A stretch of 64,000 nucleotides of DNA from the NCBI GenBank assembly GCA_029262515.1, contig JAJCZH010000024.1, forward strand, positions 62,001 to 126,000, written 5' to 3'. The translations under genes and the position numbers were made by a program. Positions 1 to 64,000 of the stretch are shown here, in pieces. This DNA comes from Deltaproteobacteria bacterium. GTDB lineage: Bacteria; Desulfobacterota; GWC2-55-46; JADFVP01. Each line of letters starts with the position of its first letter. Position 1 is the first letter of the stretch. The notes beneath the pieces were generated by a model, which had not been told where the DNA came from, made no database searches, and was given only the letters and a program-made list of their open reading frames with translations.

Positions 1-405
1 CACCGAAGCCTTCAAGGCCCCTATCACTCTCGCAAAATGACCCGCTCCACCGTCAACAAGATCATCGCGCGTCACGGAAGTCAAGACAACGTGCTTGAGT
101 CCGAGTTCTACCGCCGCTTCCGCGATATTACCCGGCTCGTTCAGGTCTATCGCCTCAGGCCCTCTGCCCTTATCGACGGAGCAGAAACCGCAAGAGCGGG
201 TACATACTGAACCGAGAATAAGAAATGTGGCCGTAGGTTTTGTAAAGCACTCGCCGATATTGGGGCAACGGGCCGACTCACAAACGGTGTTGAGCCTTCT
301 ATCCCTTAAAATCTTCTTTGTACGGTGAAGTGAAGCAGGGTGGCCGAGTTTTTTGCGCGCCCAATCCGGAAGCCTCTGTCTGTTTACAGCCACAACCAAC
401 TCCAT
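1..405 (-). CDS. lipA: Lipoyl synthase LipA, N-terminal part (cut by window edge)
   Basis: Translating the minus strand from ATG at 405 gives about 135 residues, open to the window edge. The segment contains the LipA-specific first cysteine cluster ([12 protein letters not shown], near residues 44-55) and the radical SAM cluster CTRSCGFC (near residues 73-80), followed by the family segment [15 protein letters not shown]. LipA inserts two sulfurs into octanoyl groups on lipoyl domains, using one sacrificial and one SAM-cleaving 4Fe-4S cluster. It is the last gene of the minus-strand group that includes the DUF2064 gene, about 100 bases upstream. The ribosome site before the ATG is weak. The C-terminal two thirds lie outside the window. 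Confidence 0.95.
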
Positions 406-504
406 CTATTTTCTGGGTAATCCCGTAAAAGAACCCTTCATACGGGTCGTATTTAACATCAGACAAGTTACCACCTTATCCCGCGAAATACAACCGCTTA
501 GCTG

Positions 505-1245
505 CTACTTTTGAGGTGAATTCGAAGTAAAAAGTCCAAGTGTTGCAGCAAAGTGTGCGGACCGAGGGGCATCCCGGTTCTCTTTTAACAAAATCAGGTC
601 ATCAGGGGTATCTATATCATACCAATCGTTAAGGAGCTTAACCTCTATCCCGGCCTCTTCGGCCCTGCTAAGCGTAGAATCGAGAACTTTGGAGGTAGAC
701 CATGGAACCTCTTCAAATAACTCGCGACATGCGTTACTGAGCGCAATAAGGTAGTAACCGCCGTCAGTTGCCGGGCCAAGTACAACCTGCCTTCTGACAG
801 GTTCCGCAGTTTTGAGCAACTCTACGGCTTCAGTTATATACTCCATGGGAAGGTCAGGTGAGTCGCTGCCGATTATAACCACAGGACTAAAACCCTTCTC
901 AAACAGGGTATCAAAGAGGTTCGACATCCTCTGGCCGAGGTTCTCACCCTTCTGCTCCACCAGTTCCACACCCGACCCTGTGACCTCAGCCACTCCGGTT
1001 AGCCCCTCATCGGGCGAGTAGGCGGCAATAGGTTCCAGCATTACCGTATCTTGCGCTGTTATAAAAGACTTAATACGGTTAAAAATATCAGACAGGAATG
1101 CGCCGTATAGGCCGGCAGCCTGTGCATGTGTAAGCGGAGGTACCAGACGCGTGGAGACGCGCCCCGGAATCGGGCTTCTGCACATTATCGCAACGGCAGC
1201 TCTTCGTATTTCACTGCTTGTTTTGCCTGAAACAAGACCGCTCAA
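505..1245 (-). CDS. DUF2064 / TIGR04282-type nucleotidyl- or glycosyl-transferase
   Basis: A 246-residue protein with the nucleotide-sugar-transferase-like signature of DUF2064: an N-terminal strand followed by SPIPGRVSTRL (residues 24-34), then IIGSDSPDLP near residue 125 and LGPATDGGYYLIAL near residue 155. Members are often called rSAM/selenodomain-associated transferase 1. They resemble GT-A nucleotidyltransferases such as CofC, but the substrate is unknown. The conserved core begins very near the N-terminus, so the TTG at 1245, which overlaps the stop of the upstream mini-gene, is the likely start; the first internal ATG (1185) would cut the fold. The neighbouring DUF3343 gene, also seen in selenium/sulfur contexts, fits this family's usual company. 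Confidence 0.85.
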   Translation of the reverse strand: MSGLVSGKTSSEIRRAAVAIMCRSPIPGRVSTRLVPPLTHAQAAGLYGAFLSDIFNRIKSFITAQDTVMLEPIAAYSPDEGLTGVAEVTGSGVELVEQKGENLGQRMSNLFDTLFEKGFSPVVIIGSDSPDLPMEYITEAVELLKTAEPVRRQVVLGPATDGGYYLIALSNACRELFEEVPWSTSKVLDSTLSRAEEAGIEVKLLNDWYDIDTPDDLILLKENRDAPRSAHFAATLGLFTSNSPQK

Positions 1246-1421
1246 ACCTCTGCCGTTCCATTTGATGCTTCCTTACTAACCCGTTCGCACTCTTTCTTAT
1301 CCGAGCACTCTTTGCAGGCGTACCTCTTTTCGTGCCGTACCGATAACCTGTCGTAGTCGCTATCTATTGCGATACGCCTCACGCTGTCAAACTCTTTACC
1401 GCAGAAATCACACTTCAACAT
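1242..1421 (-). CDS. Small Cys4 zinc-ribbon-like protein
   Basis: A 59-residue protein beginning MLKCDFCGKEF. The ATG at 1421 is chosen because a GGGAGAAG ribosome site lies just before it; the upstream frame would put the start inside DUF3343. Two CxxC pairs (CDFC near residues 4-7 and CKEC near residues 38-41) suggest a zinc ribbon or rubredoxin-like knuckle. It overlaps the end of the DUF3343 gene by 14 bases and its stop overlaps the TTG start of the DUF2064 gene, so the three genes look translationally coupled. I do not recognise a named family. Confidence 0.7.
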   Translation of the reverse strand: MLKCDFCGKEFDSVRRIAIDSDYDRLSVRHEKRYACKECSDKKECERVSKEASNGTAEV

Positions 1422-1647
1422 ACTCTTCTCCCTCTTTAGAGTAGATTGCCTTAAGTTTAAGCCCGGCTCCAACAAGCGCGTCTTTAGATACCTCTAACTG
1501 ATCGACGGCAACTGAGATAACAAGGTCGCAGACACGCACAAGAAGTTTAGGTGCCGGCAGCAATCTAAAGGGAATGCCAGCCTCCTTTAGTATACTCTCA
1601 GCTTTAAGCGCCTTGTGCGGCGAACCGAAGACGAGTATATATTCCAT
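1408..1647 (-). CDS. DUF3343 protein (putative Se/S-carrier-like)
   Basis: A 79-residue protein beginning MEYILVFGSPHKALKAESIL with a central Pro-Ala-Pro (LLPAPKLL) and a Cys in RVCDLVISV, the pattern of DUF3343. In other genomes this domain is found near YedF/SirA-like proteins and is annotated as a putative Se/S carrier; its biochemistry is not established. It is followed by the Cys4 mini-protein and the DUF2064 gene with overlaps, making a three-gene unit. Confidence 0.8.
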   Translation of the reverse strand: MEYILVFGSPHKALKAESILKEAGIPFRLLPAPKLLVRVCDLVISVAVDQLEVSKDALVGAGLKLKAIYSKEGEEYVEV

Positions 1648-1773
1648 ATCTACTAAAAAATATCAGATTATATAGAGATTGGCAAGGTTACAGCACTTAT
1701 GGCCAACGAGTCGAACTCAAACTGCAAACCAGAATAACAAAAAAATAAGATACAGAAAGACCCGCAGAAGAGT

Positions 1774-1801
1774 TGCTCTCTCCGGCGGGCCTTCAACCTT
1801 C
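1774..1801 (-). terminator. Probable terminator downstream of glyA
   Basis: On the minus strand a GCCCGC...GCGGGT stem encloses an AGAG/CTCT inner pairing about 55 bases after the glyA stop and is followed by a modest T-rich stretch. It would end the fatty-acid/glyA transcript before DUF3343. The T tract is interrupted, so this is moderate evidence only. Confidence 0.4.
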
Positions 1802-1850
1802 TACTACTCAATCAATTCAGGCATCCATACTTTCGGGGCCATTAGACTTA

Positions 1851-3104
1851 TCAGGCGCCTGCCAGGAGATCATCGTAGAGCGGAAAACCGGCGCAGAGTT
1901 CTTTGACCTCGGCCTTGATACCCTCAAGCGCCGAATCGTCCTTAATCCCCTTGATCGCGCGGTCAATGAAACCCGCAATCACGGTCATCTCGACCTCCTT
2001 CATACCCTTGGTCGTTACCGCAGGCACACCTATGCGTACCCCGCTCGTAACAAAGGGGCTGCGAGTCTCATACGGTATGGTATTCTTGTTGACCGTGATA
2101 CCGGCCTTGACGAGCGCCTCTTCGGCAGCCTTGCCGGTTATACCCTTTTCGGTAAAGTCGAGCAGCATCAGGTGGTTGTCGGTACCTCCGGAAACGAGCG
2201 TATAACCGCGTTCCATTAGGCCGTCCGCAAGTGTCTTGGCATTGATGATAACCTGATTCTGGTAATCGGTGAAACTCGGTTGAAGAGCCTCTTTAAAGGC
2301 GACCGCCTTGGCGGCAATCACATGCATCAGCGGGCCTCCCTGAATTCCTGGGAAGATCTCACTGTTTACCTTCTTTGCATACTCGTCGCTCGATATGATA
2401 ACCCCTCCGCGCGGCCCCCTGAGAGTCTTGTGCGTCGTAGTCGTGACAAAGTCGGCAATACCGACCGGAGACGGATGGAGGCCTGTTACAACGAGGCCGG
2501 CTATGTGGGCCATATCTACCATTACAAGAGCGCCAACCTCATCGGCTATCTCGCGAAACGCGCCGAAATCAATTATTCTCGGGTACGCGCTGGCCCCTAC
2601 TACTATCATCTTCGGCTTATGCTCGCGCGCCAAAGACCGGACAGAGTCCATATCTATCCTATGGTCCTCTTTTCTGACACCGTAAAAGACAATATTGTAC
2701 AGCTGTCCGGAAAAATTGACTGGACAGCCGTGCGTAAGGTGTCCGCCGTGAGAAAGGTCCATGCCCATAACGGTATCACCGGGTTTTATGGCAGCCATAT
2801 AGACCGCCATATTGGCCTGAGAGCCTGAGTGGGCCTGAACGTTTATGTGCTCGGCCCCGAATAGCTTCTGCGCCCGCTCAATCGCGAGCCGCTCGGCGAT
2901 ATCGACAAACTCGCAACCTCCATAATACCGTTTACCCGGGTAACCCTCGGCGTACTTATTAGTCATAACAGAGCCTGCGGCTTCCATCACCGCCGGGCTT
3001 ACAAGATTTTCCGAAGCGATCAGTTCGAGTTTAAACTCCTGCCGCTCGGTCTCCTGTACGATTGCGTTATATATCTCGGGATCGAACTCTTTAAGGCTGG
3101 CCAT
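1851..3104 (-). CDS. glyA: Serine hydroxymethyltransferase
   Basis: A full-length 417-residue SHMT that interconverts serine plus tetrahydrofolate with glycine plus 5,10-methylene-THF, using PLP in the cytosol. Visible motifs are [12 protein letters not shown] at residues 31-42, the substrate and cofactor loop [13 protein letters not shown] at 52-64, and the PLP-lysine segment [14 protein letters not shown] near residue 225. The ATG at 3104 is preceded by AGGAGG. It follows rpiB on the same strand with a gap of about 80 bases, the common glyA-rpiB arrangement in Deltaproteobacteria. Confidence 0.97.
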
Positions 3105-3184
3105 CTCTCTAAAAACCTCCTAAAACTCTCTCTAAAAATTCTATACGGAACTCTATTCTATTTCCGAAACGAAACTACTTATCG

Positions 3185-3655
3185 CTACTGCTTTACCTGC
3201 TCTATCTTTGCGACCTTCAGCTCGACTTCGTGAATCTTATCGAGCCTGCGCTGGTGCCTTCCGCCCTCGAACTCCGCCTCTATCCAGGCCTTTACCATCT
3301 CGCGCGCGAGCCCCGCACCTACCATGCGCCCGCCTATAACGAGTATATTGGCATTATTATGCTGCTTGCAGAGCCTTGCGCTGAGCGTATCATTTACCAG
3401 GGCAGCCCTTACGTTCGGAAACTTGTTGGCGACAATGCTCATGCCAATGCCCGAACCACAGACCAGCAGGCCGCTCTCTGCCTCTCCGGTCGAAACCCTC
3501 TCGGCCAGCGCTATCCCATAATCTGGATAATCAACAGAATCATTGGTACAGGTACCGAGGTCTTCGACATCAAAACCGAGTTCAATGAGACAGGACTTGA
3601 GTTCGTCTTTCATCTCGACCCCTGCATGATCGCTTGCAATAAGCATCTTCTTCAT
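3185..3655 (-). CDS. rpiB: Ribose 5-phosphate isomerase B
   Basis: A 156-residue RpiB/LacAB-family isomerase that interconverts ribose-5-phosphate and ribulose-5-phosphate. The N-terminus has the family signature IASDHAGVEMK, and GLLVCGSGIGMSIVANK carries the active-site Cys and anion-hole glycines; NANILVIGGRMVG follows. I place the start at ATG 3655 rather than the upstream TTG at 3667 because GAGGA lies seven bases before it. It sits between fabF and glyA on the same strand. Confidence 0.95.
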   Translation of the reverse strand: MKKMLIASDHAGVEMKDELKSCLIELGFDVEDLGTCTNDSVDYPDYGIALAERVSTGEAESGLLVCGSGIGMSIVANKFPNVRAALVNDTLSARLCKQHNNANILVIGGRMVGAGLAREMVKAWIEAEFEGGRHQRRLDKIHEVELKVAKIEQVKQ

Positions 3656-3691
3656 ATCTATCCTCAAGAAAAAGAAAGGAAAACAGTAAAG

Positions 3692-4942
3692 CTAACCGTC
3701 GAACCGCTTAAAGCAGAGTACGGCATTGGTGCCGCCAAAACCGAATGAATTAGAGAGTGCCGCCCTTATATCAAGATCGCGAGTCGTATTCGGCACGTAA
3801 TCGAGATCACAATCAGGGTCGGGGGTCTCGTAATTTATCGTCGGCGGAGCCTTCGAGTCGTGTATGCTCATAACGGTAAAGACAGCCTCTATGCCGCCCG
3901 CCGCTCCGAGCAGATGGCCCGTCATGCCCTTTGTCGAACTTATCGCAATGTCCGGCGCCCTCTCGCCAAAGACCTTCTTTATTGCCATAGTCTCATAGAG
4001 GTCGTTAAAGTGAGTAGAGGTGCCGTGAGCATTTATATAATCTACCGACTCTTTCTCTATTCCGGCGTCATTTAAGGCTAGGTTGATGCAGCGCGCCGCG
4101 CCCTCGCCTTCAGGCGAAGGCGTCGTCATGTGAAAGGCGTCAGAGTTCATACCGTAACCGACGAGTTCGCAGTAGATACGCGCACCACGCGCACGAGCGC
4201 TATCCATCTCCTCGAGCATAAGTATGCCGGCGCCTTCGCCTATAATAAAACCGTCACGGGCTTTATCAAAAGGTCTTGAAGCCTGCTCAGGAGAGTCATT
4301 TCGGGTAGAAAGCGCTTTAAGGGCATTAAACCCTGCAACGCAGAGCGGAGTTATAGTGGATTCGGTGCCGCCGGCGAACATCACGTCCGCACTACCGTGC
4401 TGTATCAGCCGGAACGCGTCTCCTATCGAGTGGGTTCCTGTGGCGCACGCTGTTACAGCGCAACTGTTCGGCCCCTTGGCTCCTAGCTTTATCGATACCT
4501 GACCTGCGGCAAGGTTTATGATAACCATCGGAATAAAGAACGGGGTAATGCGCCCCGGACCCTTCTCGTTCAGCACGTTATGCCAGTGCTCTATGGAGCC
4601 GAGTCCTCCGATGCCCGCGCCGATAAAGACACCCACACGCTCTGCGTTCTCTTCTGTCACCTCGAAACCTGAATCTTTAAGGGCCATGTCAGAAGCGGCG
4701 ACCGCATACTGAATAAAGGTATCCATCTTCTTTATATCCTTCTTCCCTATAAACTCAGCGGGGTCGAAGTCCGGCACCTCACCGGCTATGGTAACCGGGA
4801 ATTCAGTTACATAAGCCGAGGTATCAAAACGTGTTATTGTACCTATGCCGGACCTGCCCTCAATGGCGCCATCCCACGAGGGTCCAAGTCCGGTGCCGAG
4901 CGGGCTGACTATACCGAGACCGGTTACGACTACTCTTCTCAT
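3692..4942 (-). CDS. fabF: 3-oxoacyl-ACP synthase II
   Basis: A 416-residue ketosynthase with an intact Cys-His-His triad: VTACATGTHSIG (Cys near residue 165), NAHGTSTHFND (His near 305) and KGMTGHLLGAAGG (His near 342). It elongates malonyl-ACP with acyl-ACP in type II fatty-acid synthesis. It lies downstream of acpP, its usual neighbour, and the standard housekeeping order marks it as the primary FabF, distinct from the cluster ketosynthases at 43.8-48.4 kb. Confidence 0.97.
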   Translation of the reverse strand: MRRVVVTGLGIVSPLGTGLGPSWDGAIEGRSGIGTITRFDTSAYVTEFPVTIAGEVPDFDPAEFIGKKDIKKMDTFIQYAVAASDMALKDSGFEVTEENAERVGVFIGAGIGGLGSIEHWHNVLNEKGPGRITPFFIPMVIINLAAGQVSIKLGAKGPNSCAVTACATGTHSIGDAFRLIQHGSADVMFAGGTESTITPLCVAGFNALKALSTRNDSPEQASRPFDKARDGFIIGEGAGILMLEEMDSARARGARIYCELVGYGMNSDAFHMTTPSPEGEGAARCINLALNDAGIEKESVDYINAHGTSTHFNDLYETMAIKKVFGERAPDIAISSTKGMTGHLLGAAGGIEAVFTVMSIHDSKAPPTINYETPDPDCDLDYVPNTTRDLDIRAALSNSFGFGGTNAVLCFKRFDG

Positions 4943-5148
4943 AACAGTGTCCGTCCATTTCTTGCCGACGCCGTATCGAATTTAACATCGACAAAAACAT
5001 AAAAGAATGCAGGCACAATATGCCTGAAACAGAAACCCCCGGTCGGCGTCACTATGAGCGCGGCCCGGGGGAGATAAAAAAGAGATCAGAACAGCGATGC
5101 AGACTCCAATAGAGGTTCAGCAAACACCGCCGAACCTCACAAGGCCGA

Positions 5149-5382
5149 CTACTTACTCTTCTTCTGTATATATGTGATGGCGTCCTCTACCGTCTTGATC
5201 TTTTCGGCATCTTCATCGGGGATCTCTATAGAGAACTCCTCTTCAAAAGCCATTACCATCTCCACGGTATCAAGAGAGTCTGCCCCGAGGTCATCAACGA
5301 AAGAGGCGCCTGCAACTACCTCGTCCTCAGCAACGTCGAGCTGATCCACTATAATTTTCTTCACTTTGTTGTCTACCGACAT
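5149..5382 (-). CDS. acpP: Acyl carrier protein
   Basis: A 77-residue ACP carrying fatty-acyl intermediates on phosphopantetheine attached to the Ser of GADSLDTVE. Length and acidity are normal for AcpP. The frame is open upstream, but the ATG at 5382 follows AGGAGG at ideal spacing, so the shorter product is right. It sits between fabG and fabF; the roughly 200-base gap before it suggests its own promoter or a processing site, as often seen for the abundant ACP. Confidence 0.97.
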
Positions 5383-5594
5383 CGCTATTCCTCCTGAATA
5401 ATTGTATATTAAAACCTGAAAACTAGACAATTTATAACACCAAAACCCGGTGTTGTCAATTCTTTCTCAAACGACTAAATCACCTGAAAAACCGATACAG
5501 ACCACTCATTAAAATCATACTTAAAGAGTACCACAAACGAGATAAAAAACTCTGAAATAAAAATGCGAAAGGCCTAAGCCCAGCATGCATAATA

Positions 5595-6338
5595 TTACAT
5601 GTAGAGCCCGCCGTTTACGCTTATCACCTGCCCGGTTATATAAGAGGCGGCGCTGGAAGCGAGAAAGAGCGTGGCTTTAGCTACGTCATCAGGCCCGCCG
5701 AGACGACCGAGCGGTATTCCGGCTATCATCTCATCCCTTCTCTTTTTCGGCATTGCGTCAGTCATAGCCGTTTCTATAAAGCCGGGAGCAACGGCGTTAC
5801 ATGTAACATTTCTTCCTGCCACTTCACGCGCTACCGTCTTGGTCATTCCGATAACCCCGGCCTTTGAGGCCGCGTAATTGACCTGCCCGGCATTACCCAT
5901 CAACCCGACTATAGAGGCGATATTAATAATCCTGCCGAAGCGCTGTTTTGTCATGTACTTTATTACCGACTTGGTGCAATTGAAGACGCCTTTGAGATTA
6001 ACGTTGATAACCGCATCCCAGTCCTCTTCCTTCATCCTCATTACAAGAGCGTCTCTTGTAATACCGGCATTATTTACCAAGATGTGAATCGACTCGTCAA
6101 ATTCGTTAAAGACCGCCTCGGCCATCTCATCCGTCTTAACCCCGTCGGTCACATCAACCTTCATGGCCATCGACCTTCTACCCATCTTCTGTATCTCCAA
6201 CGCGGTCCGCGTAACGCTATCGTAATCGACGTCAACCACCGCGACATCGGCCCCGTATGAAGCGAGCTTGAGCGCAATCGATTTACCAATACCCTGCCCA
6301 GCACCGGTTACGAGCGCTACCTTGCCTGTTATCTGCAT
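5595..6338 (-). CDS. fabG: 3-oxoacyl-ACP reductase
   Basis: A 247-residue short-chain dehydrogenase reducing 3-oxoacyl-ACP with NADPH. The cofactor motif TGAGQGIG lies at residues 11-18, NNAG near residue 89, and the catalytic Ser, Tyr and Lys appear in NIASIVGL and YAASKAG. The C-terminus, ISVNGGLYM, is typical of FabG. It belongs to the FASII run fabH-fabD-fabG-acpP-fabF. Confidence 0.97.
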   Translation of the reverse strand: MQITGKVALVTGAGQGIGKSIALKLASYGADVAVVDVDYDSVTRTALEIQKMGRRSMAMKVDVTDGVKTDEMAEAVFNEFDESIHILVNNAGITRDALVMRMKEEDWDAVINVNLKGVFNCTKSVIKYMTKQRFGRIINIASIVGLMGNAGQVNYAASKAGVIGMTKTVAREVAGRNVTCNAVAPGFIETAMTDAMPKKRRDEMIAGIPLGRLGGPDDVAKATLFLASSAASYITGQVISVNGGLYM

Positions 6339-6456
6339 AAAATCTCCCTCTAGGTTTTTTTATTTTTTAAATTACTAACCGGCACTCTATAAAAAGCCGG
6401 AACAGAATAGATATATCTTGCTTAGAAACCACTTTACACCATTTTTGTGCCACCCG

Positions 6457-7464
6457 CTACCATCTCTTGTCCGCACGGTCGGGCGCCTCGCCAAAGACCT
6501 TGAGCAACTCCCCAAGATCATTCACCGATGCAAGGTTGTAAACAACTATACTCTTGTCTATGCGTTTTATTAACCCTGTTAAGACAGTACCCGGACCTAT
6601 TTCAATGATAGCTTCAACACCCTCGCTCTTCATCTTCTCAATCGTCTCGACCCACCTGACAGGACTTGTGAGCTGGCGGATAAGAAGATCGGCAAAGGCC
6701 TTGGGGTCGGAGGTAAGCTCTGCCTCTACATTGGTCACGATAGGAACAGTAGGGCGAGAGAATTCAACGCCTTCGAGTTCTTTGGCAAATCGCTCGGCGG
6801 CGGGCGCCATCAGGGGCGAATGAGAAGGAGCACTAACCTTAAGCGGAACAACACGTTTGGCCCCTGCCTCTTTTGCTATACCATAAACGCGTTCAACGGC
6901 TTCGATAGAACCTGAAACGACAACCTGCACAGGGCTATTGATGTTCGCGGGAACTACGACAGACTCCCCTACGCTGGCCTCTCTGCATACCTCTTCGACT
7001 TTAGCGGCCTCAAGACCGAGCACAGCGGCCATACCGCCGGTACCGTCAGGCACAGCCTCCTGCATGTAACGCCCACGCTTATGAACAAGACTTACGGCAT
7101 CAGTAAACTGTAGCGCACCAGAGGCCACAAGGGCGGTATACTCACCTAGGCTATGTCCGGCCATCATAACGGGCTCAATAGGAAAACTCGCCTTTAAGGC
7201 GCCTAGCGCGATCAGGCTAGCAACTAAAAGAGCCGGTTGCGTATTCTCCGTTCTGTTAAGTTCTTCAGGAGGGCCTTCGAGCGCGATCTTGCTGAGCCCG
7301 TACTCTAATATCTCATCAGCTGCGCCGTACGCCTCTTTGGCCCACGGTAGCACGTTATAGAAACTCTGGCCCATTCCGACTACCTGAGAGCCCTGGCCCG
7401 GAAAGACAAACGCTACCTTAACCCTCTTCTTTTTCTTTGCCTTGGAACCGGACATCTTATCCAT
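6457..7464 (-). CDS. fabD: Malonyl-CoA:ACP transacylase
   Basis: A 335-residue acyltransferase loading malonate onto ACP. The nucleophile elbow GHSLGEYTAL (near residue 103), the oxyanion motif FPGQGSQ (residues 19-25) and a distal SAPSHSPLM holding the catalytic His are all present. A short lysine-rich N-terminal extension precedes the fold. It lies between fabH and fabG. Confidence 0.96.
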   Translation of the reverse strand: MDKMSGSKAKKKKRVKVAFVFPGQGSQVVGMGQSFYNVLPWAKEAYGAADEILEYGLSKIALEGPPEELNRTENTQPALLVASLIALGALKASFPIEPVMMAGHSLGEYTALVASGALQFTDAVSLVHKRGRYMQEAVPDGTGGMAAVLGLEAAKVEEVCREASVGESVVVPANINSPVQVVVSGSIEAVERVYGIAKEAGAKRVVPLKVSAPSHSPLMAPAAERFAKELEGVEFSRPTVPIVTNVEAELTSDPKAFADLLIRQLTSPVRWVETIEKMKSEGVEAIIEIGPGTVLTGLIKRIDKSIVVYNLASVNDLGELLKVFGEAPDRADKRW

Positions 7465-7508
7465 ATAGAGTAAATCCTTTCATCAACATAAATATTCTAT
7501 TCAGCTGC

Positions 7509-8516
7509 CTACCAGCGCACCGCAGCGGAACTCCATGTAAGGCCGCCTCCGAACGCCACAAAGACGACTATGTCTCCCCTCTTCAAGCGCCCCTCCCTGC
7601 TAGCCTCATCAAGGGCAATAGGTATGGAACCTGCAGAGGTATTTCCGTACTTATCCAAATTCATATAAACGCGCTCTTCGGGCAGCTTCAGTCTTTCCCT
7701 AGTGGCCTTAATTATTCTCTGGTTCGCCTGGTGAGGAATAAGGAGCTTAATCTCTTCAGCGCCTATTCCAGCATCTTTCAAAGCCTCTTTTATTGAGGCG
7801 ACCATCGTTCTTACGGCTACCTTAAAGGTCTCGTTACCGGACATGGAGAGGTACTGCGACCTATGCTCTTCGTCAGAAGACCTTTGGTCGCCCTGTTCAA
7901 CAAATGGGGTTTTTGCGGCTTCGCCCGGCGCATAGAGCATATCCCATTTACGCCCGTCAGAGTGTATGTTGCTAGCCATCACCCCGCTCTTGCCCCTTGT
8001 TGCGCTCAATACAACAGCACCGGCACCGTCTCCGAAGAGTACGCAGGTGGAGCGGTCGGACCAGTCTATTAACTGAGAGAAACGGTCAACTCCGATAACG
8101 AGCGCCTTCTTTGCTACTCCGGCTGCCACGTACTTCTCAGCCACGTCCAATGCATAGAGAAAACCGGAGCAGGCGGCAGAGAGATCGAACGCAGGAACTC
8201 CTGTTTTAATTTCGAGTCGGGACTGGACAAAACAGGCAGTCGATGGAAAACTCATCTCCGGGGTAACGGTACCGACCACGACAAGCTCAATCTCCGACGC
8301 AGTTACACCAGCGCTCTTGAGCGCCCTTTCGGCAGCCTTGGCCGCCATATCTGTACAACTCTCGGTTGCGGCTATACGCCGTTCCCTTATACCGGTTCTT
8401 GTTATGATCCACTCGTCCGAGGTCTCAACCATGCCCTCAAGGTCGAAATTGGTCAGTACCTTCTCAGGAAGGTAAGAGCCGGTGCCGGCTATCTTCGCTC
8501 TCAGCTTTGCAGCCAC
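7509..8516 (-). CDS. fabH: 3-oxoacyl-ACP synthase III
   Basis: A 335-residue initiating ketosynthase condensing acetyl-CoA with malonyl-ACP. The Cys of LSAACSGFLYAL (near residue 120), the His of LLIPHQANQRII and the Asn of GNTSAGSIP form the expected triad, and EWIITRTGIRERR is the usual N-terminal signature. It starts one base after the plsX stop, which indicates translational coupling. Confidence 0.97.
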   Translation of the reverse strand: MAAKLRAKIAGTGSYLPEKVLTNFDLEGMVETSDEWIITRTGIRERRIAATESCTDMAAKAAERALKSAGVTASEIELVVVGTVTPEMSFPSTACFVQSRLEIKTGVPAFDLSAACSGFLYALDVAEKYVAAGVAKKALVIGVDRFSQLIDWSDRSTCVLFGDGAGAVVLSATRGKSGVMASNIHSDGRKWDMLYAPGEAAKTPFVEQGDQRSSDEEHRSQYLSMSGNETFKVAVRTMVASIKEALKDAGIGAEEIKLLIPHQANQRIIKATRERLKLPEERVYMNLDKYGNTSAGSIPIALDEASREGRLKRGDIVVFVAFGGGLTWSSAAVRW

Positions 8517-8517
8517 G

Positions 8518-9570
8518 TTAATCTGCCTCCGACAAAACAGTAGCGTTATCGGAAACCAAAATCTTACCAGCTTCCTGTACGGCGCTTCTGTTGATCTCTT
8601 CAGAGATATGCGCGCTTAGGTGCGCCTCGATAGATTCGTGCGCACGGACAATCGCGTTCTTTATCGCCTTGGCGTTCGACCTGCCGTGGCTTATTATGCA
8701 GACTCCGTTTAGACCGAGAAGAGGCGCGCCGCCGTACTCCGAGTAATCGATCTTCTTTTTCAGGTTCTTAAAAGCTTTCTTAGCCAGAAGATAACCGACC
8801 TTCGAAGAAGCACTCGCTACAATCTCCTCTTTTAACATTGAGGTCACGGCCTCAACAAGCCCCTCGCTAACCTTAAGCACGACATTGCCTACGAAACCAT
8901 CGGCAACAATAACATCCACGTTCCCGTCAAAGATATCGCCACCCTCGACATGGCCAATATAATTTAGTGATGTCTTCTTGAGAAGCAGATTGCTCTCTTT
9001 GGTAAGATCGTTACCCTTGGCCTCCTCTTCGCCGTTGGAGAGAAGACCGACTCTAGGATTAGTTTTCTTGAGTGCGTAGCGTGCATAGACATCGCCCATT
9101 AGGGCGAACTGAAGAAGATGGGACGATTTACAGTCTACGTTACCCCCGACATCGAGCAGAACGGCTGGATCCTTCTTTGTCGGCACGCTTACGGCTATTG
9201 CCGGACGCTCTACGCCCTTGAGCCGCTTAAGAAGAAAGACGCCGGCTGCAAGCGCCGCACCAGAATTTCCAGCACTGACCACTGCCGCAGCCTCACCCTT
9301 TTTAACAAGGTCAAAGCAGACTCGCAGAGACGAATCCTTCTTCTGCCGTATAGCCCTTGCAGGGCTCTCGTCCATTGCAACGACCTCTGAGGCGTGCTTA
9401 AAGGTAACAAGCACGGAATCAAACTTGTGCTTTGCCGCCTCCTTCTTCATAAGCTCCATATCGCCGACGAGAATTACAGATAGGCCGAGCTCGGACGCAG
9501 CCAATATAGCCCCTTCCACAACTACAGAAGGAGCGTAGTCGCCGCCCATTGCATCTACCGCTATCTTCAT
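8518..9570 (-). CDS. plsX: Phosphate acyltransferase PlsX
   Basis: A 350-residue soluble enzyme making acyl-phosphate from acyl-ACP for phospholipid synthesis. It has the family start [14 protein letters not shown], the central SAGNSGA and the C-terminal segment [19 protein letters not shown]. It heads the plsX-fabH-fabD-fabG-acpP-fabF operon. A terminator-like hairpin about 145 bases upstream separates it from the rpmF transcript, so it probably has its own promoter in the 9571-9714 interval. Confidence 0.97.
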
Positions 9571-9972
9571 ATTATTTTTCAGAACAGGTTTGTATATGAA
9601 AGATTTGAAAGATCGATTCGACTAAGTTCACTGAAACATCAAAAGAGGCCATACGGTTCGTTACCTAAAAAAAGAACAGATAGTAATGAGACCTAACCTA
9701 CTGCAAGGGACTACAAAAAAAAATGACCCTTAATACTTAAGGGTCATATATTAAAATATAGTAAAAAGAGGGCCTTTATGCAAGTAATAGATTGATGCGA
9801 ACTGCAAGCCAATGATAACTTCTGTTGAGAACCAACCAAGTTCTACCGAACTCCGGTTGGCTTAATTTGGTAGCGGCAGCACTTTACACCGAGACCAACG
9901 GACCAGTTCCAATATAACCGTCATATAAAAACGCTCTAACAGAAAACTGAAAGAGTATTACAACAATACAGG
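9571..9972. other. Intergenic region between plsX and rpmF
   Basis: This 402-base AT-rich stretch holds one clear signal, the minus-strand terminator at 9715-9747. The part between the terminator and plsX is the likely plsX promoter region, and I saw no gene in it. The part at 9750-9970 contains no open frame with a ribosome site. Confidence 0.6.
9715..9747 (-). terminator. Rho-independent terminator after rpmF
   Basis: A perfect 11-bp stem (ATGACCCTTAA with its complement) has a 3-base loop and is followed on the minus strand by about nine Ts. It lies about 225 bases downstream of rpmF and upstream of plsX. Confidence 0.85.
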
Positions 9973-10158
9973 CTATAAAGACTCGTCTTGCTCTACTACT
10001 GTCTTGCCCTTGTAACTGCCGCACTCCAGGCAGATATTATGGGGCCTTTTGACCTCTCCGCACTGCGAACAGATTGAAGTCGGCGGCGTGGTTAACCCGT
10101 CGTGGCTGCGCCTTGAACCTCTTTTACCGCTGGTACCTCTTTTCTTTGGATTCGGCAT
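9973..10158 (-). CDS. rpmF: 50S ribosomal protein L32
   Basis: A 61-residue basic L32 beginning MPNPKKRGTSGKRGSRRSHD. The two CxxC pairs of the zinc-binding form (CSQC and CLEC) are present. It lies just downstream of the DUF177 gene, the universal DUF177-rpmF-plsX arrangement. Confidence 0.97.
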   Translation of the reverse strand: MPNPKKRGTSGKRGSRRSHDGLTTPPTSICSQCGEVKRPHNICLECGSYKGKTVVEQDESL

Positions 10159-10244
10159 CTCTTTAAAACTCCCGTACTATCTGTTTTATGTTAATAAACG
10201 AATTGCCGGTAAAAAAATCCGGCCTTCTACTCTTGTCTTATATA

Positions 10245-10766
10245 TTATTTAACCTTAAAATCCTTTAACGCCTCGAACCTTGCATCAACCGGCTCTTCAA
10301 TAAGACAGTCGCACTGCTCTTTATTGAGGTCGATCCCGCACTTGAGACACAACCCTTTACACTTCTTTGAGCAAAGCGGCCTCATCGGAAGCTCCACTGC
10401 GATCTGGCTGAGAAGTATGTCGTCTGTCTCTATCTCCGGTGCCGGAATCATCGTGACCTCAAGGTCCGATGCATGCAGTTCCTTATCGGAGTCGGTCTCT
10501 ATCCCAACGACGTAATAGAGCGAAAAATCCGGCTCTACCCTCAGTTTATACTCGGTTGCACATCTTGAACAGATCAGCCCTAACGTAGCACACAGGTGTC
10601 CGGAAATAAATGCTCCCTCCTGTGTGCGCATAACCTCAAGGTGCGCTGTAACCGGCCCCTCTACAGTAAAGTCAGACCCGTGCAGCAGAGGGCCAATTCT
10701 TTGAGCCTCTTCGCTAATGTCGAGCGTGAGGGCACTGTCCGGAATATCTTCGAACTCTATCTTCAT
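10245..10766 (-). CDS. DUF177 family protein (YceD-like)
   Basis: A 173-residue protein of the YceD/DUF177 family, linked to 23S rRNA maturation and almost always upstream of rpmF. It has the CSRC pair near residue 84 and a C-terminal Cys cluster (RPLCSKKCKGLCLKCG), which is the family metal-binding pattern. The C-terminal acidic EEPVDARFEALKDFK is also typical. Confidence 0.9.
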   Translation of the reverse strand: MKIEFEDIPDSALTLDISEEAQRIGPLLHGSDFTVEGPVTAHLEVMRTQEGAFISGHLCATLGLICSRCATEYKLRVEPDFSLYYVVGIETDSDKELHASDLEVTMIPAPEIETDDILLSQIAVELPMRPLCSKKCKGLCLKCGIDLNKEQCDCLIEEPVDARFEALKDFKVK

Positions 10767-10966
10767 CTTGTCAATATCGTAAGACGCATATCCGTCTGTA
10801 GAAGGCTATAAATTACTAAAGACTAAAAATTATACTCGTCTTACATGCCCCGTGTCAATAAAATTCGAGATTATCTATAGGCAAACTTCTGCCAGCAACC
10901 GACTCTATTACGGTTTTTCTTGACTAACAGGCTATTTTACCATAAATTAAAAAGCTGCAAATCGAC

Positions 10967-11040
10967 TGGGGGATCGTCTAATGGCAGGACAGCGGACTCT
11001 GACTCCGCTAATCGAGGTTCGAATCCTCGTCCCCCAGCCA
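10967..11040 (+). tRNA. tRNA-Gln (anticodon CTG)
   Basis: A complete 74-base cloverleaf with encoded CCA. The acceptor stem pairs TGGGGGA with TCCCCCA; the anticodon arm is GCGGA-CTCTGAC-TCCGC, giving anticodon CTG, which reads CAG. The T arm is CGAGG-TTCGAAT-CCTCG. Two hairpins with T-rich tails follow it on the plus strand. Confidence 0.95.
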
Positions 11041-11068
11041 TATTTAAAACAGTATATAGTTCGATAAA

Positions 11069-11104
11069 TCAGGGAGTTATCCATAAGGATAATGCCCTGA
11101 TTTT
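11069..11104 (+). terminator. Hairpin terminator after tRNA-Gln
   Basis: TCAGGG pairs with CCCTGA and TTATCC with GGATAA around a 4-base loop, followed by TTTT, 29 bases after the tRNA end. This is the primary terminator candidate. Confidence 0.7.
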
Positions 11105-11131
11105 ATAACCCAACTTTTAACCCATTCAAGG

Positions 11132-11166
11132 CCCTGCAACTCTACCGAGTTACAGGGTTTTTCTTT
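11132..11166 (+). terminator. Second hairpin terminator after tRNA-Gln
   Basis: CCCTGCAACTC pairs with GAGTTACAGGG with a single C/A mismatch, followed by TTTTTCTTT. It backs up the hairpin 30 bases upstream. Confidence 0.65.
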
Positions 11167-11221
11167 GCCTCTCATAAATGCCTACCTATCAATAGAGACC
11201 CAGTCACAAATTACTCCTCCA

Positions 11222-11257
11222 CTAAAAAAAAGGCGGCAGGTATATAACCCGCCGCCT
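11222..11257 (-). terminator. Terminator for the NPD-family oxidoreductase
   Basis: Read on the minus strand, AGGCGGC pairs with GCCGCCT with further GG/CC pairing inside, followed by eight Ts. It starts 40 bases after the stop at 11297. Confidence 0.85.
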
Positions 11258-11296
11258 ACATTTTCAATAAGAAAAAAACCGAGTACAGAGTTACTA

Positions 11297-12736
11297 CTAC
11301 CTCTTTCGGCCCCTAGCTCCCATAATTTCATCTATTACGTCCTGTGCCGAGTAACTCTTCTGACCGTTCTTTACAAAGCGGCCAATATTTTTCAGATCGA
11401 CCCCTGCAGTTATAAATGGTCTCTCAAGATAACCGTTCTTGCGTATCTGAGCGAGCGCTATATTCGACATAAGACCGTTACAGAGACACTTGCGCCCAAC
11501 GGTCTCCTCCCTGCTTCCCCCCTTCTTCACATAGACTTCAACAGGTTCCGAAGGGCACCGGTACCCGACCGTGCCGTCTTGCCTCTTGTATAGGTGCCTC
11601 AGGTAACCTAAGTCGCAAACTCTAGGTCTGGCATTATACTCATCAGACTCTGAGATGGTTCCATCAAGCCTTACAACCTTGATTGGAAATCCCGTAGGTG
11701 AAGCCTTCGGGTCGGTAAAAACATCTACCTCACTTTTTAACGACTTATCGATTAGAGCTTCCTTCAGATCCTCGCTTAACCCGGACTCTTCACAAAAAGC
11801 GAATGGCGTGCCCACCTGAACACCGGTAGCACCTTCGGAAAGCGCCATTTCGAGTCCATCAGAAGTTCCATACCCACCTGCAAGCCAGTACGGAAGGCCA
11901 GTTGATTGTATTCTGGAAATATTGAGTTCGTCCTTGGGGCCGTATACCGGTTCACCCCTCTCATTAAGCCTCATCTGCCCTCTAGGCGCGGCATTATGCC
12001 CCCCGGCACCGGCCTTCTCTATTACAAAACCATCCACCTTGCCAGTCGATTTCTTTGCCAGCGTAAGGGCAAGTATGGAGGAAGATATTATTGCAAGAAA
12101 CCTTGGCCTATTGAGCTGAAGCTCAATAAGGCTGCCTCCAAAGTATGAAGACGGAGAGAAACGGACCGTAAAGTCTGCTCCGGAAGCGGTCCCCTCTACG
12201 CTGAGGTTCATTCGCACATCATTATGCCCGCAGAGCGCGTCTAGAATACCGGGAATCTCTCTCGGAACCCCTGCACCCATGAGTACATAATCCACACCCG
12301 CAAGCATGGCGCCGTATATTGAATAAACATTTGGTAACTGTATCTTTTCGAGATAATTTATGCCGACAGAGCCGGAATGCCCTTCCTTGGCAAGAAAGAC
12401 CTCACAGAAGTTGGCGATCACCGTAAGCTCGATAAGTTCTTCTGCAGGATCGATAGTAAAGACAGGAATTGCCTTAAAAGGCTGCTCTTCCTTCTTTCCC
12501 CCATCGATAAAGTACTTGTCGAGTACCCTTGCGGCAGCATCGGTATCCGGAAAATTATCGAGGGCTCTTCTCAGGTGCCCACCGGGATCGCCGATCTGTA
12601 GATATCTGGCTAACACCAGGTCGAGAGCAGTACCTGATACAACTCCCAGGTGCCCTGCTTCGGCCACAGACTTGGCTAGAGGCCATCCGGAGATGCTGGC
12701 CCCCATGCCCCCCTGAATTAAGACAGGAAAATTCAA
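11297..12736 (-). CDS. NPD/PfaD-like FMN-dependent oxidoreductase
   Basis: A 479-residue TIM-barrel flavoprotein of the nitronate monooxygenase / 2-nitropropane dioxygenase / FabK superfamily. Visible features are IQGGMGASISGWPLA at the N-terminus, EKAGAGGHNAAPRGQ near residue 240, the phosphate-binding LAGGYGTSDGLE near residue 287, and GATGVQVGTPFAFC after it. It is longer than FabK or nitronate monooxygenase (about 320-350 residues). The C-terminal 130 residues carry several cysteines (YRCPSEP, RKCLCNG). Whether it acts on enoyl-ACP, nitronates or another substrate cannot be read from sequence. It is transcribed alone, away from the FASII operon. Confidence 0.8.
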   Translation of the reverse strand: MNFPVLIQGGMGASISGWPLAKSVAEAGHLGVVSGTALDLVLARYLQIGDPGGHLRRALDNFPDTDAAARVLDKYFIDGGKKEEQPFKAIPVFTIDPAEELIELTVIANFCEVFLAKEGHSGSVGINYLEKIQLPNVYSIYGAMLAGVDYVLMGAGVPREIPGILDALCGHNDVRMNLSVEGTASGADFTVRFSPSSYFGGSLIELQLNRPRFLAIISSSILALTLAKKSTGKVDGFVIEKAGAGGHNAAPRGQMRLNERGEPVYGPKDELNISRIQSTGLPYWLAGGYGTSDGLEMALSEGATGVQVGTPFAFCEESGLSEDLKEALIDKSLKSEVDVFTDPKASPTGFPIKVVRLDGTISESDEYNARPRVCDLGYLRHLYKRQDGTVGYRCPSEPVEVYVKKGGSREETVGRKCLCNGLMSNIALAQIRKNGYLERPFITAGVDLKNIGRFVKNGQKSYSAQDVIDEIMGARGRKR

Positions 12737-12992
12737 AAACTAAGTACCTTTCACTAAAATTATCAATCGCCACAGCCGGACGATACTCAACTACCAAGCG
12801 ACACTCAAAAAGCTATACAATAGAAGCAGAGCATTAAGCTACCGATTGTATAGAGCAGGAATCGACAACTTTATCAGAATAGTCCGGAAAATAGTATATA
12901 ATTCTTGCATACGACTCGAAGCGAACGATAACAGGATACCACAGGCTAGAAAATAGCAAAAAACAATGGAAACTAAGGCCCCCCTCACAACT

Positions 12993-13029
12993 AAAAAAAA
13001 GAGGCCGGGTCTCGCTACCCGGCCTCTTT
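12993..13029 (-). terminator. Orphan intrinsic-terminator-like hairpin
   Basis: A perfect 10-bp stem, GAGGCCGGGT with ACCCGGCCTC, has a 6-base loop. On the minus strand it is followed by eight Ts; on the plus strand only by TTT. No minus-strand gene lies immediately upstream, so it may end an unseen short RNA or antisense transcript from the metallopeptidase side. Confidence 0.6.
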
Positions 13030-13119
13030 CACACATGAAAAGGTTTTTTTTCTATTAATTATCCGGCTATGGTAATATGCCGGTCAATACTTGATAGACT
13101 GATATAATATCTAATACTG

Positions 13120-13157
13120 TAACCGGTCGGTAAGCCCCGTCACTTACCGACCGGTTA
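13120..13157. promoter_or_regulatory. 15-bp perfect inverted repeat, possible operator
   Basis: The arm TAACCGGTCGGTAAG and its exact complement are separated by CCCCGTCA. There is no T tract, so it is not a classical terminator. The ACCGGTCGGT core resembles dyads bound by TetR-family repressors. It lies 190 bases before the metallopeptidase start. Regulator identity is inference. Confidence 0.45.
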
Positions 13158-13347
13158 AACTTTACCATTATCACTAGGTACAGTATAACTCCGGAAGATT
13201 AAAAATTGATTACTAGAATGTTTTTCTTTTATTAACCTGAAGATACTTACCGCTGGCAATTAAAACATTTATAATCAGGTATATTTACAATATATTCTGA
13301 CTAGCGCACAATAAGGAACTTCAATAAAGAGAGGCCTTAATAGATCT

Positions 13348-15531
13348 ATGACAGATATAAGCAGTTACACGGTTTCATCCACACTCATTACTATCCTACT
13401 GCTCATACCGGTTCTAACACTTGCCGTCTTTATCCCCAAAGAATCTGTTGCCAATGGCGTAGATTCGAGCTACAGGGTACTTTCCCACGAAATCAGCATT
13501 ACCGTTGATGTTGAAAACCGGACATCGAGTGCTCTAGACGTTATGACGCTAAGAGATGCTGCTGATAAAGGACCAGACCCTGCGCTAATCCTTTTTTTAA
13601 GAGACGGCTCCAAGATCGATTCCGTGCGGTATAACGGCATTGAAGCCGCGTATGACATAGAGGCCCCCAATAAGATGAGGCTTCAAAAAATTACGATAAA
13701 CCTCGAAGTGGCAACAAGGCTCGGCAATAAAGCCGGCCCTGAAAAGGAGCTTGCTATCGAGTTTCATGGAAGTTACGAAGACATTGAGGATGCACGCGCA
13801 CGCATACAGCGTGGAATAGCCTATGTGGATGATGGAATGGTCGGTCCAGAAGGTATCTACTTTCCATCTAATGCCTACTGGTACCCGAGGCAAGAGAATG
13901 AACTTGCGCTCTTCAGAGCCGAGTTCAAAGTGCCTGGTGAGTTGACCTCAATGAGCGAAGGGCGATGGGTGAGTTCCGATAAAGAAGGGTCTGAACGCAT
14001 AGACCAGTGGGAGACGACAAAACCGATTGACGGGCTCAACTTTGTTGCATCACGCTTTCATGTAACTAAAGAGGTCTATAAAGGTATCAATCTCTACACC
14101 TTCTTCTTCAAAGACGATCCCGCACTCACAAAGACGTACCTCGACAAAACCCGCTATTACCTCGATCTCTACACCGAGAAACTGGGCCCGTACCCGTTCA
14201 GCAAATTTGCAGTAGTAGAGAACTTTCTGCCAACCGGTTACGGCATGCCCTCATTTACTCTGCTCGGCTCTCATGTACTGCGCCTGCCCTTTATCCCCGA
14301 CACTTCACTCGGCCATGAAATCGCACACTCATGGTGGGGCAACTCGGTCTTTATAGACGACTCTTTTGGAAACTGGTCCGAGGCCCTTACTACGTATACC
14401 TCCGACTATCTCTACGAGCGGATCAAAGGGAATGACAAGGCACGGAACTTTAGAATATCTAAGCTCCGAGGGTACAAGAACTTCGCACCAAACTCCCCTA
14501 TCTCACTTGGCAACTTCACAGACGCAACAACAACAGCATCGCGCGCGATCGGATACAATAAAGGCACCATGCTCTTCGGCATGCTAGAAGATACCATAGG
14601 CAAAGAGGCCTTTGCGAAAGGGCTCAAACTTTTTTACACAAACAACAGGTTCAAATCAGCCACTTGGAACGATATCCGCCAGGCCTTTGAAGAGACTACA
14701 GGCACAGACCTGGCATGGTTCTTTAACCAATGGGTGGCGCAACCCGGCGCACCTAGACTCTCTATCTTTGATGTCACAATTGACGCTAATAAAGGAAACA
14801 GATACTCAATCGGCCTGACAGTAGAACAGATTAGACCGGTCTACCGACTCAACCTGCCTGTAGTGGTCACTACTGATAACGGAACCAAGAGAACAATAGT
14901 AGAGATAGATAAGAAACGGCAGACAGTACATATAGATGTCGATGAGAAACCGACTTCAATTGAAATTGACCCGGATTATACCCTCTTTCGCCTGCTCGAC
15001 GACGATGAAGTACCACCCTCTTTCTCGGTCTTCTTCGGAGACAAAAACGGTGTAATAATCATGCCGGACTCAGGCGGCCCAAAGAGCAAGTACGCCCCCA
15101 TAGCTGAACTACTTTCAAAAGATTACGGCCAAAAGATCGTTAGCTATGCTGACGCTGAAATAGAAGAGTACGCCTCTCAGAGATCTATACTTATACTCGG
15201 CTCTATGGATGAAAACCCTGTAAACAAACTCGTGTGGCAGTATTTTGAGGATACGATTCAGGTCAATCAAGAGAAAGTTACCATTGCCGGTAAGAGCTAT
15301 CCGAGAACCGACAGCTTAGTTGGTGTTGCTATTAAAAACCCGTTAAACCCGGAAAAAAATATCTGCATCCTGTTCGGTGACACCGATAACACACTCAAGA
15401 ACGGTAAAAGACTTAGATACTTCTCTAACAAAAGCTACGTCGTCTTTCAAGGAAACGGCTCTCCTGATAAGGGACTATTCCCTGGAATCAAGACACTTAA
15501 ATACGACTTTCCTGCTAGAGACCAGAACTGA
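13348..15531 (+). CDS. Membrane-anchored or secreted M1-family metallopeptidase
   Basis: A 727-residue protein with one N-terminal hydrophobic segment (residues about 12-31). The gluzincin site is HEIAHSWWGN near residue 324, followed by GNWSEALTTYTSDYL. The second Glu comes 17 residues after the zinc His by my count, rather than the classical 18; I believe this is a known subfamily layout. FFNQWVAQPGAPRL near residue 463 matches the usual end of the M1 catalytic region. The last 170 residues form a further domain I do not recognise. It stands alone between two tRNA genes. Likely role: aminopeptidase outside the cytoplasm. Confidence 0.85.
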   Translation: MTDISSYTVSSTLITILLLIPVLTLAVFIPKESVANGVDSSYRVLSHEISITVDVENRTSSALDVMTLRDAADKGPDPALILFLRDGSKIDSVRYNGIEAAYDIEAPNKMRLQKITINLEVATRLGNKAGPEKELAIEFHGSYEDIEDARARIQRGIAYVDDGMVGPEGIYFPSNAYWYPRQENELALFRAEFKVPGELTSMSEGRWVSSDKEGSERIDQWETTKPIDGLNFVASRFHVTKEVYKGINLYTFFFKDDPALTKTYLDKTRYYLDLYTEKLGPYPFSKFAVVENFLPTGYGMPSFTLLGSHVLRLPFIPDTSLGHEIAHSWWGNSVFIDDSFGNWSEALTTYTSDYLYERIKGNDKARNFRISKLRGYKNFAPNSPISLGNFTDATTTASRAIGYNKGTMLFGMLEDTIGKEAFAKGLKLFYTNNRFKSATWNDIRQAFEETTGTDLAWFFNQWVAQPGAPRLSIFDVTIDANKGNRYSIGLTVEQIRPVYRLNLPVVVTTDNGTKRTIVEIDKKRQTVHIDVDEKPTSIEIDPDYTLFRLLDDDEVPPSFSVFFGDKNGVIIMPDSGGPKSKYAPIAELLSKDYGQKIVSYADAEIEEYASQRSILILGSMDENPVNKLVWQYFEDTIQVNQEKVTIAGKSYPRTDSLVGVAIKNPLNPEKNICILFGDTDNTLKNGKRLRYFSNKSYVVFQGNGSPDKGLFPGIKTLKYDFPARDQN

Positions 15532-15634
15532 TATTAAGTCATACTCAAAGCACGAAGCAAGATAATCGCTCATCTACTGCTTCTGTATTGACAAAGAGGC
15601 CCACTTAGGGTACAAAAATAGACCAAGCCAGTTT

Positions 15635-15710
15635 GGTCCCATCGTCTAGTGGCCCAGGACATCGCCCTCTCACGGCGAAAACGGGGGTTCGATTCCCCCT
15701 GGGACTGCCA
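15635..15710 (+). tRNA. tRNA-Glu (anticodon CTC), integration site of the element
   Basis: A complete 76-base cloverleaf with encoded CCA. The acceptor stem pairs GGTCCCA with TGGGACT (first pair G-T); the anticodon loop is CTCTCAC, giving CTC, which reads GAG. The T arm is CGGGG-GTTCGATT-CCCC. A tyrosine integrase lies only 20 bases beyond the 3' end on the opposite strand, so the 3' half is the probable attachment site. Confidence 0.95.
15690..15710 (+). other. Putative left attachment site (attL) in tRNA-Glu 3' end
   Basis: The T-arm/acceptor end of tRNA-Glu directly abuts the integrase gene, the layout used by tRNA-targeting integrative elements. By eye I could not find a second copy of this 3' segment anywhere to the right in the window, so the right junction is unplaced. 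Confidence 0.5.
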
Positions 15711-15729
15711 ACAGATTCAAGGGGTTAGC

Positions 15730-16800
15730 TTAATTGCTAATCCCTTTTTCCTTGAAGTGTGCTGGTTTTGTGCTGGAATTAGAGTAACTTGCCTCCAGCA
15801 GTTCAACAGCACCTCTCAGGTGAGCAGGTGTGATATGGGCATACCTTCTTGTCATTCTCGTATCCTTGTGACCCAAGAGATCAGCCAGAGTATCAAGGTC
15901 AACTCCTGCCTGACGGGTCCATGAAGCATAACAATGTCTCAGGTCATGATACCTAAAATCCTTTAACTTTGCTTTCTCTGTCGCTCTGTTAAATGCCCTT
16001 CGCACCACCACATTATAAAACGGCTTTCCATCACTGTTGCAAAAGACATAAGAGCTATCGATTCGAACAACCTGTAAGGCATTCACCAATACCTCATAAG
16101 CTGGCTCTGCCAATGGGATTATTAAAGGCTCTCCATTCTTCATTGTGTCACCTTCAATGGTAATTGTTCTGGCAGAAAGGTTTACTTGCGCCCTTTTCAA
16201 GTGCAAGACATTCCCCTGCCTGAGACCGGTCCATGCGGCAAGACTTACGAGGTCTTTAAGCCAATCATCACAACTATCAAGAAGCCTGTGAAACTCATCA
16301 AAGGAGAGGTGCCTTACGCGTTTCTTATCTGCATTGAGCTCCATCTCTATGACAGGCACTTCCTTAAGCCATTGCCATCGCTTTCTCGCAAGATTGAGCA
16401 TCCTCTTGAGAATGTTCAATTGGCGATTGATAGTGGCTGGCTTTACCCCCTTTGCCTTCCTAAGCTGTTTGAAGTCGTCAATCAAAGCAGGTGTAATCTT
16501 AGAGAGAGTGTATGCTCCGAAGAACTCCTTGAGCTGCATAAAGTAACTCCGTGCTGATATCCAACTCTTTTGCTCCTTACCTACCTGTTGTTCATACTTC
16601 TCCGCAAGCTCCTCGAAGGTTCTTTTCTTGCCCTCATCAAAATCGAACCACTCTTCTTCTGCAAGCCGGGTCTTTAACTTAGCATAAATCCTTTCTGCAA
16701 CCCTCTTGTCCATTGTTCCTGTAGATCTACGAACCTGCTTCCCATTTACATGAAAGCTCATTTGCCAGACTTTTGATTTGCCCCTTCTACTTAGCGGCAT
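15730..16800 (-). CDS. int: Tyrosine recombinase / integrase
   Basis: A 356-residue phage-type integrase. The catalytic residues are R194 in TGLRQGNVLHL, H285 and R288 in YHDLRHCYASW, H311 in LGHKDTRMT and Y320 in RRYAHI. The N-terminus has an Arm-type DNA-binding segment (residues 1-50) and a core-binding helical domain (60-150). The ATG at 16800 follows AGGAGGG. It is pointed toward tRNA-Glu, ends 20 bases from it, and catalyses integration and excision with the small HTH gene upstream. Confidence 0.95.
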   Translation of the reverse strand: MPLSRRGKSKVWQMSFHVNGKQVRRSTGTMDKRVAERIYAKLKTRLAEEEWFDFDEGKKRTFEELAEKYEQQVGKEQKSWISARSYFMQLKEFFGAYTLSKITPALIDDFKQLRKAKGVKPATINRQLNILKRMLNLARKRWQWLKEVPVIEMELNADKKRVRHLSFDEFHRLLDSCDDWLKDLVSLAAWTGLRQGNVLHLKRAQVNLSARTITIEGDTMKNGEPLIIPLAEPAYEVLVNALQVVRIDSSYVFCNSDGKPFYNVVVRRAFNRATEKAKLKDFRYHDLRHCYASWTRQAGVDLDTLADLLGHKDTRMTRRYAHITPAHLRGAVELLEASYSNSSTKPAHFKEKGISN

Positions 16801-16868
16801 TATTACCCTCCTTTCTGAGCATGATCTAAGTCTGGTTTCCCAAAATGATTATACCTTGCCTCAGTAAC

Positions 16869-17114
16869 CTATTCAATAGCGCTCTCAATGATCTCTTCGA
16901 TTTTCTCGTCGCTAATTGCGTTACCTTTAAAATCTGGGGTAGATAGTGGCTCAATCTTTGACTCCTTAATCCATTCTTCTACTTCTGCAATGTCAAAACG
17001 CAGAAGGCGCCCAAATCTGTAGCACGGTATAGAACAGATATTTGCCCAAGAATAAAGGGTTGATTCCTTGACATTTATCCTCTCAGAGAGTTCTTTTATG
17101 GTTAACAGTTCCAT
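16869..17114 (-). CDS. Excisionase-like MerR/AlpA-type HTH protein
   Basis: An 81-residue protein beginning MELLTIKELSERINVKESTLY, a winged-helix 'helix-turn-helix 17' type domain, followed by YRFGRLLRFDIAEVEEWI, the standard DNA-binding pattern of excisionases and AlpA-like regulators. The C-terminal 25 residues are acidic. I use ATG 17114 because the longer frame starts inside the ThiF gene, whose stop is only a few bases upstream. Its position next to the integrase suggests it is the recombination directionality factor, or a regulator of the upstream Ubl operon. Confidence 0.8.
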   Translation of the reverse strand: MELLTIKELSERINVKESTLYSWANICSIPCYRFGRLLRFDIAEVEEWIKESKIEPLSTPDFKGNAISDEKIEEIIESAIE

Positions 17115-17121
17115 AACTACC

Positions 17122-17904
17122 TTATCCACTGCAGAGCGCACAGTCCTTTCTTTTCTCTATGTCTTTCATTGTTTCCGGTACAAAACCACCAAGAAATACC
17201 TGCCTAAAATTCCAGTTCCGTTTTCTCTTCATTACAGTCGAGTCAATAGAGAATAGAACTAGACCAGAGATGATTTTCACAAGATCGATCACAGCTGGAG
17301 TATTAGGGCATGGCTCTCTTTCATTATTTACCGCATTAGGTAATGCACAACCTATACAAGCCTTACCAGGCTCCTGGATGAAAACATACCCAGTGTTGGC
17401 ATTCTGATCCAAACCTGTAAAGATCACGGGTGTACTGGGATGAAAATATTTGGATACGTAGATACGTGTCTCGTCGTTGTCTGGTGCACAAACAACGATA
17501 TCGCAATTAACATCCGTTCCATCCTCAATTACCTTCTGGATCATATATGGATATGCACATATCAGAGTACCATTAACCCCTTCCTTGACTAGGTTTCTGG
17601 CTAAGGAAGTCGCCTTGTTTTTGTACAGGTCTTCCTCATAAAAAAACTGCCTAGATAGGTTCGAGAGCTCAACGGTGTCTTCATCAGATATCGTAAGACC
17701 CCCGATGCCCTTTTTAAGTAAGCCGTGGGATATTTCACCACCCAAACCACCTGCACCGATTAGAAGAGACACCAGTCTGTCCATGCGCGATTGATCAAAC
17801 CCATGGATTCGTTCCTGCCTATCGGTCACGCTTTCGTGTGGATCAGACTTCACTTGTCTTGATATGAACTTACTCGACTTCAACGAGGCGGTATATTTTG
17901 TCAT
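17122..17904 (-). CDS. E1-like ThiF-family adenylyltransferase of a Ubl operon
   Basis: A 260-residue minimal E1. The nucleotide-binding loop GAGGLGG is at residues 50-56, SDEDTVELSNLSRQ at 73-86 holds the Mg/ATP residues, and NLSRQFFYEED matches ThiF/MoeB. Zinc-type cysteine pairs are CIGC (183-186) and CALC (255-258); C199 in EPCPNTPAV is the best candidate for the thioester or persulfide cysteine. There are no extra UFD or FCCH domains. It overlaps the JAMM gene by 35 bases with a plausible AAGG ribosome site. Expected role: adenylates the C-terminal glycine of the small modifier encoded three genes upstream. Confidence 0.88.
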   Translation of the reverse strand: MTKYTASLKSSKFISRQVKSDPHESVTDRQERIHGFDQSRMDRLVSLLIGAGGLGGEISHGLLKKGIGGLTISDEDTVELSNLSRQFFYEEDLYKNKATSLARNLVKEGVNGTLICAYPYMIQKVIEDGTDVNCDIVVCAPDNDETRIYVSKYFHPSTPVIFTGLDQNANTGYVFIQEPGKACIGCALPNAVNNEREPCPNTPAVIDLVKIISGLVLFSIDSTVMKRKRNWNFRQVFLGGFVPETMKDIEKRKDCALCSG

Positions 17905-18574
17905 TGACCTTCTCCACTCCCTTACCGAAGATATTTATCTCGAATTCTTTTGAGGAAAAGAACCTTACAAATCCGTCTCTACTAAATATGGCCCCGATAC
18001 TATCGTAACCACCCTTAAGTAGTAACTTGTCTAAGGCCATATCAGTACCCGATGGAGATATTGAGCCGACGCCGCTTCCAGGATGTATATGGATACAGGC
18101 CCATAACCTGTATCCGTAGTCACTTAAGTAAATCAAAGCTTCCCTGATCGCGTCGGTATCAGCCTTTGCATAGACCATGCTCTGTTCCTGAAGCTTGAGA
18201 TCAATAATTTTATCCATGACCTTTTCTTGTCTAACCTCTGGTCCGGTAACGAAATGCAAAGACTCAACCTCTTGCTTGTTTAACAGTTCAAAGCTATCTC
18301 TGAGAAACAATGAGCTTGTCAGGTAGGACCTTTTTGTTTTTACTTCCTCGACGCCATGTACGCTGGTATCTGAACGGTTATCTAAGTGACTGTCTATTTT
18401 GGTAGCTATTCCAGATGCCGCATGTTGATATTTACGAATTGCGTCTTCTACATACCCAGGATTTCTCTTGGCCTGACGTCTTAGTTGCTTGAACGAATAA
18501 TTGATATCTTCTATAACCCTTTTCCTCAGCATATCAACCCGCTGTCTCCGTCTTCTTAGTTTCAAGATATCCAT
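17870..18574 (-). CDS. JAMM/JAB metalloprotease (deubiquitinase-like) of the Ubl operon
   Basis: A 234-residue protein with a basic, helical N-terminal region (residues 1-65) and a C-terminal JAMM domain. The zinc motif is HIHPGSGVGSISPSGTD: H162, H164 and D178, with S175; E102 or E104 is the likely catalytic Glu. Such proteases trim C-terminal tails of ubiquitin-like proteins or remove them from targets. It overlaps both neighbours, 13 bases with the upstream gene and 35 with the E1 gene. AAAGGA precedes the ATG. The tail found on the operon's modifier gives it an obvious candidate substrate (inference). Confidence 0.88.
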   Translation of the reverse strand: MDILKLRRRRQRVDMLRKRVIEDINYSFKQLRRQAKRNPGYVEDAIRKYQHAASGIATKIDSHLDNRSDTSVHGVEEVKTKRSYLTSSLFLRDSFELLNKQEVESLHFVTGPEVRQEKVMDKIIDLKLQEQSMVYAKADTDAIREALIYLSDYGYRLWACIHIHPGSGVGSISPSGTDMALDKLLLKGGYDSIGAIFSRDGFVRFFSSKEFEINIFGKGVEKVNDKIYRLVEVE

Positions 18575-18948
18575 CGTTTGTTCCTTTCTGCCCTAAAAGA
18601 ATCTGATATTAATTTCTCCACCGTTATGATGCCCGAGCTTACATCCCTTGGTTTCTTGCTAAAGTGGATAAAGTATCGACTATTCCCTTTGTACGTAAAG
18701 CAAGCCTTATGACTCCCCTTCAGTAGTTCCTTAGGCGGATCAAAGATGTAAAAATTAAACTTTCCAAGATAGCTTTCGTTGATTACACCACGCCACCGTC
18801 CAAAGTCACTAACGAAATGACCTGCATACTCGCCATTGAATCGTCGCCAGCCATTTTCTTTCCAGTAAGGGTATTCCTTGCCGACAGCTTTTACGTCAAT
18901 CTTTGTACTTTTAAAAGATGAAAAAGATAGTCCCGTGAGGTTCCGCAT
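18562..18948 (-). CDS. Candidate E2-like protein of the Ubl operon
   Basis: A 128-residue protein lying between the modifier and protease genes, where bacterial Ubl operons usually encode an E2-fold protein. It has aromatic and glycine-rich strands (NGWRRF...GEYAGHF...GRWRGV), then FDPPKELLKGSHKACF and YFIHFSKKPRDVSSGIITVEKLI. The only cysteine is C83, near H80, with H95 further on. The PP turn before a single Cys and a following helix are compatible with a reduced UBC fold, but I cannot prove homology by eye. It could instead be an unrelated partner. AAGGA precedes its start. Confidence 0.5.
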   Translation of the reverse strand: MRNLTGLSFSSFKSTKIDVKAVGKEYPYWKENGWRRFNGEYAGHFVSDFGRWRGVINESYLGKFNFYIFDPPKELLKGSHKACFTYKGNSRYFIHFSKKPRDVSSGIITVEKLISDSFRAERNKRWIS

Positions 18949-18959
18949 TGACCTAGTCC

Positions 18960-19334
18960 TTACAAGTTGAACACTTTTTTTTTAAGCCCATAGCTCCTGT
19001 CACCCCATGTTTTATTGTCCTGATCAGTTGCGACATTACGAGTCTTATCCAGAAAATCACTTATTCTACTATTTAGCATACCGAGTGTAGTGCGGGGGAC
19101 TGAGTCCCCCCCGCCTACAGATACATCCTCGGGCGTTGCATAAAACTTCTCAGAATCCATCGCCATAGAGAATATGTTGGTTTCAGGGGTAAGTAGTTCC
19201 CCACCCTTTCTTGTAAGCTGATACCCAACAAGGTTAGCTTCCTTCATAACTTCTCCTACTGTTGCACCTTCGGATATTCCAATGTCTTTGATCTCACCGC
19301 TTGCCGCGACGACTATTGATATTTGCTTTTCCAT
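18960..19334 (-). CDS. Ubiquitin-like (beta-grasp) modifier with C-terminal tail
   Basis: A 124-residue protein, first gene of the operon, with GGAGGT before its ATG. Residues 1-73 read as a beta-grasp domain: two starting strands (KQISIVVAASGEIKDIGI), a helix (TVGEVMKEANL), then YQLTRKGGELL and a last strand KFYATPEDVSV. This is followed directly by GGG at 74-76. A 48-residue tail (77-124) follows, so the glycines are not terminal and would need exposure by cleavage. The neighbouring JAMM and E1 genes support a conjugatable modifier. I recognise the pattern, not a named family. Confidence 0.75.
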   Translation of the reverse strand: MEKQISIVVAASGEIKDIGISEGATVGEVMKEANLVGYQLTRKGGELLTPETNIFSMAMDSEKFYATPEDVSVGGGDSVPRTTLGMLNSRISDFLDKTRNVATDQDNKTWGDRSYGLKKKVFNL

Positions 19335-19525
19335 TTTTTTACCTCCGTAGTTTTGTTCACGCTTGAATTTTTAGCTTACCAAGCCACCCCTTTTTGCCCG
19401 TAATGCCATACAACTAATAGCTATATTAGCTTCCATATTTGCCGCGTTCTTATTCCCTTTATTCCATGAATTTCTTCCGTAATTTATTCCGGGTTTATTC
19501 CACTTAAATTCCGCCTTATTCTGTA
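19335..19525. promoter_or_regulatory. Upstream region of the Ubl operon
   Basis: AT-rich spacer of 191 bases between the nuclease-like gene and the modifier gene, both on the minus strand. It ends with a strong ribosome site for the modifier. It also contains a run of near-repeated 'ttattcc' words (about 19449-19512: four or more copies of TTATTCC-like hexamers). A promoter is expected here but I could not assign boxes with confidence. Confidence 0.35.
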
Positions 19526-19885
19526 CTATTTATTATTCTTTAAATTCGGAATAAAATCGTCCAATACTAGAAACCGTACTTTCTCTAATACGAACATATT
19601 TAATTTCCTACTGGCCCTCCTCTCTATCCGGTTGGAGATTTTCTTATTTATTGAAATGATCCACACCTTGTCACAACCTACGCTTAGATCAAGAATAATG
19701 TTCTCAACCGCATGCCTTTCAGTCAGCTGGACCTCAGCTGCTATCGTGTGCCGGGTGCGTTTGCTTTGTAAAAGGACGTCTATCTTCTTTCCCTTGATAT
19801 AATGTTCTTTTATGGCGATCCAATCCGCTACCTGTGCTTGCGCTTTAATACTGTCTTGAATATCGTTGTGAATTTCACTTCGCAC
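19526..19885 (-). CDS. Small nuclease-like protein (PD-(D/E)xK pattern)
   Basis: A 119-residue protein. KGKKIDVLLQS followed by HTIAAEVQLTERHAVENI gives an Asp and a Glu-x-Gln at the spacing of restriction-endonuclease-like folds, and VWIISINKKISNRIER fits a following strand and helix. The C-terminal domain of the 657-residue ATPase at 26.4-28.4 kb has the same order of elements, which supports the call. It overlaps the end of the upstream ATPase gene by 11 bases. Function is probably DNA processing with that ATPase (inference). Confidence 0.5.
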   Translation of the reverse strand: MRSEIHNDIQDSIKAQAQVADWIAIKEHYIKGKKIDVLLQSKRTRHTIAAEVQLTERHAVENIILDLSVGCDKVWIISINKKISNRIERRASRKLNMFVLEKVRFLVLDDFIPNLKNNK

Positions 19886-21638
19886 TTATGTACCTCAAGC
19901 CCTCTTCTGTTAACTTAAGCACTTTTGTGGGCCTTCCTCTCTTGCCTGTATGCCTAACATCTTCTTCAATTAGGCCGTTATCAAGTGCCTTCTTTTTTAA
20001 GGCGTCTCCTTTCCTTGCGGAATGACTGAGCGCCTTATAAATATCCGTAAGTTTTACTTCGGGATGGCCGTTAACGTACTTCAAAAGTCTCTCTAAGTCT
20101 TCTAAAGGGTTCGTAGTCACAGTAGGTAAGGTCCTCGTTAATGCTCTCACCCTCGAGATGCTACTATCAGTTATATTTCTACTAACTACGCGAACCGTCT
20201 TCTCTCTTAGGAACCCTGAACCCAGTGAATTAAGTTGGGCAACTTTCTCCTTCATCAGCATTTTTAGCTCTGCATCAGTAATATGTCTTTGAACCTTTGA
20301 CTTATAGGTCATGATACGGAATGGATAGGGGTACTCGGCTATCTTCACTAAAGCCACATGTCTCCCGAGTTGTGGAATCATCTGTCTCTGTCCCTCATTG
20401 CAGCCCATGGCGGTCGATATTTCTCGTATCTCTTTCGGGACGCTATGTTGAAAGCTAACGAAACAGCTTGCGGCTCTCGTAAAGCCTGCAAGTTCTGTCG
20501 CGAACTGGTCGCTAATGAACCACGCGCATCCCAAGGAACGGCTCTTGGTGTACATGTCCTTAATGTAGTTTGTACCTTCACCGATACGCGATTTGCCGAA
20601 GACACACTTGGCTTCATCGACCACGATAACCCTATTAACTCTATGCCGCTCCTCACCAATTAGACCTTGACGTTGATACTGTCTGCACTTCAGTTTCATG
20701 TACCAAGAGCGTTTGTCTTCACTCAGATCGCCGATCTCGTATGAGATAAAGCTGTGTTTATCAAGCTGATCAAGAGAGTATCCTCTCCGGCAGTCAGCCA
20801 TGCCTTTGAAGGATCTAATTATGTAATCCAGTTTCCTCAGAGCTGTTCTGATCTTGTTCTTCTCTGCGGTTTTTGTGCCTGGTCTAACTAGTTTCTCCTG
20901 GACAAACTTTTTAAGGTCGTTAAACGATGGAGGTTCACAACCGTTATTGACTTTGGATTTATGATAAAGCTCGGCGCTGAAATTAAAGAGCATCTCTTTT
21001 GTCTCATCTCTGATACTGAAGTCCTGCTGTGTTATCTCCCAAATGAACTGAAGGTGATCTTCTGGAGAGCCTATTGGTTCAAGAGGGTTGAACCAATCAT
21101 CGTAGTGATTTATGACAAGGCCATTCTCGCAACCCGAAACCTGCATGAGGTTTCTATAGTCCATTGCAACATCAAATACAGCCACTCGTATACCGAGTGC
21201 TATGAATTGAGGAATAAGAGATAGGTTGAGTTCAGTTTTCCCCATCCCGAAAGTTCCGTAGCTCGTCTGGTTCCCGCTAAATTGTTCTATTCTAAGCTTT
21301 ACATCCATATTGGAGTCGATAATTCTGCCGATAGTAATAACACCGCCATTGAAAAGATCACTCGGGAGGCTGTTGTTTTCCCTTCTCTTTTCCTCAATCC
21401 TCTTCCATAATCGCTGCTCGACCATTCTGACTTGGTGTTTTATCAGTGAGTGGTTCCTACTAAAGGCCCGGACAACTGCTAGAGCATTCAGCACAAATTT
21501 TTCCCGCTCAGCACCGGCCTCAATGGCCAATTCGTTGATGTAGTCTGCTGCCTTCTGTGCATAGCTCCGTAAATCAATCGTTGACTTAGTAGAACTACCC
21601 GTATGGCTGAATTTTTCAAAATTACTTCCCACCGTCAT
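19875..21638 (-). CDS. HerA/FtsK-like AAA+ ATPase with C-terminal winged helix
   Basis: A 587-residue P-loop ATPase. Walker A is GTFGMGKTE (near residue 129), Walker B is VIVVDEAKCVFG (near residue 329), and RAASCFVSFQHSV follows as a sensor-like segment. The last 70 residues (PLEDLERLLKYVNGHPEVKLTDIY...GKRGRPTKVLKLTEEGLRYI) form a wHTH. It resembles HerA/DUF87-type DNA pumps of mobile elements. It overlaps the nuclease-like gene downstream and the zinc-cluster protein upstream, so the three form one unit. No relaxase is nearby. Confidence 0.75.
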   Translation of the reverse strand: MTVGSNFEKFSHTGSSTKSTIDLRSYAQKAADYINELAIEAGAEREKFVLNALAVVRAFSRNHSLIKHQVRMVEQRLWKRIEEKRRENNSLPSDLFNGGVITIGRIIDSNMDVKLRIEQFSGNQTSYGTFGMGKTELNLSLIPQFIALGIRVAVFDVAMDYRNLMQVSGCENGLVINHYDDWFNPLEPIGSPEDHLQFIWEITQQDFSIRDETKEMLFNFSAELYHKSKVNNGCEPPSFNDLKKFVQEKLVRPGTKTAEKNKIRTALRKLDYIIRSFKGMADCRRGYSLDQLDKHSFISYEIGDLSEDKRSWYMKLKCRQYQRQGLIGEERHRVNRVIVVDEAKCVFGKSRIGEGTNYIKDMYTKSRSLGCAWFISDQFATELAGFTRAASCFVSFQHSVPKEIREISTAMGCNEGQRQMIPQLGRHVALVKIAEYPYPFRIMTYKSKVQRHITDAELKMLMKEKVAQLNSLGSGFLREKTVRVVSRNITDSSISRVRALTRTLPTVTTNPLEDLERLLKYVNGHPEVKLTDIYKALSHSARKGDALKKKALDNGLIEEDVRHTGKRGRPTKVLKLTEEGLRYISAK

Positions 21639-22105
21639 CTCCGTTTCTTTTCATTCTCTTGCCAAGTATCGTGCTCATCCATAGCCTGCTTGTAATGCTT
21701 AAGGCAGTAGGGCGTTATTTTTTCACCAAGTTCAAACATATATACATGCTTCAAGCAGAGAGGTTTTTTGCAGCCGTATATGTGGCAGTTAAAAATATAT
21801 GAATCATATTCACAACAAATATCGCACTGCCCCTTAATTTCGTTCTCTTTAACTCTGTGACCGGATTTTACTATCAGCATAGGCTTTTCTACTTCAGACT
21901 CCATGCCCTCTTTAGTTGGGCGTATCTTTCTTATCCATGAAGTCCAACCATCATTGCTTGCTTTGGTTGGCTTTATTTTCACACTTTCTTCACTTAAGCT
22001 ACCTTCAGCCTCCGGAACATCAGGTACTTGTGACTTTTTAGACTCAAGAGAAGGTTGGGAGTTCTTGTTTGTATCTCTGATCCCTATTAATTTTGTCTTC
22101 TTCAT
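21635..22105 (-). CDS. Hypothetical protein with C-terminal Cys/His zinc cluster
   Basis: A 156-residue protein. Residues 1-85 are polar and low in predicted structure; the rest has a dense Cys/His array (CDICCEYDSY, NCHIYGCKKPLCLKHVYMF, PYCLKHYK) consistent with a two-zinc cross-brace like a B-box or ZZ finger. It overlaps the ATPase gene by four bases (ATGA-type). I do not recognise a family; it may act as an adaptor for the ATPase. Confidence 0.6.
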   Translation of the reverse strand: MKKTKLIGIRDTNKNSQPSLESKKSQVPDVPEAEGSLSEESVKIKPTKASNDGWTSWIRKIRPTKEGMESEVEKPMLIVKSGHRVKENEIKGQCDICCEYDSYIFNCHIYGCKKPLCLKHVYMFELGEKITPYCLKHYKQAMDEHDTWQENEKKRR

Positions 22106-22111
22106 AATCCC

Positions 22112-22516
22112 CTACATACTTGCTATAATTTGAACAATCAAACCAATCCATATTGAAGCTATAATGATTTTTTTAAGTCTTAATTGATTCCCTAACCGCG
22201 GTGTTATGAAGAAAGCTAGCCTGCTAGGAAGAAATATTATGCAGCACAGTGCAATAAGAAAATTAAGTGTTAGGAACTCTTTTCCTATGTTTCTAAATTC
22301 CTCTACAGGAACATACAAAGAAATCGCTATGCTAAGTACTGCTATACAGACTTGAGAATGAACCGTACGCCATGGAAGGTATACCCATGCTGCAAAGAGC
22401 GTAGTGCTGCTTAACGCAAGTAAGAAGCCAACTCTTAAGATATACGAGCTCAAGCCCATAGGTAGGTAGTAAATCAAATCAAAAACAAAATCTCTCGATT
22501 GCACTAAAATATCCAT
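22112..22516 (-). CDS. Small polytopic membrane protein
   Basis: A 134-residue protein with four hydrophobic segments at about 22-46, 55-72, 82-100 and 113-132. No signature residues are recognised. It stops six bases before the zinc-cluster gene and heads the same minus-strand run (membrane protein, zinc-cluster protein, ATPase, nuclease). Confidence 0.6.
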   Translation of the reverse strand: MDILVQSRDFVFDLIYYLPMGLSSYILRVGFLLALSSTTLFAAWVYLPWRTVHSQVCIAVLSIAISLYVPVEEFRNIGKEFLTLNFLIALCCIIFLPSRLAFFITPRLGNQLRLKKIIIASIWIGLIVQIIASM

Positions 22517-22683
22517 TTACACACCTTCTATAGTCGTAAAATTCATTGTTGTCCCATACGCATATTGTAAAACTCACTATTATCTGAGAAAATAGCTAAA
22601 AGATATTGGTTGATATTATCTATATTGTGTGTCAAATTATAATCTTTGTCAACGCTAAGTACCCGTAAGTACTAAGGAAACCC

Positions 22684-24621
22684 ATGAATTACTCTAAGAA
22701 AACTATCAAACAACTGGCTCGAAAAGAAGATAAGGCTGATAAAGGTATCTATATGTTCATCAATAAGATGTTCAAAGAAACCAAGCGGTTAAGAGCCAAT
22801 AGTCCCGTGATAGTGAGTATAGCCAAACACCAACAAACCCTTCATTATGCATATAAAAGTGAAAGTAGGAGAGGGAAAAGAGGTGGGCGCTTCAAGAAGA
22901 TAGAATTTATGATGATTGGTTGTGCGTTTTACTACCTAGCTAAATGCACTTTAAAAGGGCGAGTAGGCGATTTCAACATTGGTGAGAATGAATTTGCAAG
23001 ATATGTATGGTTAATAACGGACAACACTGATTATAAGGCAGACCAGCTTAGGTCAGAAGTAACGTGTTTAAATGATGTGAATAATATTATACGGAACTTT
23101 TATGCTTATGATCTTGACGGTATTATTGCTGACTATACTCTTAAAAGCATAGGACATGAACTTGGTAAGAATGGTTGTGCCTTAAAACCAAAATTTATAA
23201 CAGTTCCCCAAATCGAAAATGATAATAAAGATAATAGAGTAGAAAGTCTATTCAAGAGGGTCAAAGAGAAACTTGGAGAATTAGAAGAGCATGGATATGC
23301 GAAAGAAGAATATAAAGGGGATAAAGACGTAATCCATAATAAAAGAATGATCCATGAGAAGTCTAATAGACTTCATATGATTGCAATAAAAGCAGTAGAG
23401 TCCTTGATGAAAACTTATGAACAGGAAGGAGGGTTACATGGACAAGGTTCAGAAGAACTTGAGAATTCATTAAGTAATATCGATGATTATATGGCTATAA
23501 TTATTGCTATGCTATTAATAGATAAGCAGGAGGGAGAGGAACCGTACAGTAAAATAACGATAGCTGACTCTCAGTCTGAAGGTCTTGCTCTGGTTAAACT
23601 AATCTTATCTATGACGTTATCTGAATTGCGAGATAATAAGTCTGCATCACTAGATGAGATACTTGATCGTCTTATTAGTATCTTTACAACAAAAGCAGGC
23701 CTATCGGAAGTTTCTCCCGTGAATAAGTTAATAAGAGACCCAAAAGATAAGCCTACATGGTTAATACAGCATGGATTGCGCAATGAGGATATCAAAAGAA
23801 GAGATGAATTAATTATTGCAACAACAACAAGCTTCTTTTCGACAGGTTTGGCAACAGTCCTTGCTGAGAAATTTACAGATGTCATGAGCACTAGTAGTAA
23901 ACGACAAATTTCCGTCAAACACGCTTCTCTTGGTTCTGGAGAAGCGGTTTCTTTGTTAAGGAGCAGGTGTGCCGACATGGCACTCATTCATTCGCCCTTT
24001 CACGAAGAATTATTTTTGGCTTCAGAAGAAACTTCCTCCAGCACTAAATTAATGAGAAATAATTTTGTTTTAGTTGGGCCACCAGAGTCGTCTAAGGTCA
24101 AGCCCAAAACCCTTATGGATGCATTACGTTATATATATAATAATGGAGATTTTCTTAGTCGAAATGATTTCTCTGGAACCCATTTATGTGAACTGCAACT
24201 TTGGAAGCACTTTTTTTGTCCTTCAGAAATCGGGCTTGAAGTTACAAAAAAATATCTTCGGAACTGGGAAAAATACAACCTATTACAAGTAGAGGAGTAC
24301 AAGCAGATCGACAAAAACTTGCTAATATCTACTAGAGGCATGGAAGAGGCATTAAGAACAGCAAGCGTGAACGGGTACTATATAATATCAGATGCTGGAA
24401 CATTTTCTTATAATCAGAGCAGCCTTAAATTAGAAGTTTTTTTTAGAAATAACAATGAAAAGCTGTTAAACAATGACTATAGTTTAATTACACTGAATAG
24501 TCCGGGAACGAATTTTGAACTAGCTAAGCAATATCGTGATTTTGTGTCTAGTGCTGAAGGAAAAGAGATCATAGCTAGTTATGTCGATGCTGGTGGAAAT
24601 GAATTATTCACAGTTATATAG
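22684..24621 (+). CDS. Cytosolic protein with C-terminal TupA-like periplasmic-binding-protein domain
   Basis: A 645-residue plus-strand protein in an otherwise minus-strand region. Residues from about 375 onward match the tungstate-binding TupA/PBP-like-2 pattern: IIATTTSFFSTGLATVLAEKF, then SLGSGEAVSLLRSRCADMALIHSP, then NNFVLVGPPESSK, and late GYYIISDAGTF and FELAKQYRDFVSS. The N-terminus has no signal peptide and the first 370 residues (basic, mostly helical) match nothing I know. A ligand-sensing domain in a cytosolic protein is unusual; it might sense an oxyanion or phage-derived metabolite. AT-rich codon use differs from the core genes. Confidence 0.7.
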   Translation: MNYSKKTIKQLARKEDKADKGIYMFINKMFKETKRLRANSPVIVSIAKHQQTLHYAYKSESRRGKRGGRFKKIEFMMIGCAFYYLAKCTLKGRVGDFNIGENEFARYVWLITDNTDYKADQLRSEVTCLNDVNNIIRNFYAYDLDGIIADYTLKSIGHELGKNGCALKPKFITVPQIENDNKDNRVESLFKRVKEKLGELEEHGYAKEEYKGDKDVIHNKRMIHEKSNRLHMIAIKAVESLMKTYEQEGGLHGQGSEELENSLSNIDDYMAIIIAMLLIDKQEGEEPYSKITIADSQSEGLALVKLILSMTLSELRDNKSASLDEILDRLISIFTTKAGLSEVSPVNKLIRDPKDKPTWLIQHGLRNEDIKRRDELIIATTTSFFSTGLATVLAEKFTDVMSTSSKRQISVKHASLGSGEAVSLLRSRCADMALIHSPFHEELFLASEETSSSTKLMRNNFVLVGPPESSKVKPKTLMDALRYIYNNGDFLSRNDFSGTHLCELQLWKHFFCPSEIGLEVTKKYLRNWEKYNLLQVEEYKQIDKNLLISTRGMEEALRTASVNGYYIISDAGTFSYNQSSLKLEVFFRNNNEKLLNNDYSLITLNSPGTNFELAKQYRDFVSSAEGKEIIASYVDAGGNELFTVI

Positions 24622-24637
24622 TTTTTTAAAGTTGCAA

Positions 24638-24673
24638 GGCGGGCACAAGCTCGTATGAACCCGTGCCCACCCC
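24638..24673 (-). repeat. Conserved hairpin element, copy B
   Basis: A 36-base hairpin read on the minus strand, 16 bases after the stop of the TupA-like gene. It matches copy A (28901-28936) at 28 of 36 positions and all eight differences are transitions. The stem pairs GGTGGGCAC with GTGCCCGCC and the loop contains TTCATACGAG. Confidence 0.75.
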
Positions 24674-24687
24674 TGTCTAATATATTG

Positions 24688-25563
24688 TTACCACGGAATG
24701 TCTGGTACTGCGGCTGGCAGTGTAGTCGCTTCCACCCTTTCTATCATCTCGATAAGCTGAAAGCCTATCTTCCTGATCGTATTACCAGCCAAAAGAACTC
24801 TCTCCACCTCTTCACTCCACGAGGCAATATAAGGAAACGAGTATCCGGATGAGTTGAGGCCAAAGTGAGCGGACGTTATGAACGCTACGCCTTCAGCTAT
24901 TACTTCGCCAGTTAGTCGGTCGTGCTTTTCAAGTTCCTTATCGTTCTGTCCATTTATGGCCAGGTGGTGGGCGAGCTCATGCAAGAGCGTCTTGCATTGT
25001 TCCTCAACCGTCAGCCTACTTGAGAGCACGATCTGCTGCTCCTTAGGTTTATAGTAGCCTCTTGCTTCGCCTTCAATATCCTCGTAGTCAACCGGTACCG
25101 GTGAAGCCCGGAAAATCCTATCAAAGAGATCTTGAGCGTCACCGTCCATCACCGGCATCTCTGTCTCGATCTCCGGCACAGACTTACCATCCGTCTGCTC
25201 CACATCAAAAACATATACCGCACGAAAGCCTATTAGCCTCTCTACTTCTGTTTCAGCCACCTCCAGGTTTGATTTTGTATTCATTCGGGTAGTATTCTCC
25301 TTTACCTTCTTGATTACGGGTGCAAATATCGCTATCCCTTTTTCACCCTTCTTTATGTGTCTACCCAGTGAGTTCCACGTCTTCATGCCTGCCACATGTG
25401 TTACTCCTTTACGCTGTGACCATATGAGCAGCGTGTTGCCGAAGCTGTACCTTCTAAACTTCGATGAAAAGGTTATGAAGTCTTTGAAGGATTCAGACTC
25501 CATAACCTGCTTTACGCCTTCAACCAGTTTTGCATGGTATTCTTTTATCTTGATCATCTTCAT
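24688..25563 (-). CDS. ArdC-like antirestriction protein with zinc-metallopeptidase domain
   Basis: A 291-residue protein. The N-terminal half has the ArdC ssDNA-binding pattern (YSFGNTLLIWSQRKGVTHVAG, then WNSLGRHIKKGEKGIAIFAP); the C-terminal half has a metallopeptidase helix LLHELAHHLAIN near residue 191. ArdC proteins protect incoming DNA from restriction and are typical of conjugative or integrative elements. AGGAG precedes the ATG. It is transcribed apart from its neighbours, with two terminators upstream. Confidence 0.85.
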   Translation of the reverse strand: MKMIKIKEYHAKLVEGVKQVMESESFKDFITFSSKFRRYSFGNTLLIWSQRKGVTHVAGMKTWNSLGRHIKKGEKGIAIFAPVIKKVKENTTRMNTKSNLEVAETEVERLIGFRAVYVFDVEQTDGKSVPEIETEMPVMDGDAQDLFDRIFRASPVPVDYEDIEGEARGYYKPKEQQIVLSSRLTVEEQCKTLLHELAHHLAINGQNDKELEKHDRLTGEVIAEGVAFITSAHFGLNSSGYSFPYIASWSEEVERVLLAGNTIRKIGFQLIEMIERVEATTLPAAVPDIPW

Positions 25564-25590
25564 GTCTATATCTCCTACTTAGAAATTAAA

Positions 25591-25614
25591 AAAACCCGCT
25601 CAAGGACGGGTTTT
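25591..25614 (-). terminator. Terminator upstream of the ArdC-like gene (proximal)
   Basis: AAAACCCG pairs with CGGGTTTT around an 8-base loop, with As and Ts flanking on both strands. On the minus strand the U tract continues into TTTAATTTC. Confidence 0.7.
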
Positions 25615-25650
25615 AGTGTGTGTCAAAAGACTCTATTGTCTCTTGAGCAT

Positions 25651-25676
25651 AAAAAAAGAGGCGCAAAAAGCGCCCC
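25651..25676 (-). terminator. Terminator upstream of the ArdC-like gene (distal)
   Basis: On the minus strand GGGGCGC pairs with GCGCCTC (one G-T pair) around TTTTT, followed by seven Ts. With the 25591 hairpin it insulates the ArdC-like gene from the ATPase transcript. Confidence 0.75.
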
Positions 25677-26077
25677 TTAAAGGTAGAACTATTAAAATCT
25701 CATCTCTCGACGACAAAGCCTTGCTAGGTTACAGTCAGGTTTTGTCTATACCGTTCACGGCAAGATTGATAAACGATGCACGCCTACTAATCCATTACTC
25801 CTCTAGTTACACGACCAAAGATGCATAGTACTTGTGGCTATATCTCCTTTCCGAAGCACATAGGCTTCTAAATATTGGGGTGTTTCCTTGAGAGTAGTGA
25901 CTGGTTTTTTTTAAAGGTTGTCGGATGTTGGACGGGTGGGGAAATGTATCTCCAGCTACAGTATGCACAATATACATACTACATATTCTAATATAGAATC
26001 AAACTCAGCAATTTACGTACAGATAAGTAGAATACTAAAAACCTAATTTTTTGTATCTTGGAGCAACCTTATAACTT

Positions 26078-26329
26078 AGCCGCTTTCCTATATCATTCAA
26101 TTGCAGCTGTGTAGTCCTTTGGTATACTAATGCCATACTGATACATAAGGCCGAGATCAAATTGAGCAGAAGTATCTCCTTGCGCAGCAAGAACTTTAGT
26201 TTCATTAAATGATAATCCAAAATCATCTTCTTCAAAAGCCATCAAGCCCACCACATAGTCTGGAAAAATAATTGTCTTTGTTTTGTCGATACTCACAGTA
26301 TTTCTGAATATCTGTGACAGTAAGAACAT
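26078..26329 (-). pseudogene. Sel1-repeat protein remnant
   Basis: The minus-strand frame contains a clear Sel1 repeat: AAQGDTSAQFDLGLMYQYG, then KDYTAAIE, followed by TGA where the repeat expects Trp (TGG), then YRKAAKL and a second stop, TAA. So the repeat continues in frame through a nonsense codon. Sel1 proteins are helical scaffolds. There is no ribosome site before the first ATG. The fragment is small and probably non-functional. Confidence 0.65.
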
Positions 26330-26427
26330 TTAAAATATATAATATAATAGAATCTACCACAAGTGTGCACTATAAAGAAAAGGCCGTATAATACACATAC
26401 CAGATAGAGCCTTTTCGCTATTGAACT

Positions 26428-28401
26428 TCAAAAATATCTATTAGATCCTATGATTTTCACTTGATTAGTTGCCATATTCTCCTTTGTTAGTTTTTCATTT
26501 ATTTGTTTCTCTGCTGCTGAGTTAGTGGCTACACAAATTATCCTCTGGTAATCTGAACATTTTTTGATGTTCTCTATTGGTTTGCTTTTGCCTGTCTCTA
26601 TCTCAACGGCAGTTTCCTGGCCGTCTTTTTCTACGACCATGTCGATAGTCTTGCCCTGGCCGATTGGCACTTCGTGCTTTACATTGTAGCCCATATTTTT
26701 ATAATGGTAAGATACTTTCATTCGCCAGTATTCGTGCACAACACCGCCCTTAAAGCCCTTCAGGTAATTGAGGCCAAGAGACTTAATCATCTCCTTACCG
26801 GTCTTGGTTGGTTCAAGTAAGAGTACTCGTGCGTTCTTGGTTGGAAGCGATACCGGGTTTAATATCTCTTTTTCTATGAGAGTATTCTTTATTTCATTTC
26901 CTTTCTCAACGCTCAGACCCAGCCTCTTGTATCGATTACTGACTCCAGAGAGAGGGTGTGCTGTGATGTCTTTTAGAAATTCGGTCTCTTCCTTGCTTAA
27001 TATATCTGTTATCCGAATCTCGTTATTTTGGATTATCTGAGCCTCTGGGAGGCTATTCTTTTCCGAATCAGTAGAAGAACTTATCAATAGATCATTTTGC
27101 ATATGACGCCTAATGTCTTCGTTACTGACCGTGCCTTTCTTTATTGCTGCGTGGGGGAAGCGCAGCAGAAAGGGATTTGGGTGTTCTGTCTTAACTATTG
27201 CTTCTCCGGTCTTTAGTTTGCCGAAGTGCTTTTGTTCATCTAAGTCGAGAAGAAGTGCTTTTGAGACTTGCCGTATGTCATCCTGGTGACGAAGTTGCAT
27301 TGCAACTAAAGTGTTTATGTTTGCCAACGCTGTATTAGATATAAGGGAGGGGGACTGGTCTAATATACAAAAACCTTGGCCTAGTTCTCTCAGCTCTCTT
27401 AAACATAAGTCCGTTATCGTCTCCTCCTGCTCCTTTTTTTTCAGGAGCATGTGATGTGCTTCTTCTATTATGAATAGGTGGCGTAATTCTTCGTCACGCT
27501 CTCTATCTTCGTTGACCCTGAAAAGATATGTTTGCAATAAAAGGCTTTCCACTAAAAATGCCTTTGTAGTCTGTGGAAGAGTGTCGAGTTCAAGTACAAC
27601 TTTTTGGCTAAGAAGGTTTTGAATGTCTATGGAATGTTCAGTGTTGAAGACGTCGCCCACTGGGCCGAATGTCAGGTCTTGCAATGTTCTCATGGCAGAT
27701 GCCTTCCAGAGTGACTCCCGACCGCTGACCTTAAGTAGGTCTAGGTGTTGTTGCACATCCTTGAAGGTTGGAGCTTTTGTCATCTCTGAATAAATTCCAC
27801 ACTCTTTGTAGACACTGTCAATTGTGATTTGGAGTAGTGTGTCTACTCCGTAAGATACGAAGTGCGAATGATTGATAACATCAATGAGTTTATTGATGTA
27901 GGTTTTGGGATCAACACCTTTAGGTGGTATGAGTGGGTTGAAATGAAATGGAGCGACTGACTTGCCAACGGTATAAATCTTCAGATTCTTTCCTATTTGT
28001 GTTTTTAATAGGTCTCTATAATTCTGTTTCCAGTCCGTTATCAGAAAAGGGATGTTGTTATAATGGAGGTTAGCGATTAGATAGAAGCAGGAGTTAGTCT
28101 TACCTGATCCGGTTGTGCCAAAAATGCCTACGTGCCTACAGAGATTTTTTTTCTTGAGATAAAAAGTGTGACACGCCTTGCCATTATATATTATGTCTCC
28201 TATGGGATACTCACCTGTTAGGTTTTCAGGGGGTGGCAATAGGATCTCATCCTCATTTAGCTTCTGAACTCTTACGAGGTTTATGGCCTCTTCTACTCCG
28301 GATCTTCCCTTAAAGTCTTCGAGCAGGTAGAGCTTGTGTAGCTTATTGGCCTTACCTCCTATAATGGGTTCTAGCTTCTTACAGGTTTCGTCCGGTTTCA
28401 T
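26428..28401 (-). CDS. HerA-like DNA-translocating ATPase fused to wHTH and nuclease-like domain
   Basis: A 657-residue protein. Walker A is GIFGTTGSGKTNS (near residue 96), Walker B is LFIIEEAHHML (near residue 313), and RELGQGFCILDQSPSLI follows as in HerA/DUF87. A winged-helix-like segment lies at about 470-545 (FLKDITAHPLSGVSNRYKRLGLS). The C-terminus reads GYNVKHEVPIGQGKTIDMVV and ETAVEIETGKSK, a D...ExE/K nuclease-like pattern, then RIICVATNS. It overlaps the upstream 136-residue gene by four bases. Probable role: DNA pump with processing nuclease for the element or for defence. Confidence 0.75.
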   Translation of the reverse strand: MKPDETCKKLEPIIGGKANKLHKLYLLEDFKGRSGVEEAINLVRVQKLNEDEILLPPPENLTGEYPIGDIIYNGKACHTFYLKKKNLCRHVGIFGTTGSGKTNSCFYLIANLHYNNIPFLITDWKQNYRDLLKTQIGKNLKIYTVGKSVAPFHFNPLIPPKGVDPKTYINKLIDVINHSHFVSYGVDTLLQITIDSVYKECGIYSEMTKAPTFKDVQQHLDLLKVSGRESLWKASAMRTLQDLTFGPVGDVFNTEHSIDIQNLLSQKVVLELDTLPQTTKAFLVESLLLQTYLFRVNEDRERDEELRHLFIIEEAHHMLLKKKEQEETITDLCLRELRELGQGFCILDQSPSLISNTALANINTLVAMQLRHQDDIRQVSKALLLDLDEQKHFGKLKTGEAIVKTEHPNPFLLRFPHAAIKKGTVSNEDIRRHMQNDLLISSSTDSEKNSLPEAQIIQNNEIRITDILSKEETEFLKDITAHPLSGVSNRYKRLGLSVEKGNEIKNTLIEKEILNPVSLPTKNARVLLLEPTKTGKEMIKSLGLNYLKGFKGGVVHEYWRMKVSYHYKNMGYNVKHEVPIGQGKTIDMVVEKDGQETAVEIETGKSKPIENIKKCSDYQRIICVATNSAAEKQINEKLTKENMATNQVKIIGSNRYF

Positions 28402-28808
28402 TCTAAAAGGTTCTTCTTGTTCTTGATGTCTCTATATTCTGCAACGATATTTAGGAGGTAAAGTCGGAGTTTTGAGGTATCCTTCCAGTACTCAACGATC
28501 TCGCTCCATTTGGTCTTTTCGAGTAAATCGATCTTCTTTTCTAGTGACCCCTTTTCACTACTATCAAGAAACGATGTGAACTTATGTTGATATAGCTCAG
28601 AAGACGTCTCAATAAGCTCGTACTCAATCTCTGAGATGATTTTAGTATTAATCTCTCTTCGTTTGTAAATCTCTTGGTACAGGCCGATGATCTTGTCCGT
28701 GAGGTTGGATGACTTCTGATCTAGAAAGTCACATGTCGGATTGACTCCTGAATTGTCATGCAGATAGTACTTTGGATCAAATGGGATATATGGTTCTTGT
28801 GGTGTCAT
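28398..28808 (-). CDS. Hypothetical helical partner of the HerA-like ATPase
   Basis: A 136-residue acidic, mostly helical protein beginning MTPQEPYIPFDPKYYL with coiled-coil-prone segments (residues 35-100). I do not recognise it. Its stop overlaps the ATPase start by four bases, so the two are made together and are likely partners, as with NurA-like or accessory proteins next to HerA; no NurA motifs are visible. Confidence 0.55.
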   Translation of the reverse strand: MTPQEPYIPFDPKYYLHDNSGVNPTCDFLDQKSSNLTDKIIGLYQEIYKRREINTKIISEIEYELIETSSELYQHKFTSFLDSSEKGSLEKKIDLLEKTKWSEIVEYWKDTSKLRLYLLNIVAEYRDIKNKKNLLE

Positions 28809-29134
28809 TACTGAAGAGTAGAGGGTGGCAGTATTTAAGGTTTATCGGATGGGGTGTGTAGATAAATTACATTATGACCTTTCGTAGTGACAATCAAACT
28901 GGGGCGAGCATGGATTCATACGAGCCTATGCTCGCTCGCTGAAGATAAAATTTACACACGACTTCTCTGATCAGAGAGAATGCTTACTACACATGCAAAT
29001 CAACAATAATTCAATTCATCCAGGATGCAGACTCCACCTACAAATGCGCACTTGTAGGAAAGCTTATAATTGAAGGTTTTAGCTGAAATGAGTTAACGCA
29101 GATAAGGGGCGAAATGGGCGGTTGAAAACAGCCA
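28809..29134. other. Intergenic region with conserved hairpin
   Basis: 326 AT-rich bases between the cyclase-like gene and the ATPase unit, holding hairpin copy A and presumably the ATPase-unit promoter. No open frame with a ribosome site was found. Confidence 0.5.
28901..28936 (+). repeat. Conserved hairpin element, copy A
   Basis: A 36-base hairpin, GGCGAGCAT pairing with ATGCTCGCT, with loop TTCATACGAG. It differs from copy B at eight transitions, two base pairs being doubly compensated (A-T to G-C and T-A to C-G). It lies in the gap about 200 bases beyond the 3' end of the cyclase-like gene. Confidence 0.75.
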
Positions 29135-29962
29135 TTACTGACCCTCTTGAACGTCCTGTTCTTGCGGTTCTCCTATCTTGGCGAAATATTCGATAGATTC
29201 ATTCATAATCTTGATCCGCTCTTCCCAATCGAAATATTCAGCAATTACACGGAGAGCAAAATCACTGTCCTTAAGCGGCTTTAATATACCTGAATACCGT
29301 TGTTCGTATAAGTCCCATGTAGCCAAATATTTTGAACGAACTTGAGGGAGTGGATGTTCCCGCATATGTTTGAATATGTCAGACAAATAACGGATGTCAC
29401 TTACTATATCAACCAATCCATCCAAAACGATTGGATGCACTGGCAAGCGTCCACCATTATCATGGTTTAATCGCTCAAGATTCCGGTTCAAGTAAACAAA
29501 ATGCAAATCTTCTTTGAATATTGTAGTACGAAAATATTTATTTCGTTTGTTACATTCTGATGAAATAAAAAGACCAATTGCTGGGATGTTTTTTTCTAGA
29601 GTATATGCGCTAATTAATGATTTGCCAAAAAAACATTCAACATTTTTTAGATTGTAGTGCTCAAAATTGCCTTTTAAAAGCACGGCTCGGAAGAAAATTC
29701 CTTGACCAGTAAGTCTAAATAACAGATCTTCCGCAAACTCTATCAAATACCAGACAATGTCATTATGATCATTGTCACTTTCTGGTTCCCTGTCATTATA
29801 GACTAATACCGTGTCAGAGAATACAATCGTTTTGAAAAGATCATGTTTATGTGCATTCAGCGAATTAATGATGCCATATAACTGACGAATTTTGGTTGGA
29901 TGATTTTCTACTAGTTTACTAAATCCAAGGATATCAATGTATAAAAGATATTTATCAGACAT
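29135..29962 (-). CDS. Class III nucleotide-cyclase-like protein
   Basis: A 275-residue protein. LLYIDILGFSKLVE and TIVFSDTVLVYN supply the two metal-binding Asp of class III adenylate/guanylate cyclase folds, and IFFRAVLLKGNFEHY with CFFGKSLISAYTLEK matches the beta-strand and helix after them. The C-terminal 100 residues are unassigned. I prefer ATG 29962 (GAGAT upstream) to 29989, which lacks a site. Related cyclase-like proteins occur in defence islands, including the pyrimidine cyclases of Pycsar; membership there is inference, and a Pycsar effector (TIR or TM) is not obvious nearby. Confidence 0.65.
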   Translation of the reverse strand: MSDKYLLYIDILGFSKLVENHPTKIRQLYGIINSLNAHKHDLFKTIVFSDTVLVYNDREPESDNDHNDIVWYLIEFAEDLLFRLTGQGIFFRAVLLKGNFEHYNLKNVECFFGKSLISAYTLEKNIPAIGLFISSECNKRNKYFRTTIFKEDLHFVYLNRNLERLNHDNGGRLPVHPIVLDGLVDIVSDIRYLSDIFKHMREHPLPQVRSKYLATWDLYEQRYSGILKPLKDSDFALRVIAEYFDWEERIKIMNESIEYFAKIGEPQEQDVQEGQ

Positions 29963-30174
29963 TCTGATCTCTAGAGTTTTAAGTGCCATAATGCCGCTAA
30001 CCAGGCGTACGGCATGTTGTTTCTGTTAAATTAGCATGGTTAGGTAAGTTTCTAATTGTTATTGAAACATACTATAAGTCAATACTATCAGTACGAATTG
30101 GTTCGATATAAGTAACAGTCTTAATATGAATTACCTATTGTTAGCATTAGGTTTTAAGATGTCAGAAAATAAAC

Positions 30175-30852
30175 CTAGGTATCAAGGTAATATTTGCTTC
30201 GATTGAATGGATATTTTTTTAATGTATTTAACACTTGTTTGTAGACTGTCTCAGAGTCCTTATCAATGTCATAGAGTAGTTCATACATCATTATTTGACT
30301 AATGAATGAATATTCTTCTTTTGAGAAATAGCCATCGATCTCTCCTTTTTCGTAAGGATAATTGTCGTTGTAAAATTGAACTCTAGTCCATTCTTCTAAC
30401 AAGATATCTAGTGGGTTATGAGGTATATGCTTTAAAGTCAAAAAATAAAAAAAATGATCTTCTCCTTGCTTAACATACTTCCTAATAAATTTTTGCTCTA
30501 GAAAGTTTTTTCTTTCTACAGAGTCATAAAAAGAATTAACAAAGGGAGACCAGTCTCTAAGAAAAATTTTATATCTATCATAAATTCCCTCTATAACGGC
30601 AAAAGGAATAGTGAATTTCTCTTTGTACTTATCAGGCAATCCAGAAATTTTACACCAAGTATTTGTCATGCCCAATATATACAAAATTAAAAAAATTTGT
30701 GGTGTAACTGTTTGAAAATCTTCATCTTTGTAATTAGGTAGAACTTCATCAAGAAACACAAAAATTGCATTGATACCTTCATTGGTTACAGGTGTTATTT
30801 CTCCATATTTTGTAGCATTACTCTTTTTCTTAAACAAATCAAAAAAACTCAC
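30175..30852 (-). CDS. Hypothetical protein, AT-rich cargo
   Basis: A 225-residue protein started at GTG 30852, because GGTGGAGAG lies just before it; the longer frame to 30954 lacks a site. It begins with FFDLFKKKSNATKYGEITPV and is rich in aromatic residues and helices. I do not recognise it. It lies upstream of the cyclase-like gene on the same strand with a gap of about 210 bases, and both share very AT-rich codon use. Confidence 0.6.
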   Translation of the reverse strand: MSFFDLFKKKSNATKYGEITPVTNEGINAIFVFLDEVLPNYKDEDFQTVTPQIFLILYILGMTNTWCKISGLPDKYKEKFTIPFAVIEGIYDRYKIFLRDWSPFVNSFYDSVERKNFLEQKFIRKYVKQGEDHFFYFLTLKHIPHNPLDILLEEWTRVQFYNDNYPYEKGEIDGYFSKEEYSFISQIMMYELLYDIDKDSETVYKQVLNTLKKYPFNRSKYYLDT

Positions 30853-31148
30853 TATGACTCTCCACCTGGCATCCCAACGCGGATAATTTATAAAATACTT
30901 ACACGTAGCAGAAAGAATGTAATCATTTTTTGAAGTTCTTGTCAAAGGTACCATGTCTTTAAGAAATTACTAATTACCATTAACAATCTGCATGATTTTA
31001 TTTTGATATTTTTATGCTTGTTTCAGGAAGGAACAGAAAATCTTCGGATGATCTTTTAAGTGTGTATTAGTAGAAGTAATCATCACTTTTTCAGCTTCTG
31101 TCCGTAAGGTCGAGTTGTGCAAAATACGTTCAGAAATTGTCGGGAATC

Positions 31149-31496
31149 TTATCCCCAGAAGATTCTAGTGGGATCCTCGTCGATTTCTTTTATTATCTCA
31201 CCTATTTTTTTGGTAGGTACTAATCCTGGATATTCGTGCCATTTGTTTCTTTGATCAGCACAGTAGAGAGTCCACCTGCCTGTCTTCTCATCATACCTCA
31301 TCTGCGCTACGGGCAACGAGGTCCATTCTGTAAGTTCTTCTCTCCATGGAGCCCTTTCCTCAAATATAGTCGCACAACTCCCCCTGAACTTGAAGGCTAG
31401 CCGCACCTTGTCTCTCACATGCGAGGGCACGCGCTTTTCGCAGAACTTTTGTATCTTCATTTCTGCATGTGTCTTGATAAGTGTTGGTAGAGGCAT
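31149..31496 (-). CDS. DUF3024 protein
   Basis: A 115-residue protein whose end, RWTLYCADQRNKWHEYPGLVPTKK...IDEDPTRIFWG, is the DUF3024 signature (the RWtLYcaDrn..W..Yp and DPtgiFWG pattern). Function unknown; the family is often carried on plasmids and islands. It is the last of a run of small minus-strand genes. Confidence 0.8.
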   Translation of the reverse strand: MPLPTLIKTHAEMKIQKFCEKRVPSHVRDKVRLAFKFRGSCATIFEERAPWREELTEWTSLPVAQMRYDEKTGRWTLYCADQRNKWHEYPGLVPTKKIGEIIKEIDEDPTRIFWG

Positions 31497-31535
31497 CTAT
31501 ACCTGTCTATCTCAATGCCAAGATTGTTGGGCCGA

Positions 31536-31808
31536 TCAGGCTGGAGCAATTGGATCGGAAAGAGCGTCTTTCACTAGCCCTTTCTTCAACGCTATCCACT
31601 CATACGCTTTGTCCAGTACCAATCTTACTCTTGGAACTTCATTAAAGTCAAGGCTGTTGGTCTTCTGCCATTCTCCTTTGTCGTTCTTGTAGCCGACATC
31701 GAGTACCACCTTGGGTATCTTTATCTTCTCGCCATCTTTTTCTATCTCGTTTTCAAATATACTTGCTGAGCAGTTGCCTGCTCTAAATGTTTTTATTGGT
31801 TTTGCCAT
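31536..31808 (-). CDS. Small mobile-element hypothetical protein
   Basis: A 90-residue protein with FRAGNCSASIFENE, then KVVLDVGYKNDKGEWQKTNSLDFNEVPRV and LDKAYEWIALK. I know this pattern as a family of about 90 residues, common in integrative elements and annotated hypothetical. It overlaps the coiled-coil gene upstream by 26 bases. Confidence 0.65.
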   Translation of the reverse strand: MAKPIKTFRAGNCSASIFENEIEKDGEKIKIPKVVLDVGYKNDKGEWQKTNSLDFNEVPRVRLVLDKAYEWIALKKGLVKDALSDPIAPA

Positions 31809-32085
31809 TTTCTTTTGCCTCCATATTCTTTTTATAAATAATTGAGTTTGCTTTAAGTAGGAGGTTCTTCGCTTCTTTCTCCAGCTTTGTCATTCTGATA
31901 TCGAAGTATGAGTCTATGAAGTGTCCTCTTATGTGTCGAAGCAGTTCAAGGTTTGACTGGACCGATGAAGCCTCAAATTCTATCTCCTTTTGAGTTCCAT
32001 ACCGAAGAGCCTTTTTTAGCCACTTTAGGGATTCCTCAATTAAGTGTATCTGTTCCTGTATCCTCCAGTAGTCAGTCCATCTCAT
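31783..32085 (-). CDS. Hypothetical coiled-coil protein
   Basis: A 100-residue, almost wholly helical protein (residues 5-75) beginning MRWTDYWRIQEQIHLIE, with heptad-like spacing and a basic tail. It is linked by overlaps to both neighbours (14 bases upstream, 26 downstream), so it belongs to the same small-gene operon. Not recognised. Confidence 0.5.
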   Translation of the reverse strand: MRWTDYWRIQEQIHLIEESLKWLKKALRYGTQKEIEFEASSVQSNLELLRHIRGHFIDSYFDIRMTKLEKEAKNLLLKANSIIYKKNMEAKENGKTNKNI

Positions 32086-32302
32086 TCTCTTTTGCCTCTA
32101 GCATCCTGCTTATTTTTTCTCTGTTCTCATTGATCCGTTTTGCCAGCTCACGGTTCTCATCCTCAAGCTTTTTTATTGGATCCTGGAATTTGTCCAATAT
32201 GAGCTTGCTAACGACCGCCGACATGCTGATGGCGTCTACCTTCTTTAGAAGGTTGTATGCCCTCACGTCTATAGTCCAGTTGACCCTTATCCTTCGTGCC
32301 AT
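32072..32302 (-). CDS. Ribbon-helix-helix-like DNA-binding protein with coiled-coil tail
   Basis: A 76-residue protein beginning MARRIRVNWTIDVRAYNLLKKV; a basic strand followed by two helices (ISMSAVVSKLILDKF) fits the ribbon-helix-helix fold. Residues 45-75 are a coiled coil. ATG 32302 is preferred over 32311. It may regulate the small-gene operon or partition the element. Confidence 0.55.
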   Translation of the reverse strand: MARRIRVNWTIDVRAYNLLKKVDAISMSAVVSKLILDKFQDPIKKLEDENRELAKRINENREKISRMLEAKENEMD

Positions 32303-32446
32303 TTTATACATATACAGATACAGACGTTTTGATGGCTTCTGTACATGCCATCAAAAGCCATGCAAAAGTCATCTTCTATTACTCTTCTAATTATCTTAAT
32401 CTCGTCTATAAATGCCTGCCTGCGTTTTTCTCCTAAATATATATAC

Positions 32447-32929
32447 CTACATCTTCATCTGCCTTTTCTGTATCTGTATCTGTACTCTTGTTGCTGTATT
32501 GAGCTCTGTATTAAGCCTTGCTTCAAGCCTCAGCATTGCTCTATATGCTGATCTGCCTGTTGACTCTGCACGGCTAAGTTGCCTATACACCTTTTTGAAC
32601 TTTCCTTTACTCAAGAGCACAATAGATTTTCTAGTGAACAACCGGATCCTTTTGATCAGCTTGAGTATTCGTTTTTTGCGCCTCATATATCTTGCATTTA
32701 GTAAGAGCCGCCTAAAGCCTCTAATGGACTCTTTTGGAACAAGGTACTTGAAACGAGTGTCCTTGATCCTTGAATAGAGAAGAACAACTCTTTTCTCTGC
32801 GTCTTCCAGTCTTTCAGCCGTAAGTGGTCCGTAGCTTCTACGGCTAAAAGTTTTCCGCAAGGCCTCGATATATGAGACAAGCCTCATGGTCTCTGCCATG
32901 AGGCTGCGGATGGTTTGAACCTTGCCCAT
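32447..32929 (-). CDS. Highly basic hypothetical protein
   Basis: A 160-residue protein rich in Arg and Lys (RRKKRILKLIKRIRLFTRKS) and mostly helical. It could bind nucleic acid. The start may be ATG 32929 or GTG 32944; ribosome sites are weak for both. It begins next to the end of the RHH mini-gene upstream, in the same orientation. Not recognised. Confidence 0.45.
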   Translation of the reverse strand: MGKVQTIRSLMAETMRLVSYIEALRKTFSRRSYGPLTAERLEDAEKRVVLLYSRIKDTRFKYLVPKESIRGFRRLLLNARYMRRKKRILKLIKRIRLFTRKSIVLLSKGKFKKVYRQLSRAESTGRSAYRAMLRLEARLNTELNTATRVQIQIQKRQMKM

Positions 32930-32940
32930 ACTTTCTAAGA

Positions 32941-33096
32941 TCACTTTCCTTCTTCTACCTCGTCTTGTATCAGCCTGTCACAAGCCACTATGACAAAGTG
33001 GGATAGGTCACGGTACCTGACACCCCTATCTACAAACCTCCTTATCTTCTTTTTCATACTACTTTCCATACATACATCTAGTCTTACTTTTGCCAT
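32941..33096 (-). CDS. 51-residue ribbon-helix-helix-type protein
   Basis: Too short for routine gene finding, but AAGGAGG stands eight bases before its ATG. The product, MAKVRLDVCMESSMKKKIRR and onward to EEGK, has a short N-terminal strand, then two helices with RDLSHFVIVACDRLIQDE, matching small RHH repressors. It lies between the basic protein gene and the 33.3-kb gene, with near-overlaps, so it is part of the operon. Confidence 0.65.
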   Translation of the reverse strand: MAKVRLDVCMESSMKKKIRRFVDRGVRYRDLSHFVIVACDRLIQDEVEEGK

Positions 33097-33392
33097 TTTT
33101 TCGCCTCCTTACTCGTTGTCAATCTAGCTATAGAATCTTTTGAGATCTCAGAATGAGTGGTGTCCGTTAATAGAACTATCTTGTCCGTAGTCTCCTCGAC
33201 AAGAACGCCAACCTGCGTCCTCCCGGACCATTTAATATCCACAAAAACCTTCTTGCCTTTGAAAGCTGTGTAATTCAATTGCTTGCTCGCCATTTTATTT
33301 GGAACCGTCCTCATTTGGAGCTGTTCATTAGTATAGGTGGTTTGGTGGTATATAAACCTTTTGGTTTCTGGAGAAGCGCTAGAGGTGCCCAT
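33084..33392 (-). CDS. Hypothetical protein, possible small beta-barrel
   Basis: Up to 102 residues; the conserved-looking part starts at MASKQLNYTAFKGKKVFV and continues as alternating strands (FVDIKWSGRTQVGVLVEE, KIVLLTDTTHSEISKDSI), suggesting an Sm- or SH3-like barrel. No clear ribosome site chooses among the ATGs at 33392, 33311 or 33290. It heads the minus-strand run of small genes that ends with DUF3024. Confidence 0.4.
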   Translation of the reverse strand: MGTSSASPETKRFIYHQTTYTNEQLQMRTVPNKMASKQLNYTAFKGKKVFVDIKWSGRTQVGVLVEETTDKIVLLTDTTHSEISKDSIARLTTSKEAKKWQK

Positions 33393-33477
33393 GGTATGGA
33401 CCAGGTCGTTGTGAGAGAGAGGGGCACTGTATACGGGTTTGATCTAGGTTGATCTATTTATAGAGGAAGGGTAGTGA

Positions 33478-34158
33478 GCTCAAGAGTTAAAAGGGTGTCA
33501 GTATGGCCGGTACGGCTACAGGCTGATAACCGGCCTTTTAAGGAATGAAGGGTTTAGCGTCAATCATAAGCGCGTTGAACGGATATGGCGCATAGAGGGT
33601 CTCAAAGTACCGCAGAAACAACCTAAACGAAGACGTCTTTGGTTAAATAACGGGTCATGCATACGGCTACGGGCTGAACGCAAAGATCACGTATGGAGTT
33701 ATGACTTTGTATTTGATCGTACGAATGATGGCAGAGCCATTAAGATGCTAAACATCATAGATGAGTACACTAGGGAGTGTCTGGCAATTAAGGTAGGAAG
33801 ACAGTTGAGGAGCCAAGACGTCATAAAATGCCTTGGTGATCTTTTTATAAGCCGTGGCGTTCCTGAGCATATAAGGTCTGACAATGGTGCTGAGTTTACG
33901 GCCAATAAAGTAAGGGAGTGGCTTAAGCACCTCGGAGTAAAAACTCTCTTCATAGAGCCTGGCAGTCCCTGGGAGAATGGATACATCGAGTCCTTCAACG
34001 GCAAGCTCAGGTATGGACTACTCAGTACAGAGATATTCGATACACTCTTTGAAGCAAGAGTGTTGACTGAAAGGTGGAGGCAGGAGTACAATCAGATCAG
34101 GCCGCACAGCTCTCTTGGTTATCGGCCACCGGCACCAGAGACAAAAAAAACCTTATAG
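33478..34158 (+). pseudogene. IS3-family transposase (orfB) fragment, 5' truncated
   Basis: An open frame of 226 codons without a proper start encodes the C-terminal part of an IS3 orfB: QYGRYGYRLITGLLRNEGF, then VERIWRIEGLKVPQKQ, then the rve catalytic core. DDE residues are D in WSYDFVF, D in RSDNGAEFTA and E in ENGYIESFNGKLR; the end is RPHSSLGYRPPAPE. OrfA and the N-terminus of orfB are missing. An IS end sequence follows at once. Confidence 0.85.
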
Positions 34159-34170
34159 TATAAAGTGCTG

Positions 34171-34213
34171 AATTATTCACTCTAGGGGTGGACCGACTTA
34201 TAGGGGCAGGTCA
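34171..34213 (+). repeat. IS3-type right end, remnant 1
   Basis: ATTCAC, then a spacer, then TATAGGGGCAGGTCA directly after the first transposase fragment. The same block recurs at 34511 and 34597. Confidence 0.7.
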
Positions 34214-34497
34214 GGTCTGACAATGGTGCTGAGTTTACGGCCCATGCGATACGCAGGTGGCTAAAGCGGCTTGGAGTTAAAACTCTCTACATAGAGCCTG
34301 GCAGCCCCTGGGAGAATGGTTACATTGAATCCTTCAACGGTAAACTAAGGGATGAACTACTTAACGGGGAGGTGTTGGATACACTTCTTGAAGCACGAGT
34401 GTTGACTGAGAGATGGAGGCAGGGGTACAATCAGATCAGACCTCACAGCTCTCTTGGGTATCGACCACCGGCACTAGAAACCATCATTCCTCTGTAG
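34214..34497 (+). pseudogene. Second IS3-family orfB C-terminal fragment
   Basis: Immediately after the first IS end, translation resumes at RSDNGAEFTAHAIRRWLKRL and runs to GYRPPALETIIPL and a TAG stop. It duplicates, with divergence, the last 95 residues of the first fragment and retains the second D and the E of the DDE triad. It is a separate decayed copy. Confidence 0.8.
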
Positions 34498-34510
34498 GTT
34501 ATAGGTGGAG

Positions 34511-34552
34511 GAAATTCACCTTAGAAGTTGACCGATAAATAGGGGCAGGTCA
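34511..34552 (+). repeat. IS3-type right end, remnant 2
   Basis: AAATTCAC, then TTGACCGATAAATAGGGGCAGGTCA after the second transposase fragment. Confidence 0.7.
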
Positions 34553-34596
34553 CTAAAGACTACAGGAAGGAAAAGAGCGACACTCATCGGTGAAAG

Positions 34597-34636
34597 AAAT
34601 TCACTCTTGGAGTGAACCAGCAAATAGGGGCAGCTC
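34597..34636 (+). repeat. IS3-type right end, remnant 3
   Basis: AAATTCAC and GAACCAGCAAATAGGGGCAGCTC, a third diverged end with no transposase left. It ends five bases before the TetR start codon. Confidence 0.65.
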
Positions 34637-34640
34637 TGGT

Positions 34641-35243
34641 ATGAGAACAACAGAAGAAATAAGAGAAGATGTGCTGAACTCTGCCTGGAAGAGGTTCGGC
34701 CACTTCGGCTATAACAAAACGACCATGGCCGAAATTGCCCACGACTGCGGAATGTCGGCTGCTAATCTATACAGATACTTCAACAACAAGTCCACTATCG
34801 GCGCTGGCATTGCCAAAAGGTATTTTGACAAAGAGAGTGAATTAATCAGTGAGGTGGTGAAGAGGACTGACTTAACTCCTAGGGAGAAGCTCGAAGAGGT
34901 GGTGCTTGCATCAGTTCGTTACAACTTTACTGAGTTCGAAAACACTCCCGCCATTATGGAGCTTATAGATCATATTTGCAGAGATGGACAGAATCTAATC
35001 AGCGACCACAAGAGTAAAGTGGTTGCTGAGATTGTTAATGTATTGGCTGAGGGAAACCTCTCGATGGACTTCAATGTCACGGACACCGAGGAGACAGCCG
35101 TGGCCATAAGGTTAGCCACCATCCCCTTCCACGTCACGCCAGTTTTCTTAAAACTTATAAACGCCGGACGGTCAAAGGATGAGATGGAATGTATGGCCAG
35201 AGGAGTAATTAAACTTATAACAAAAGGGATTGCAAAGAGGTGA
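34641..35243 (+). CDS. TetR/AcrR-family regulator
   Basis: A 200-residue repressor. The N-terminal HTH is clear: AWKRFGHFGYNKTTMAEIAH, then CGMSAANLYRYFNNK. The C-terminal ligand domain is helical. The ATG at 34641 gives the standard TetR N-terminus; upstream codons are IS remnant. The native promoter and own operator were probably replaced by IS sequence. It is oriented away from the lipid cluster, whose last gene ends 180 bases after it. It may regulate that cluster; no operator was identified. Confidence 0.88.
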   Translation: MRTTEEIREDVLNSAWKRFGHFGYNKTTMAEIAHDCGMSAANLYRYFNNKSTIGAGIAKRYFDKESELISEVVKRTDLTPREKLEEVVLASVRYNFTEFENTPAIMELIDHICRDGQNLISDHKSKVVAEIVNVLAEGNLSMDFNVTDTEETAVAIRLATIPFHVTPVFLKLINAGRSKDEMECMARGVIKLITKGIAKR

Positions 35244-35420
35244 TATGTTTTTCAACTAGGGGAACGATTATACTTAGTTCCCCCTATCCCTATTCGCGGT
35301 AAAGCCTAGAGACAGTGACCTATTTAGACCACAATCCGCCAGAAAATCGCTCTGTAAGGGGTGCACAAAACCGGCTGAACTATTTGAGTAAGGTTCAGTT
35401 CAGCTCATGGTGGTCAAACC
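35244..35420. other. Convergent intergenic region
   Basis: The gap between the TetR gene (plus) and the PPTase gene (minus) contains GCTGAACT and its complement AGTTCAGC (35371-35402 region), a dyad that may act as a bidirectional terminator. No gene was seen. Confidence 0.4.
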
Positions 35421-36185
35421 TTATTCTGCCAACTGAAAAGTTCTTAAAGAACTTACCTCACCGTTAACTGCTACAGCTCCCGCATAACCCGGTGCCGGGT
35501 CGAGTTTTTTCAATGTAAAGCTCGGCGATATATCAACAGCGCTGTCGTAGCTTAATAACGATGCGTGGCCACCAGAAAGAAGCTCTACCTCAAAGCTATC
35601 AAGAGGCATCCTGAGCCCCATCCCAAGTGCCTTGGTAAAGGCCTCCTTTATCGTCCAGTACTCATAAAATTTCTTCTTACGCTCCATAGCAGAGAAGTTC
35701 ATTAACCTATCTATCTCTCCAAGCGAATAAAATTTTCTGGCAATATCGTCAACAGATGATCTGTCGCGCATATACTCAATATCAACCCCGAGTTCCCCCA
35801 CAGTGCTTATGCCCACAAGTACAGCCTCTCGCGAATGTGAAATATTGAAATATAGAGGTTCTTTGAATGAGGCGTTACAAAGGGCGGGCTTCCCGAGCTC
35901 ACTGCATACGAACTCCACATCGTGCGGAGCAATATCAAGATAGAGGCTCAGCACCTTCCGTAAAAATCCTCTGGCCGCTACAAAGGTATTGCGTCTCTCT
36001 TTCAAAACTGTTCTGTCGGCTCTATCAACCTCATCGGCTGAGAGCAGAGCATACGGGTACTCTTCTGTCCTGTCTATCCGGGCCTGCCAGAGGTGCACCT
36101 CGCTGCGACTAGGCACGGGGGGGCTTATGGTAACATCCTTCCCAACGATTCCGGGGCGACCGGATAATGGCTCCGCAACCATCAC
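35421..36185 (-). CDS. Sfp-type 4'-phosphopantetheinyl transferase
   Basis: A 254-residue Sfp/Gsp-type PPTase transferring phosphopantetheine from CoA to carrier proteins. The signatures are FNISHSREAVLVGI (near residue 114), LGVDIEYMR (near 132, Mg-binding D and E) and FYEYWTIKEAFTKALGMGL (near 168). It ends the cluster, overlapping the methyltransferase gene by four bases. It most likely activates the cluster ACP encoded about 2 kb upstream, in addition to any housekeeping AcpS. Confidence 0.93.
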   Translation of the reverse strand: MMVAEPLSGRPGIVGKDVTISPPVPSRSEVHLWQARIDRTEEYPYALLSADEVDRADRTVLKERRNTFVAARGFLRKVLSLYLDIAPHDVEFVCSELGKPALCNASFKEPLYFNISHSREAVLVGISTVGELGVDIEYMRDRSSVDDIARKFYSLGEIDRLMNFSAMERKKKFYEYWTIKEAFTKALGMGLRMPLDSFEVELLSGGHASLLSYDSAVDISPSFTLKKLDPAPGYAGAVAVNGEVSSLRTFQLAE

Positions 36186-37045
36186 GTTGCCTTTACTGCA
36201 ACTGTTGTCTTGCTGACTCCAGGCAAGAGCAGCCTTCCGCCGCTTATAGTAAAGAGCAGCTCTGCGATTGACGAGAATGTACGACTTATTAAAAGGGGAA
36301 AGATAGAGAGAGGGAGAGTCTTACCGCCAACATAGGTCTTAGAATCCACGTACCCGGCCTTTGCCAGCATTACGTTTATGGTTTTGGGTGAGAAATCACA
36401 GAGATGAAACGGTGGGTCGTAAAGGTTGTTCTTCACCTTGAATAGATCGAGAAGCTTAACGATGGGCGTGGTATGGGGAAGCCTCAGAACCAAAATACCT
36501 CCGGGGCGGAGTATGCTCTTTACGAGCTTGAGCGTAGCCAGTGGATCAGGAAGGTGTTCGAGCACATAAAACATGGTTATCGCATCAAAGGTCTCGCCAG
36601 AGGCAGCCATCTCCTCTATCGTCCTGCGTTCCACGTCGAGCCCCCGCTCTTTTGCCGATAAGACCGCCGGTTCAGAGATATCTATGCCGCTGCCATCCCA
36701 TCCCCGCTGGCAGGCTTTTTCTACGAAGAACCCGTAACCGCACCCTATGTCCAGTACTCTGCCTTTGTCACAGAGCCTACTCTCAAGCATTGAGGCCGTC
36801 CAGGAAAAAACATCTTCCATATATTCTTTCCAGGCAAACGGGTCTTCCATCTTGTTTGATAGGTAGTCATAATAGAGCCCGCTCAAGGTACTCGCATCAG
36901 GCCTTGGGTTCACGTAGACAAAACCGCAACGCTGACACTCGACTATCTCAAAGGAGTTCTGCACAGTGACTCTGTTTGAGTCGCTCGACTCGCAGAGATT
37001 GCAGTTGGTATGCAAGATTGAACTATGAGTACTAACCATTTCCAA
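36182..37045 (-). CDS. SAM-dependent methyltransferase with N-terminal zinc ribbon
   Basis: A 287-residue class I methyltransferase. Residues 14-50 hold two cysteine pairs (CNLC and CQRC) followed by GFVYVNPRPD, a head common in methyltransferases of sugar and polyketide tailoring. The SAM loop is VLDIGCGYGFF (near residue 96), and YVLEHLPDPLATL follows. It overlaps GT2 upstream by 14 bases and PPTase downstream by four. Substrate unknown; likely tailoring in the cluster. Confidence 0.85.
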   Translation of the reverse strand: MEMVSTHSSILHTNCNLCESSDSNRVTVQNSFEIVECQRCGFVYVNPRPDASTLSGLYYDYLSNKMEDPFAWKEYMEDVFSWTASMLESRLCDKGRVLDIGCGYGFFVEKACQRGWDGSGIDISEPAVLSAKERGLDVERRTIEEMAASGETFDAITMFYVLEHLPDPLATLKLVKSILRPGGILVLRLPHTTPIVKLLDLFKVKNNLYDPPFHLCDFSPKTINVMLAKAGYVDSKTYVGGKTLPLSIFPLLISRTFSSIAELLFTISGGRLLLPGVSKTTVAVKAT

Positions 37046-37694
37046 GAAACCTGAAAACCAGCTTAAAAAACCTTATGGTGTCGGTGAACTTATTTATCGA
37101 ACTTGCAGCACCGTTATAGATAGTCCGTACCGGCGTGGAGTTAATCTTAAAGCCCTTTCTCGCCGCCTTTATTATAAGCTCGCTTTCGGTATCGTAGTTA
37201 TTAGTCTCAAGTGTTACCTCGCATAAGAGACTGCACTTGATGGCCCTGAAGCCGCACTGGGTGTCCGACAAACGACACCCGGCAAGACTCGAAATGATAC
37301 CGCTCATAAACTTGTTTGTAACGAGCCTTACAATGGGCATATCGACTGAATCGCCCATCCTGGAACCAACAACCATATCTACGTTGTTGGACTCCGCGGC
37401 CCTGATAAAGGACTGTATATCTTTAACATCATGCTGACCGTCGGCGTCCATGGTTATTACCCAGTCATAACCGCCCTCAATTGCGTACCTGAAACCGGCC
37501 TTAAGGGCTCCACCCTTACCGGTTCGAAACTGGTTTACGACCTTAACTGGAAGCGCTTCTATAATTTTTCCGGTTGAATCAGTGGAGCCATCGTTCACGA
37601 CAAGAATGTCCGGAACTTCCCCTAAAGCATCTTCAATGACAGATAAAATTTTATCCGCTTCGTTGTACGCGGGGATGACAACCAGGTACTTCAT
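37032..37694 (-). CDS. Family 2 glycosyltransferase
   Basis: A 220-residue GT-A enzyme: VVIPAYNEADKI at the N-terminus, VNDGSTDST near 34 and the metal-binding MDADGQH near 82, like dolichol-phosphate mannosyltransferases without membrane segments. It could glycosylate a lipid product or carrier. It lies between FabZ and the zinc-ribbon methyltransferase. Confidence 0.88.
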   Translation of the reverse strand: MKYLVVIPAYNEADKILSVIEDALGEVPDILVVNDGSTDSTGKIIEALPVKVVNQFRTGKGGALKAGFRYAIEGGYDWVITMDADGQHDVKDIQSFIRAAESNNVDMVVGSRMGDSVDMPIVRLVTNKFMSGIISSLAGCRLSDTQCGFRAIKCSLLCEVTLETNNYDTESELIIKAARKGFKINSTPVRTIYNGAASSINKFTDTIRFFKLVFRFLGNG

Positions 37695-37730
37695 TTATCT
37701 ATTTTTCACTATTTTCTATACTGTCCGGCA

Positions 37731-38153
37731 TTACTCTTCAATACCACCAACCATAACAAGTCCTCCCTCTGCCGCCACACCGCCGTCGACCAGGGCTTTA
37801 ACCGTAAAGTTAGCCATAGAGGCGAACTCATGGTCGAGACTTACTTCTATGGTCAGCCGGTCGCCCGGAAAGACCGGGGACTTGAACTTGATCTCTTTTA
37901 TACGCGCCAGAAAAGCTACCTGGCGACCCTCTTTGCCGTAATTCAAGACGAGTCCCGCAGCCTGAGCCATGGCCTCTACGATCAGGACACCGGGCATAAC
38001 GGGCTTTTCAGGAAAGTGGCCCTGAAAAAATTCCTCATTACAAGAGACATTTTTTATAACTACCCCTTTCTCGGCACTCAGAGAGAGGACCTTATCTATC
38101 AGACGGAAAGGGTAGGCATGGGGAAGACCAGCGAGGGGCTCGTTACTGTCCAT
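37731..38153 (-). CDS. 3-hydroxyacyl-ACP dehydratase, FabZ-like
   Basis: A 140-residue hot-dog dehydratase with the His in QGHFPEKPVMPGVLIVEAMAQ (His near residue 46) and the helix Glu. It introduces double bases into ACP-bound chains. The ATG at 38153 overlaps the end of the ACP gene. The housekeeping FASII operon lacks a FabZ, so this one may serve both roles or only the cluster. Confidence 0.92.
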   Translation of the reverse strand: MDSNEPLAGLPHAYPFRLIDKVLSLSAEKGVVIKNVSCNEEFFQGHFPEKPVMPGVLIVEAMAQAAGLVLNYGKEGRQVAFLARIKEIKFKSPVFPGDRLTIEVSLDHEFASMANFTVKALVDGGVAAEGGLVMVGGIEE

Positions 38154-38400
38154 CCACAAAATCCGCTATCGTCGAGACAGTCACGAGTATCTTCTCAGCC
38201 GCGGCCTTGTCCGCTATGACCGAGTCAAACTCCTTTTGAAGACCCACAACAAGCTCAAGGGCGTCTATGGAGTCTAGATCCAGACCGCCGTCAGGGCCGA
38301 AGAGAGGATCGTCGTCATTTATCTCTTCAGGAGACATACTAAGCCTTAGCCTCCTTATGAGCATATCTTTAACCTTAGCCTTGGTATCATTTGTTGCCAT
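38143..38400 (-). CDS. Cluster acyl carrier protein
   Basis: An 85-residue ACP with the attachment Ser in LDLDSIDALELVVGL and an upstream DDDPLFGPDGG, the form typical of type II PKS and aryl-polyene carriers rather than FAS (the housekeeping AcpP has GADSLDTVE). It overlaps FabZ downstream and follows FabG by 58 bases. Confidence 0.92.
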   Translation of the reverse strand: MATNDTKAKVKDMLIRRLRLSMSPEEINDDDPLFGPDGGLDLDSIDALELVVGLQKEFDSVIADKAAAEKILVTVSTIADFVDGQ

Positions 38401-38457
38401 CTATACACACCTCGTAGCTTTGATTCAAAGCGGGCCGACCAGTCGATCAAGGATCGA

Positions 38458-39192
38458 TCAGGGGAGCCCGCCGCTTACCACTATAGTCTCGCCTGTAATA
38501 TATGTCGCACTTCCTGAAGCCAGAAAAGTCACCACACCCGCCACCTCTTCGGGCCTGCCAAGGCGCTTTAATGGAATCAGTTCGAGCAACTTTTCTCTTG
38601 CCTCAGGAGGCACCTCATTCAACATCTCTGTTTCGACAGCGCCAGGAGCCACACAGTTAACAAGTATTCCAAAGGGTGCGACCTCCTTTGACAGCGCCTT
38701 TGTAAAAGCAATGATTCCGCCCTTTGAGGCAGAGTACGGAGTCTCTCCTGCAAGTCCGGTTATACCGCTAAGAGAAGAGATATTGATAATAACGCCTCTC
38801 CTCTCGCCTATCATATGCCTGACCACGCTCTTGCTCGCATTATAGAGCCCCTTGAGATTTGTCGAAATGACATCATCCCAGGAGGCCTCTTCGAGCAACA
38901 TAAGAAAACCGCCCTTCGAGATACCGGCGCTGTTAACAAGTACGTCTATCCGTTCGTATCTCTCTATAACCGAGGCGACCATCTCTTCAACCTCGACGGT
39001 TGAGGAGATATCGGCCTGAACAGCGAAGGCCTCGCCGCCGGCAGAGTTGATCTCGGCGCAGACGCACTCCGCTTGCTCACGGCTTGAATTATAATTAACA
39101 ACTACCCTGTCGCCCGCTTCTGCAAAGGCCAAACAGACGGCCCTGCCAATTCCACGGCTGCCACCGGTTACGAGTACAACTCTCTTTTCCAT
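38458..39192 (-). CDS. 3-oxoacyl-ACP reductase, FabG-like (cluster copy)
   Basis: A 244-residue short-chain dehydrogenase: TGGSRGIG at residues 8-15, NSAG near 88, the Ser of NISSLSG, and YSASKGG with Tyr and Lys. It ends IVVSGGLP. As the second FabG in the window, it probably works with the cluster ketosynthases and ACP. Confidence 0.93.
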   Translation of the reverse strand: MEKRVVLVTGGSRGIGRAVCLAFAEAGDRVVVNYNSSREQAECVCAEINSAGGEAFAVQADISSTVEVEEMVASVIERYERIDVLVNSAGISKGGFLMLLEEASWDDVISTNLKGLYNASKSVVRHMIGERRGVIINISSLSGITGLAGETPYSASKGGIIAFTKALSKEVAPFGILVNCVAPGAVETEMLNEVPPEAREKLLELIPLKRLGRPEEVAGVVTFLASGSATYITGETIVVSGGLP

Positions 39193-39255
39193 GAGTCATA
39201 AGTACCATAATTAAGATGAGAACTCAATCCTGCCGACTCTGATCCGCCCGGCCTC

Positions 39256-40632
39256 TCAGGCCAGCATATCCCATAAAACACCCTTCTTCCCAAGCCGCCT
39301 CAAGGTAGTAGTCAGCTCCAGCGACGAGCGAATCTCAAGGCCCGGAACCACCCAGTTGCTCTGTGAGGTGGCATACTCTCCGACCCTTGAGAGTAGTGAT
39401 GCTTCAACCTCTTTCGAGACATAGAAAGACGGCTCAAGTAAAGACTCACCGTCGGCTACTACGCCCTCTTTGACGGCCAATGCATGCAGAGGAGTCTCCG
39501 GATATATCCGCACTCCTAGCATTGCAATTACGGCCCGTGGCTTAAGCCTCTCCATAAAAGCGAATGTCTCTTCAAGCGTCTCGGCAGTCTCGCCCGGGCC
39601 CCCTAGTATCAGGTAGTGCGCAACATCCAACCCGACGCTGTCACAGAGCCTCTGCGCACGCTCTACATCACTCTGGCTAAACCCTTTACCAAGCCCATCG
39701 AGAGTCCGGTCCACCCCTCCGTCGGTTCCAAACTCCACTCCGGTACAACCGGCACGCTTCATGACAAGAACAAGCTCTTTGCTCATACTCTTTGGAGAGA
39801 CAAAGCATGTCCAGCTCACCTTTATATTGCGCCGAACGATCTCTTCGCAGATTCCGATGGCATGCGTCTCGGGAATATTAAAAATATCATCGACAAAAAA
39901 GATATGGTCTATTGAGTAATCCCGACACAGAGACTTCATCTCATCCACCACGTCAACAGGCTCTCTTAACCTGAGAGAGCTGCCTTCAAGCACCGGGTAG
40001 GTGCAATAAACGCACTTAAACGGGCACCCTCTCTTGGTCTGAATATTGGCCATGCCCCCAAGTTCAAAATACTTTTTATTATCTATAAACGAACGGGCCG
40101 GCATAACGGAGCAAAAGTCCAGATTGTACTCCTGTCTGTTCCTTATTGACAACCCGTCCTTGCAACCATCTCTGTAGATGAGGTTGGGGATATTGTCCGG
40201 GTCGGTGCCGGAAGCGAGAAGTTCGAGCAGAAGGGGCATAGAGGACTCACCCTCGCCGATAATTCCGTAATCGGCACCGAGGCTTTGGAGTATCTCTTCG
40301 GGAAACAGTGAAAAGCCAGAACCACCAAGGACTACTGGCGCTTCGGACTCAGTGCGTAATGTCTCTACAACTGTTTTAAAGTACGGAAGGTAAAAGATGC
40401 TACCAGGAAAGGTCAGGTTGTCGATATTTCTTATGGATATACCGACAAGGTCGGGCTGCGCATCAATCAGAGCCGCTTTAAGCGCACCAACGGGGTCGTC
40501 TTCAAAGCAGAGGTCCAGGGATGAGATATCGTGCCCTTTGCCCTGCAGGGACGCTGCAATATAGGCGAGCCCGAGTGGAGCTACCGGATATGGTATTTTC
40601 TCCCGGTTGACGCTAATCAGAAGTATCTTCAT
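39256..40632 (-). CDS. B12-binding radical SAM protein
   Basis: A 458-residue protein: an N-terminal cobalamin-binding-like domain (residues 1-140, with SVNREKIPYPVAPLGLAYI) and a radical SAM core with CPFKCVYC near residue 205. The C-terminus has YPETPLH. Such enzymes perform methylations or rearrangements at unreactive carbon; the substrate is unknown. It overlaps the SPASM gene upstream by 20 bases. Confidence 0.88.
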   Translation of the reverse strand: MKILLISVNREKIPYPVAPLGLAYIAASLQGKGHDISSLDLCFEDDPVGALKAALIDAQPDLVGISIRNIDNLTFPGSIFYLPYFKTVVETLRTESEAPVVLGGSGFSLFPEEILQSLGADYGIIGEGESSMPLLLELLASGTDPDNIPNLIYRDGCKDGLSIRNRQEYNLDFCSVMPARSFIDNKKYFELGGMANIQTKRGCPFKCVYCTYPVLEGSSLRLREPVDVVDEMKSLCRDYSIDHIFFVDDIFNIPETHAIGICEEIVRRNIKVSWTCFVSPKSMSKELVLVMKRAGCTGVEFGTDGGVDRTLDGLGKGFSQSDVERAQRLCDSVGLDVAHYLILGGPGETAETLEETFAFMERLKPRAVIAMLGVRIYPETPLHALAVKEGVVADGESLLEPSFYVSKEVEASLLSRVGEYATSQSNWVVPGLEIRSSLELTTTLRRLGKKGVLWDMLA

Positions 40633-41713
40633 GTCTCAAAGCAGCTTTCGGGTCAGTCTTCACATCCCCATCTTCGTTATTGAGCCAGCAGGCCGGATCA
40701 GAGGCGAGGTAGTTGCCGGTCAACTGGTAGGCGTTTCCACGACATCCGTAACAGTCCAAGCTGTAGTCGCAGCTACTGCATTCCCCTTCAATATTATGAC
40801 GTATCCCTCTCAGGTCCGTTATAACCTTGCTTGACTTGAGGATATCTTTAAGGGATTGCTCTCTGATGTTTCCGACAAAAAGGTTTATTCCCGTACATGG
40901 CTGAAGGTAGCCCTGCGAATTTATCAGACATGAGTAGAGGTGGCGCTTGCAACTAAAAGAGGCGATAGTCGGACGAGACGGCCAGATCTTATCAAACTTC
41001 TTAAGGTCTATATCCCTCAACTCACAGAAGATACGCTCCACCTCGGCGGGCTCTACCGCATACTCCATATACTCGCGGGCACGCCCCTGAATGGTCAACA
41101 TCTCAAAGTACGGAATTATACCCCGCTCCTTTGCCCATATCCACATAGATGGAATCTCGTCGATATTCTGCTTCATGATCACTGTTTGGATGCCGAGTTG
41201 AAGCTCTTTATCCGGATAACCGGCATCCATCAGACACTTAATAGCACTTTGAATTTTCGCATGAGTTCCTTCGACGCCGACTAGGCTGTCCTGAATACGC
41301 TGATCCTGGCTATTGCACTTAACCACCACAGAGAGCCTATGAGCCTTAAAGAAGTCAGCAAGCTCTCGTGTTATTAAAACACCATTGGTAAAAATAGTCT
41401 GCTCGAGACCCATAGAGTAAATATATTTTACTACCTCACGCAGTCCCGAATACATGAGTGGCTCTCCACCGCCTATCAGTATAATTTTTTTCGCACCAAG
41501 CTCTGCGGCCTGAGCAATAGTATCCTTCAATTCATCCACGCTAAGCTCATCTGGCATCGCTTCACCTGCGCTCGCGTAACAATAAACGCAACGGATATTG
41601 CACTCCCTGCTAAATTCAAGCTCAAGCGAGAGTAGACCACCTCTCTTTAATGATTCATCGATCTCTTCACTCGTAAAATCCAGGCCGTGGATCACTTCAT
41701 AGTTCAGTGCCAT
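40613..41713 (-). CDS. Radical SAM/SPASM protein
   Basis: A 366-residue protein: CNIRCVYC cluster near residue 38, IGGGEPLM near 80, and C-terminal SPASM-type cysteines (CSSCDYSLDCYGCRGNAY). ATG 41713 follows AGGAGG. It resembles peptide- or glycolipid-modifying SPASM enzymes; no precursor peptide was seen. It sits between the PaaK-like gene and the B12 radical SAM gene. Confidence 0.87.
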   Translation of the reverse strand: MALNYEVIHGLDFTSEEIDESLKRGGLLSLELEFSRECNIRCVYCYASAGEAMPDELSVDELKDTIAQAAELGAKKIILIGGGEPLMYSGLREVVKYIYSMGLEQTIFTNGVLITRELADFFKAHRLSVVVKCNSQDQRIQDSLVGVEGTHAKIQSAIKCLMDAGYPDKELQLGIQTVIMKQNIDEIPSMWIWAKERGIIPYFEMLTIQGRAREYMEYAVEPAEVERIFCELRDIDLKKFDKIWPSRPTIASFSCKRHLYSCLINSQGYLQPCTGINLFVGNIREQSLKDILKSSKVITDLRGIRHNIEGECSSCDYSLDCYGCRGNAYQLTGNYLASDPACWLNNEDGDVKTDPKAALRHEDTSD

Positions 41714-41781
41714 AAATCCGTTTCCTCCTTCGTTTGATACCTTGCCATATCGCAGACTAACTAACTCGATCAAGCAGCGTA

Positions 41782-43113
41782 TTATCTTCTGTCTACAAAG
41801 GTCTGTCTCTTTCTAGAATTCCCACTCAAGAGCAACTTCTCCATATCAGCCGAAGGTACTACTTCAAGCTCTGGGGTAAACCTGGCATGAGCCCTGATAG
41901 ATTCAGTCACTTCATCCTCAAAACCAGGAGCAAAATTCTCCGATCCGACTATCACCTTAATGCGGTCCGTTCCGTCATCGTTGGACAGAACAATAACCTG
42001 ATAGCCGGTAATGCCGTTCAGACTGTAGAGCGCGTTCTTGATCGCTCCCGGATATACAGTCGTTCCTTTAACTTTTAGCCTGTGGGCCTTACGGCCTATA
42101 ATAGGACCTATGCGCTGAGAGGGATTACCGCAGGAACAGTGAGAGGGCTCAATAAAGGTAATATCACCGGTTCTGTACCGCAACAGTGGCATCCCCTCTA
42201 CCTTGAAGGTCGTAACCACCAGTTCACCGGGTTCTCCATCCGCCACCTGGTTGCCTTCATCGTCTAAAACCTCGACAAAAACAAAGTCAGGGTGTGCATG
42301 CATGCCTCTCTTCATTGCACACTCACTGAAAGCAATAGAGGCTTCTGTGATACCGTAAGTAGAAAAAGTAGCGACTCTCCACATATTTTCTACCATTTTA
42401 CCAATGTTATTAGAAGAAAAATCACGGTTTCGTACAGTTTCTCCAATAAGAAGAGCCTTTTCGAGCTTAAGAGCCGATGGGTCTATACCCATGCCTTCCG
42501 CCTCTTTAGCAAGGTGGAGCAGAAAGGATGGCACGGCTATAATAGCTGACGGAGCCAGTTCTTCAAGTAGCCTTATCTGCCTTTTAGGATCACGCGGACC
42601 GGACCTGACTATCGTCGCGCCGCTCTGTCTCAGGCCAAGGCTATATGCGAGTCCGGCGATAAAGAGGCTGTCCATGGCCACGGCGACCTGGACCGTCTCC
42701 CCCGGGCCGACACCCATGACCGAAAATGTCCTTCTCTCGTTCTCGGCAAGCCTCTTAAGATCCCCTTCGGTAAGGGCGAAGAACAGCGGCTCTCCAGTAG
42801 TCCCGGTCGTGGAGACCACCTCGCGGACGCGCCTCTTATCGACCGAGAGAAATGGATCGTGGTCACTCTGGATATCCTCCTTGGAGGTAAGTGGAAGCCG
42901 TACGATATCTTCGATCGAACGGATATCCGAGGACCTTATCCCCGCTTCCCGGAGTAGATGTCCGTAATGCGGCGAGCACTCAAGGAGCTGATCGACAAGC
43001 TCACTCAGGAGGGCACCCTGTAGGCCGCCTATCAGGGCCGGATCCGTCATACCGGCCGGCAGGTTATAATCAAATCCCTTCAATCCAGACCTCAGATCAT
43101 AAAGATGTTTCAC
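41782..43113 (-). CDS. PaaK-like acyl/aryl-CoA ligase
   Basis: A 443-residue AMP-forming ligase with phosphate loop VVSTTGTTGEPLFF (near residue 98), the acceptor-loop region YGITEASIAFSEC (near 255) and LRYRTGDITFI (near 307). PaaK-family enzymes activate phenylacetate or small aryl acids. In this cluster it may prime the polyketide with an aryl starter; that is inference. It overlaps the KS-like gene upstream by 17 bases. Confidence 0.88.
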   Translation of the reverse strand: MKHLYDLRSGLKGFDYNLPAGMTDPALIGGLQGALLSELVDQLLECSPHYGHLLREAGIRSSDIRSIEDIVRLPLTSKEDIQSDHDPFLSVDKRRVREVVSTTGTTGEPLFFALTEGDLKRLAENERRTFSVMGVGPGETVQVAVAMDSLFIAGLAYSLGLRQSGATIVRSGPRDPKRQIRLLEELAPSAIIAVPSFLLHLAKEAEGMGIDPSALKLEKALLIGETVRNRDFSSNNIGKMVENMWRVATFSTYGITEASIAFSECAMKRGMHAHPDFVFVEVLDDEGNQVADGEPGELVVTTFKVEGMPLLRYRTGDITFIEPSHCSCGNPSQRIGPIIGRKAHRLKVKGTTVYPGAIKNALYSLNGITGYQVIVLSNDDGTDRIKVIVGSENFAPGFEDEVTESIRAHARFTPELEVVPSADMEKLLLSGNSRKRQTFVDRR

Positions 43114-43768
43114 TAAAACGGAAGTAGACAGAACTTCCGAAGCTATCGCCGAAAGAGACTATCGGCTGCTCTGAGAATTCGCAGGAGCGTACATTGCCGA
43201 GCGCTCGGGTAAAGGCTCCAAAGCTCTCCCCTATTGAGTACAAGCTCTGTTCAGCGCCTCCCAGCTCGCCGAAATCCTCTAGACAAAACTCACCTTGCCC
43301 CGAACCGACAAGCAAGGTGATCACCTTGCCTCTTGCCACGCCTCCGACGAGCACCTCTTCGGCAATACCTCCTCGAACAAGTTCTGCAGCATGTACAAGT
43401 GCTTTAAGAAAACTCAACGAACCGCTTGTCACGGTCAACGACTCGCCCTTTATCTCGAAGCGTATTGAGAGCCTGGCGGCCAGAGCATTTGGGCTCGTAA
43501 AGGGAAACTCCAGAGGGCTTGCCCCGAGCGGCCCATCCACCAGCACTCTCTTAAAGAAAGTCTCCTGCCAACCCTCTACGACGCCGTCCACACCGACAGC
43601 AAGGGCTGCGGGCTTTAATCCGCTTCTGGCAGCCTGCCTTATAGTCAAAGAAGCCGCCTCGATCAAAAGCGCCTCTTCGGTGAAGACCGTTCTCTCCTGA
43701 GAAGCCTCGGCTAGCTCAGCCGTGTCATCTATAACATTAACTCCGGTTATCCAAATCGTTCTCTTCAT
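43097..43768 (-). CDS. Short ketosynthase-like protein lacking the catalytic Cys
   Basis: A 223-residue thiolase-fold protein (KS N-terminal half length). At the nucleophile position it has VTSGSLSFLKAL where active ketosynthases have TACSS. The His motifs of the second half are not visible. The start is ATG 43768 rather than the longer frame. It immediately follows an active ketosynthase. This suggests a chain-length-factor or KS-beta role; it is shorter than a usual CLF (about 400). Confidence 0.7.
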   Translation of the reverse strand: MKRTIWITGVNVIDDTAELAEASQERTVFTEEALLIEAASLTIRQAARSGLKPAALAVGVDGVVEGWQETFFKRVLVDGPLGASPLEFPFTSPNALAARLSIRFEIKGESLTVTSGSLSFLKALVHAAELVRGGIAEEVLVGGVARGKVITLLVGSGQGEFCLEDFGELGGAEQSLYSIGESFGAFTRALGNVRSCEFSEQPIVSFGDSFGSSVYFRFSETSL

Positions 43769-43778
43769 ACACACTCTT

Positions 43779-44954
43779 TTAACTGCCGGGTGAAGTGAAC
43801 AGTATCGCAGCATTCTGTCCGCCGAAACCTGCCGAGATAGAGAGCGTGGACTTTACGCAAGCCTGCCTGCCAATATCCGGAACATAGTCGAGGTCGCACT
43901 CCGGATCCATACTTTCAAGATTTAATGTCGGCGCTATAGACCCCGTAGACATAGTCATAAGACAGGCGGCTGCCTCTATTGCACCGGCGGCTCCAAAAGA
44001 ATGGCCGAGAGCAGCCTTGAGAGAATTTACAGGCAGCCCGTAAGCCCCTTTGCCAAAGACCTTCTTAATGGCTTTTGTCTCCATCAAATCATTATAGGGA
44101 GTACCGGTTCCGTGCGCGCTGATATAATCGACACTCTCTTTACTCGCCTCTTTTAAAGCGGCCCTGATGGCCCGTGTAAGCCCGCGGCCTTCCCTGTCCG
44201 GCGCCGTCATATGGACGGCGTCAGCGCTTGACGCATATCCCCTGATAACCCCGTAGATGCGTGCCCCCCTCTCTTCGACGCGTCCCCTCTCCTCAAGAAC
44301 CAGAAAGGCAGCCCCTTCACTAGGTGCAAGGCCGTTGCGGGTCGCATCAAACGGACGCACTACGGTATCGGTAAGGGCATGCAGGCTCGAAAAACCGCTA
44401 TAGGCCATCTCACTCAAGGTGTCTCCGCCCCCGGCGAATACGACATCAACATGTCCCGCCTTTATCGCCCTGTATGCTAAACCGATAGCGTCGGTACCCG
44501 AGGAACAGGCAGTCGAAACCGTAGTTATCGGGCCGTGAATACCGTAGAGGCCTGCAAGGTTAACAGCCTCCAGGTGAAGTCCGCCTTGAGAGACCCCGGC
44601 AGCAGAACCACTTCTCCAAGCAGCCTCTTTATCGAAGATCGTTCCGAGCACTGTACCAAGTACCATCCCCACCCGGCTACTGTCGATTTCATCGAGCCTT
44701 AAGCCTGAATCTTTGATCGCGCCGCCTAAAGCGGTTTCAAGAAAAGAGGCCCACCTCGACCGACCCGGCTTGATTACAACGCCCCGTATCTCGGCGGCAA
44801 GATCAGAGCTATATGGCGAGGCGTCGAATAAAGAGACCCTGTTTACAGCACCACGGCCTTCTATTAGCAGTCTCCAGAACTCCTCAGTCCCTGCTCCGCA
44901 CTCAAGGGGCGTAATAAGCCCCATGCCTGTCACAACAACCTCTATATTCTTCAT
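43779..44954 (-). CDS. Beta-ketoacyl synthase (active, cluster)
   Basis: A 391-residue KS with Cys in VSTACSSGTDAIG (near residue 157), His in SAHGTGTPYND (near 289) and His in KAALGHSFGAAGA (near 324). It is likely to condense polyketide or fatty units with the cluster ACP. It overlaps the methyltransferase upstream by four bases. Confidence 0.93.
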   Translation of the reverse strand: MKNIEVVVTGMGLITPLECGAGTEEFWRLLIEGRGAVNRVSLFDASPYSSDLAAEIRGVVIKPGRSRWASFLETALGGAIKDSGLRLDEIDSSRVGMVLGTVLGTIFDKEAAWRSGSAAGVSQGGLHLEAVNLAGLYGIHGPITTVSTACSSGTDAIGLAYRAIKAGHVDVVFAGGGDTLSEMAYSGFSSLHALTDTVVRPFDATRNGLAPSEGAAFLVLEERGRVEERGARIYGVIRGYASSADAVHMTAPDREGRGLTRAIRAALKEASKESVDYISAHGTGTPYNDLMETKAIKKVFGKGAYGLPVNSLKAALGHSFGAAGAIEAAACLMTMSTGSIAPTLNLESMDPECDLDYVPDIGRQACVKSTLSISAGFGGQNAAILFTSPGS

Positions 44955-46033
44955 CGCGCTTTTTCCAACACCCGGAGCGCCGAGGTGAGTATCGCGTCCT
45001 CATTAAAGAACGACCTGCACTCGGTAAATCCGATACGGGAGAATAGACTCCGCGTATCTCCTATACCATAAAAACCCTGCCAGCCCGCGCAGACGCTCTC
45101 GGCAAAGTCATGAGCAAGTATCTGCTGCCTAACCCACCTGTCCGTTATCATGGCCCTTTCCCTATCGGGATATGACCACCCGAGTGTTCCAAGTACTCCG
45201 CCCGGCTTAAGCACCCGAAAAACCTCCCGGTAAAAACCCTCGCGAAGCTCAGAGGGGATATACGGGTCGGCGAGGGTAAAATGTACGGCATCAAACGACC
45301 CGGAGCCATACGGCAAGGGGTCACCGAAACCCCGCCAGTTGTGGTCTATCAGAGCAGGCCTTCGATGAGAACCGGCCTTGTTTATCGCCCTCTCATTACA
45401 TGTGGAACTGAAGTCAATGGCTACAAGCTCAATCTGCGGGTACCAACCAAGAATATCCTTAATGCCATGCCCGGGACCACAACAGAGGTCGAGCATTCTA
45501 TAGTCCGGCCTGTCTTCTACATCCATAAGGCGCAGGAGTATATTCCTCAGCGACCTGAAGAGATGGTTTCCCAGGAAACTGGCCCATACGCGGGAATGCT
45601 CCTTTGAAAACGAGTAAGCAGACTCTCCGCCCCTGAGAAATTCAGGTGCGCTCTCTATGCAAAGCGTAAAGAATTCGAGTTGCTCCTCGTGGAGGCCTTC
45701 ACCATCTCTCTGCTCCTCAGATAAAACTTCAAGCTCTTCAATTGATGACCGGGTATCTATAGATTTGTAGTCACCGGTAAGCCCCAACTCAACAACCCCT
45801 GCCTCGCAAAAGAAGTCCAGAAGCACTAACGCCATCCTTTGCCGTGGCGCTTCCGAGAGCCGGTAACCAAGTTTACTTTCAAGTGCCGTTAGGAACTGAG
45901 AACCGGTAAACTGACCCATTGAGTCAATGATGTCTAAAATTCCCTCCAGGGCGGCAAACTCAAGTACCCTTCTCGTAAGAACCCTGGAGAGGGAGATATA
46001 CTGCAAAAGTTCCGTATCAACTCGAAGATCCAT
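44951..46033 (-). CDS. SAM-dependent methyltransferase with N-terminal dimerisation-like domain
   Basis: A 360-residue protein: a helical winged N-terminus (TRRVLEFAALEGILDII), then a class I core with MLDLCCGPGHGI near residue 184 and FRVLKPGGVLGTLGWSYP near 288. The architecture resembles O-methyltransferases of natural-product pathways. It sits between the two KS/KS-beta pairs with four- and six-base spacing. Confidence 0.85.
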   Translation of the reverse strand: MDLRVDTELLQYISLSRVLTRRVLEFAALEGILDIIDSMGQFTGSQFLTALESKLGYRLSEAPRQRMALVLLDFFCEAGVVELGLTGDYKSIDTRSSIEELEVLSEEQRDGEGLHEEQLEFFTLCIESAPEFLRGGESAYSFSKEHSRVWASFLGNHLFRSLRNILLRLMDVEDRPDYRMLDLCCGPGHGIKDILGWYPQIELVAIDFSSTCNERAINKAGSHRRPALIDHNWRGFGDPLPYGSGSFDAVHFTLADPYIPSELREGFYREVFRVLKPGGVLGTLGWSYPDRERAMITDRWVRQQILAHDFAESVCAGWQGFYGIGDTRSLFSRIGFTECRSFFNEDAILTSALRVLEKAR

Positions 46034-46039
46034 TGGTAT

Positions 46040-47206
46040 CTATAACCTTTTAAGCACAGTGAATGCAGCCTCGTTAAGCAAACCTACCGAAGAGACAAGC
46101 GTACTTGTTAAATCAGTACTTGCGCTCCTGACTCGAAGGCTCGCCCATGACCACTCGGGGCCTGCTTGACCAAAATCACGATTTAAGAGAACCCGGTTCC
46201 TTTTAAGCGACAGAGCCGAGGCAATAACGCTCATAAGCGTAGATGCGCCGAAACTCTCTCCTGTAAGCTGTTTAATACTCGACACTGGAAGGGAATGAGC
46301 AAAAACCCTGCCTAAACCCACGCCTTCATGAGCGTCCATCTTCGACCCGTTGGCACAAGCCGTTACAGCCGAGATGTCAGCGGCTTCGACACCAGCCGCT
46401 TTAAGCGCCCTACGGGCTCCTCTTTCGATAGACTCTACAGAACTCTCCGAACCGCCTACGACTGCGGAGCAGACTTCGGCTACCGGAGTTACACCACGAC
46501 TTAAAGCACGCTCGTGGCTTTCGAGAACAAGGGCGGCAGCCCCTTCACCGCACAAAAAACCGGCGTGCTCCATATTAAACGGCCTCATCTCTGTTCCGGA
46601 TGTAAGTCTGAACTTCTTATAGGCCTCAATAACCCTCTCGCTAAGTTCTTCACAGGACAAGACCACGACAAAATCAACAGCACCCTCTTTTATCAAAGAA
46701 AGAGCAAGTGAGAGAGCCTGAATACCTACAGTCGGGCCACCTATAATGGTATGCGACGGGCCTCGTATAGCGAAAGCAAGGCTTGTATTACCGGTTGGCG
46801 CATTTAATACCGAGTCCGAAAAAAGAGCCGGACTGACGCTCTCCGGCCCCTCTCTTACAAGGTCTTCATGAAAATCGCAAGTCATACCGATAGCGCCATG
46901 CGTTACCCCTACAACCAGCCCGGCCCTTTCCAAATTATACTCGGTATTAAAAAGCCCCGCATCCTCAAGCGACTCCTTTACGGCACAAAGCCCGTAACGC
47001 GTCACCGTGGCCGAGCGCCTGAATCTTCTGTCGGCAAATACGTTCGCGAAATCAAACCCCTTAACCTCCGCAGAGGCAAAACCGGAGTCCGGAAACCTTG
47101 AAGAGGGGCCGATACCAGAGTGAGCGTCGAAGACGGCCTCCTCAAAGCACTCCTTACCGACACCAGCGGGGGTTACCAGGCCTATACCGCTTATTACGAC
47201 CCTCAT
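46040..47206 (-). CDS. Chain-length-factor-like ketosynthase (KS-beta)
   Basis: A 388-residue KS paralogue with all three catalytic positions lost: TIIGGPTVGIQAL at the nucleophile site, ACANGSKMDAHEG in place of HGTGT, and LTGESFGASTL in place of GHSFGA. The fold is otherwise retained. Start MRVVISGIGLVTPAG at 47206 overlaps the active KS by four bases. This is the typical KS-alpha/KS-beta arrangement of type II PKS. Confidence 0.85.
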   Translation of the reverse strand: MRVVISGIGLVTPAGVGKECFEEAVFDAHSGIGPSSRFPDSGFASAEVKGFDFANVFADRRFRRSATVTRYGLCAVKESLEDAGLFNTEYNLERAGLVVGVTHGAIGMTCDFHEDLVREGPESVSPALFSDSVLNAPTGNTSLAFAIRGPSHTIIGGPTVGIQALSLALSLIKEGAVDFVVVLSCEELSERVIEAYKKFRLTSGTEMRPFNMEHAGFLCGEGAAALVLESHERALSRGVTPVAEVCSAVVGGSESSVESIERGARRALKAAGVEAADISAVTACANGSKMDAHEGVGLGRVFAHSLPVSSIKQLTGESFGASTLMSVIASALSLKRNRVLLNRDFGQAGPEWSWASLRVRSASTDLTSTLVSSVGLLNEAAFTVLKRL

Positions 47207-48414
47207 ATACCCACCTCGGTAAGGTCCTGAAAAATTAAAGAGGCATTCGCACCGCCAAAGCCGAACGAGTTGGATAGCGCAGTACCTACCACAGCCCGGC
47301 AATCCGACTCGGTTGTAATAGATATGTCAATACCCGGATCAATATTTCTCAGATTGATATTCGGGGGCAAGAACCCCCCTTTGATAGCCATTATGGTAAA
47401 TACCGCCTCTACGGCCCCGGCCCCGCCAAGCAAGTGCCCGATCATGGCCTTAGTCGAACTTACCGGAGTGCTCTTTTTAAAGATGGCACTTATTGCCCTC
47501 GCCTCCATCAGGTCGTTATAGACCGTTCCTGTCCCGTGTGCATTAATATAGTCAACCTTAGAGGCATCAATGCCAGCGTCGTTAAGTGCGCCCTCCATGG
47601 CCCTGCGTGCGCCGTCTCCATCCGGAGAGGGCCTGGTTATATGATAGGCGTCAGAGGTTGAGCCATAGCCGGTTATCTCTACTATAGGCACCGCCCCCCG
47701 CCTCCTGGCATGCTCCATTTCTTCCACGATAAAAATGGCCGCCCCCTCACCGAGCGCGAGACCGTCGCGGTCGCGGTCAAATGGTCTGCACTTAGAGACC
47801 GTTACAGCCTGAAGCGAGTTAAAACCAGCAAAGGTGAACTCGCACATAGTATCATAACCACCTGCCACGGCTATGACAGACTCTCCGGAACGAACCATTC
47901 TAAAGGCGCGTCCGATTGCATGAGCACCGGATGCACAGGCATCGCTGAATGTCAGGGACTCTCCACTTAATCCATATTCATTCATAAGATTACGGGCATG
48001 CGTGTGGGCGAAATAATCGACGAGCGGAGCGGGGCTTATATGTTCAAAGCCGTTTTTGAGCCCCGCGCCATGATACTTCATACCCGATATCATGCCACCG
48101 AGAGTCGTGCCGAGAAGAACCGGGCACTCCACACCGCCGGTAGAGAAAGAAGCCGCCTCCCTGGCCTCCTCAAAGGCGGTCAGCAGGAGCTTAGAGCTCC
48201 GGTCGAGGCGGGAAGCCCTGAGTCTTTTAAGATGAGCATCGAATGAAAAACCACGCACCTCACCGCCCGTAGTACCCCTACAGGACGAAGAGTCGAATAG
48301 AGTTATTTCAGATATACTATCTCGCCCCTCGTTCAAGGCCTTAAGGTTTTCCGAATAGCCGGCACCGTGGGGGCTTATTATGCCCATGCCTGTAACAACA
48401 ACTCTTTTAATCAT
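47203..48414 (-). CDS. Beta-ketoacyl synthase (active, KS-alpha partner)
   Basis: A 403-residue KS with the Cys in FSDACASGAHAIG (near residue 160), HGTGTVYND (near 298) and MIGHLLGGAGAVEA (near 335). It pairs with the downstream KS-beta via a four-base overlap. A second KS pair follows downstream. Confidence 0.93.
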   Translation of the reverse strand: MIKRVVVTGMGIISPHGAGYSENLKALNEGRDSISEITLFDSSSCRGTTGGEVRGFSFDAHLKRLRASRLDRSSKLLLTAFEEAREAASFSTGGVECPVLLGTTLGGMISGMKYHGAGLKNGFEHISPAPLVDYFAHTHARNLMNEYGLSGESLTFSDACASGAHAIGRAFRMVRSGESVIAVAGGYDTMCEFTFAGFNSLQAVTVSKCRPFDRDRDGLALGEGAAIFIVEEMEHARRRGAVPIVEITGYGSTSDAYHITRPSPDGDGARRAMEGALNDAGIDASKVDYINAHGTGTVYNDLMEARAISAIFKKSTPVSSTKAMIGHLLGGAGAVEAVFTIMAIKGGFLPPNINLRNIDPGIDISITTESDCRAVVGTALSNSFGFGGANASLIFQDLTEVGI

Positions 48415-48441
48415 AAAATGCTGATAACCTGATACTAAAGA

Positions 48442-48675
48442 TCAAAGCCTCTCCTTTATACATTGCGCAATATTCTTCGTTTCCGGAAGGCCTTTACCTG
48501 CAAGCCGCCCCCACCAGCCATAAAGAAACGCAAAGAAGATCAACAAAACAATGGATAAGACAGCGAGACCTACAATACCTGTCATATAGGCGGCAAAGAA
48601 TAAGACCGTAAGCAGTATGCCCGCGACTATGAGTGTAGCCACGAGCGACCTGATATAGTAGACATCATTAAACAC
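48442..48675 (-). CDS. Small two-helix membrane protein
   Basis: A 77-residue protein with two hydrophobic helices (residues about 9-30 and 33-52) and a polar end. GTG 48675 is preferred since GGAGCAGGGT precedes it; the longer frame would overlap the secreted protein. Not recognised. Confidence 0.55.
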   Translation of the reverse strand: MFNDVYYIRSLVATLIVAGILLTVLFFAAYMTGIVGLAVLSIVLLIFFAFLYGWWGRLAGKGLPETKNIAQCIKERL

Positions 48676-48715
48676 ACCCTGCTCCGTAATTGACAGCCCA
48701 CTACACAAAAAAACC

Positions 48716-49354
48716 CTATCTGCGCTTCTTCTTTGCAAGCTTTTTAGATGCCTCTGTCGCGGTGCTACTGTCCGGGGCCGACGCAACTGCCTGCTCCCAG
48801 TACTTCATGGACTTTTTCTTGCTTACATTGTAATCATCATAAAGGTTGCCCAACTTCAAATACACAAGGCTCTTATCCTCATCACTGATTGCACTGTTAT
48901 CGAGTGCTCCTTCGTATATTCTCCTGGCTTTGTTTACACTAAAACTAAGATCAAAGTCCTCTTCATCTGCAGCCTCATCGATATTCAAGACAGCGATATC
49001 GCCTTTCAGAATATTTGCACCAACATGGGCAGCATCATAATAGAAAGTCTTTTTTAATGCCCTGGTAGCCTTAATAGGCCTATCATTATAGTAATAACAG
49101 CGTGCTACAAGAAAGGCTGTGTCCGCTGATCTTGGGTGTTCCTTGTACAGGACGGACGCAGCTCGAAAGGCTGTAACCACCTCGCTCCTCCATGCCAGAC
49201 CACCATCCTCCTTCACCTCTCCGGCCTTATCTACCATGGCCTTAACCCTGTCGTACTCATCTTGAAACGCCTCGGTTGAATTGCCAGCCATGGTTAACCC
49301 CGGTGTAAAGATAATAAAAAATAAAAGTGCAGCCAGTGTAAGTAGTTTTTTCAT
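48716..49354 (-). CDS. Exported TPR-like protein
   Basis: A 212-residue protein with a signal peptide (KKLLTLAALLFFIIFTPGLTMAG, cleaved near residue 23) and helical TPR-like repeats, e.g. SADTAFLVARCYYYNDRPIKAT and DKSLVYLKLGNLYDD. A good GGAG precedes ATG 49354. It may be a periplasmic scaffold for envelope assembly. Confidence 0.65.
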   Translation of the reverse strand: MKKLLTLAALLFFIIFTPGLTMAGNSTEAFQDEYDRVKAMVDKAGEVKEDGGLAWRSEVVTAFRAASVLYKEHPRSADTAFLVARCYYYNDRPIKATRALKKTFYYDAAHVGANILKGDIAVLNIDEAADEEDFDLSFSVNKARRIYEGALDNSAISDEDKSLVYLKLGNLYDDYNVSKKKSMKYWEQAVASAPDSSTATEASKKLAKKKRR

Positions 49355-49370
49355 TATTTACTCCTATCGG

Positions 49371-50186
49371 TTAGATACCCAACACTTCCCTTACAGGTAC
49401 GAATTTAAAATGATTTAAGAGTCCCTCTACTTTGGGCCTTGTCGACTTTACATTGAAGTAGTGCATAAACCGCCTGACAAAGGGAAGTTCGATGGCGGGT
49501 CTTGCGTCGTCGAACTCCCATGGATGAATATATACTACCGCCGGGCTGCCGTTCTTGTTAAGTCTCTTGATACTCTCTACAATATACCAGTAAGGCATAA
49601 TCCTCATGGGCAGGCCTCCGGTATATGGAATATTCTCCCATAAACATCTGTATGTGGTAAGCGGAAACTCGTGGAGAACTCCGTAGCGCGTCTCTATAGT
49701 GTGCGGGAGCCTCTTGTAGCTTCTCTCGCCCATGCGGATTAGCGGCACCATGCTCGAGTCGTACTTAAGCCCGGCCTTTCTTATTAACTCTAACGACCAC
49801 TGTGCACCACCCCGTATGGACCACTCCGGAGCCCTGAATCCGTATACCTTCTCTCCTGAAACGGCTTCAACCACATCTATGGAGCGCTTAAGGTCGCCTT
49901 CAAACTCCTTTCTGCTCATCTCGAAGACCCTGCGATGGTAATATCCATGGACGGCAAGTTCATGGCCGCAATTCGACACCCTTCTTATGAGCGCAGGATT
50001 TTTTTCGGCAAGGAAACCAAGAACGAAGAAGGTCGCCCTGCACCCTGCATTATCGAGCATTTCGAGTATCTTTTCAGTATTCCTCGTAACCCGGCTCTCG
50101 TATTCATTCCACCTCGACGGGTCGGCATAGTCGTCATCGCCGCAGAGATGGTACCAGTCTTCGAGGTCAACTGTCAGAGTGTTAAT
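49371..50186 (-). CDS. Polysaccharide deacetylase (start uncertain, possibly ATT)
   Basis: A NodB-type deacetylase of about 270 residues. The catalytic Asp lies in LTVDLEDWY, with ELAVHGYYHRRVF (metal His), YGFRAPEWSI and VYIHPWEFD. The motif LTVDLEDWY is upstream of the first ATG (50060), so the gene must begin earlier. In frame there is no ATG, GTG or TTG between 50060 and the stop at 50226-50228; ATT 50186 (INTLTVDLEDWY) is the best candidate. It lies in a run with an ATP-grasp enzyme, as in exopolysaccharide or PEP-CTERM loci. Confidence 0.8.
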   Translation of the reverse strand: MNTLTVDLEDWYHLCGDDDYADPSRWNEYESRVTRNTEKILEMLDNAGCRATFFVLGFLAEKNPALIRRVSNCGHELAVHGYYHRRVFEMSRKEFEGDLKRSIDVVEAVSGEKVYGFRAPEWSIRGGAQWSLELIRKAGLKYDSSMVPLIRMGERSYKRLPHTIETRYGVLHEFPLTTYRCLWENIPYTGGLPMRIMPYWYIVESIKRLNKNGSPAVVYIHPWEFDDARPAIELPFVRRFMHYFNVKSTRPKVEGLLNHFKFVPVREVLGI

Positions 50187-50252
50187 CCTTGTTGTACTAT
50201 CGTTTTCGATCTTCGTTACCCGTTCTTATATAGCGGCTTGGAACCTACAAGA

Positions 50253-51425
50253 CTACCTGTAGAACATCTTACGCATCTCCCTGTCATACAGGAAGGTTAA
50301 GGCCGAGGAGAGCCTGCCTATAACCGGCATAGGGTCTTTTAAAGACAGGAGGTCATCGCCGTCAGTCCTCTTGAAAAAATCGATAAGGGCCGACACTCTA
50401 GACGGGTTTGTCACCAGGTGCATCAGGTCTCCGGGTAATAGCCACCTGCATTTAACACCGGTCTTATACTCCATCCTGGGCTCCACATCACCATCCACGC
50501 CGAGCCTGTACAGCAAATATGGAAAGTTTACCCCTGAACGTATGGAAAGCTCAAGAGAGCCCCAGAGCCTCGGATTTATCTCCAGCAACTTAGGCCTTCC
50601 GTCTCTCGGATCGACCTTGAACTCGACCATGGCCGGACCTACCCATTTCAGCTCACCAAGAAGCGAAAGCGCCATCTCCTTAATTTCTTCATAAGCGACA
50701 CTCTCGCGCAGCGTACTCGGCCCTCCGCTCACAGGATATTCTCGCAGCCTTCTATAGGCGAAGGCCGCCCTCGGCTCGCTTTCAAAATTAAAAAGCACGC
50801 CCACACCGTAACCGCTGCCCTTGGTTTGCGGGATCAACTCCTGAATAATTGGAAACGGATAGTGCTCGTGTACTGAAAGGCACTTCTTCACAAAAGATGC
50901 TCGATCTTCTACACGGACAATTCCTCGTGACCCGGAGCTGTTTCTCGGCTTTATAAGGACAGGGTAGCGCAGAAGGGGCTCAAGCTCTCTTATATCATCT
51001 ATGGAGTCCATAAAATATGTCTCAGGCACCGGATAGCCGTGCTCCATGGCGTACTTCATAAGCCATGCCTTGTCATGGGCCCTGGTAGAAAGCTCTTTAC
51101 TTGGAAATGGAAAGCCGGCAAGCCTCGTAACCTCATCCCTATGGGATGCTATAAGCTGCTGGGTCGATAACTCCGTAGGTAAGACAAGGTCGTAGCCACC
51201 ATCCTTGAGCTCATCCAGGAGCCAATTCATGAAGGCCACGGGCTTAGAGGTCGGCGACGGGTAGATCACCTTCCTAGTAGCATACTTGGAAAAGAGCGTA
51301 GTTGAGAACCTTGTCGTCTCACCAGCGGTCACGTGAAGACCCTGCTTTCCTAAAGCCCGTACTGCTGCGAGCGACTTATTCCACATGCCGTCAAGAACGA
51401 GCACACTTGGCTTTGCCTGCGACAT
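50253..51425 (-). CDS. ATP-grasp ligase family protein
   Basis: A 390-residue ATP-grasp enzyme: an N-terminal domain (VLVLDGMWNKSLAAVRALGK), the ATP-binding PVLIKPRNSSGSRGI near 173, and the catalytic strand PKLLEINPRLWGSLELS near 287. The family joins carboxylates to amines; relatives sit beside polysaccharide deacetylases. Substrate unknown. Confidence 0.82.
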   Translation of the reverse strand: MSQAKPSVLVLDGMWNKSLAAVRALGKQGLHVTAGETTRFSTTLFSKYATRKVIYPSPTSKPVAFMNWLLDELKDGGYDLVLPTELSTQQLIASHRDEVTRLAGFPFPSKELSTRAHDKAWLMKYAMEHGYPVPETYFMDSIDDIRELEPLLRYPVLIKPRNSSGSRGIVRVEDRASFVKKCLSVHEHYPFPIIQELIPQTKGSGYGVGVLFNFESEPRAAFAYRRLREYPVSGGPSTLRESVAYEEIKEMALSLLGELKWVGPAMVEFKVDPRDGRPKLLEINPRLWGSLELSIRSGVNFPYLLYRLGVDGDVEPRMEYKTGVKCRWLLPGDLMHLVTNPSRVSALIDFFKRTDGDDLLSLKDPMPVIGRLSSALTFLYDREMRKMFYR

Positions 51426-51505
51426 CGACTACCTCTTGTAGATAAGAAGTTTTTATTAAGAACGGGCGCTACATACAAGAAACCATGGAAAATCCATTAT
51501 CGTCC

Positions 51506-51745
51506 TCATACCCCTACATGAAAACTCATGTAGACATAAGCAAGAAGCAACTGCTTTATGGGTAAAAATATTTTGTATCTGAATACGAAATATAGTCTGT
51601 TATTTTTAATGGTACGTAGAAACTCCGGGAAGGTAAGGTAGGCGCACGCACTATTGAAATTGGCAAATAAGGTTCTCATGTAGTTAAACTCATCCCAGAT
51701 GTTAATGCCAGGAGCCCTCTCCATGCGCCAGATGACTTTCAGGCG
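51506..51745 (-). other. In-frame extension after the radical SAM stop codon
   Basis: The codons directly after the TAA of the B12 radical SAM gene stay open in the same frame for about 80 residues (PRLKVIWRMERAPGINIWDE and onward). It could be a separate small gene with ATG 51724, or a tail lost by a stop mutation. I do not recognise the sequence and there is no ribosome site. Confidence 0.35.
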
Positions 51746-51748
51746 GGG

Positions 51749-53059
51749 TTAAATACGCTTGATGGACTCCTTAACGCTCTGACGAAAGCCAAAGTTCATT
51801 GGCCAAAAGAAGTTCTTCTTCGTCTTAAGCCCCCAGAGCCTCTTGAAGATCGAACTAAACGAGTAGGCACTCTCAAGGGCCGAATAGTAGCCCCTTAGCA
51901 ACTGATCCGGGGTCATCATTTTCGGCTCGTAGACGACTCGGCTCGTTGTATAGTTATCCCAATCGTAGTCGAAGATCCGGCCTTCCTTGTGAAGCTGATC
52001 GTAAAGGACAGTGCCGGGGTACGGCGTAAGAATAGAGAAGTAACAGACGTCAAGCTTAGCCTTGTTGACGAACTCAAGGGTTCTGTCGAAGACCCCCTCA
52101 TCGTCGTTGTCAAGCCCGAAAACAAAAGAACCATTCACGCCTATACCGTAGTCATGAACCTTTTTAATTACGTCTATATATGTGTCCGGGTGGTTAAAGC
52201 TCTTACCGACGTTAGAGAGGTTGCCAGCGGATAGCGTCTCGAAACCGATAAGAAGCCCCATACAGCCACTATCGCGCATCAACGCCAAGATCTCGTCGTT
52301 ATGAATAATATTTACCGAGGTCTGCCCGACCCACTTCAGATTATAAGACTTGATACGCGCAAGCATCTCTCTTGCGTACGCCTTGTTGCTTATAATGTTG
52401 TCGTCAACAAAGAAGACGACGTTTCTCAGGATAAAGCGACCATCGAACGGGGTCAGCGCCTTCAGCTCCGCCTCTACGTCCGCTGCTGGCCTGTTGCGTG
52501 CCTTACCACCAAAGCTGTTGGTTACCGAACAGAATTCGCAGTCATGCGGGCAGCCACGCGTGGTCTCGACAAAGTGAACAGGCAGGTAGTTCTTGTCTTT
52601 GTAGAGGTCCCAGTCTGCGTTATTGAGGTTCGCAAGATCGGGAAAGTCCGGCTGCTGATAGCGCGACTTGAGGCGATCCTCTTCTGCGTCCTTAAGTACT
52701 CCGGGCCACAGCCCCTCGGCCTCTCCTATGACGACACTATCGGCATGGGCGAGTGCCTCATCCGGCATCTTCGACGGGTGCATACCGCCCATAACAACCT
52801 TTATGCCACGAGCCCTGAAAGCGTCGGCTATCTCATACCCCCTGTTTACCGCAGGGGTCATAGCCGTAATACCTACGAGATCCACGTCCGCATTAAGGTC
52901 AACCTCTTCGACCTTTTCATCAAGGATCCTTATATCCCAATCCGATGGTGTCAGTGCCGCGACCTTAAGAAGCCCAAGCGTCGGCAGCCGAAAGTAAAAA
53001 TCCTTACCCATGAGGCTCTTAGACGCCACGGGAGAAATAAGCAGTAGTTTTTTCTTCAT
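51749..53059 (-). CDS. B12-binding radical SAM protein (second)
   Basis: A 436-residue protein: a cobalamin-binding-like N-terminus (LPTLGLLKVAALTP, then VDLVGITAMTPAVNRGYEIA and MGGMHPSKMPDEAL), then radical SAM with RGCPHDCEFC near residue 167 and GVNGSFVFGLDNDDE. It belongs to the large group of B12 rSAMs of lipid and antibiotic pathways. ATG 53059 is chosen over 53068. The stop is followed by an in-frame open stretch. Confidence 0.88.
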   Translation of the reverse strand: MKKKLLLISPVASKSLMGKDFYFRLPTLGLLKVAALTPSDWDIRILDEKVEEVDLNADVDLVGITAMTPAVNRGYEIADAFRARGIKVVMGGMHPSKMPDEALAHADSVVIGEAEGLWPGVLKDAEEDRLKSRYQQPDFPDLANLNNADWDLYKDKNYLPVHFVETTRGCPHDCEFCSVTNSFGGKARNRPAADVEAELKALTPFDGRFILRNVVFFVDDNIISNKAYAREMLARIKSYNLKWVGQTSVNIIHNDEILALMRDSGCMGLLIGFETLSAGNLSNVGKSFNHPDTYIDVIKKVHDYGIGVNGSFVFGLDNDDEGVFDRTLEFVNKAKLDVCYFSILTPYPGTVLYDQLHKEGRIFDYDWDNYTTSRVVYEPKMMTPDQLLRGYYSALESAYSFSSIFKRLWGLKTKKNFFWPMNFGFRQSVKESIKRI

Positions 53060-53238
53060 CTCTCTCAATCAGTCCATTATCTCATGCTACTTTTATACCA
53101 TTACCGCTTAATCGGTTTCCAGCTCTTAAGTCGAACAACCCTATATAGTCAGTCACCTGCCCTTTACCGACCAGACTGCTATTCAAAGAAGGACGCGCCG
53201 ACTTTGGTGAATGTTCGAACTCACCACATTAGACGGCA

Positions 53239-53817
53239 TTACTCTCCGTCCTCAAGGTCTAAGACCGTATATTTACCAGTCGCTCTATACTCATCTCTAT
53301 AATACTCTAAAATACCTTTTATCTTCGGGCCGTAGCTCTCTTCGTACTTCCTCACCATCGACTCCACAGGGGCAGTACTATTAAGCTCTTTCTTCCATCC
53401 GGGCACATTTGCATAGAGATCAGAACCCTTCTTTACAGGTTCCAATCCCACCCTCGCCTTCCAGCCCCCCGGTTTGACTCGGCTTACAAGGTAATAGGTC
53501 TTGTTTGGGGCTAAATCTGCTTCGACAAAAGATTTATTCTCAGCCACAGCCATAAAGATATGTTTACCCGGGTCAGCCATATACTGAAGATATGACTTAG
53601 CCAGGCTTACACCGACCAGTTTCTCACCATCCCATACTTGAAAATCCACAGCATACCCAAAGCCGCTAGGCCTGAAGACGTATACAAGCGCTTTTCCACT
53701 GTCGGGCTTGACGAGCGGCTCACTAGGCTTCATATAACCACTCGAACCGGCACAAGCTGTCATAGCCACAACCATAACAAAGAGAAGAAAGGCACTTCTA
53801 ATATATTTTAAGACCAT
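53239..53817 (-). CDS. DUF2846 lipoprotein
   Basis: A 192-residue lipoprotein: a hydrophobic start and lipobox MTAC (Cys22), then KALVYVFRPSGF and a C-terminal helical stretch. The DUF2846 domain, seen in outer-membrane-associated lipoproteins, is plausible from ALVYVFRP and ENKSFVEADLAPNKTYYL. Function unknown. Confidence 0.75.
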   Translation of the reverse strand: MVLKYIRSAFLLFVMVVAMTACAGSSGYMKPSEPLVKPDSGKALVYVFRPSGFGYAVDFQVWDGEKLVGVSLAKSYLQYMADPGKHIFMAVAENKSFVEADLAPNKTYYLVSRVKPGGWKARVGLEPVKKGSDLYANVPGWKKELNSTAPVESMVRKYEESYGPKIKGILEYYRDEYRATGKYTVLDLEDGE

Positions 53818-53953
53818 AGCGAGCTCCCTTAGATTAAAAGAATAAATTACAGAACATACTTACAACTGTACTTAAGGCTGCGCATATAAATCAAATTGCC
53901 GTCTCTATTAACCCACTAGCGACGGTCACACTAATACTATGAGTACGAATACT

Positions 53954-54403
53954 TTACTCTTTACCACCACCGGCTTCCTGTTTAAAGATATTACCAATCA
54001 CTTCATCCACCATGTCTACAGGGGGTTTTCTGGTAAGTGAGGTATGGTAGGAATTACCAGTTGCCAAAGGAAAATTAGTTTTGGGGTCACGTATAGTAAT
54101 AGTAAGTTCTATCATATACATGGTCATATCCCACTGCCAACTGTCTGCATATGTGACAACGACATCAACATTTTCAGATGGTGTCTCAAGCCCGGTAGTC
54201 ACAATATATCCCATCTTCATGAGCTTATCTGCAATCAGTTGATTAACCCCCCTGCCGTCTTTTGCGTGCTTAGTCACATGTATCGACTTAAGGCTGGCCA
54301 AATTAGCATCCGGCTCAATCGTTGCAGTTGAACGGTTAACACAACCTTAAGTAAATGCGATGAGAAGAAGTAACAAGAACCAGACACGCGATTTTTTAAA
54401 CAT
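53954..54403 (-). pseudogene. Lipoprotein gene with a nonsense codon in its signal peptide
   Basis: From ATG 54403 (GGGGGTGGT before it) the frame reads MFKKSRVWFLLLLLIAFT, then TAA, then GCVNRSTATIEPDANLASLK and continues open to 53954. The interruption falls two codons before the lipobox Cys. The mature part (about 130 residues, TITIRDPKTNFPLATGNSYHTSL) looks intact. A single base change or sequencing error explains it; the downstream TTG start at 54301 would make a cytosolic fragment. Confidence 0.8.
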
Positions 54404-54524
54404 ACCACCCCCATCCTCTCAAAAGAGTATATCGGCCAAGGCCATGCTATTAAGATCTAAAGTAATAAATTTGTATGGACGCTACTATAATATATTTATA
54501 TACAAAAATCAATAACTGCTTACG

Positions 54525-55613
54525 TTATGAAGTCGTTGAGCGCGCCTGGCCAAAGAGCTTTCTGAACCCCTTAAAGTAGAGAATAGAGCCAATCTGGCGT
54601 ACTATGCTGTTGAGGTGATTCTTATCTCCGAGGCAGCTTCTACAGTGCGGGTGGACTACCTTTAATGAGTTGAAGCCCCGAACAGCCTTCTGAACGGCTT
54701 CATTTGCAAGCCCATCGGCTAAAGATGTGTCCCGTATATTCGCATAAGCTGTCTTACCCTCATAATCGATACAGCAGTAGACGAGCCTGCCGTCCCAGAG
54801 TATGCCGAAGTTCTCCTGAATCCCGGGACAGAAGCCGATCTTCGCCTTTACCTTGCTCTTTATCGAGTGCTCGGCCCAGTCGCCCATTATACGCGTATCG
54901 AACCTGACCTTGTCGGTAAGCGCTATAGAGTTGTTTTTAAAGCTCCTGGCGCGCTTTATCCTGCGCAGTACCAGAAGAAGATCCGGCTCGTGAGCGCTTC
55001 CCGTCAAGAGGTCCTCAGCCCACATCTTCAGATATCTCTGCAGGTCCTTTGACGTATCAGCCACACTTATGTCCGGCATAACGGGAAAGATCAGCCTTCT
55101 AAGAGGAGAGGAGAGAAAGCTTATGGTCAGGTCGGTTCCGCCGTTCTCTATGACACTCCTTGCAGTAGCCATCACCCTCTTCCTGTACTCGTCAAAGGTG
55201 AATCCTCTGGTTCCCCTGAACTTGAAACTCACCTCGTCAGGAGTCTGAAGAGAGAGTATCAACCGTGACATTCCTGCACCAATGAGGCCGTCGAGCATCT
55301 CTTCGGTAAGGAGCCACCCGTTGGTAGTTATACAGGTCTTGAGACCGAGTTCCGAGGCATACGCTACAGCTTCGGTTATCCGGGGGTAGAGGAGCGGCTC
55401 GCCCATAACATGAAAGAGCACGAGCTTTGCAAGCCCCTTTTCGGCAATCTCATCGAGTATACGCTGGAGCATGGAGAAGTCCATATAGCCGCGAGAGCGC
55501 TCCATCCTGTAATCAGGACAAAACTCGCAAGAGAAATTGCAGTGGCTCGTTACCTCTATATGAATCCTGTCGACGGGGAGTTTTATAACGCCTATCTTAT
55601 TCCGCATTGACAT
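54525..55613 (-). CDS. Radical SAM/SPASM protein (second)
   Basis: A 362-residue protein with CNFSCEFC near residue 26, MGEPLLYPRI near 72, and the C-terminal SPASM-like cysteines CPGIQENFG, YCCIDYEG and CRSCLGD. It may be a tailoring enzyme. It starts inside the TVP38 gene end (17-base overlap); ATG 55613 is the likely start. Confidence 0.85.
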   Translation of the reverse strand: MSMRNKIGVIKLPVDRIHIEVTSHCNFSCEFCPDYRMERSRGYMDFSMLQRILDEIAEKGLAKLVLFHVMGEPLLYPRITEAVAYASELGLKTCITTNGWLLTEEMLDGLIGAGMSRLILSLQTPDEVSFKFRGTRGFTFDEYRKRVMATARSVIENGGTDLTISFLSSPLRRLIFPVMPDISVADTSKDLQRYLKMWAEDLLTGSAHEPDLLLVLRRIKRARSFKNNSIALTDKVRFDTRIMGDWAEHSIKSKVKAKIGFCPGIQENFGILWDGRLVYCCIDYEGKTAYANIRDTSLADGLANEAVQKAVRGFNSLKVVHPHCRSCLGDKNHLNSIVRQIGSILYFKGFRKLFGQARSTTS

Positions 55614-56265
55614 TGGTCGACCTGTATCTCTTGATTGCATAGGGGATTCCGACAAGAAGGCCTATTACCGACAGTGATATAATAAACTCGGGGCTCATGG
55701 GCCTTGTAACCGTGCTGCCGAAGTAGGTGTAGATAAAGCTGATGGGAAGGAGCATGATGAGACTTGCAAGGTAAAAGTCCCTGAAACGCATCTTCGACAG
55801 GCCAGCCGAATAGCTGACCAGGTCCCATGGAAGGTTAAAGAGCCTCATCATTATTATCGTCGTAAAGCCGCGCCTGGCCATTCTGTCATCGAGTCTTACA
55901 AGCCTCTCCTTTCCACGGATTATCCTCTCCATGGGTCTTCTACCCCATATCCGTGCCAGATAAAAGGCGACAACCGTAGAACCCGCTCCACCGAGCGCCA
56001 CGTAGAGCGTACCGTAGAGCGGGCCGAAGACGGTACCAGCTATGATCGTAAGGCCGAAGGAGGGGACAAAGAAGAGGACGGGTTTACCCATACATATCAT
56101 GATGAAGATAATAGGGGCAAGCGGGCCGAACCCCTTTATAAACTCCTGAACCTCTTTAACGCTAAGCCCCGGCAGGTAGGCAAAGAACAAGGCGCATACT
56201 GCTATAAAGAAAAACGCTGACAAGAGGTGTCTCTTGCTCGGCCTTATCTTTTCACTCCATCTCAT
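55597..56265 (-). CDS. TVP38/TMEM64 (DedA-like) membrane protein
   Basis: A 222-residue, mostly hydrophobic protein. The conserved GKPVLFFVPSFGLTIIAGTVFGPLYG and the helix AGLSKMRFRDF with GRRPMERII mark the TVP38/TMEM64 family, implicated in lipid scrambling/transport. It overlaps LolA-like upstream. ATG 56265 or 56280 are both possible. Confidence 0.87.
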   Translation of the reverse strand: MRWSEKIRPSKRHLLSAFFFIAVCALFFAYLPGLSVKEVQEFIKGFGPLAPIIFIMICMGKPVLFFVPSFGLTIIAGTVFGPLYGTLYVALGGAGSTVVAFYLARIWGRRPMERIIRGKERLVRLDDRMARRGFTTIIMMRLFNLPWDLVSYSAGLSKMRFRDFYLASLIMLLPISFIYTYFGSTVTRPMSPEFIISLSVIGLLVGIPYAIKRYRSTNVNAE

Positions 56266-56989
56266 CGAAATCATCCGCAAGATCCGGTTCTATCACAACA
56301 ACGTAATCGGGTAGCTTTGCGTCAAAAGCCCCACCTTCCACCACTGGGTTTACCTTAATATTATCGAAGACTGTTTCTATTTCGCCCCTCTTCTTCCAGT
56401 CTACTACAAACTTTGACGGCACACCGCTATCCGTATCAAACCAGATAGTCATGCCGCCGAGGTATCTCGCCCACATCGAAGACTTGGGTTTTAAATCAAC
56501 GACGATACTGCCGGGCGATTTATAGACGGATAGGCGGAAATCCTTTGAAAAACCGTCAAATGAAGAAGCCATAACTGATGAAAAGAACCTCATCGTATGC
56601 CTTGCGGAAAAATCGGTCGAGAGGTCGAGCCTTCGGGCTCTTTTCAGGTCGACATGATAAATTATCATAGACTTTCCGTCGGCCGTGGCTATTATTCTCT
56701 CCGGGATCACCGTCTCCCAGCGCATGAAGTTCGGCCTCTTTAAGAGGACATGCCCCTCTGTATTGATCTCTTCAGAGAGCATAGACAGCCGCTTCGTCTG
56801 CATGGCGCGGGCCGAGAAGCTATCTAGGTCCTGTTGCAGCTCTTTAAGCCTTTCCAGAGCCGTCTTCGACTCTTGCTCGTTTAAAGGTTCTTCTAAACCC
56901 TCTGCCAGACCCGACGCCCGAACATTGCTACTGAAGAGAAGCAACGAAACTGCCAGAAGCGCAAGACAGACTGTTAGGCGCGAGACCAT
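56252..56989 (-). CDS. LolA-like outer membrane lipoprotein carrier
   Basis: A 245-residue protein with signal peptide (LTVCLALLAVSLLLFSSNVRASG) and a LolA pattern: FSARAMQTKRLSML, GHVLLKRPNFMRWE, DGKSMIIYHVDLKRA, MTIWFDTDSGVPSKFVV. LolA-like proteins in aryl-polyene clusters are thought to help carry lipids across the periplasm. ATG 56989 has GGAG. It sits between TVP38 and the acyltransferase. Confidence 0.85.
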   Translation of the reverse strand: MVSRLTVCLALLAVSLLLFSSNVRASGLAEGLEEPLNEQESKTALERLKELQQDLDSFSARAMQTKRLSMLSEEINTEGHVLLKRPNFMRWETVIPERIIATADGKSMIIYHVDLKRARRLDLSTDFSARHTMRFFSSVMASSFDGFSKDFRLSVYKSPGSIVVDLKPKSSMWARYLGGMTIWFDTDSGVPSKFVVDWKKRGEIETVFDNIKVNPVVEGGAFDAKLPDYVVVIEPDLADDFDEME

Positions 56990-57043
56990 AATACTCCTGA
57001 ACTTTCTGGAGAAAGAAAAAAACCCACCGGTTAAAAGTCGCAT

Positions 57044-57937
57044 CTATACCGGAATGAAATTATACCATTGATCCGGATACCTTCTGATATAATCTTCAAA
57101 GACCTCCATGGTCTTTCTGGCCGCGCTCTCCATCTCTTCCGCCGTCCTACCCTTAACGTAGATAGATTCCTCGACCTTGGCCATATAGCCGCTCTTTTCT
57201 TTTACGACGAAACCGGGCATGATAGGAGCACCACTCTGTGCCGCAAGAAGGAGCGGACCAGAAGGAAAGTTCATATACTTATCGAAAAATGGTACTTCGA
57301 CCCCGCCTTCGCCACCCCTGTCGACGAGCATGGCAACTATCTCATTTCTACCGAGCGCATTTAGTATCTCAATGGCAGCGAACGGACCATCATCAAGCAC
57401 TATGGTATTGACGTTATAGAGTTTTCTATACCGCTCCTTTATCTCGTCAATCTGAGCTATACCGTCGCGGAATGTTATGACATTTATCTTTATATCGTCC
57501 CTGCTTCCAAAAAACAAGCCGCCGAGTTCCCAGTTGCCGAGATGCGCTGTCATAAGTATTACGCCGTTACCCCTTGAAAGCGCCTCATAGAGCCTATCGG
57601 TGCCCTCCACACGCGTAATCTCCTTCATAATCCTGTCGCGATCTATGTTGCTGAAGGTGCTGTAATCGATCAGATATCTTGAATAATTAAGAAATGTTCT
57701 TCTAGTGAGTATCTGCAGGTGACGAGAAGAGGCATTGGGGAAAACGCGCTTGAGATTTACCTTTACGCTCTCCCTAGCTTTAGAGCAGAGATGGTAACTT
57801 ATATAGGCTGCAAGCTCTCCGACTCTGTAGGTCAGAAGGCGGGGGATAACCCTTGCCAGGCGAATACCGATGATAAAAACAACAGGTTTATTCAGCAGGT
57901 GCCTTTTCTGAAGTTTTTCCTTAACCTCACTGGACAT
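57044..57937 (-). CDS. LpxL/HtrB-family lysophospholipid acyltransferase
   Basis: A 297-residue acyltransferase with the catalytic H-x4-E in TAHLGNWELGG (near residue 131), LVDRGGEGGVEVPFFDK near 218 and an N-terminal hydrophobic segment. In aryl-polyene-type clusters such an enzyme attaches the product to a lipid. It is the first minus-strand gene of the run and is divergent from the MMPL gene. Confidence 0.9.
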   Translation of the reverse strand: MSSEVKEKLQKRHLLNKPVVFIIGIRLARVIPRLLTYRVGELAAYISYHLCSKARESVKVNLKRVFPNASSRHLQILTRRTFLNYSRYLIDYSTFSNIDRDRIMKEITRVEGTDRLYEALSRGNGVILMTAHLGNWELGGLFFGSRDDIKINVITFRDGIAQIDEIKERYRKLYNVNTIVLDDGPFAAIEILNALGRNEIVAMLVDRGGEGGVEVPFFDKYMNFPSGPLLLAAQSGAPIMPGFVVKEKSGYMAKVEESIYVKGRTAEEMESAARKTMEVFEDYIRRYPDQWYNFIPV

Positions 57938-58244
57938 TCGTATATTCTTATCATAATGAGGGTAAATCGGTCAACACCAAACAGGACTCCAAAGCATACC
58001 GGAGGCATTGACATGACGAGGTGGCTGAGATATAAACATAGAGTATTTTCACGTAGCGTCTTACAAAATACTCCGATGACTACCCATTATAAAGGCTCTA
58101 CCTGTCCGAAGTGCTTTTCTACTTCCTTACTCTGAATTTCGTAAACGCTACTGCCGTGGCAGAAGACCCAGGCCAGTTAACAATAGCAAAGAGTCGTCTC
58201 CTGCAGGACCTGAAAAAGGGTATAGATAGGTATTTAAAACAGTC
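57938..58244. promoter_or_regulatory. Divergent promoter region, acyltransferase / MMPL exporter
   Basis: 307 bases between oppositely transcribed genes. An uncertain plus-strand frame begins near 58111 (LFYFLTLNFVNATAVAEDPG, signal-like) and runs into the MMPL gene in another frame, but lacks a ribosome site. I could not assign promoter boxes. Confidence 0.4.
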
Positions 58245-60698
58245 ATGTCAACCTTCCTACGCATCCTTGCCGGCTTTATATTCCGCCACCATAAACCGAT
58301 TGCGCTCCTTTCCATTGCAATGGGCATCGCCTCAATCTTTCTCATCGCCCGTATAGAGCTTAAGACGGACATCCTCGACGTTCTTCCTGCAAACAACCCA
58401 ATGGTCGAGCCGTTTAAAGAGTTTATAGAGGACTTCGGCTCAACCGACAACCTTATTGTGGTCCTTGAAACGGCTCCGGGCGAAGTTTTGAATTACTTAG
58501 AGTTGGCGGGAGAGCTCTCGGAGCGAATCGCAAAGTCTGGCATGACCGAATACGTTGATTACACGGTTATGGAGAACGATATTGGGCTTTTGGTAAGGAA
58601 CTACCCGCTCTTCCTCGACCAGTTAGGGCTCGAGCGCCTCTCCGAGCGTCTCAAGCAGAGGAGTATCGAGGCCCGAATAAAGGCGAACAAAAGAAAGCTC
58701 CTTTCACCCTTCTCATCCCCCCTTGAGGTAGAGCAGATTGCCCGAGACCCGCTCGGGATTGCCTCGATAGTCAGAGCAAGCTTCTTAAAGGATACGCCCT
58801 TTGGAATGAGTGGTTACTATACAAGTAAAGACACTTCCCTGCTCCTTATATTCGTAAAACCGTCTCATACTGCGCGGGACATGCAGGCTCTCAATGAGTA
58901 CCGGGAAGAGCTTCTCAATATCGTAAGTGAAATAGGTGAAAAGTACGGAGATGAGGTCAATATCGGTTTTACGGGGCCGTACGCATTCGCCATGGAGGCC
59001 AACGCCTCGCTCGGAAGGGAACTCCGCTCAACATTCGCCATTACCGCAATAATACTCTTCATCCTCTTCCAGTTCGTCTACAGAAAGAAGTTTCTGGTGC
59101 TTCTGCTTACCTGTCTCACCCTCTTTACGGCCCTCTCATGTACGCTCGCAGCGGCTTACCTGCTCTTCGGCGGGCTCAACATAGTCTCCAGCATAGTAGC
59201 GACCATGCTCATCGGACTCGGCATGGACTATATCATCCACAGCTTTAACCACATAGAGGATGAGTTCGTGAAGTGCGGCGATATCAGGCGCTCGCTCGAG
59301 ACGACATTCGAAACGGTTCTGCCCGGCATCATCACGGGAGCCGCCACCACCACGCTCGCCTTTCTGAGCATAGTATTAACGAACTTTATAGGCCTCCACG
59401 AAATGGGCATAGCCGCCGGCATAGGCGTAGTGTCAAACCTGTTGGCAACCGTCTTCTTCCTTAGCGCTGCGACCGTCTGGCTCGGGCCCGCTCTATTTTC
59501 AAAGAGACCCCGCTCCGCGCTTCCCAGCCGACTTGTAAAGACGGTTATCCAGCAAAGGGCGGTCGTGCTGGTAGTAACCGTCTCGGCCATAGCGGTCTCC
59601 GTCATACTGATTACAGGTATACGGTTCGACTCGGACCCGGCCTCTCTCGGGCAGAGGGATAGTGAGGCCAAAAGACTCGCCACTCTGGTCTCGGATACCC
59701 TCTCGAAGACCCAGAACCCGCTTATAGTATCTCTTGAGGCTGACTCCGAGACCCTCTTCTCAGGCTACGACGCCCTTGAAAACACCCTTGAGGAACTCAA
59801 TAACAGCGGCGTTATAGAAGGCTTCTCTTCCCTCTCATCCTTTTTGCCACCACCTTCACGCCAGGCGTTTGCCATTGAAAAGCTTTCGCAGATCAGAAAA
59901 AGCTCCGAGGGCATTGAAGAGAACTTTCTCAGTTCACTCAAAAAGAACGGTTTCAAAACAGACATCAACTACAAGACGTATATCAAAGGCGTAATTAACG
60001 CTCTCAGTATCTCAGAGCCTATCGGGCTGGCCGCCCTTGAGAGCGGGGGCGCAGAGCAAATGCGCCTCTTTTACAATAAAGACAAGGTAAAGGTAGCCGC
60101 ATACCTTTACCCTCCGAGCGGAAACGGCTGGACGCCCGACTCTATAGACCGGGTTTCAGAGTCCATCAACACCCTCGGGCACGGAACGGTGCTTACAGGT
60201 GCGCCAATCATGCTCTCTTCGCTCGCAAAGAACATTATAAGAGAAGTTACCGTTTCATCCTCTGTAGCATTCTTCCTCATTACGCTGATCATCTACCTAA
60301 AGTTCAGGTCTTTCAAGTGGTTGATCATCACGCTGCTTCCCATCTCGACCGGTTTCATCTTAACGCTCGGCCTTATGAGGCTCTTCGGTATCAACTTCAA
60401 CTTCATCAACATTGCAGCAGCACCGCTGATCTTCGGTATCGGGGTCGACTACGGTATCTATACCGTTCAAGGATACAGGGATAGAGGTGGTGACGGCCTC
60501 GCGCTAAGCGCCAAATCGGTCATAATGTGTGCTCTCACCTCCATTGTCGGCTTCGGCTCTCTTGTCTCTATGAGCTTCGAGGGGCTCTCCTCGCTTGGCG
60601 CCATAATCACAATCGGCATACTCTCTTCTCTCATAATCACACTCACCCTCCTCCCATCGGTCATATCTATAGTAGAGCGAAAAGGAGAACGAACGTGA
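58245..60698 (+). CDS. MMPL/RND-family lipid exporter
   Basis: An 817-residue RND/MMPL transporter with about 12 membrane segments in two halves: the first around residues 15-34 and 255-420, the second around 435-460 and 665-810. Periplasmic loops lie at about 40-250 and 460-650. GLGMDYIIHSFNHIEDE and GIGVDYGIYTVQGYRD are the paired Asp-containing helices of the proton pathway. Such exporters move polyene or glycolipid products. It shares GTGA with the CrtI-like gene. Confidence 0.92.
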   Translation: MSTFLRILAGFIFRHHKPIALLSIAMGIASIFLIARIELKTDILDVLPANNPMVEPFKEFIEDFGSTDNLIVVLETAPGEVLNYLELAGELSERIAKSGMTEYVDYTVMENDIGLLVRNYPLFLDQLGLERLSERLKQRSIEARIKANKRKLLSPFSSPLEVEQIARDPLGIASIVRASFLKDTPFGMSGYYTSKDTSLLLIFVKPSHTARDMQALNEYREELLNIVSEIGEKYGDEVNIGFTGPYAFAMEANASLGRELRSTFAITAIILFILFQFVYRKKFLVLLLTCLTLFTALSCTLAAAYLLFGGLNIVSSIVATMLIGLGMDYIIHSFNHIEDEFVKCGDIRRSLETTFETVLPGIITGAATTTLAFLSIVLTNFIGLHEMGIAAGIGVVSNLLATVFFLSAATVWLGPALFSKRPRSALPSRLVKTVIQQRAVVLVVTVSAIAVSVILITGIRFDSDPASLGQRDSEAKRLATLVSDTLSKTQNPLIVSLEADSETLFSGYDALENTLEELNNSGVIEGFSSLSSFLPPPSRQAFAIEKLSQIRKSSEGIEENFLSSLKKNGFKTDINYKTYIKGVINALSISEPIGLAALESGGAEQMRLFYNKDKVKVAAYLYPPSGNGWTPDSIDRVSESINTLGHGTVLTGAPIMLSSLAKNIIREVTVSSSVAFFLITLIIYLKFRSFKWLIITLLPISTGFILTLGLMRLFGINFNFINIAAAPLIFGIGVDYGIYTVQGYRDRGGDGLALSAKSVIMCALTSIVGFGSLVSMSFEGLSSLGAIITIGILSSLIITLTLLPSVISIVERKGERT

Positions 60699-62158
60699 AA
60701 GAGTACGACTCTATAGTTATTGGAAGCGGAATCGGAGGACTTGTGGCCGCAGGCAGGCTCGTCAATGCCGGCTATAAAGTTCTGGTGCTTGAAAAGAACC
60801 ACGTTGCCGGAGGGTATCTGCAGTCGTTCAAGAGAAGGGGCTTTACCTTCGACTCGTGCGTCGATTGCTTCAGCGGGCTTGACAAAGACGGACCGATCCG
60901 TTCGGTCCTAGACGGGCTAGGCATTACCGAAGAGATCGAGACCATTCGCCTCGACCCTATACGCCTTAGCCTGTACCCCGACTTCCGGGTAACGGTCCAT
61001 GCCGATCTCGACAACTATATCGAAGAACTCTCCTCTCTCTTTCCCGGCGAAGTATCCGGGCTTCGAGCTTTCTTTTCAGTCGTAAGAGCGATCTACAGCG
61101 ACATCAAGGACTGGAGCGACAACCTTATCGGTACCTCCACGCAGAACAAGATGCCCTTGAATATAGTGAAGTACGGCAAAACCACTTATGCAACGCTTCT
61201 CGACTCACATATCAGCGACCCGCTTCTCAAATCCGTCCTCTCGGACAGATGCCCCTTTTACGGACTCCCTCCGTCTAAAGTCGGGGCCGTCTCCATGACC
61301 GCACTCATCATGAGCTACTTTAGCTCCGGGGCTTACAGGGTAAAGGGTGGTAACGGGCGACTTGCGGATATTTTAGTTGATGGCATCAGAAATAAGGGCT
61401 CAGAGGTGCGCTTCAATACCGAGGTTATTGAGATTATAACCGAAAAGAACAGGGCCGTAGCAATAAAGATCGATGAGGCTACTGAGTTTAGAGCTGACCA
61501 TATAATATCTAACATTGACTACAGGACAACAGCATCGATGTTATTAAAATCGAGTGGCGGCAAAGAAAGATCCGCAAAGAGAGAGGTATTGTTTGAGCCC
61601 TCTTCGTCATTTTTCATCCTCTATATTGGCGGCAAGGTGGACTTAAGCAGTTTTACCGGCGCTTCGAGCATAGGCGTTTTTCCATCGAACGATATGGAGT
61701 ATAACTTTAAAAGAGAATCATACTTCTCTCCCGATGCGTCTATAGGAATCACCATACCGACCATGCTCGATTCGTCTATGGCTCCAACGGGTATGCACTC
61801 GATAGCGGCCCACGAGATGGTCGATTACTCTTTTGCCTCTTCATGGAAAGAGGTTAAGCCTGAACTTATGAAAAGGACGCTCAGAAAACTTGAAAAGATC
61901 ATACCCGGCATAAGTTCAGGTGCGGTCCACATAGAAGCAGCCACGCCGGAGACACTTAAACGTTACACCGGCAACACCAACGGAGCCGCATACGGCTGGA
62001 CGCAAGTACCAGAACTAAGGCAGGTAACAACCAGTACAACTAATCTATACTTCGCCGGCCACTGGGAAGGTACGGGCGGCGGTGTAGTTGCGGCCGCTTA
62101 CTCGGGATTAAAGGCTGCGAAAGAGATAGAGGCGAGTACTCGAGGGGGTACTTATTAA
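60695..62158 (+). CDS. CrtI/phytoene-desaturase-like FAD oxidoreductase
   Basis: A 487-residue protein beginning at GTG 60695 (AGGAG before), overlapping the MMPL stop. VIGSGIGGLVAAGRLVNAGY is the FAD-binding start, and EKNHVAGGYLQSFKRRGFTFD the next. The C-terminal GHWEGTGGGVVAAAYSGLKAA is typical of this family. It may desaturate or isomerise the polyene/lipid. The Rossmann start is at residue 6, so the start is sound. Confidence 0.9.
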   Translation: MKEYDSIVIGSGIGGLVAAGRLVNAGYKVLVLEKNHVAGGYLQSFKRRGFTFDSCVDCFSGLDKDGPIRSVLDGLGITEEIETIRLDPIRLSLYPDFRVTVHADLDNYIEELSSLFPGEVSGLRAFFSVVRAIYSDIKDWSDNLIGTSTQNKMPLNIVKYGKTTYATLLDSHISDPLLKSVLSDRCPFYGLPPSKVGAVSMTALIMSYFSSGAYRVKGGNGRLADILVDGIRNKGSEVRFNTEVIEIITEKNRAVAIKIDEATEFRADHIISNIDYRTTASMLLKSSGGKERSAKREVLFEPSSSFFILYIGGKVDLSSFTGASSIGVFPSNDMEYNFKRESYFSPDASIGITIPTMLDSSMAPTGMHSIAAHEMVDYSFASSWKEVKPELMKRTLRKLEKIIPGISSGAVHIEAATPETLKRYTGNTNGAAYGWTQVPELRQVTTSTTNLYFAGHWEGTGGGVVAAAYSGLKAAKEIEASTRGGTY

Positions 62159-62186
62159 TAAACTACTTGAGAATTTGCCGTTGCGC

Positions 62187-63002
62187 ATGAAAAGTATGAT
62201 CCTAACGTTTGCAGTACTGCTTCTTCTGCCTGTAGTTGCTTATGCAGAGGAGACCGGCACGATCGGCAGCCTGAAAAAGACATTCATAAAAGAGTTCAAT
62301 AAAGACATCTCCACACTCAAAGGACACAGGCCTAATTATGTCACCATTGCCGATGACGGTGCAATAAAGTTTCAGGTAAGTATCAAGAAACGTATTACGT
62401 ATAAATATCCTATCCACTTCGCCTATACTCAGAGATCACTTTGGGATATATCCGAGGACTCATCACCGTTTAAAGAGACTAACTATAACCCCGAGTTCTT
62501 TTACGTCTTCGGCAATAACAGCTCTGAGACCGAGACAGGATGGACAATCCCTCGGTGGCGCCTAGGAGCCGAGCACGAATCTAACGGAAGAGCCGGGCCT
62601 ACTTCGAGGTCATGGAACACCATCTATATAGAGCCTACATTTAATTACAAATGGGGTATTGGCGCGCATGGCGACCTATATGAAGGCGGAGAACTGACCA
62701 TTGCCCCGAAAGTATGGACGCCGTTCATGGTCTCGGTGGACAACTCGGACATAACGGATTACTACGGTTACATGGAACTGCTCGTTAAGTATAGCACCGA
62801 AAGAGGGCAGTTGGCCGTTATCGGAAGAAAAGGCACAAAGGGATCGCACGGTCATATCCAGGTCGACATAAGCTACAACTGCCTTAAGGGGTCGGATGTC
62901 AATAGCTACATACAGCTCTGGCATGGAGATGGAGAGAGCATATTGGGTTACGACAAAGAGGAGAGTAGGGCCTTGATAGGGGTAATGTTCTCAAGGTGGT
63001 GA
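62187..63002 (+). CDS. Outer-membrane phospholipase A (PldA)
   Basis: A 271-residue protein with signal peptide (SMILTFAVLLLLPVVAYA). TNYNPEFFYVF and GAEHESNGRAGPTSRSWNTI carry the catalytic His, Ser and Asn; a beta-barrel-like alternation follows. It hydrolyses phospholipids in the outer leaflet. I use ATG 62187; the frame is open further to a TTG at 62175. It follows the CrtI-like gene by 28 bases. Confidence 0.88.
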   Translation: MKSMILTFAVLLLLPVVAYAEETGTIGSLKKTFIKEFNKDISTLKGHRPNYVTIADDGAIKFQVSIKKRITYKYPIHFAYTQRSLWDISEDSSPFKETNYNPEFFYVFGNNSSETETGWTIPRWRLGAEHESNGRAGPTSRSWNTIYIEPTFNYKWGIGAHGDLYEGGELTIAPKVWTPFMVSVDNSDITDYYGYMELLVKYSTERGQLAVIGRKGTKGSHGHIQVDISYNCLKGSDVNSYIQLWHGDGESILGYDKEESRALIGVMFSRW

Positions 63003-63144
63003 TCCGTCAACAGAGCCCATGAATTCAGCCCTTGTTCTCTACAGTGGACTTCAGCCGCTCTCACACCTGATATTGCTTTAGCCATCCGGCCCGGCAGCAC
63101 TGCTTTTTATAATTGTTGCAGCACTGCCGGTTTTTGTGTCGAGA

Positions 63145-63711
63145 TCAGTCCCTCCAGATACCCTCTGTACGATCTACCAAGCCGTCTTGATCGAAGCTAA
63201 CCCCGATATTCTTGCCAAAACGCTTTCTTTTATATACCCAGAGATTACCCTGCATTATCTTTTCATACGTCTTATCATTCGAATTAACTCTGTCAACATT
63301 TGCCGGCGGCCCCATTGCAATATAGACCTCTTTCTTTGTCATACCAACCTTGGCAAGCGCTTTTTTAATATTCTTCTGTACGATAGCGGAGAAACCTTTT
63401 ATCTTGATGCGTTTAGTCGTAACAAATTTCTCAAGATACTCATCACCTGAGGCCCCTATATCCAGATTATATACCTTTCCGGTTTTAGCATCCTCAAGTT
63501 GGGCCTTACTGCCATTATGACTTACTATAAACTTTGTCCCTACCGGTACAACTGTCGGAGTCGATTGCCAATTCACCCATGTTATATAGCTTCCTTTAAT
63601 AACCTTGAGGTTGCACCTGGCGTAATATTCAGTGTCTCCTGAAAAGGCACTACCTGATAACAGGAGCAGTAAACATGTGAACAAAACAGACAGTATGGCA
63701 TTTCTTTTCAT
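63145..63711 (-). CDS. BamE/SmpA-like exported protein
   Basis: A 188-residue protein with signal peptide (NAILSVLFTCLLLLLSGSAFSG). C-terminal KVGMTKKEVYIAMGPPANVDRV and NLWVYKRKR match the BamE-like fold (helix, GxP, Trp strand). No lipobox Cys is at the cleavage site. Function is likely envelope related. It is convergent with pldA. Confidence 0.75.
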   Translation of the reverse strand: MKRNAILSVLFTCLLLLLSGSAFSGDTEYYARCNLKVIKGSYITWVNWQSTPTVVPVGTKFIVSHNGSKAQLEDAKTGKVYNLDIGASGDEYLEKFVTTKRIKIKGFSAIVQKNIKKALAKVGMTKKEVYIAMGPPANVDRVNSNDKTYEKIMQGNLWVYKRKRFGKNIGVSFDQDGLVDRTEGIWRD

Positions 63712-64000
63712 TCTTTCACGTCCTTATCATGTTTTTAGAACAGACTGTACTCAGAGCTCTAAAGACCAGGGAAGAAATAAATCCTTCTGCCTCTCCTACA
63801 TAATAATCATTTATAATATAAATATACGTAGGAGGAAGTGCCTTGATTCTTTAATGGGCTTACCGTATAAACGGTACAAGCCGTGAAGCACACTTTCTAC
63901 TCCGCCCTTTACAGGAACGCACAATCCGCGCATCCGCCGACAGCAAGGGATATCGCTGACATACTGGACCAATTATTCAGATAAAATTTTGCTCTTCTCT
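63712..64000. other. Right-hand end without confident gene
   Basis: 289 bases. A short plus-strand frame at 63883-63984 (33 residues, KHTFYSALYRNAQSAHPPTA) has no ribosome site, although GTAGGAGGAAG occurs about 45 bases before it. This may be the start of a gene with another start codon beyond my reading. I see nothing else. Confidence 0.4.

Follow-up and report, generated by a model that had tools for sequence, protein, structure and literature searches.

A putative ubiquitin-like tagging pathway of apparently undescribed type in a conserved eight-gene set of uncultured bacteria

Bacterial ubiquitin-like conjugation is a young field, and few types are known in any detail. On the minus strand of a 64-kb stretch of DNA, here called the window, lie open reading frames for a ubiquitin-like modifier (Ubl), an E2-like protein, a JAMM protease and an E1, overlapping or nearly so. 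Do these genes form a complete tagging pathway, is it of a known type, and what might it serve? The initial annotation had read four such genes from the sequence, followed beyond the E1 by an excisionase-like HTH gene and an integrase gene; all four reading frames were confirmed by position and length, and the two further genes by matches to HTH_17 and TIGR01764 and to PF00589, respectively. The features are as follows:

19334-18960, minus strand: Ubl reading frame, 124 aa; the predicted mature part is residues 1-74 (19334-19113), followed by a linker or tail
18948-18562, minus strand: E2-like reading frame, 128 aa counted from ATG, with one Cys; the -1 frame is open from an A9 run, from about 18974
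18574-17870, minus strand: JAMM/MPN metalloprotease, 234 aa
17904-17122, minus strand: minimal E1/ThiF adenylyltransferase, 260 aa
17141-16869, minus strand: excisionase-family HTH protein, 90 aa (HTH_17, 7e-10; TIGR01764 excise, 42.1 bits against a cutoff of 28.8)
16800-15730, minus strand: tyrosine integrase, 356 aa (PF00589, 4.5e-31)
15635-15710, plus strand: tRNA-Glu (ARAGORN), adjoining the integrase gene and the probable integration site

Among these six proteins, curated family cut-offs were reached by the E1, the HTH protein and the integrase only, and neither the Ubl nor the E2-like protein had a convincing match in Pfam, NCBIfam, PADLOC or PHROGs.

Besides the window, eight homologous loci were found; they lie in Omnitrophota and other uncultured bacteria, and one is an IMG/VR contig. 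Searches with the E1 yielded a 73% identical relative with the same gene order in genome G046 and four relatives among genome contigs (L014, L015, L016 and L017, of which L015 is titled Omnitrophota); two further relatives, G655 and G861, came from genome samples around L014-L017. A scan of IMG/VR with the JAMM profile returned one contig, L019, and scans of the same database with the E1 and with the ATPase described below returned nothing. Ubl, E2-like protein, JAMM and E1 are all kept at nine of nine loci. Since the four-gene set recurs at eight other loci, its assembly is not due to chance. The system is rare: in surveys at E 1e-25 it turned up in 2 of 395 genomes of the window's phylum, and the phyla of G430 (which is the genome of L015) and G431 gave 3 of 334 and 1 of 44, respectively. 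No close relatives of E1, JAMM, E2, Ubl-E2 or ATPase were found among plasmids (72,556 records) and phages (50,697), where the matches were generic ThiF/MoeB proteins only; Moraxella phage Mcat22 and a ThiF of a Paraburkholderia plasmid were considered and set aside. In crAss-like phages (matches H10-H20 of the phage search) there are E1/ThiF-like genes whose annotation is thiamine biosynthesis, and one bears the annotation 'E1 enzyme family protein'. All nine loci except the IMG/VR contig come from assemblies of uncultured organisms, and this type of system is, as far as sampled, confined to uncultured lineages.

The conserved gene order reaches upstream to about position 22516 (tblastn), which makes the operon twice as long as first read. 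The four additional genes are:

19526-19885, minus strand: PD-(D/E)XK nuclease-fold protein, 119 aa (AF2 model, pLDDT 90.5, alpha-beta-beta-beta-alpha-beta)
19875-21638, minus strand: HerA/FtsK/TraD-superfamily ATPase, 587 aa, with a winged-helix-like C terminus
21635-22105, minus strand: 156-aa protein, rich in Cys and probably binding zinc; conserved at the same place in the gene order of G046, G430, G431 and G861, its end present in G429
22112-22516, minus strand: 134-aa protein, small and hydrophobic, probably spanning the membrane several times; likewise conserved in place in G046, G430, G431 and G861

The order membrane protein (134 aa), zinc protein (156 aa), ATPase (587 aa), PD-(D/E)XK protein (119 aa), Ubl, E2, JAMM, E1 is shown by tblastn to be complete at five loci (the window, G046, G430, G431, G861), and G429 follows it as far as its contig end. 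Three of the nine loci (L017, L019 and L029) lack the ATPase-nuclease order; L029 has instead a TraG-type coupling protein, Replic_Relax and two DNA methylases. For the predicted fold of the 119-aa protein the best Foldseek matches are the restriction-endonuclease-like PaqCI, 3ijm and EcoT38I, and Can2, with probabilities of about 0.94-1.00 and E values of only 7e-3 or weaker; E27, D36 and E51-x-Q53 are invariant in this family. The 587-aa ATPase gives weak NCBIfam matches to VirB4, SXT TraD and HerA, and its Walker A and DEAK motifs are invariant in five homologues. Across samples of 395 and 384 genomes, every member found of its close family came from a genome that has the Ubl module; distant paralogues are present elsewhere. 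The hydrophobic segments of the 134-aa protein were read directly from the sequence.

The window holds a second HerA-type ATPase (26428-28401, minus strand, 657 aa; DUF87, 1e-13). At its C terminus the sequence looks like a fused domain of PD-(D/E)XK type (TIDMV...AVEIETGK). Homologues of this ATPase lie in G861, together with the neighbouring 136-aa protein, in G123, and in G133, which is without the Ubl module. Between the two ATPase genes are a 645-aa gene on the opposite strand (22684-24621, plus strand), with a C-terminal periplasmic-binding-like domain (PBP_like_2, 3e-14) and no obvious signal peptide, and a gene for an ArdC-like antirestriction protein that combines an ArdcN domain with an M78/zincin peptidase domain (24688-25563, minus strand). 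Genes for DNA N6/N4 methylases stand near the Ubl module at L015:2767-3594, L048:6378-7385 and L029:10763-13173, the two of L029 between JAMM and E1. A CHAT-domain-like protein (1e-3) is encoded upstream of the module in G046 (L021:15418-16104), and in L029 a large protein has a C terminus that looks CHAT-like by eye.

The module was initially described as possible cargo of an element in tRNA-Glu. The position at tRNA-Glu stands: the window integrase has a 65% identical counterpart in G046, likewise at tRNA-Glu. A recombinase lies near the Ubl module at six of the nine loci (tyrosine type in the window and G046, serine type in L014, L015, L016 and L029). The word cargo is too weak, because at six loci the four genes keep a conserved order with the ATPase, the nuclease-fold protein and further genes. 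The window contains no exact repeat of tRNA-Glu, 13 bases or longer, that could be its attR. A 21-base near-copy of the tRNA-Glu 3′ end at 33960-33980 (minus strand), with three mismatches and with none expected by chance, was dismissed as attR because it is inverted and lies inside a transposase-like reading frame (33745-34158). Between E1 and the excisionase-like gene G046 carries an 89-aa protein that is RelE/ParE-like by eye (L021:8647-8916, minus strand), which the window is without; with the HTH gene it possibly forms a toxin-antitoxin pair.

Could the eight genes then serve the transfer or maintenance of the integrative element, with Ubl conjugation regulating a coupling ATPase and having no part in defence? 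In favour are the HerA/TraD-type ATPase, encoded in conserved order with a membrane protein, the recombinases at six of nine loci, the TraG-type protein and Replic_Relax of L029 and the ArdC-like gene of the window element. Against it, the window element showed no recognisable gene for a relaxase, VirB4 or a mating pore, and the operon holds a restriction-endonuclease-like protein. We regard this reading as a serious contender with somewhat less than an even chance; between the two purposes, defence seems somewhat more likely.

In the AF2 model of the fused homologue from L014, a beta-grasp domain (residues 1-70) is joined to a confidently modelled second domain by a disordered linker (71-121). 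Superposed on ubiquitin-like folds, residues 1-73 reach VIA Z scores of up to 11.4 (7mrj), in agreement with the beta-grasp fold initially proposed for the modifier, and in the model superposition Gly74 sits at the level of Gly76 of ubiquitin. Across eight loci K3, G23, T25, Y65, A66, V73 and G74 are invariant; the ninth, G861, keeps the V-G pair and has Leu in place of Y65. A Gly-Gly end of the modifier, as first assumed, does not hold: the Gly-Gly-Gly of the window is not conserved in relatives, and V73-G74 is the conserved C-terminal motif. We take V-G to be the natural end of the Ubl because the short versions stop just past it, namely a stand-alone 77-aa gene product ending in ...MEVGK in L029 and an 84-aa protein ending in ...DVGIPGNKF in L019. 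Each modifier has one Ubl-length domain at all nine loci.

The partner of the modifier was described as a small one-cysteine protein, and its single Cys, C83, proves to be invariant together with H80, F84 and H95 in eight sequences; all four residues are kept in G861 too. The second domain of the L014 model shows strands, a Cys loop and a C-terminal helix, a predicted topology that, with the invariant Cys, fits the UBC fold without proving it. Structure searches with the fusion gave no E2 fold among the matches listed because matches to the Ubl domain filled the list, and hhalign of the E2 profile against human UBE2D2 scored no better than shuffles. The initial reading is supported in the invariant Cys, in a predicted strands-then-helix topology that would suit an E2 and in the constant presence of the modifier, and the protein is a candidate E2. 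Neither of the outcomes named beforehand as refuting that reading came about.

In five relatives (L014, L015, L016, L017 and G861) Ubl and E2 form a single in-frame reading frame, and the 'long tail' originally ascribed to a single beta-grasp domain is therefore a linker: the one domain stands, and the tail connects Ubl to E2 and has an A9 run at its end. The two halves lie in different frames in the window and in G046, its nearest relative, with the A9 run at the junction:

18975-18983, minus strand: A9 run, CTT AAA AAA AAA GTG...TAA in the window; a -1 shift would join Ubl to E2

The junction of G046 reads CTC AAA AAA AAA GAG...TAG, with A9 at the same place, and only two A9/T9 runs occur in the whole 64 kb, the junction run included. 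In both genomes a -1 shift on A9 gives a fusion colinear with the natural Ubl-E2 fusions. The window peptide that follows the shift upstream of the E2 ATG, SVQLVRTRSMRNL, matches the corresponding stretch of the fused relatives and scores top of 4630 local peptides against them, in a comparison whose reference segments were hand-anchored and included G046; against the later-found G861 its score is reached by only 11 of 72476 six-frame 13-mers. If both assemblies had undercalled an A10, the gene would be a plain in-frame fusion; this was judged unlikely, since the two would have made the same error at one site. Bacterial RNA polymerase slips efficiently in vivo on runs of 9 A or T (PMC5009743). 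Slippage on A9, as suggested by the matching peptide after the shift, may yield both Ubl and Ubl-E2 from one gene; a ribosomal -1 shift on A-AAA-AAA is an alternative possibility. A likeness is dnaX of Thermus thermophilus, where a nine-A/T run gives two products through RNA polymerase slippage (PMC5009743); there slippage leads to a shorter product, whereas in the window the outcome would be a modifier extended by a second, enzyme domain. If this is true, slippage would set the stoichiometry of modifier and enzyme. To our knowledge this has not been proposed before.

Plain gene fission would explain the split without any role for A9: the lineage of the window and G046 would have divided a fused gene into two independently translated ones. 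The window E2 has its own ATG at 18948 with AAGGA 8 bases upstream, so that separate translation is possible, and L019 and L029 do have stand-alone Ubl and E2 genes. Yet A9 lies exactly within the frame overlap at both split loci, G046 offers neither ATG nor GTG nor a Shine-Dalgarno sequence for a separate E2 but only a TTG, and the -1 peptide ahead of the ATG has been kept in common with the fused relatives, although translation from that ATG would not preserve it. We consider fission the less likely reading of the junction and prefer slippage.

The two remaining enzymes carry their expected signatures. E104, H162, H164, P165, S175 and D178 of JAMM (E...HxHP...SxxD) are invariant in six sequences, which bears out the HxHP...SxxD motif first noted in the window. 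Prok-JAB (PF14464) was matched by four of the six alignment members (best 7e-4), and no JAB model was matched by the window JAMM alone. The E1 matches Pfam ThiF (PF00899) at 3.2e-26 and has GxGGLG, D76, N82, R85, Q86, K97, D142 and C199 as invariants, C199 being the candidate catalytic Cys by sequence; its CxxC pairs are lost in L014 and L016. With about 250-275 aa and one ThiF domain across loci it is indeed as minimal as the 260-aa window protein had indicated. A sulfur-carrier or cofactor pathway of ThiS/MoaD with ThiF/MoeB is most improbable: the E1 is of the ThiF/MoeB size class and its best NCBIfam matches are ThiF and MoeB, but these fall far below their cutoffs, JAMM and a Cys-bearing E2-like partner are constant, Ubl-E2 fusions exist, and no thiamine or molybdopterin genes were recognised in the operon.

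We return to protein conjugation and think it probable that the eight-gene set of these integrative elements contains a complete ubiquitin-like conjugation pathway coupled to a DNA-processing machine. The Ubl would be made as a precursor, either linker-tailed (no slip) or as a Ubl-E2 fusion (after A9 slippage, or from the uninterrupted reading frame of the five relatives). JAMM would cut past the V-G end and release free Ubl and E2; the E1 would adenylate the Ubl Gly and hand the Ubl via Cys199 to Cys83 of the E2 by thioester transfer; the E2 would pass it to a target, and JAMM possibly reverses conjugation. These steps are modelled by analogy on precursor processing in Bil (PMC11354881). The expected target would be the ATPase and nuclease-fold protein of the set itself or proteins of invading DNA, and the whole set may be a membrane-associated DNA-processing machine. 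More tentatively, and with some doubt, we propose that the Ubl-E2 polyprotein pathway, joined in some lineages by programmed A9 slippage that sets the Ubl:E2 ratio, controls a nuclease machine of integrative elements that is membrane-bound and translocates DNA, in effect a bacterial DNA motor under ubiquitin regulation. A minimal enzyme set is here packaged with plausible substrates or partners, the ATPase and the nuclease-fold protein, and the question of what bacterial ubiquitination modifies therefore becomes directly testable.

How does this operon compare with known systems? It shares with ubiquitin-like conjugation systems a beta-grasp Ubl with a C-terminal Gly, an E1 with an intact ATP site and a candidate catalytic Cys, and the JAMM motif. 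PRTRC plasmid systems, too, have a separate minimal ThiF, and their mobile DNA also encodes JAB, an E2-like protein and a Ubl. The PRTRC models of NCBIfam did not match the Ubl, the E2 (eight alignment members) or the window JAMM, and ThiF reached 34 bits against a cutoff of 144.75. Bub operons follow the same logic of E1, E2, Ubl and peptidase; no Bub-named model was matched in NCBIfam or PADLOC. The initial annotation had counted Bub among the types acting against phage, which is not established, protection against phage not having been demonstrated for these operons according to a 2026 paper (PMC13373217). No system combining HerA, a ubiquitin-like protein and JAB was found in the literature by titles and abstracts, a search that had most subscription journals outside its reach.

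Operon type 6d of Iyer, Burroughs and Aravind is similar in its small separate Ubl with a conserved C-terminal Gly, its separate JAB and E1 and its E2-like protein with a Cys and a conserved downstream His (PMC1779556). Type 6e resembles the window type in having the Ubl fused to an E2-like domain, with a Zn-finger partner; in its fusions, however, the Ubl domains number one to three, the E2-like domain lacks the Cys, and the E1 is mostly JAB-fused (PMC1779556), whereas the window type has a single Ubl, an invariant E2 Cys and separate JAB and E1 and thus falls outside 6e. The HerA-type ATPase and PD-(D/E)XK partners are not described for either 6d or 6e (PMC1779556). The four proteins Ubl, E2, JAMM and E1 also make up BilABCD, in which processing of the Ubl precursor falls to the JAMM (PMC11354881). 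Its modifier BilA carries two beta-grasp domains, in contrast to one at all nine loci here, and BilD combines inactive and active adenylation domains with a Cys domain (PMC11354881), in contrast to the single ThiF domain of the 260-aa E1. The CEHH motif of BilB has Glu at +6, His at +8 and His at +13 from the Cys; in the E2-like protein the Cys is followed by an invariant His at +12 with no conserved Glu at +6, and the CEHH spacing is absent. By the features compared, the operon is neither Bil nor PRTRC, and the suggestion of a distinct type is sustained against these two and Iyer type 6e: the operon apparently represents an undescribed type of complete ubiquitin-like tagging pathway.
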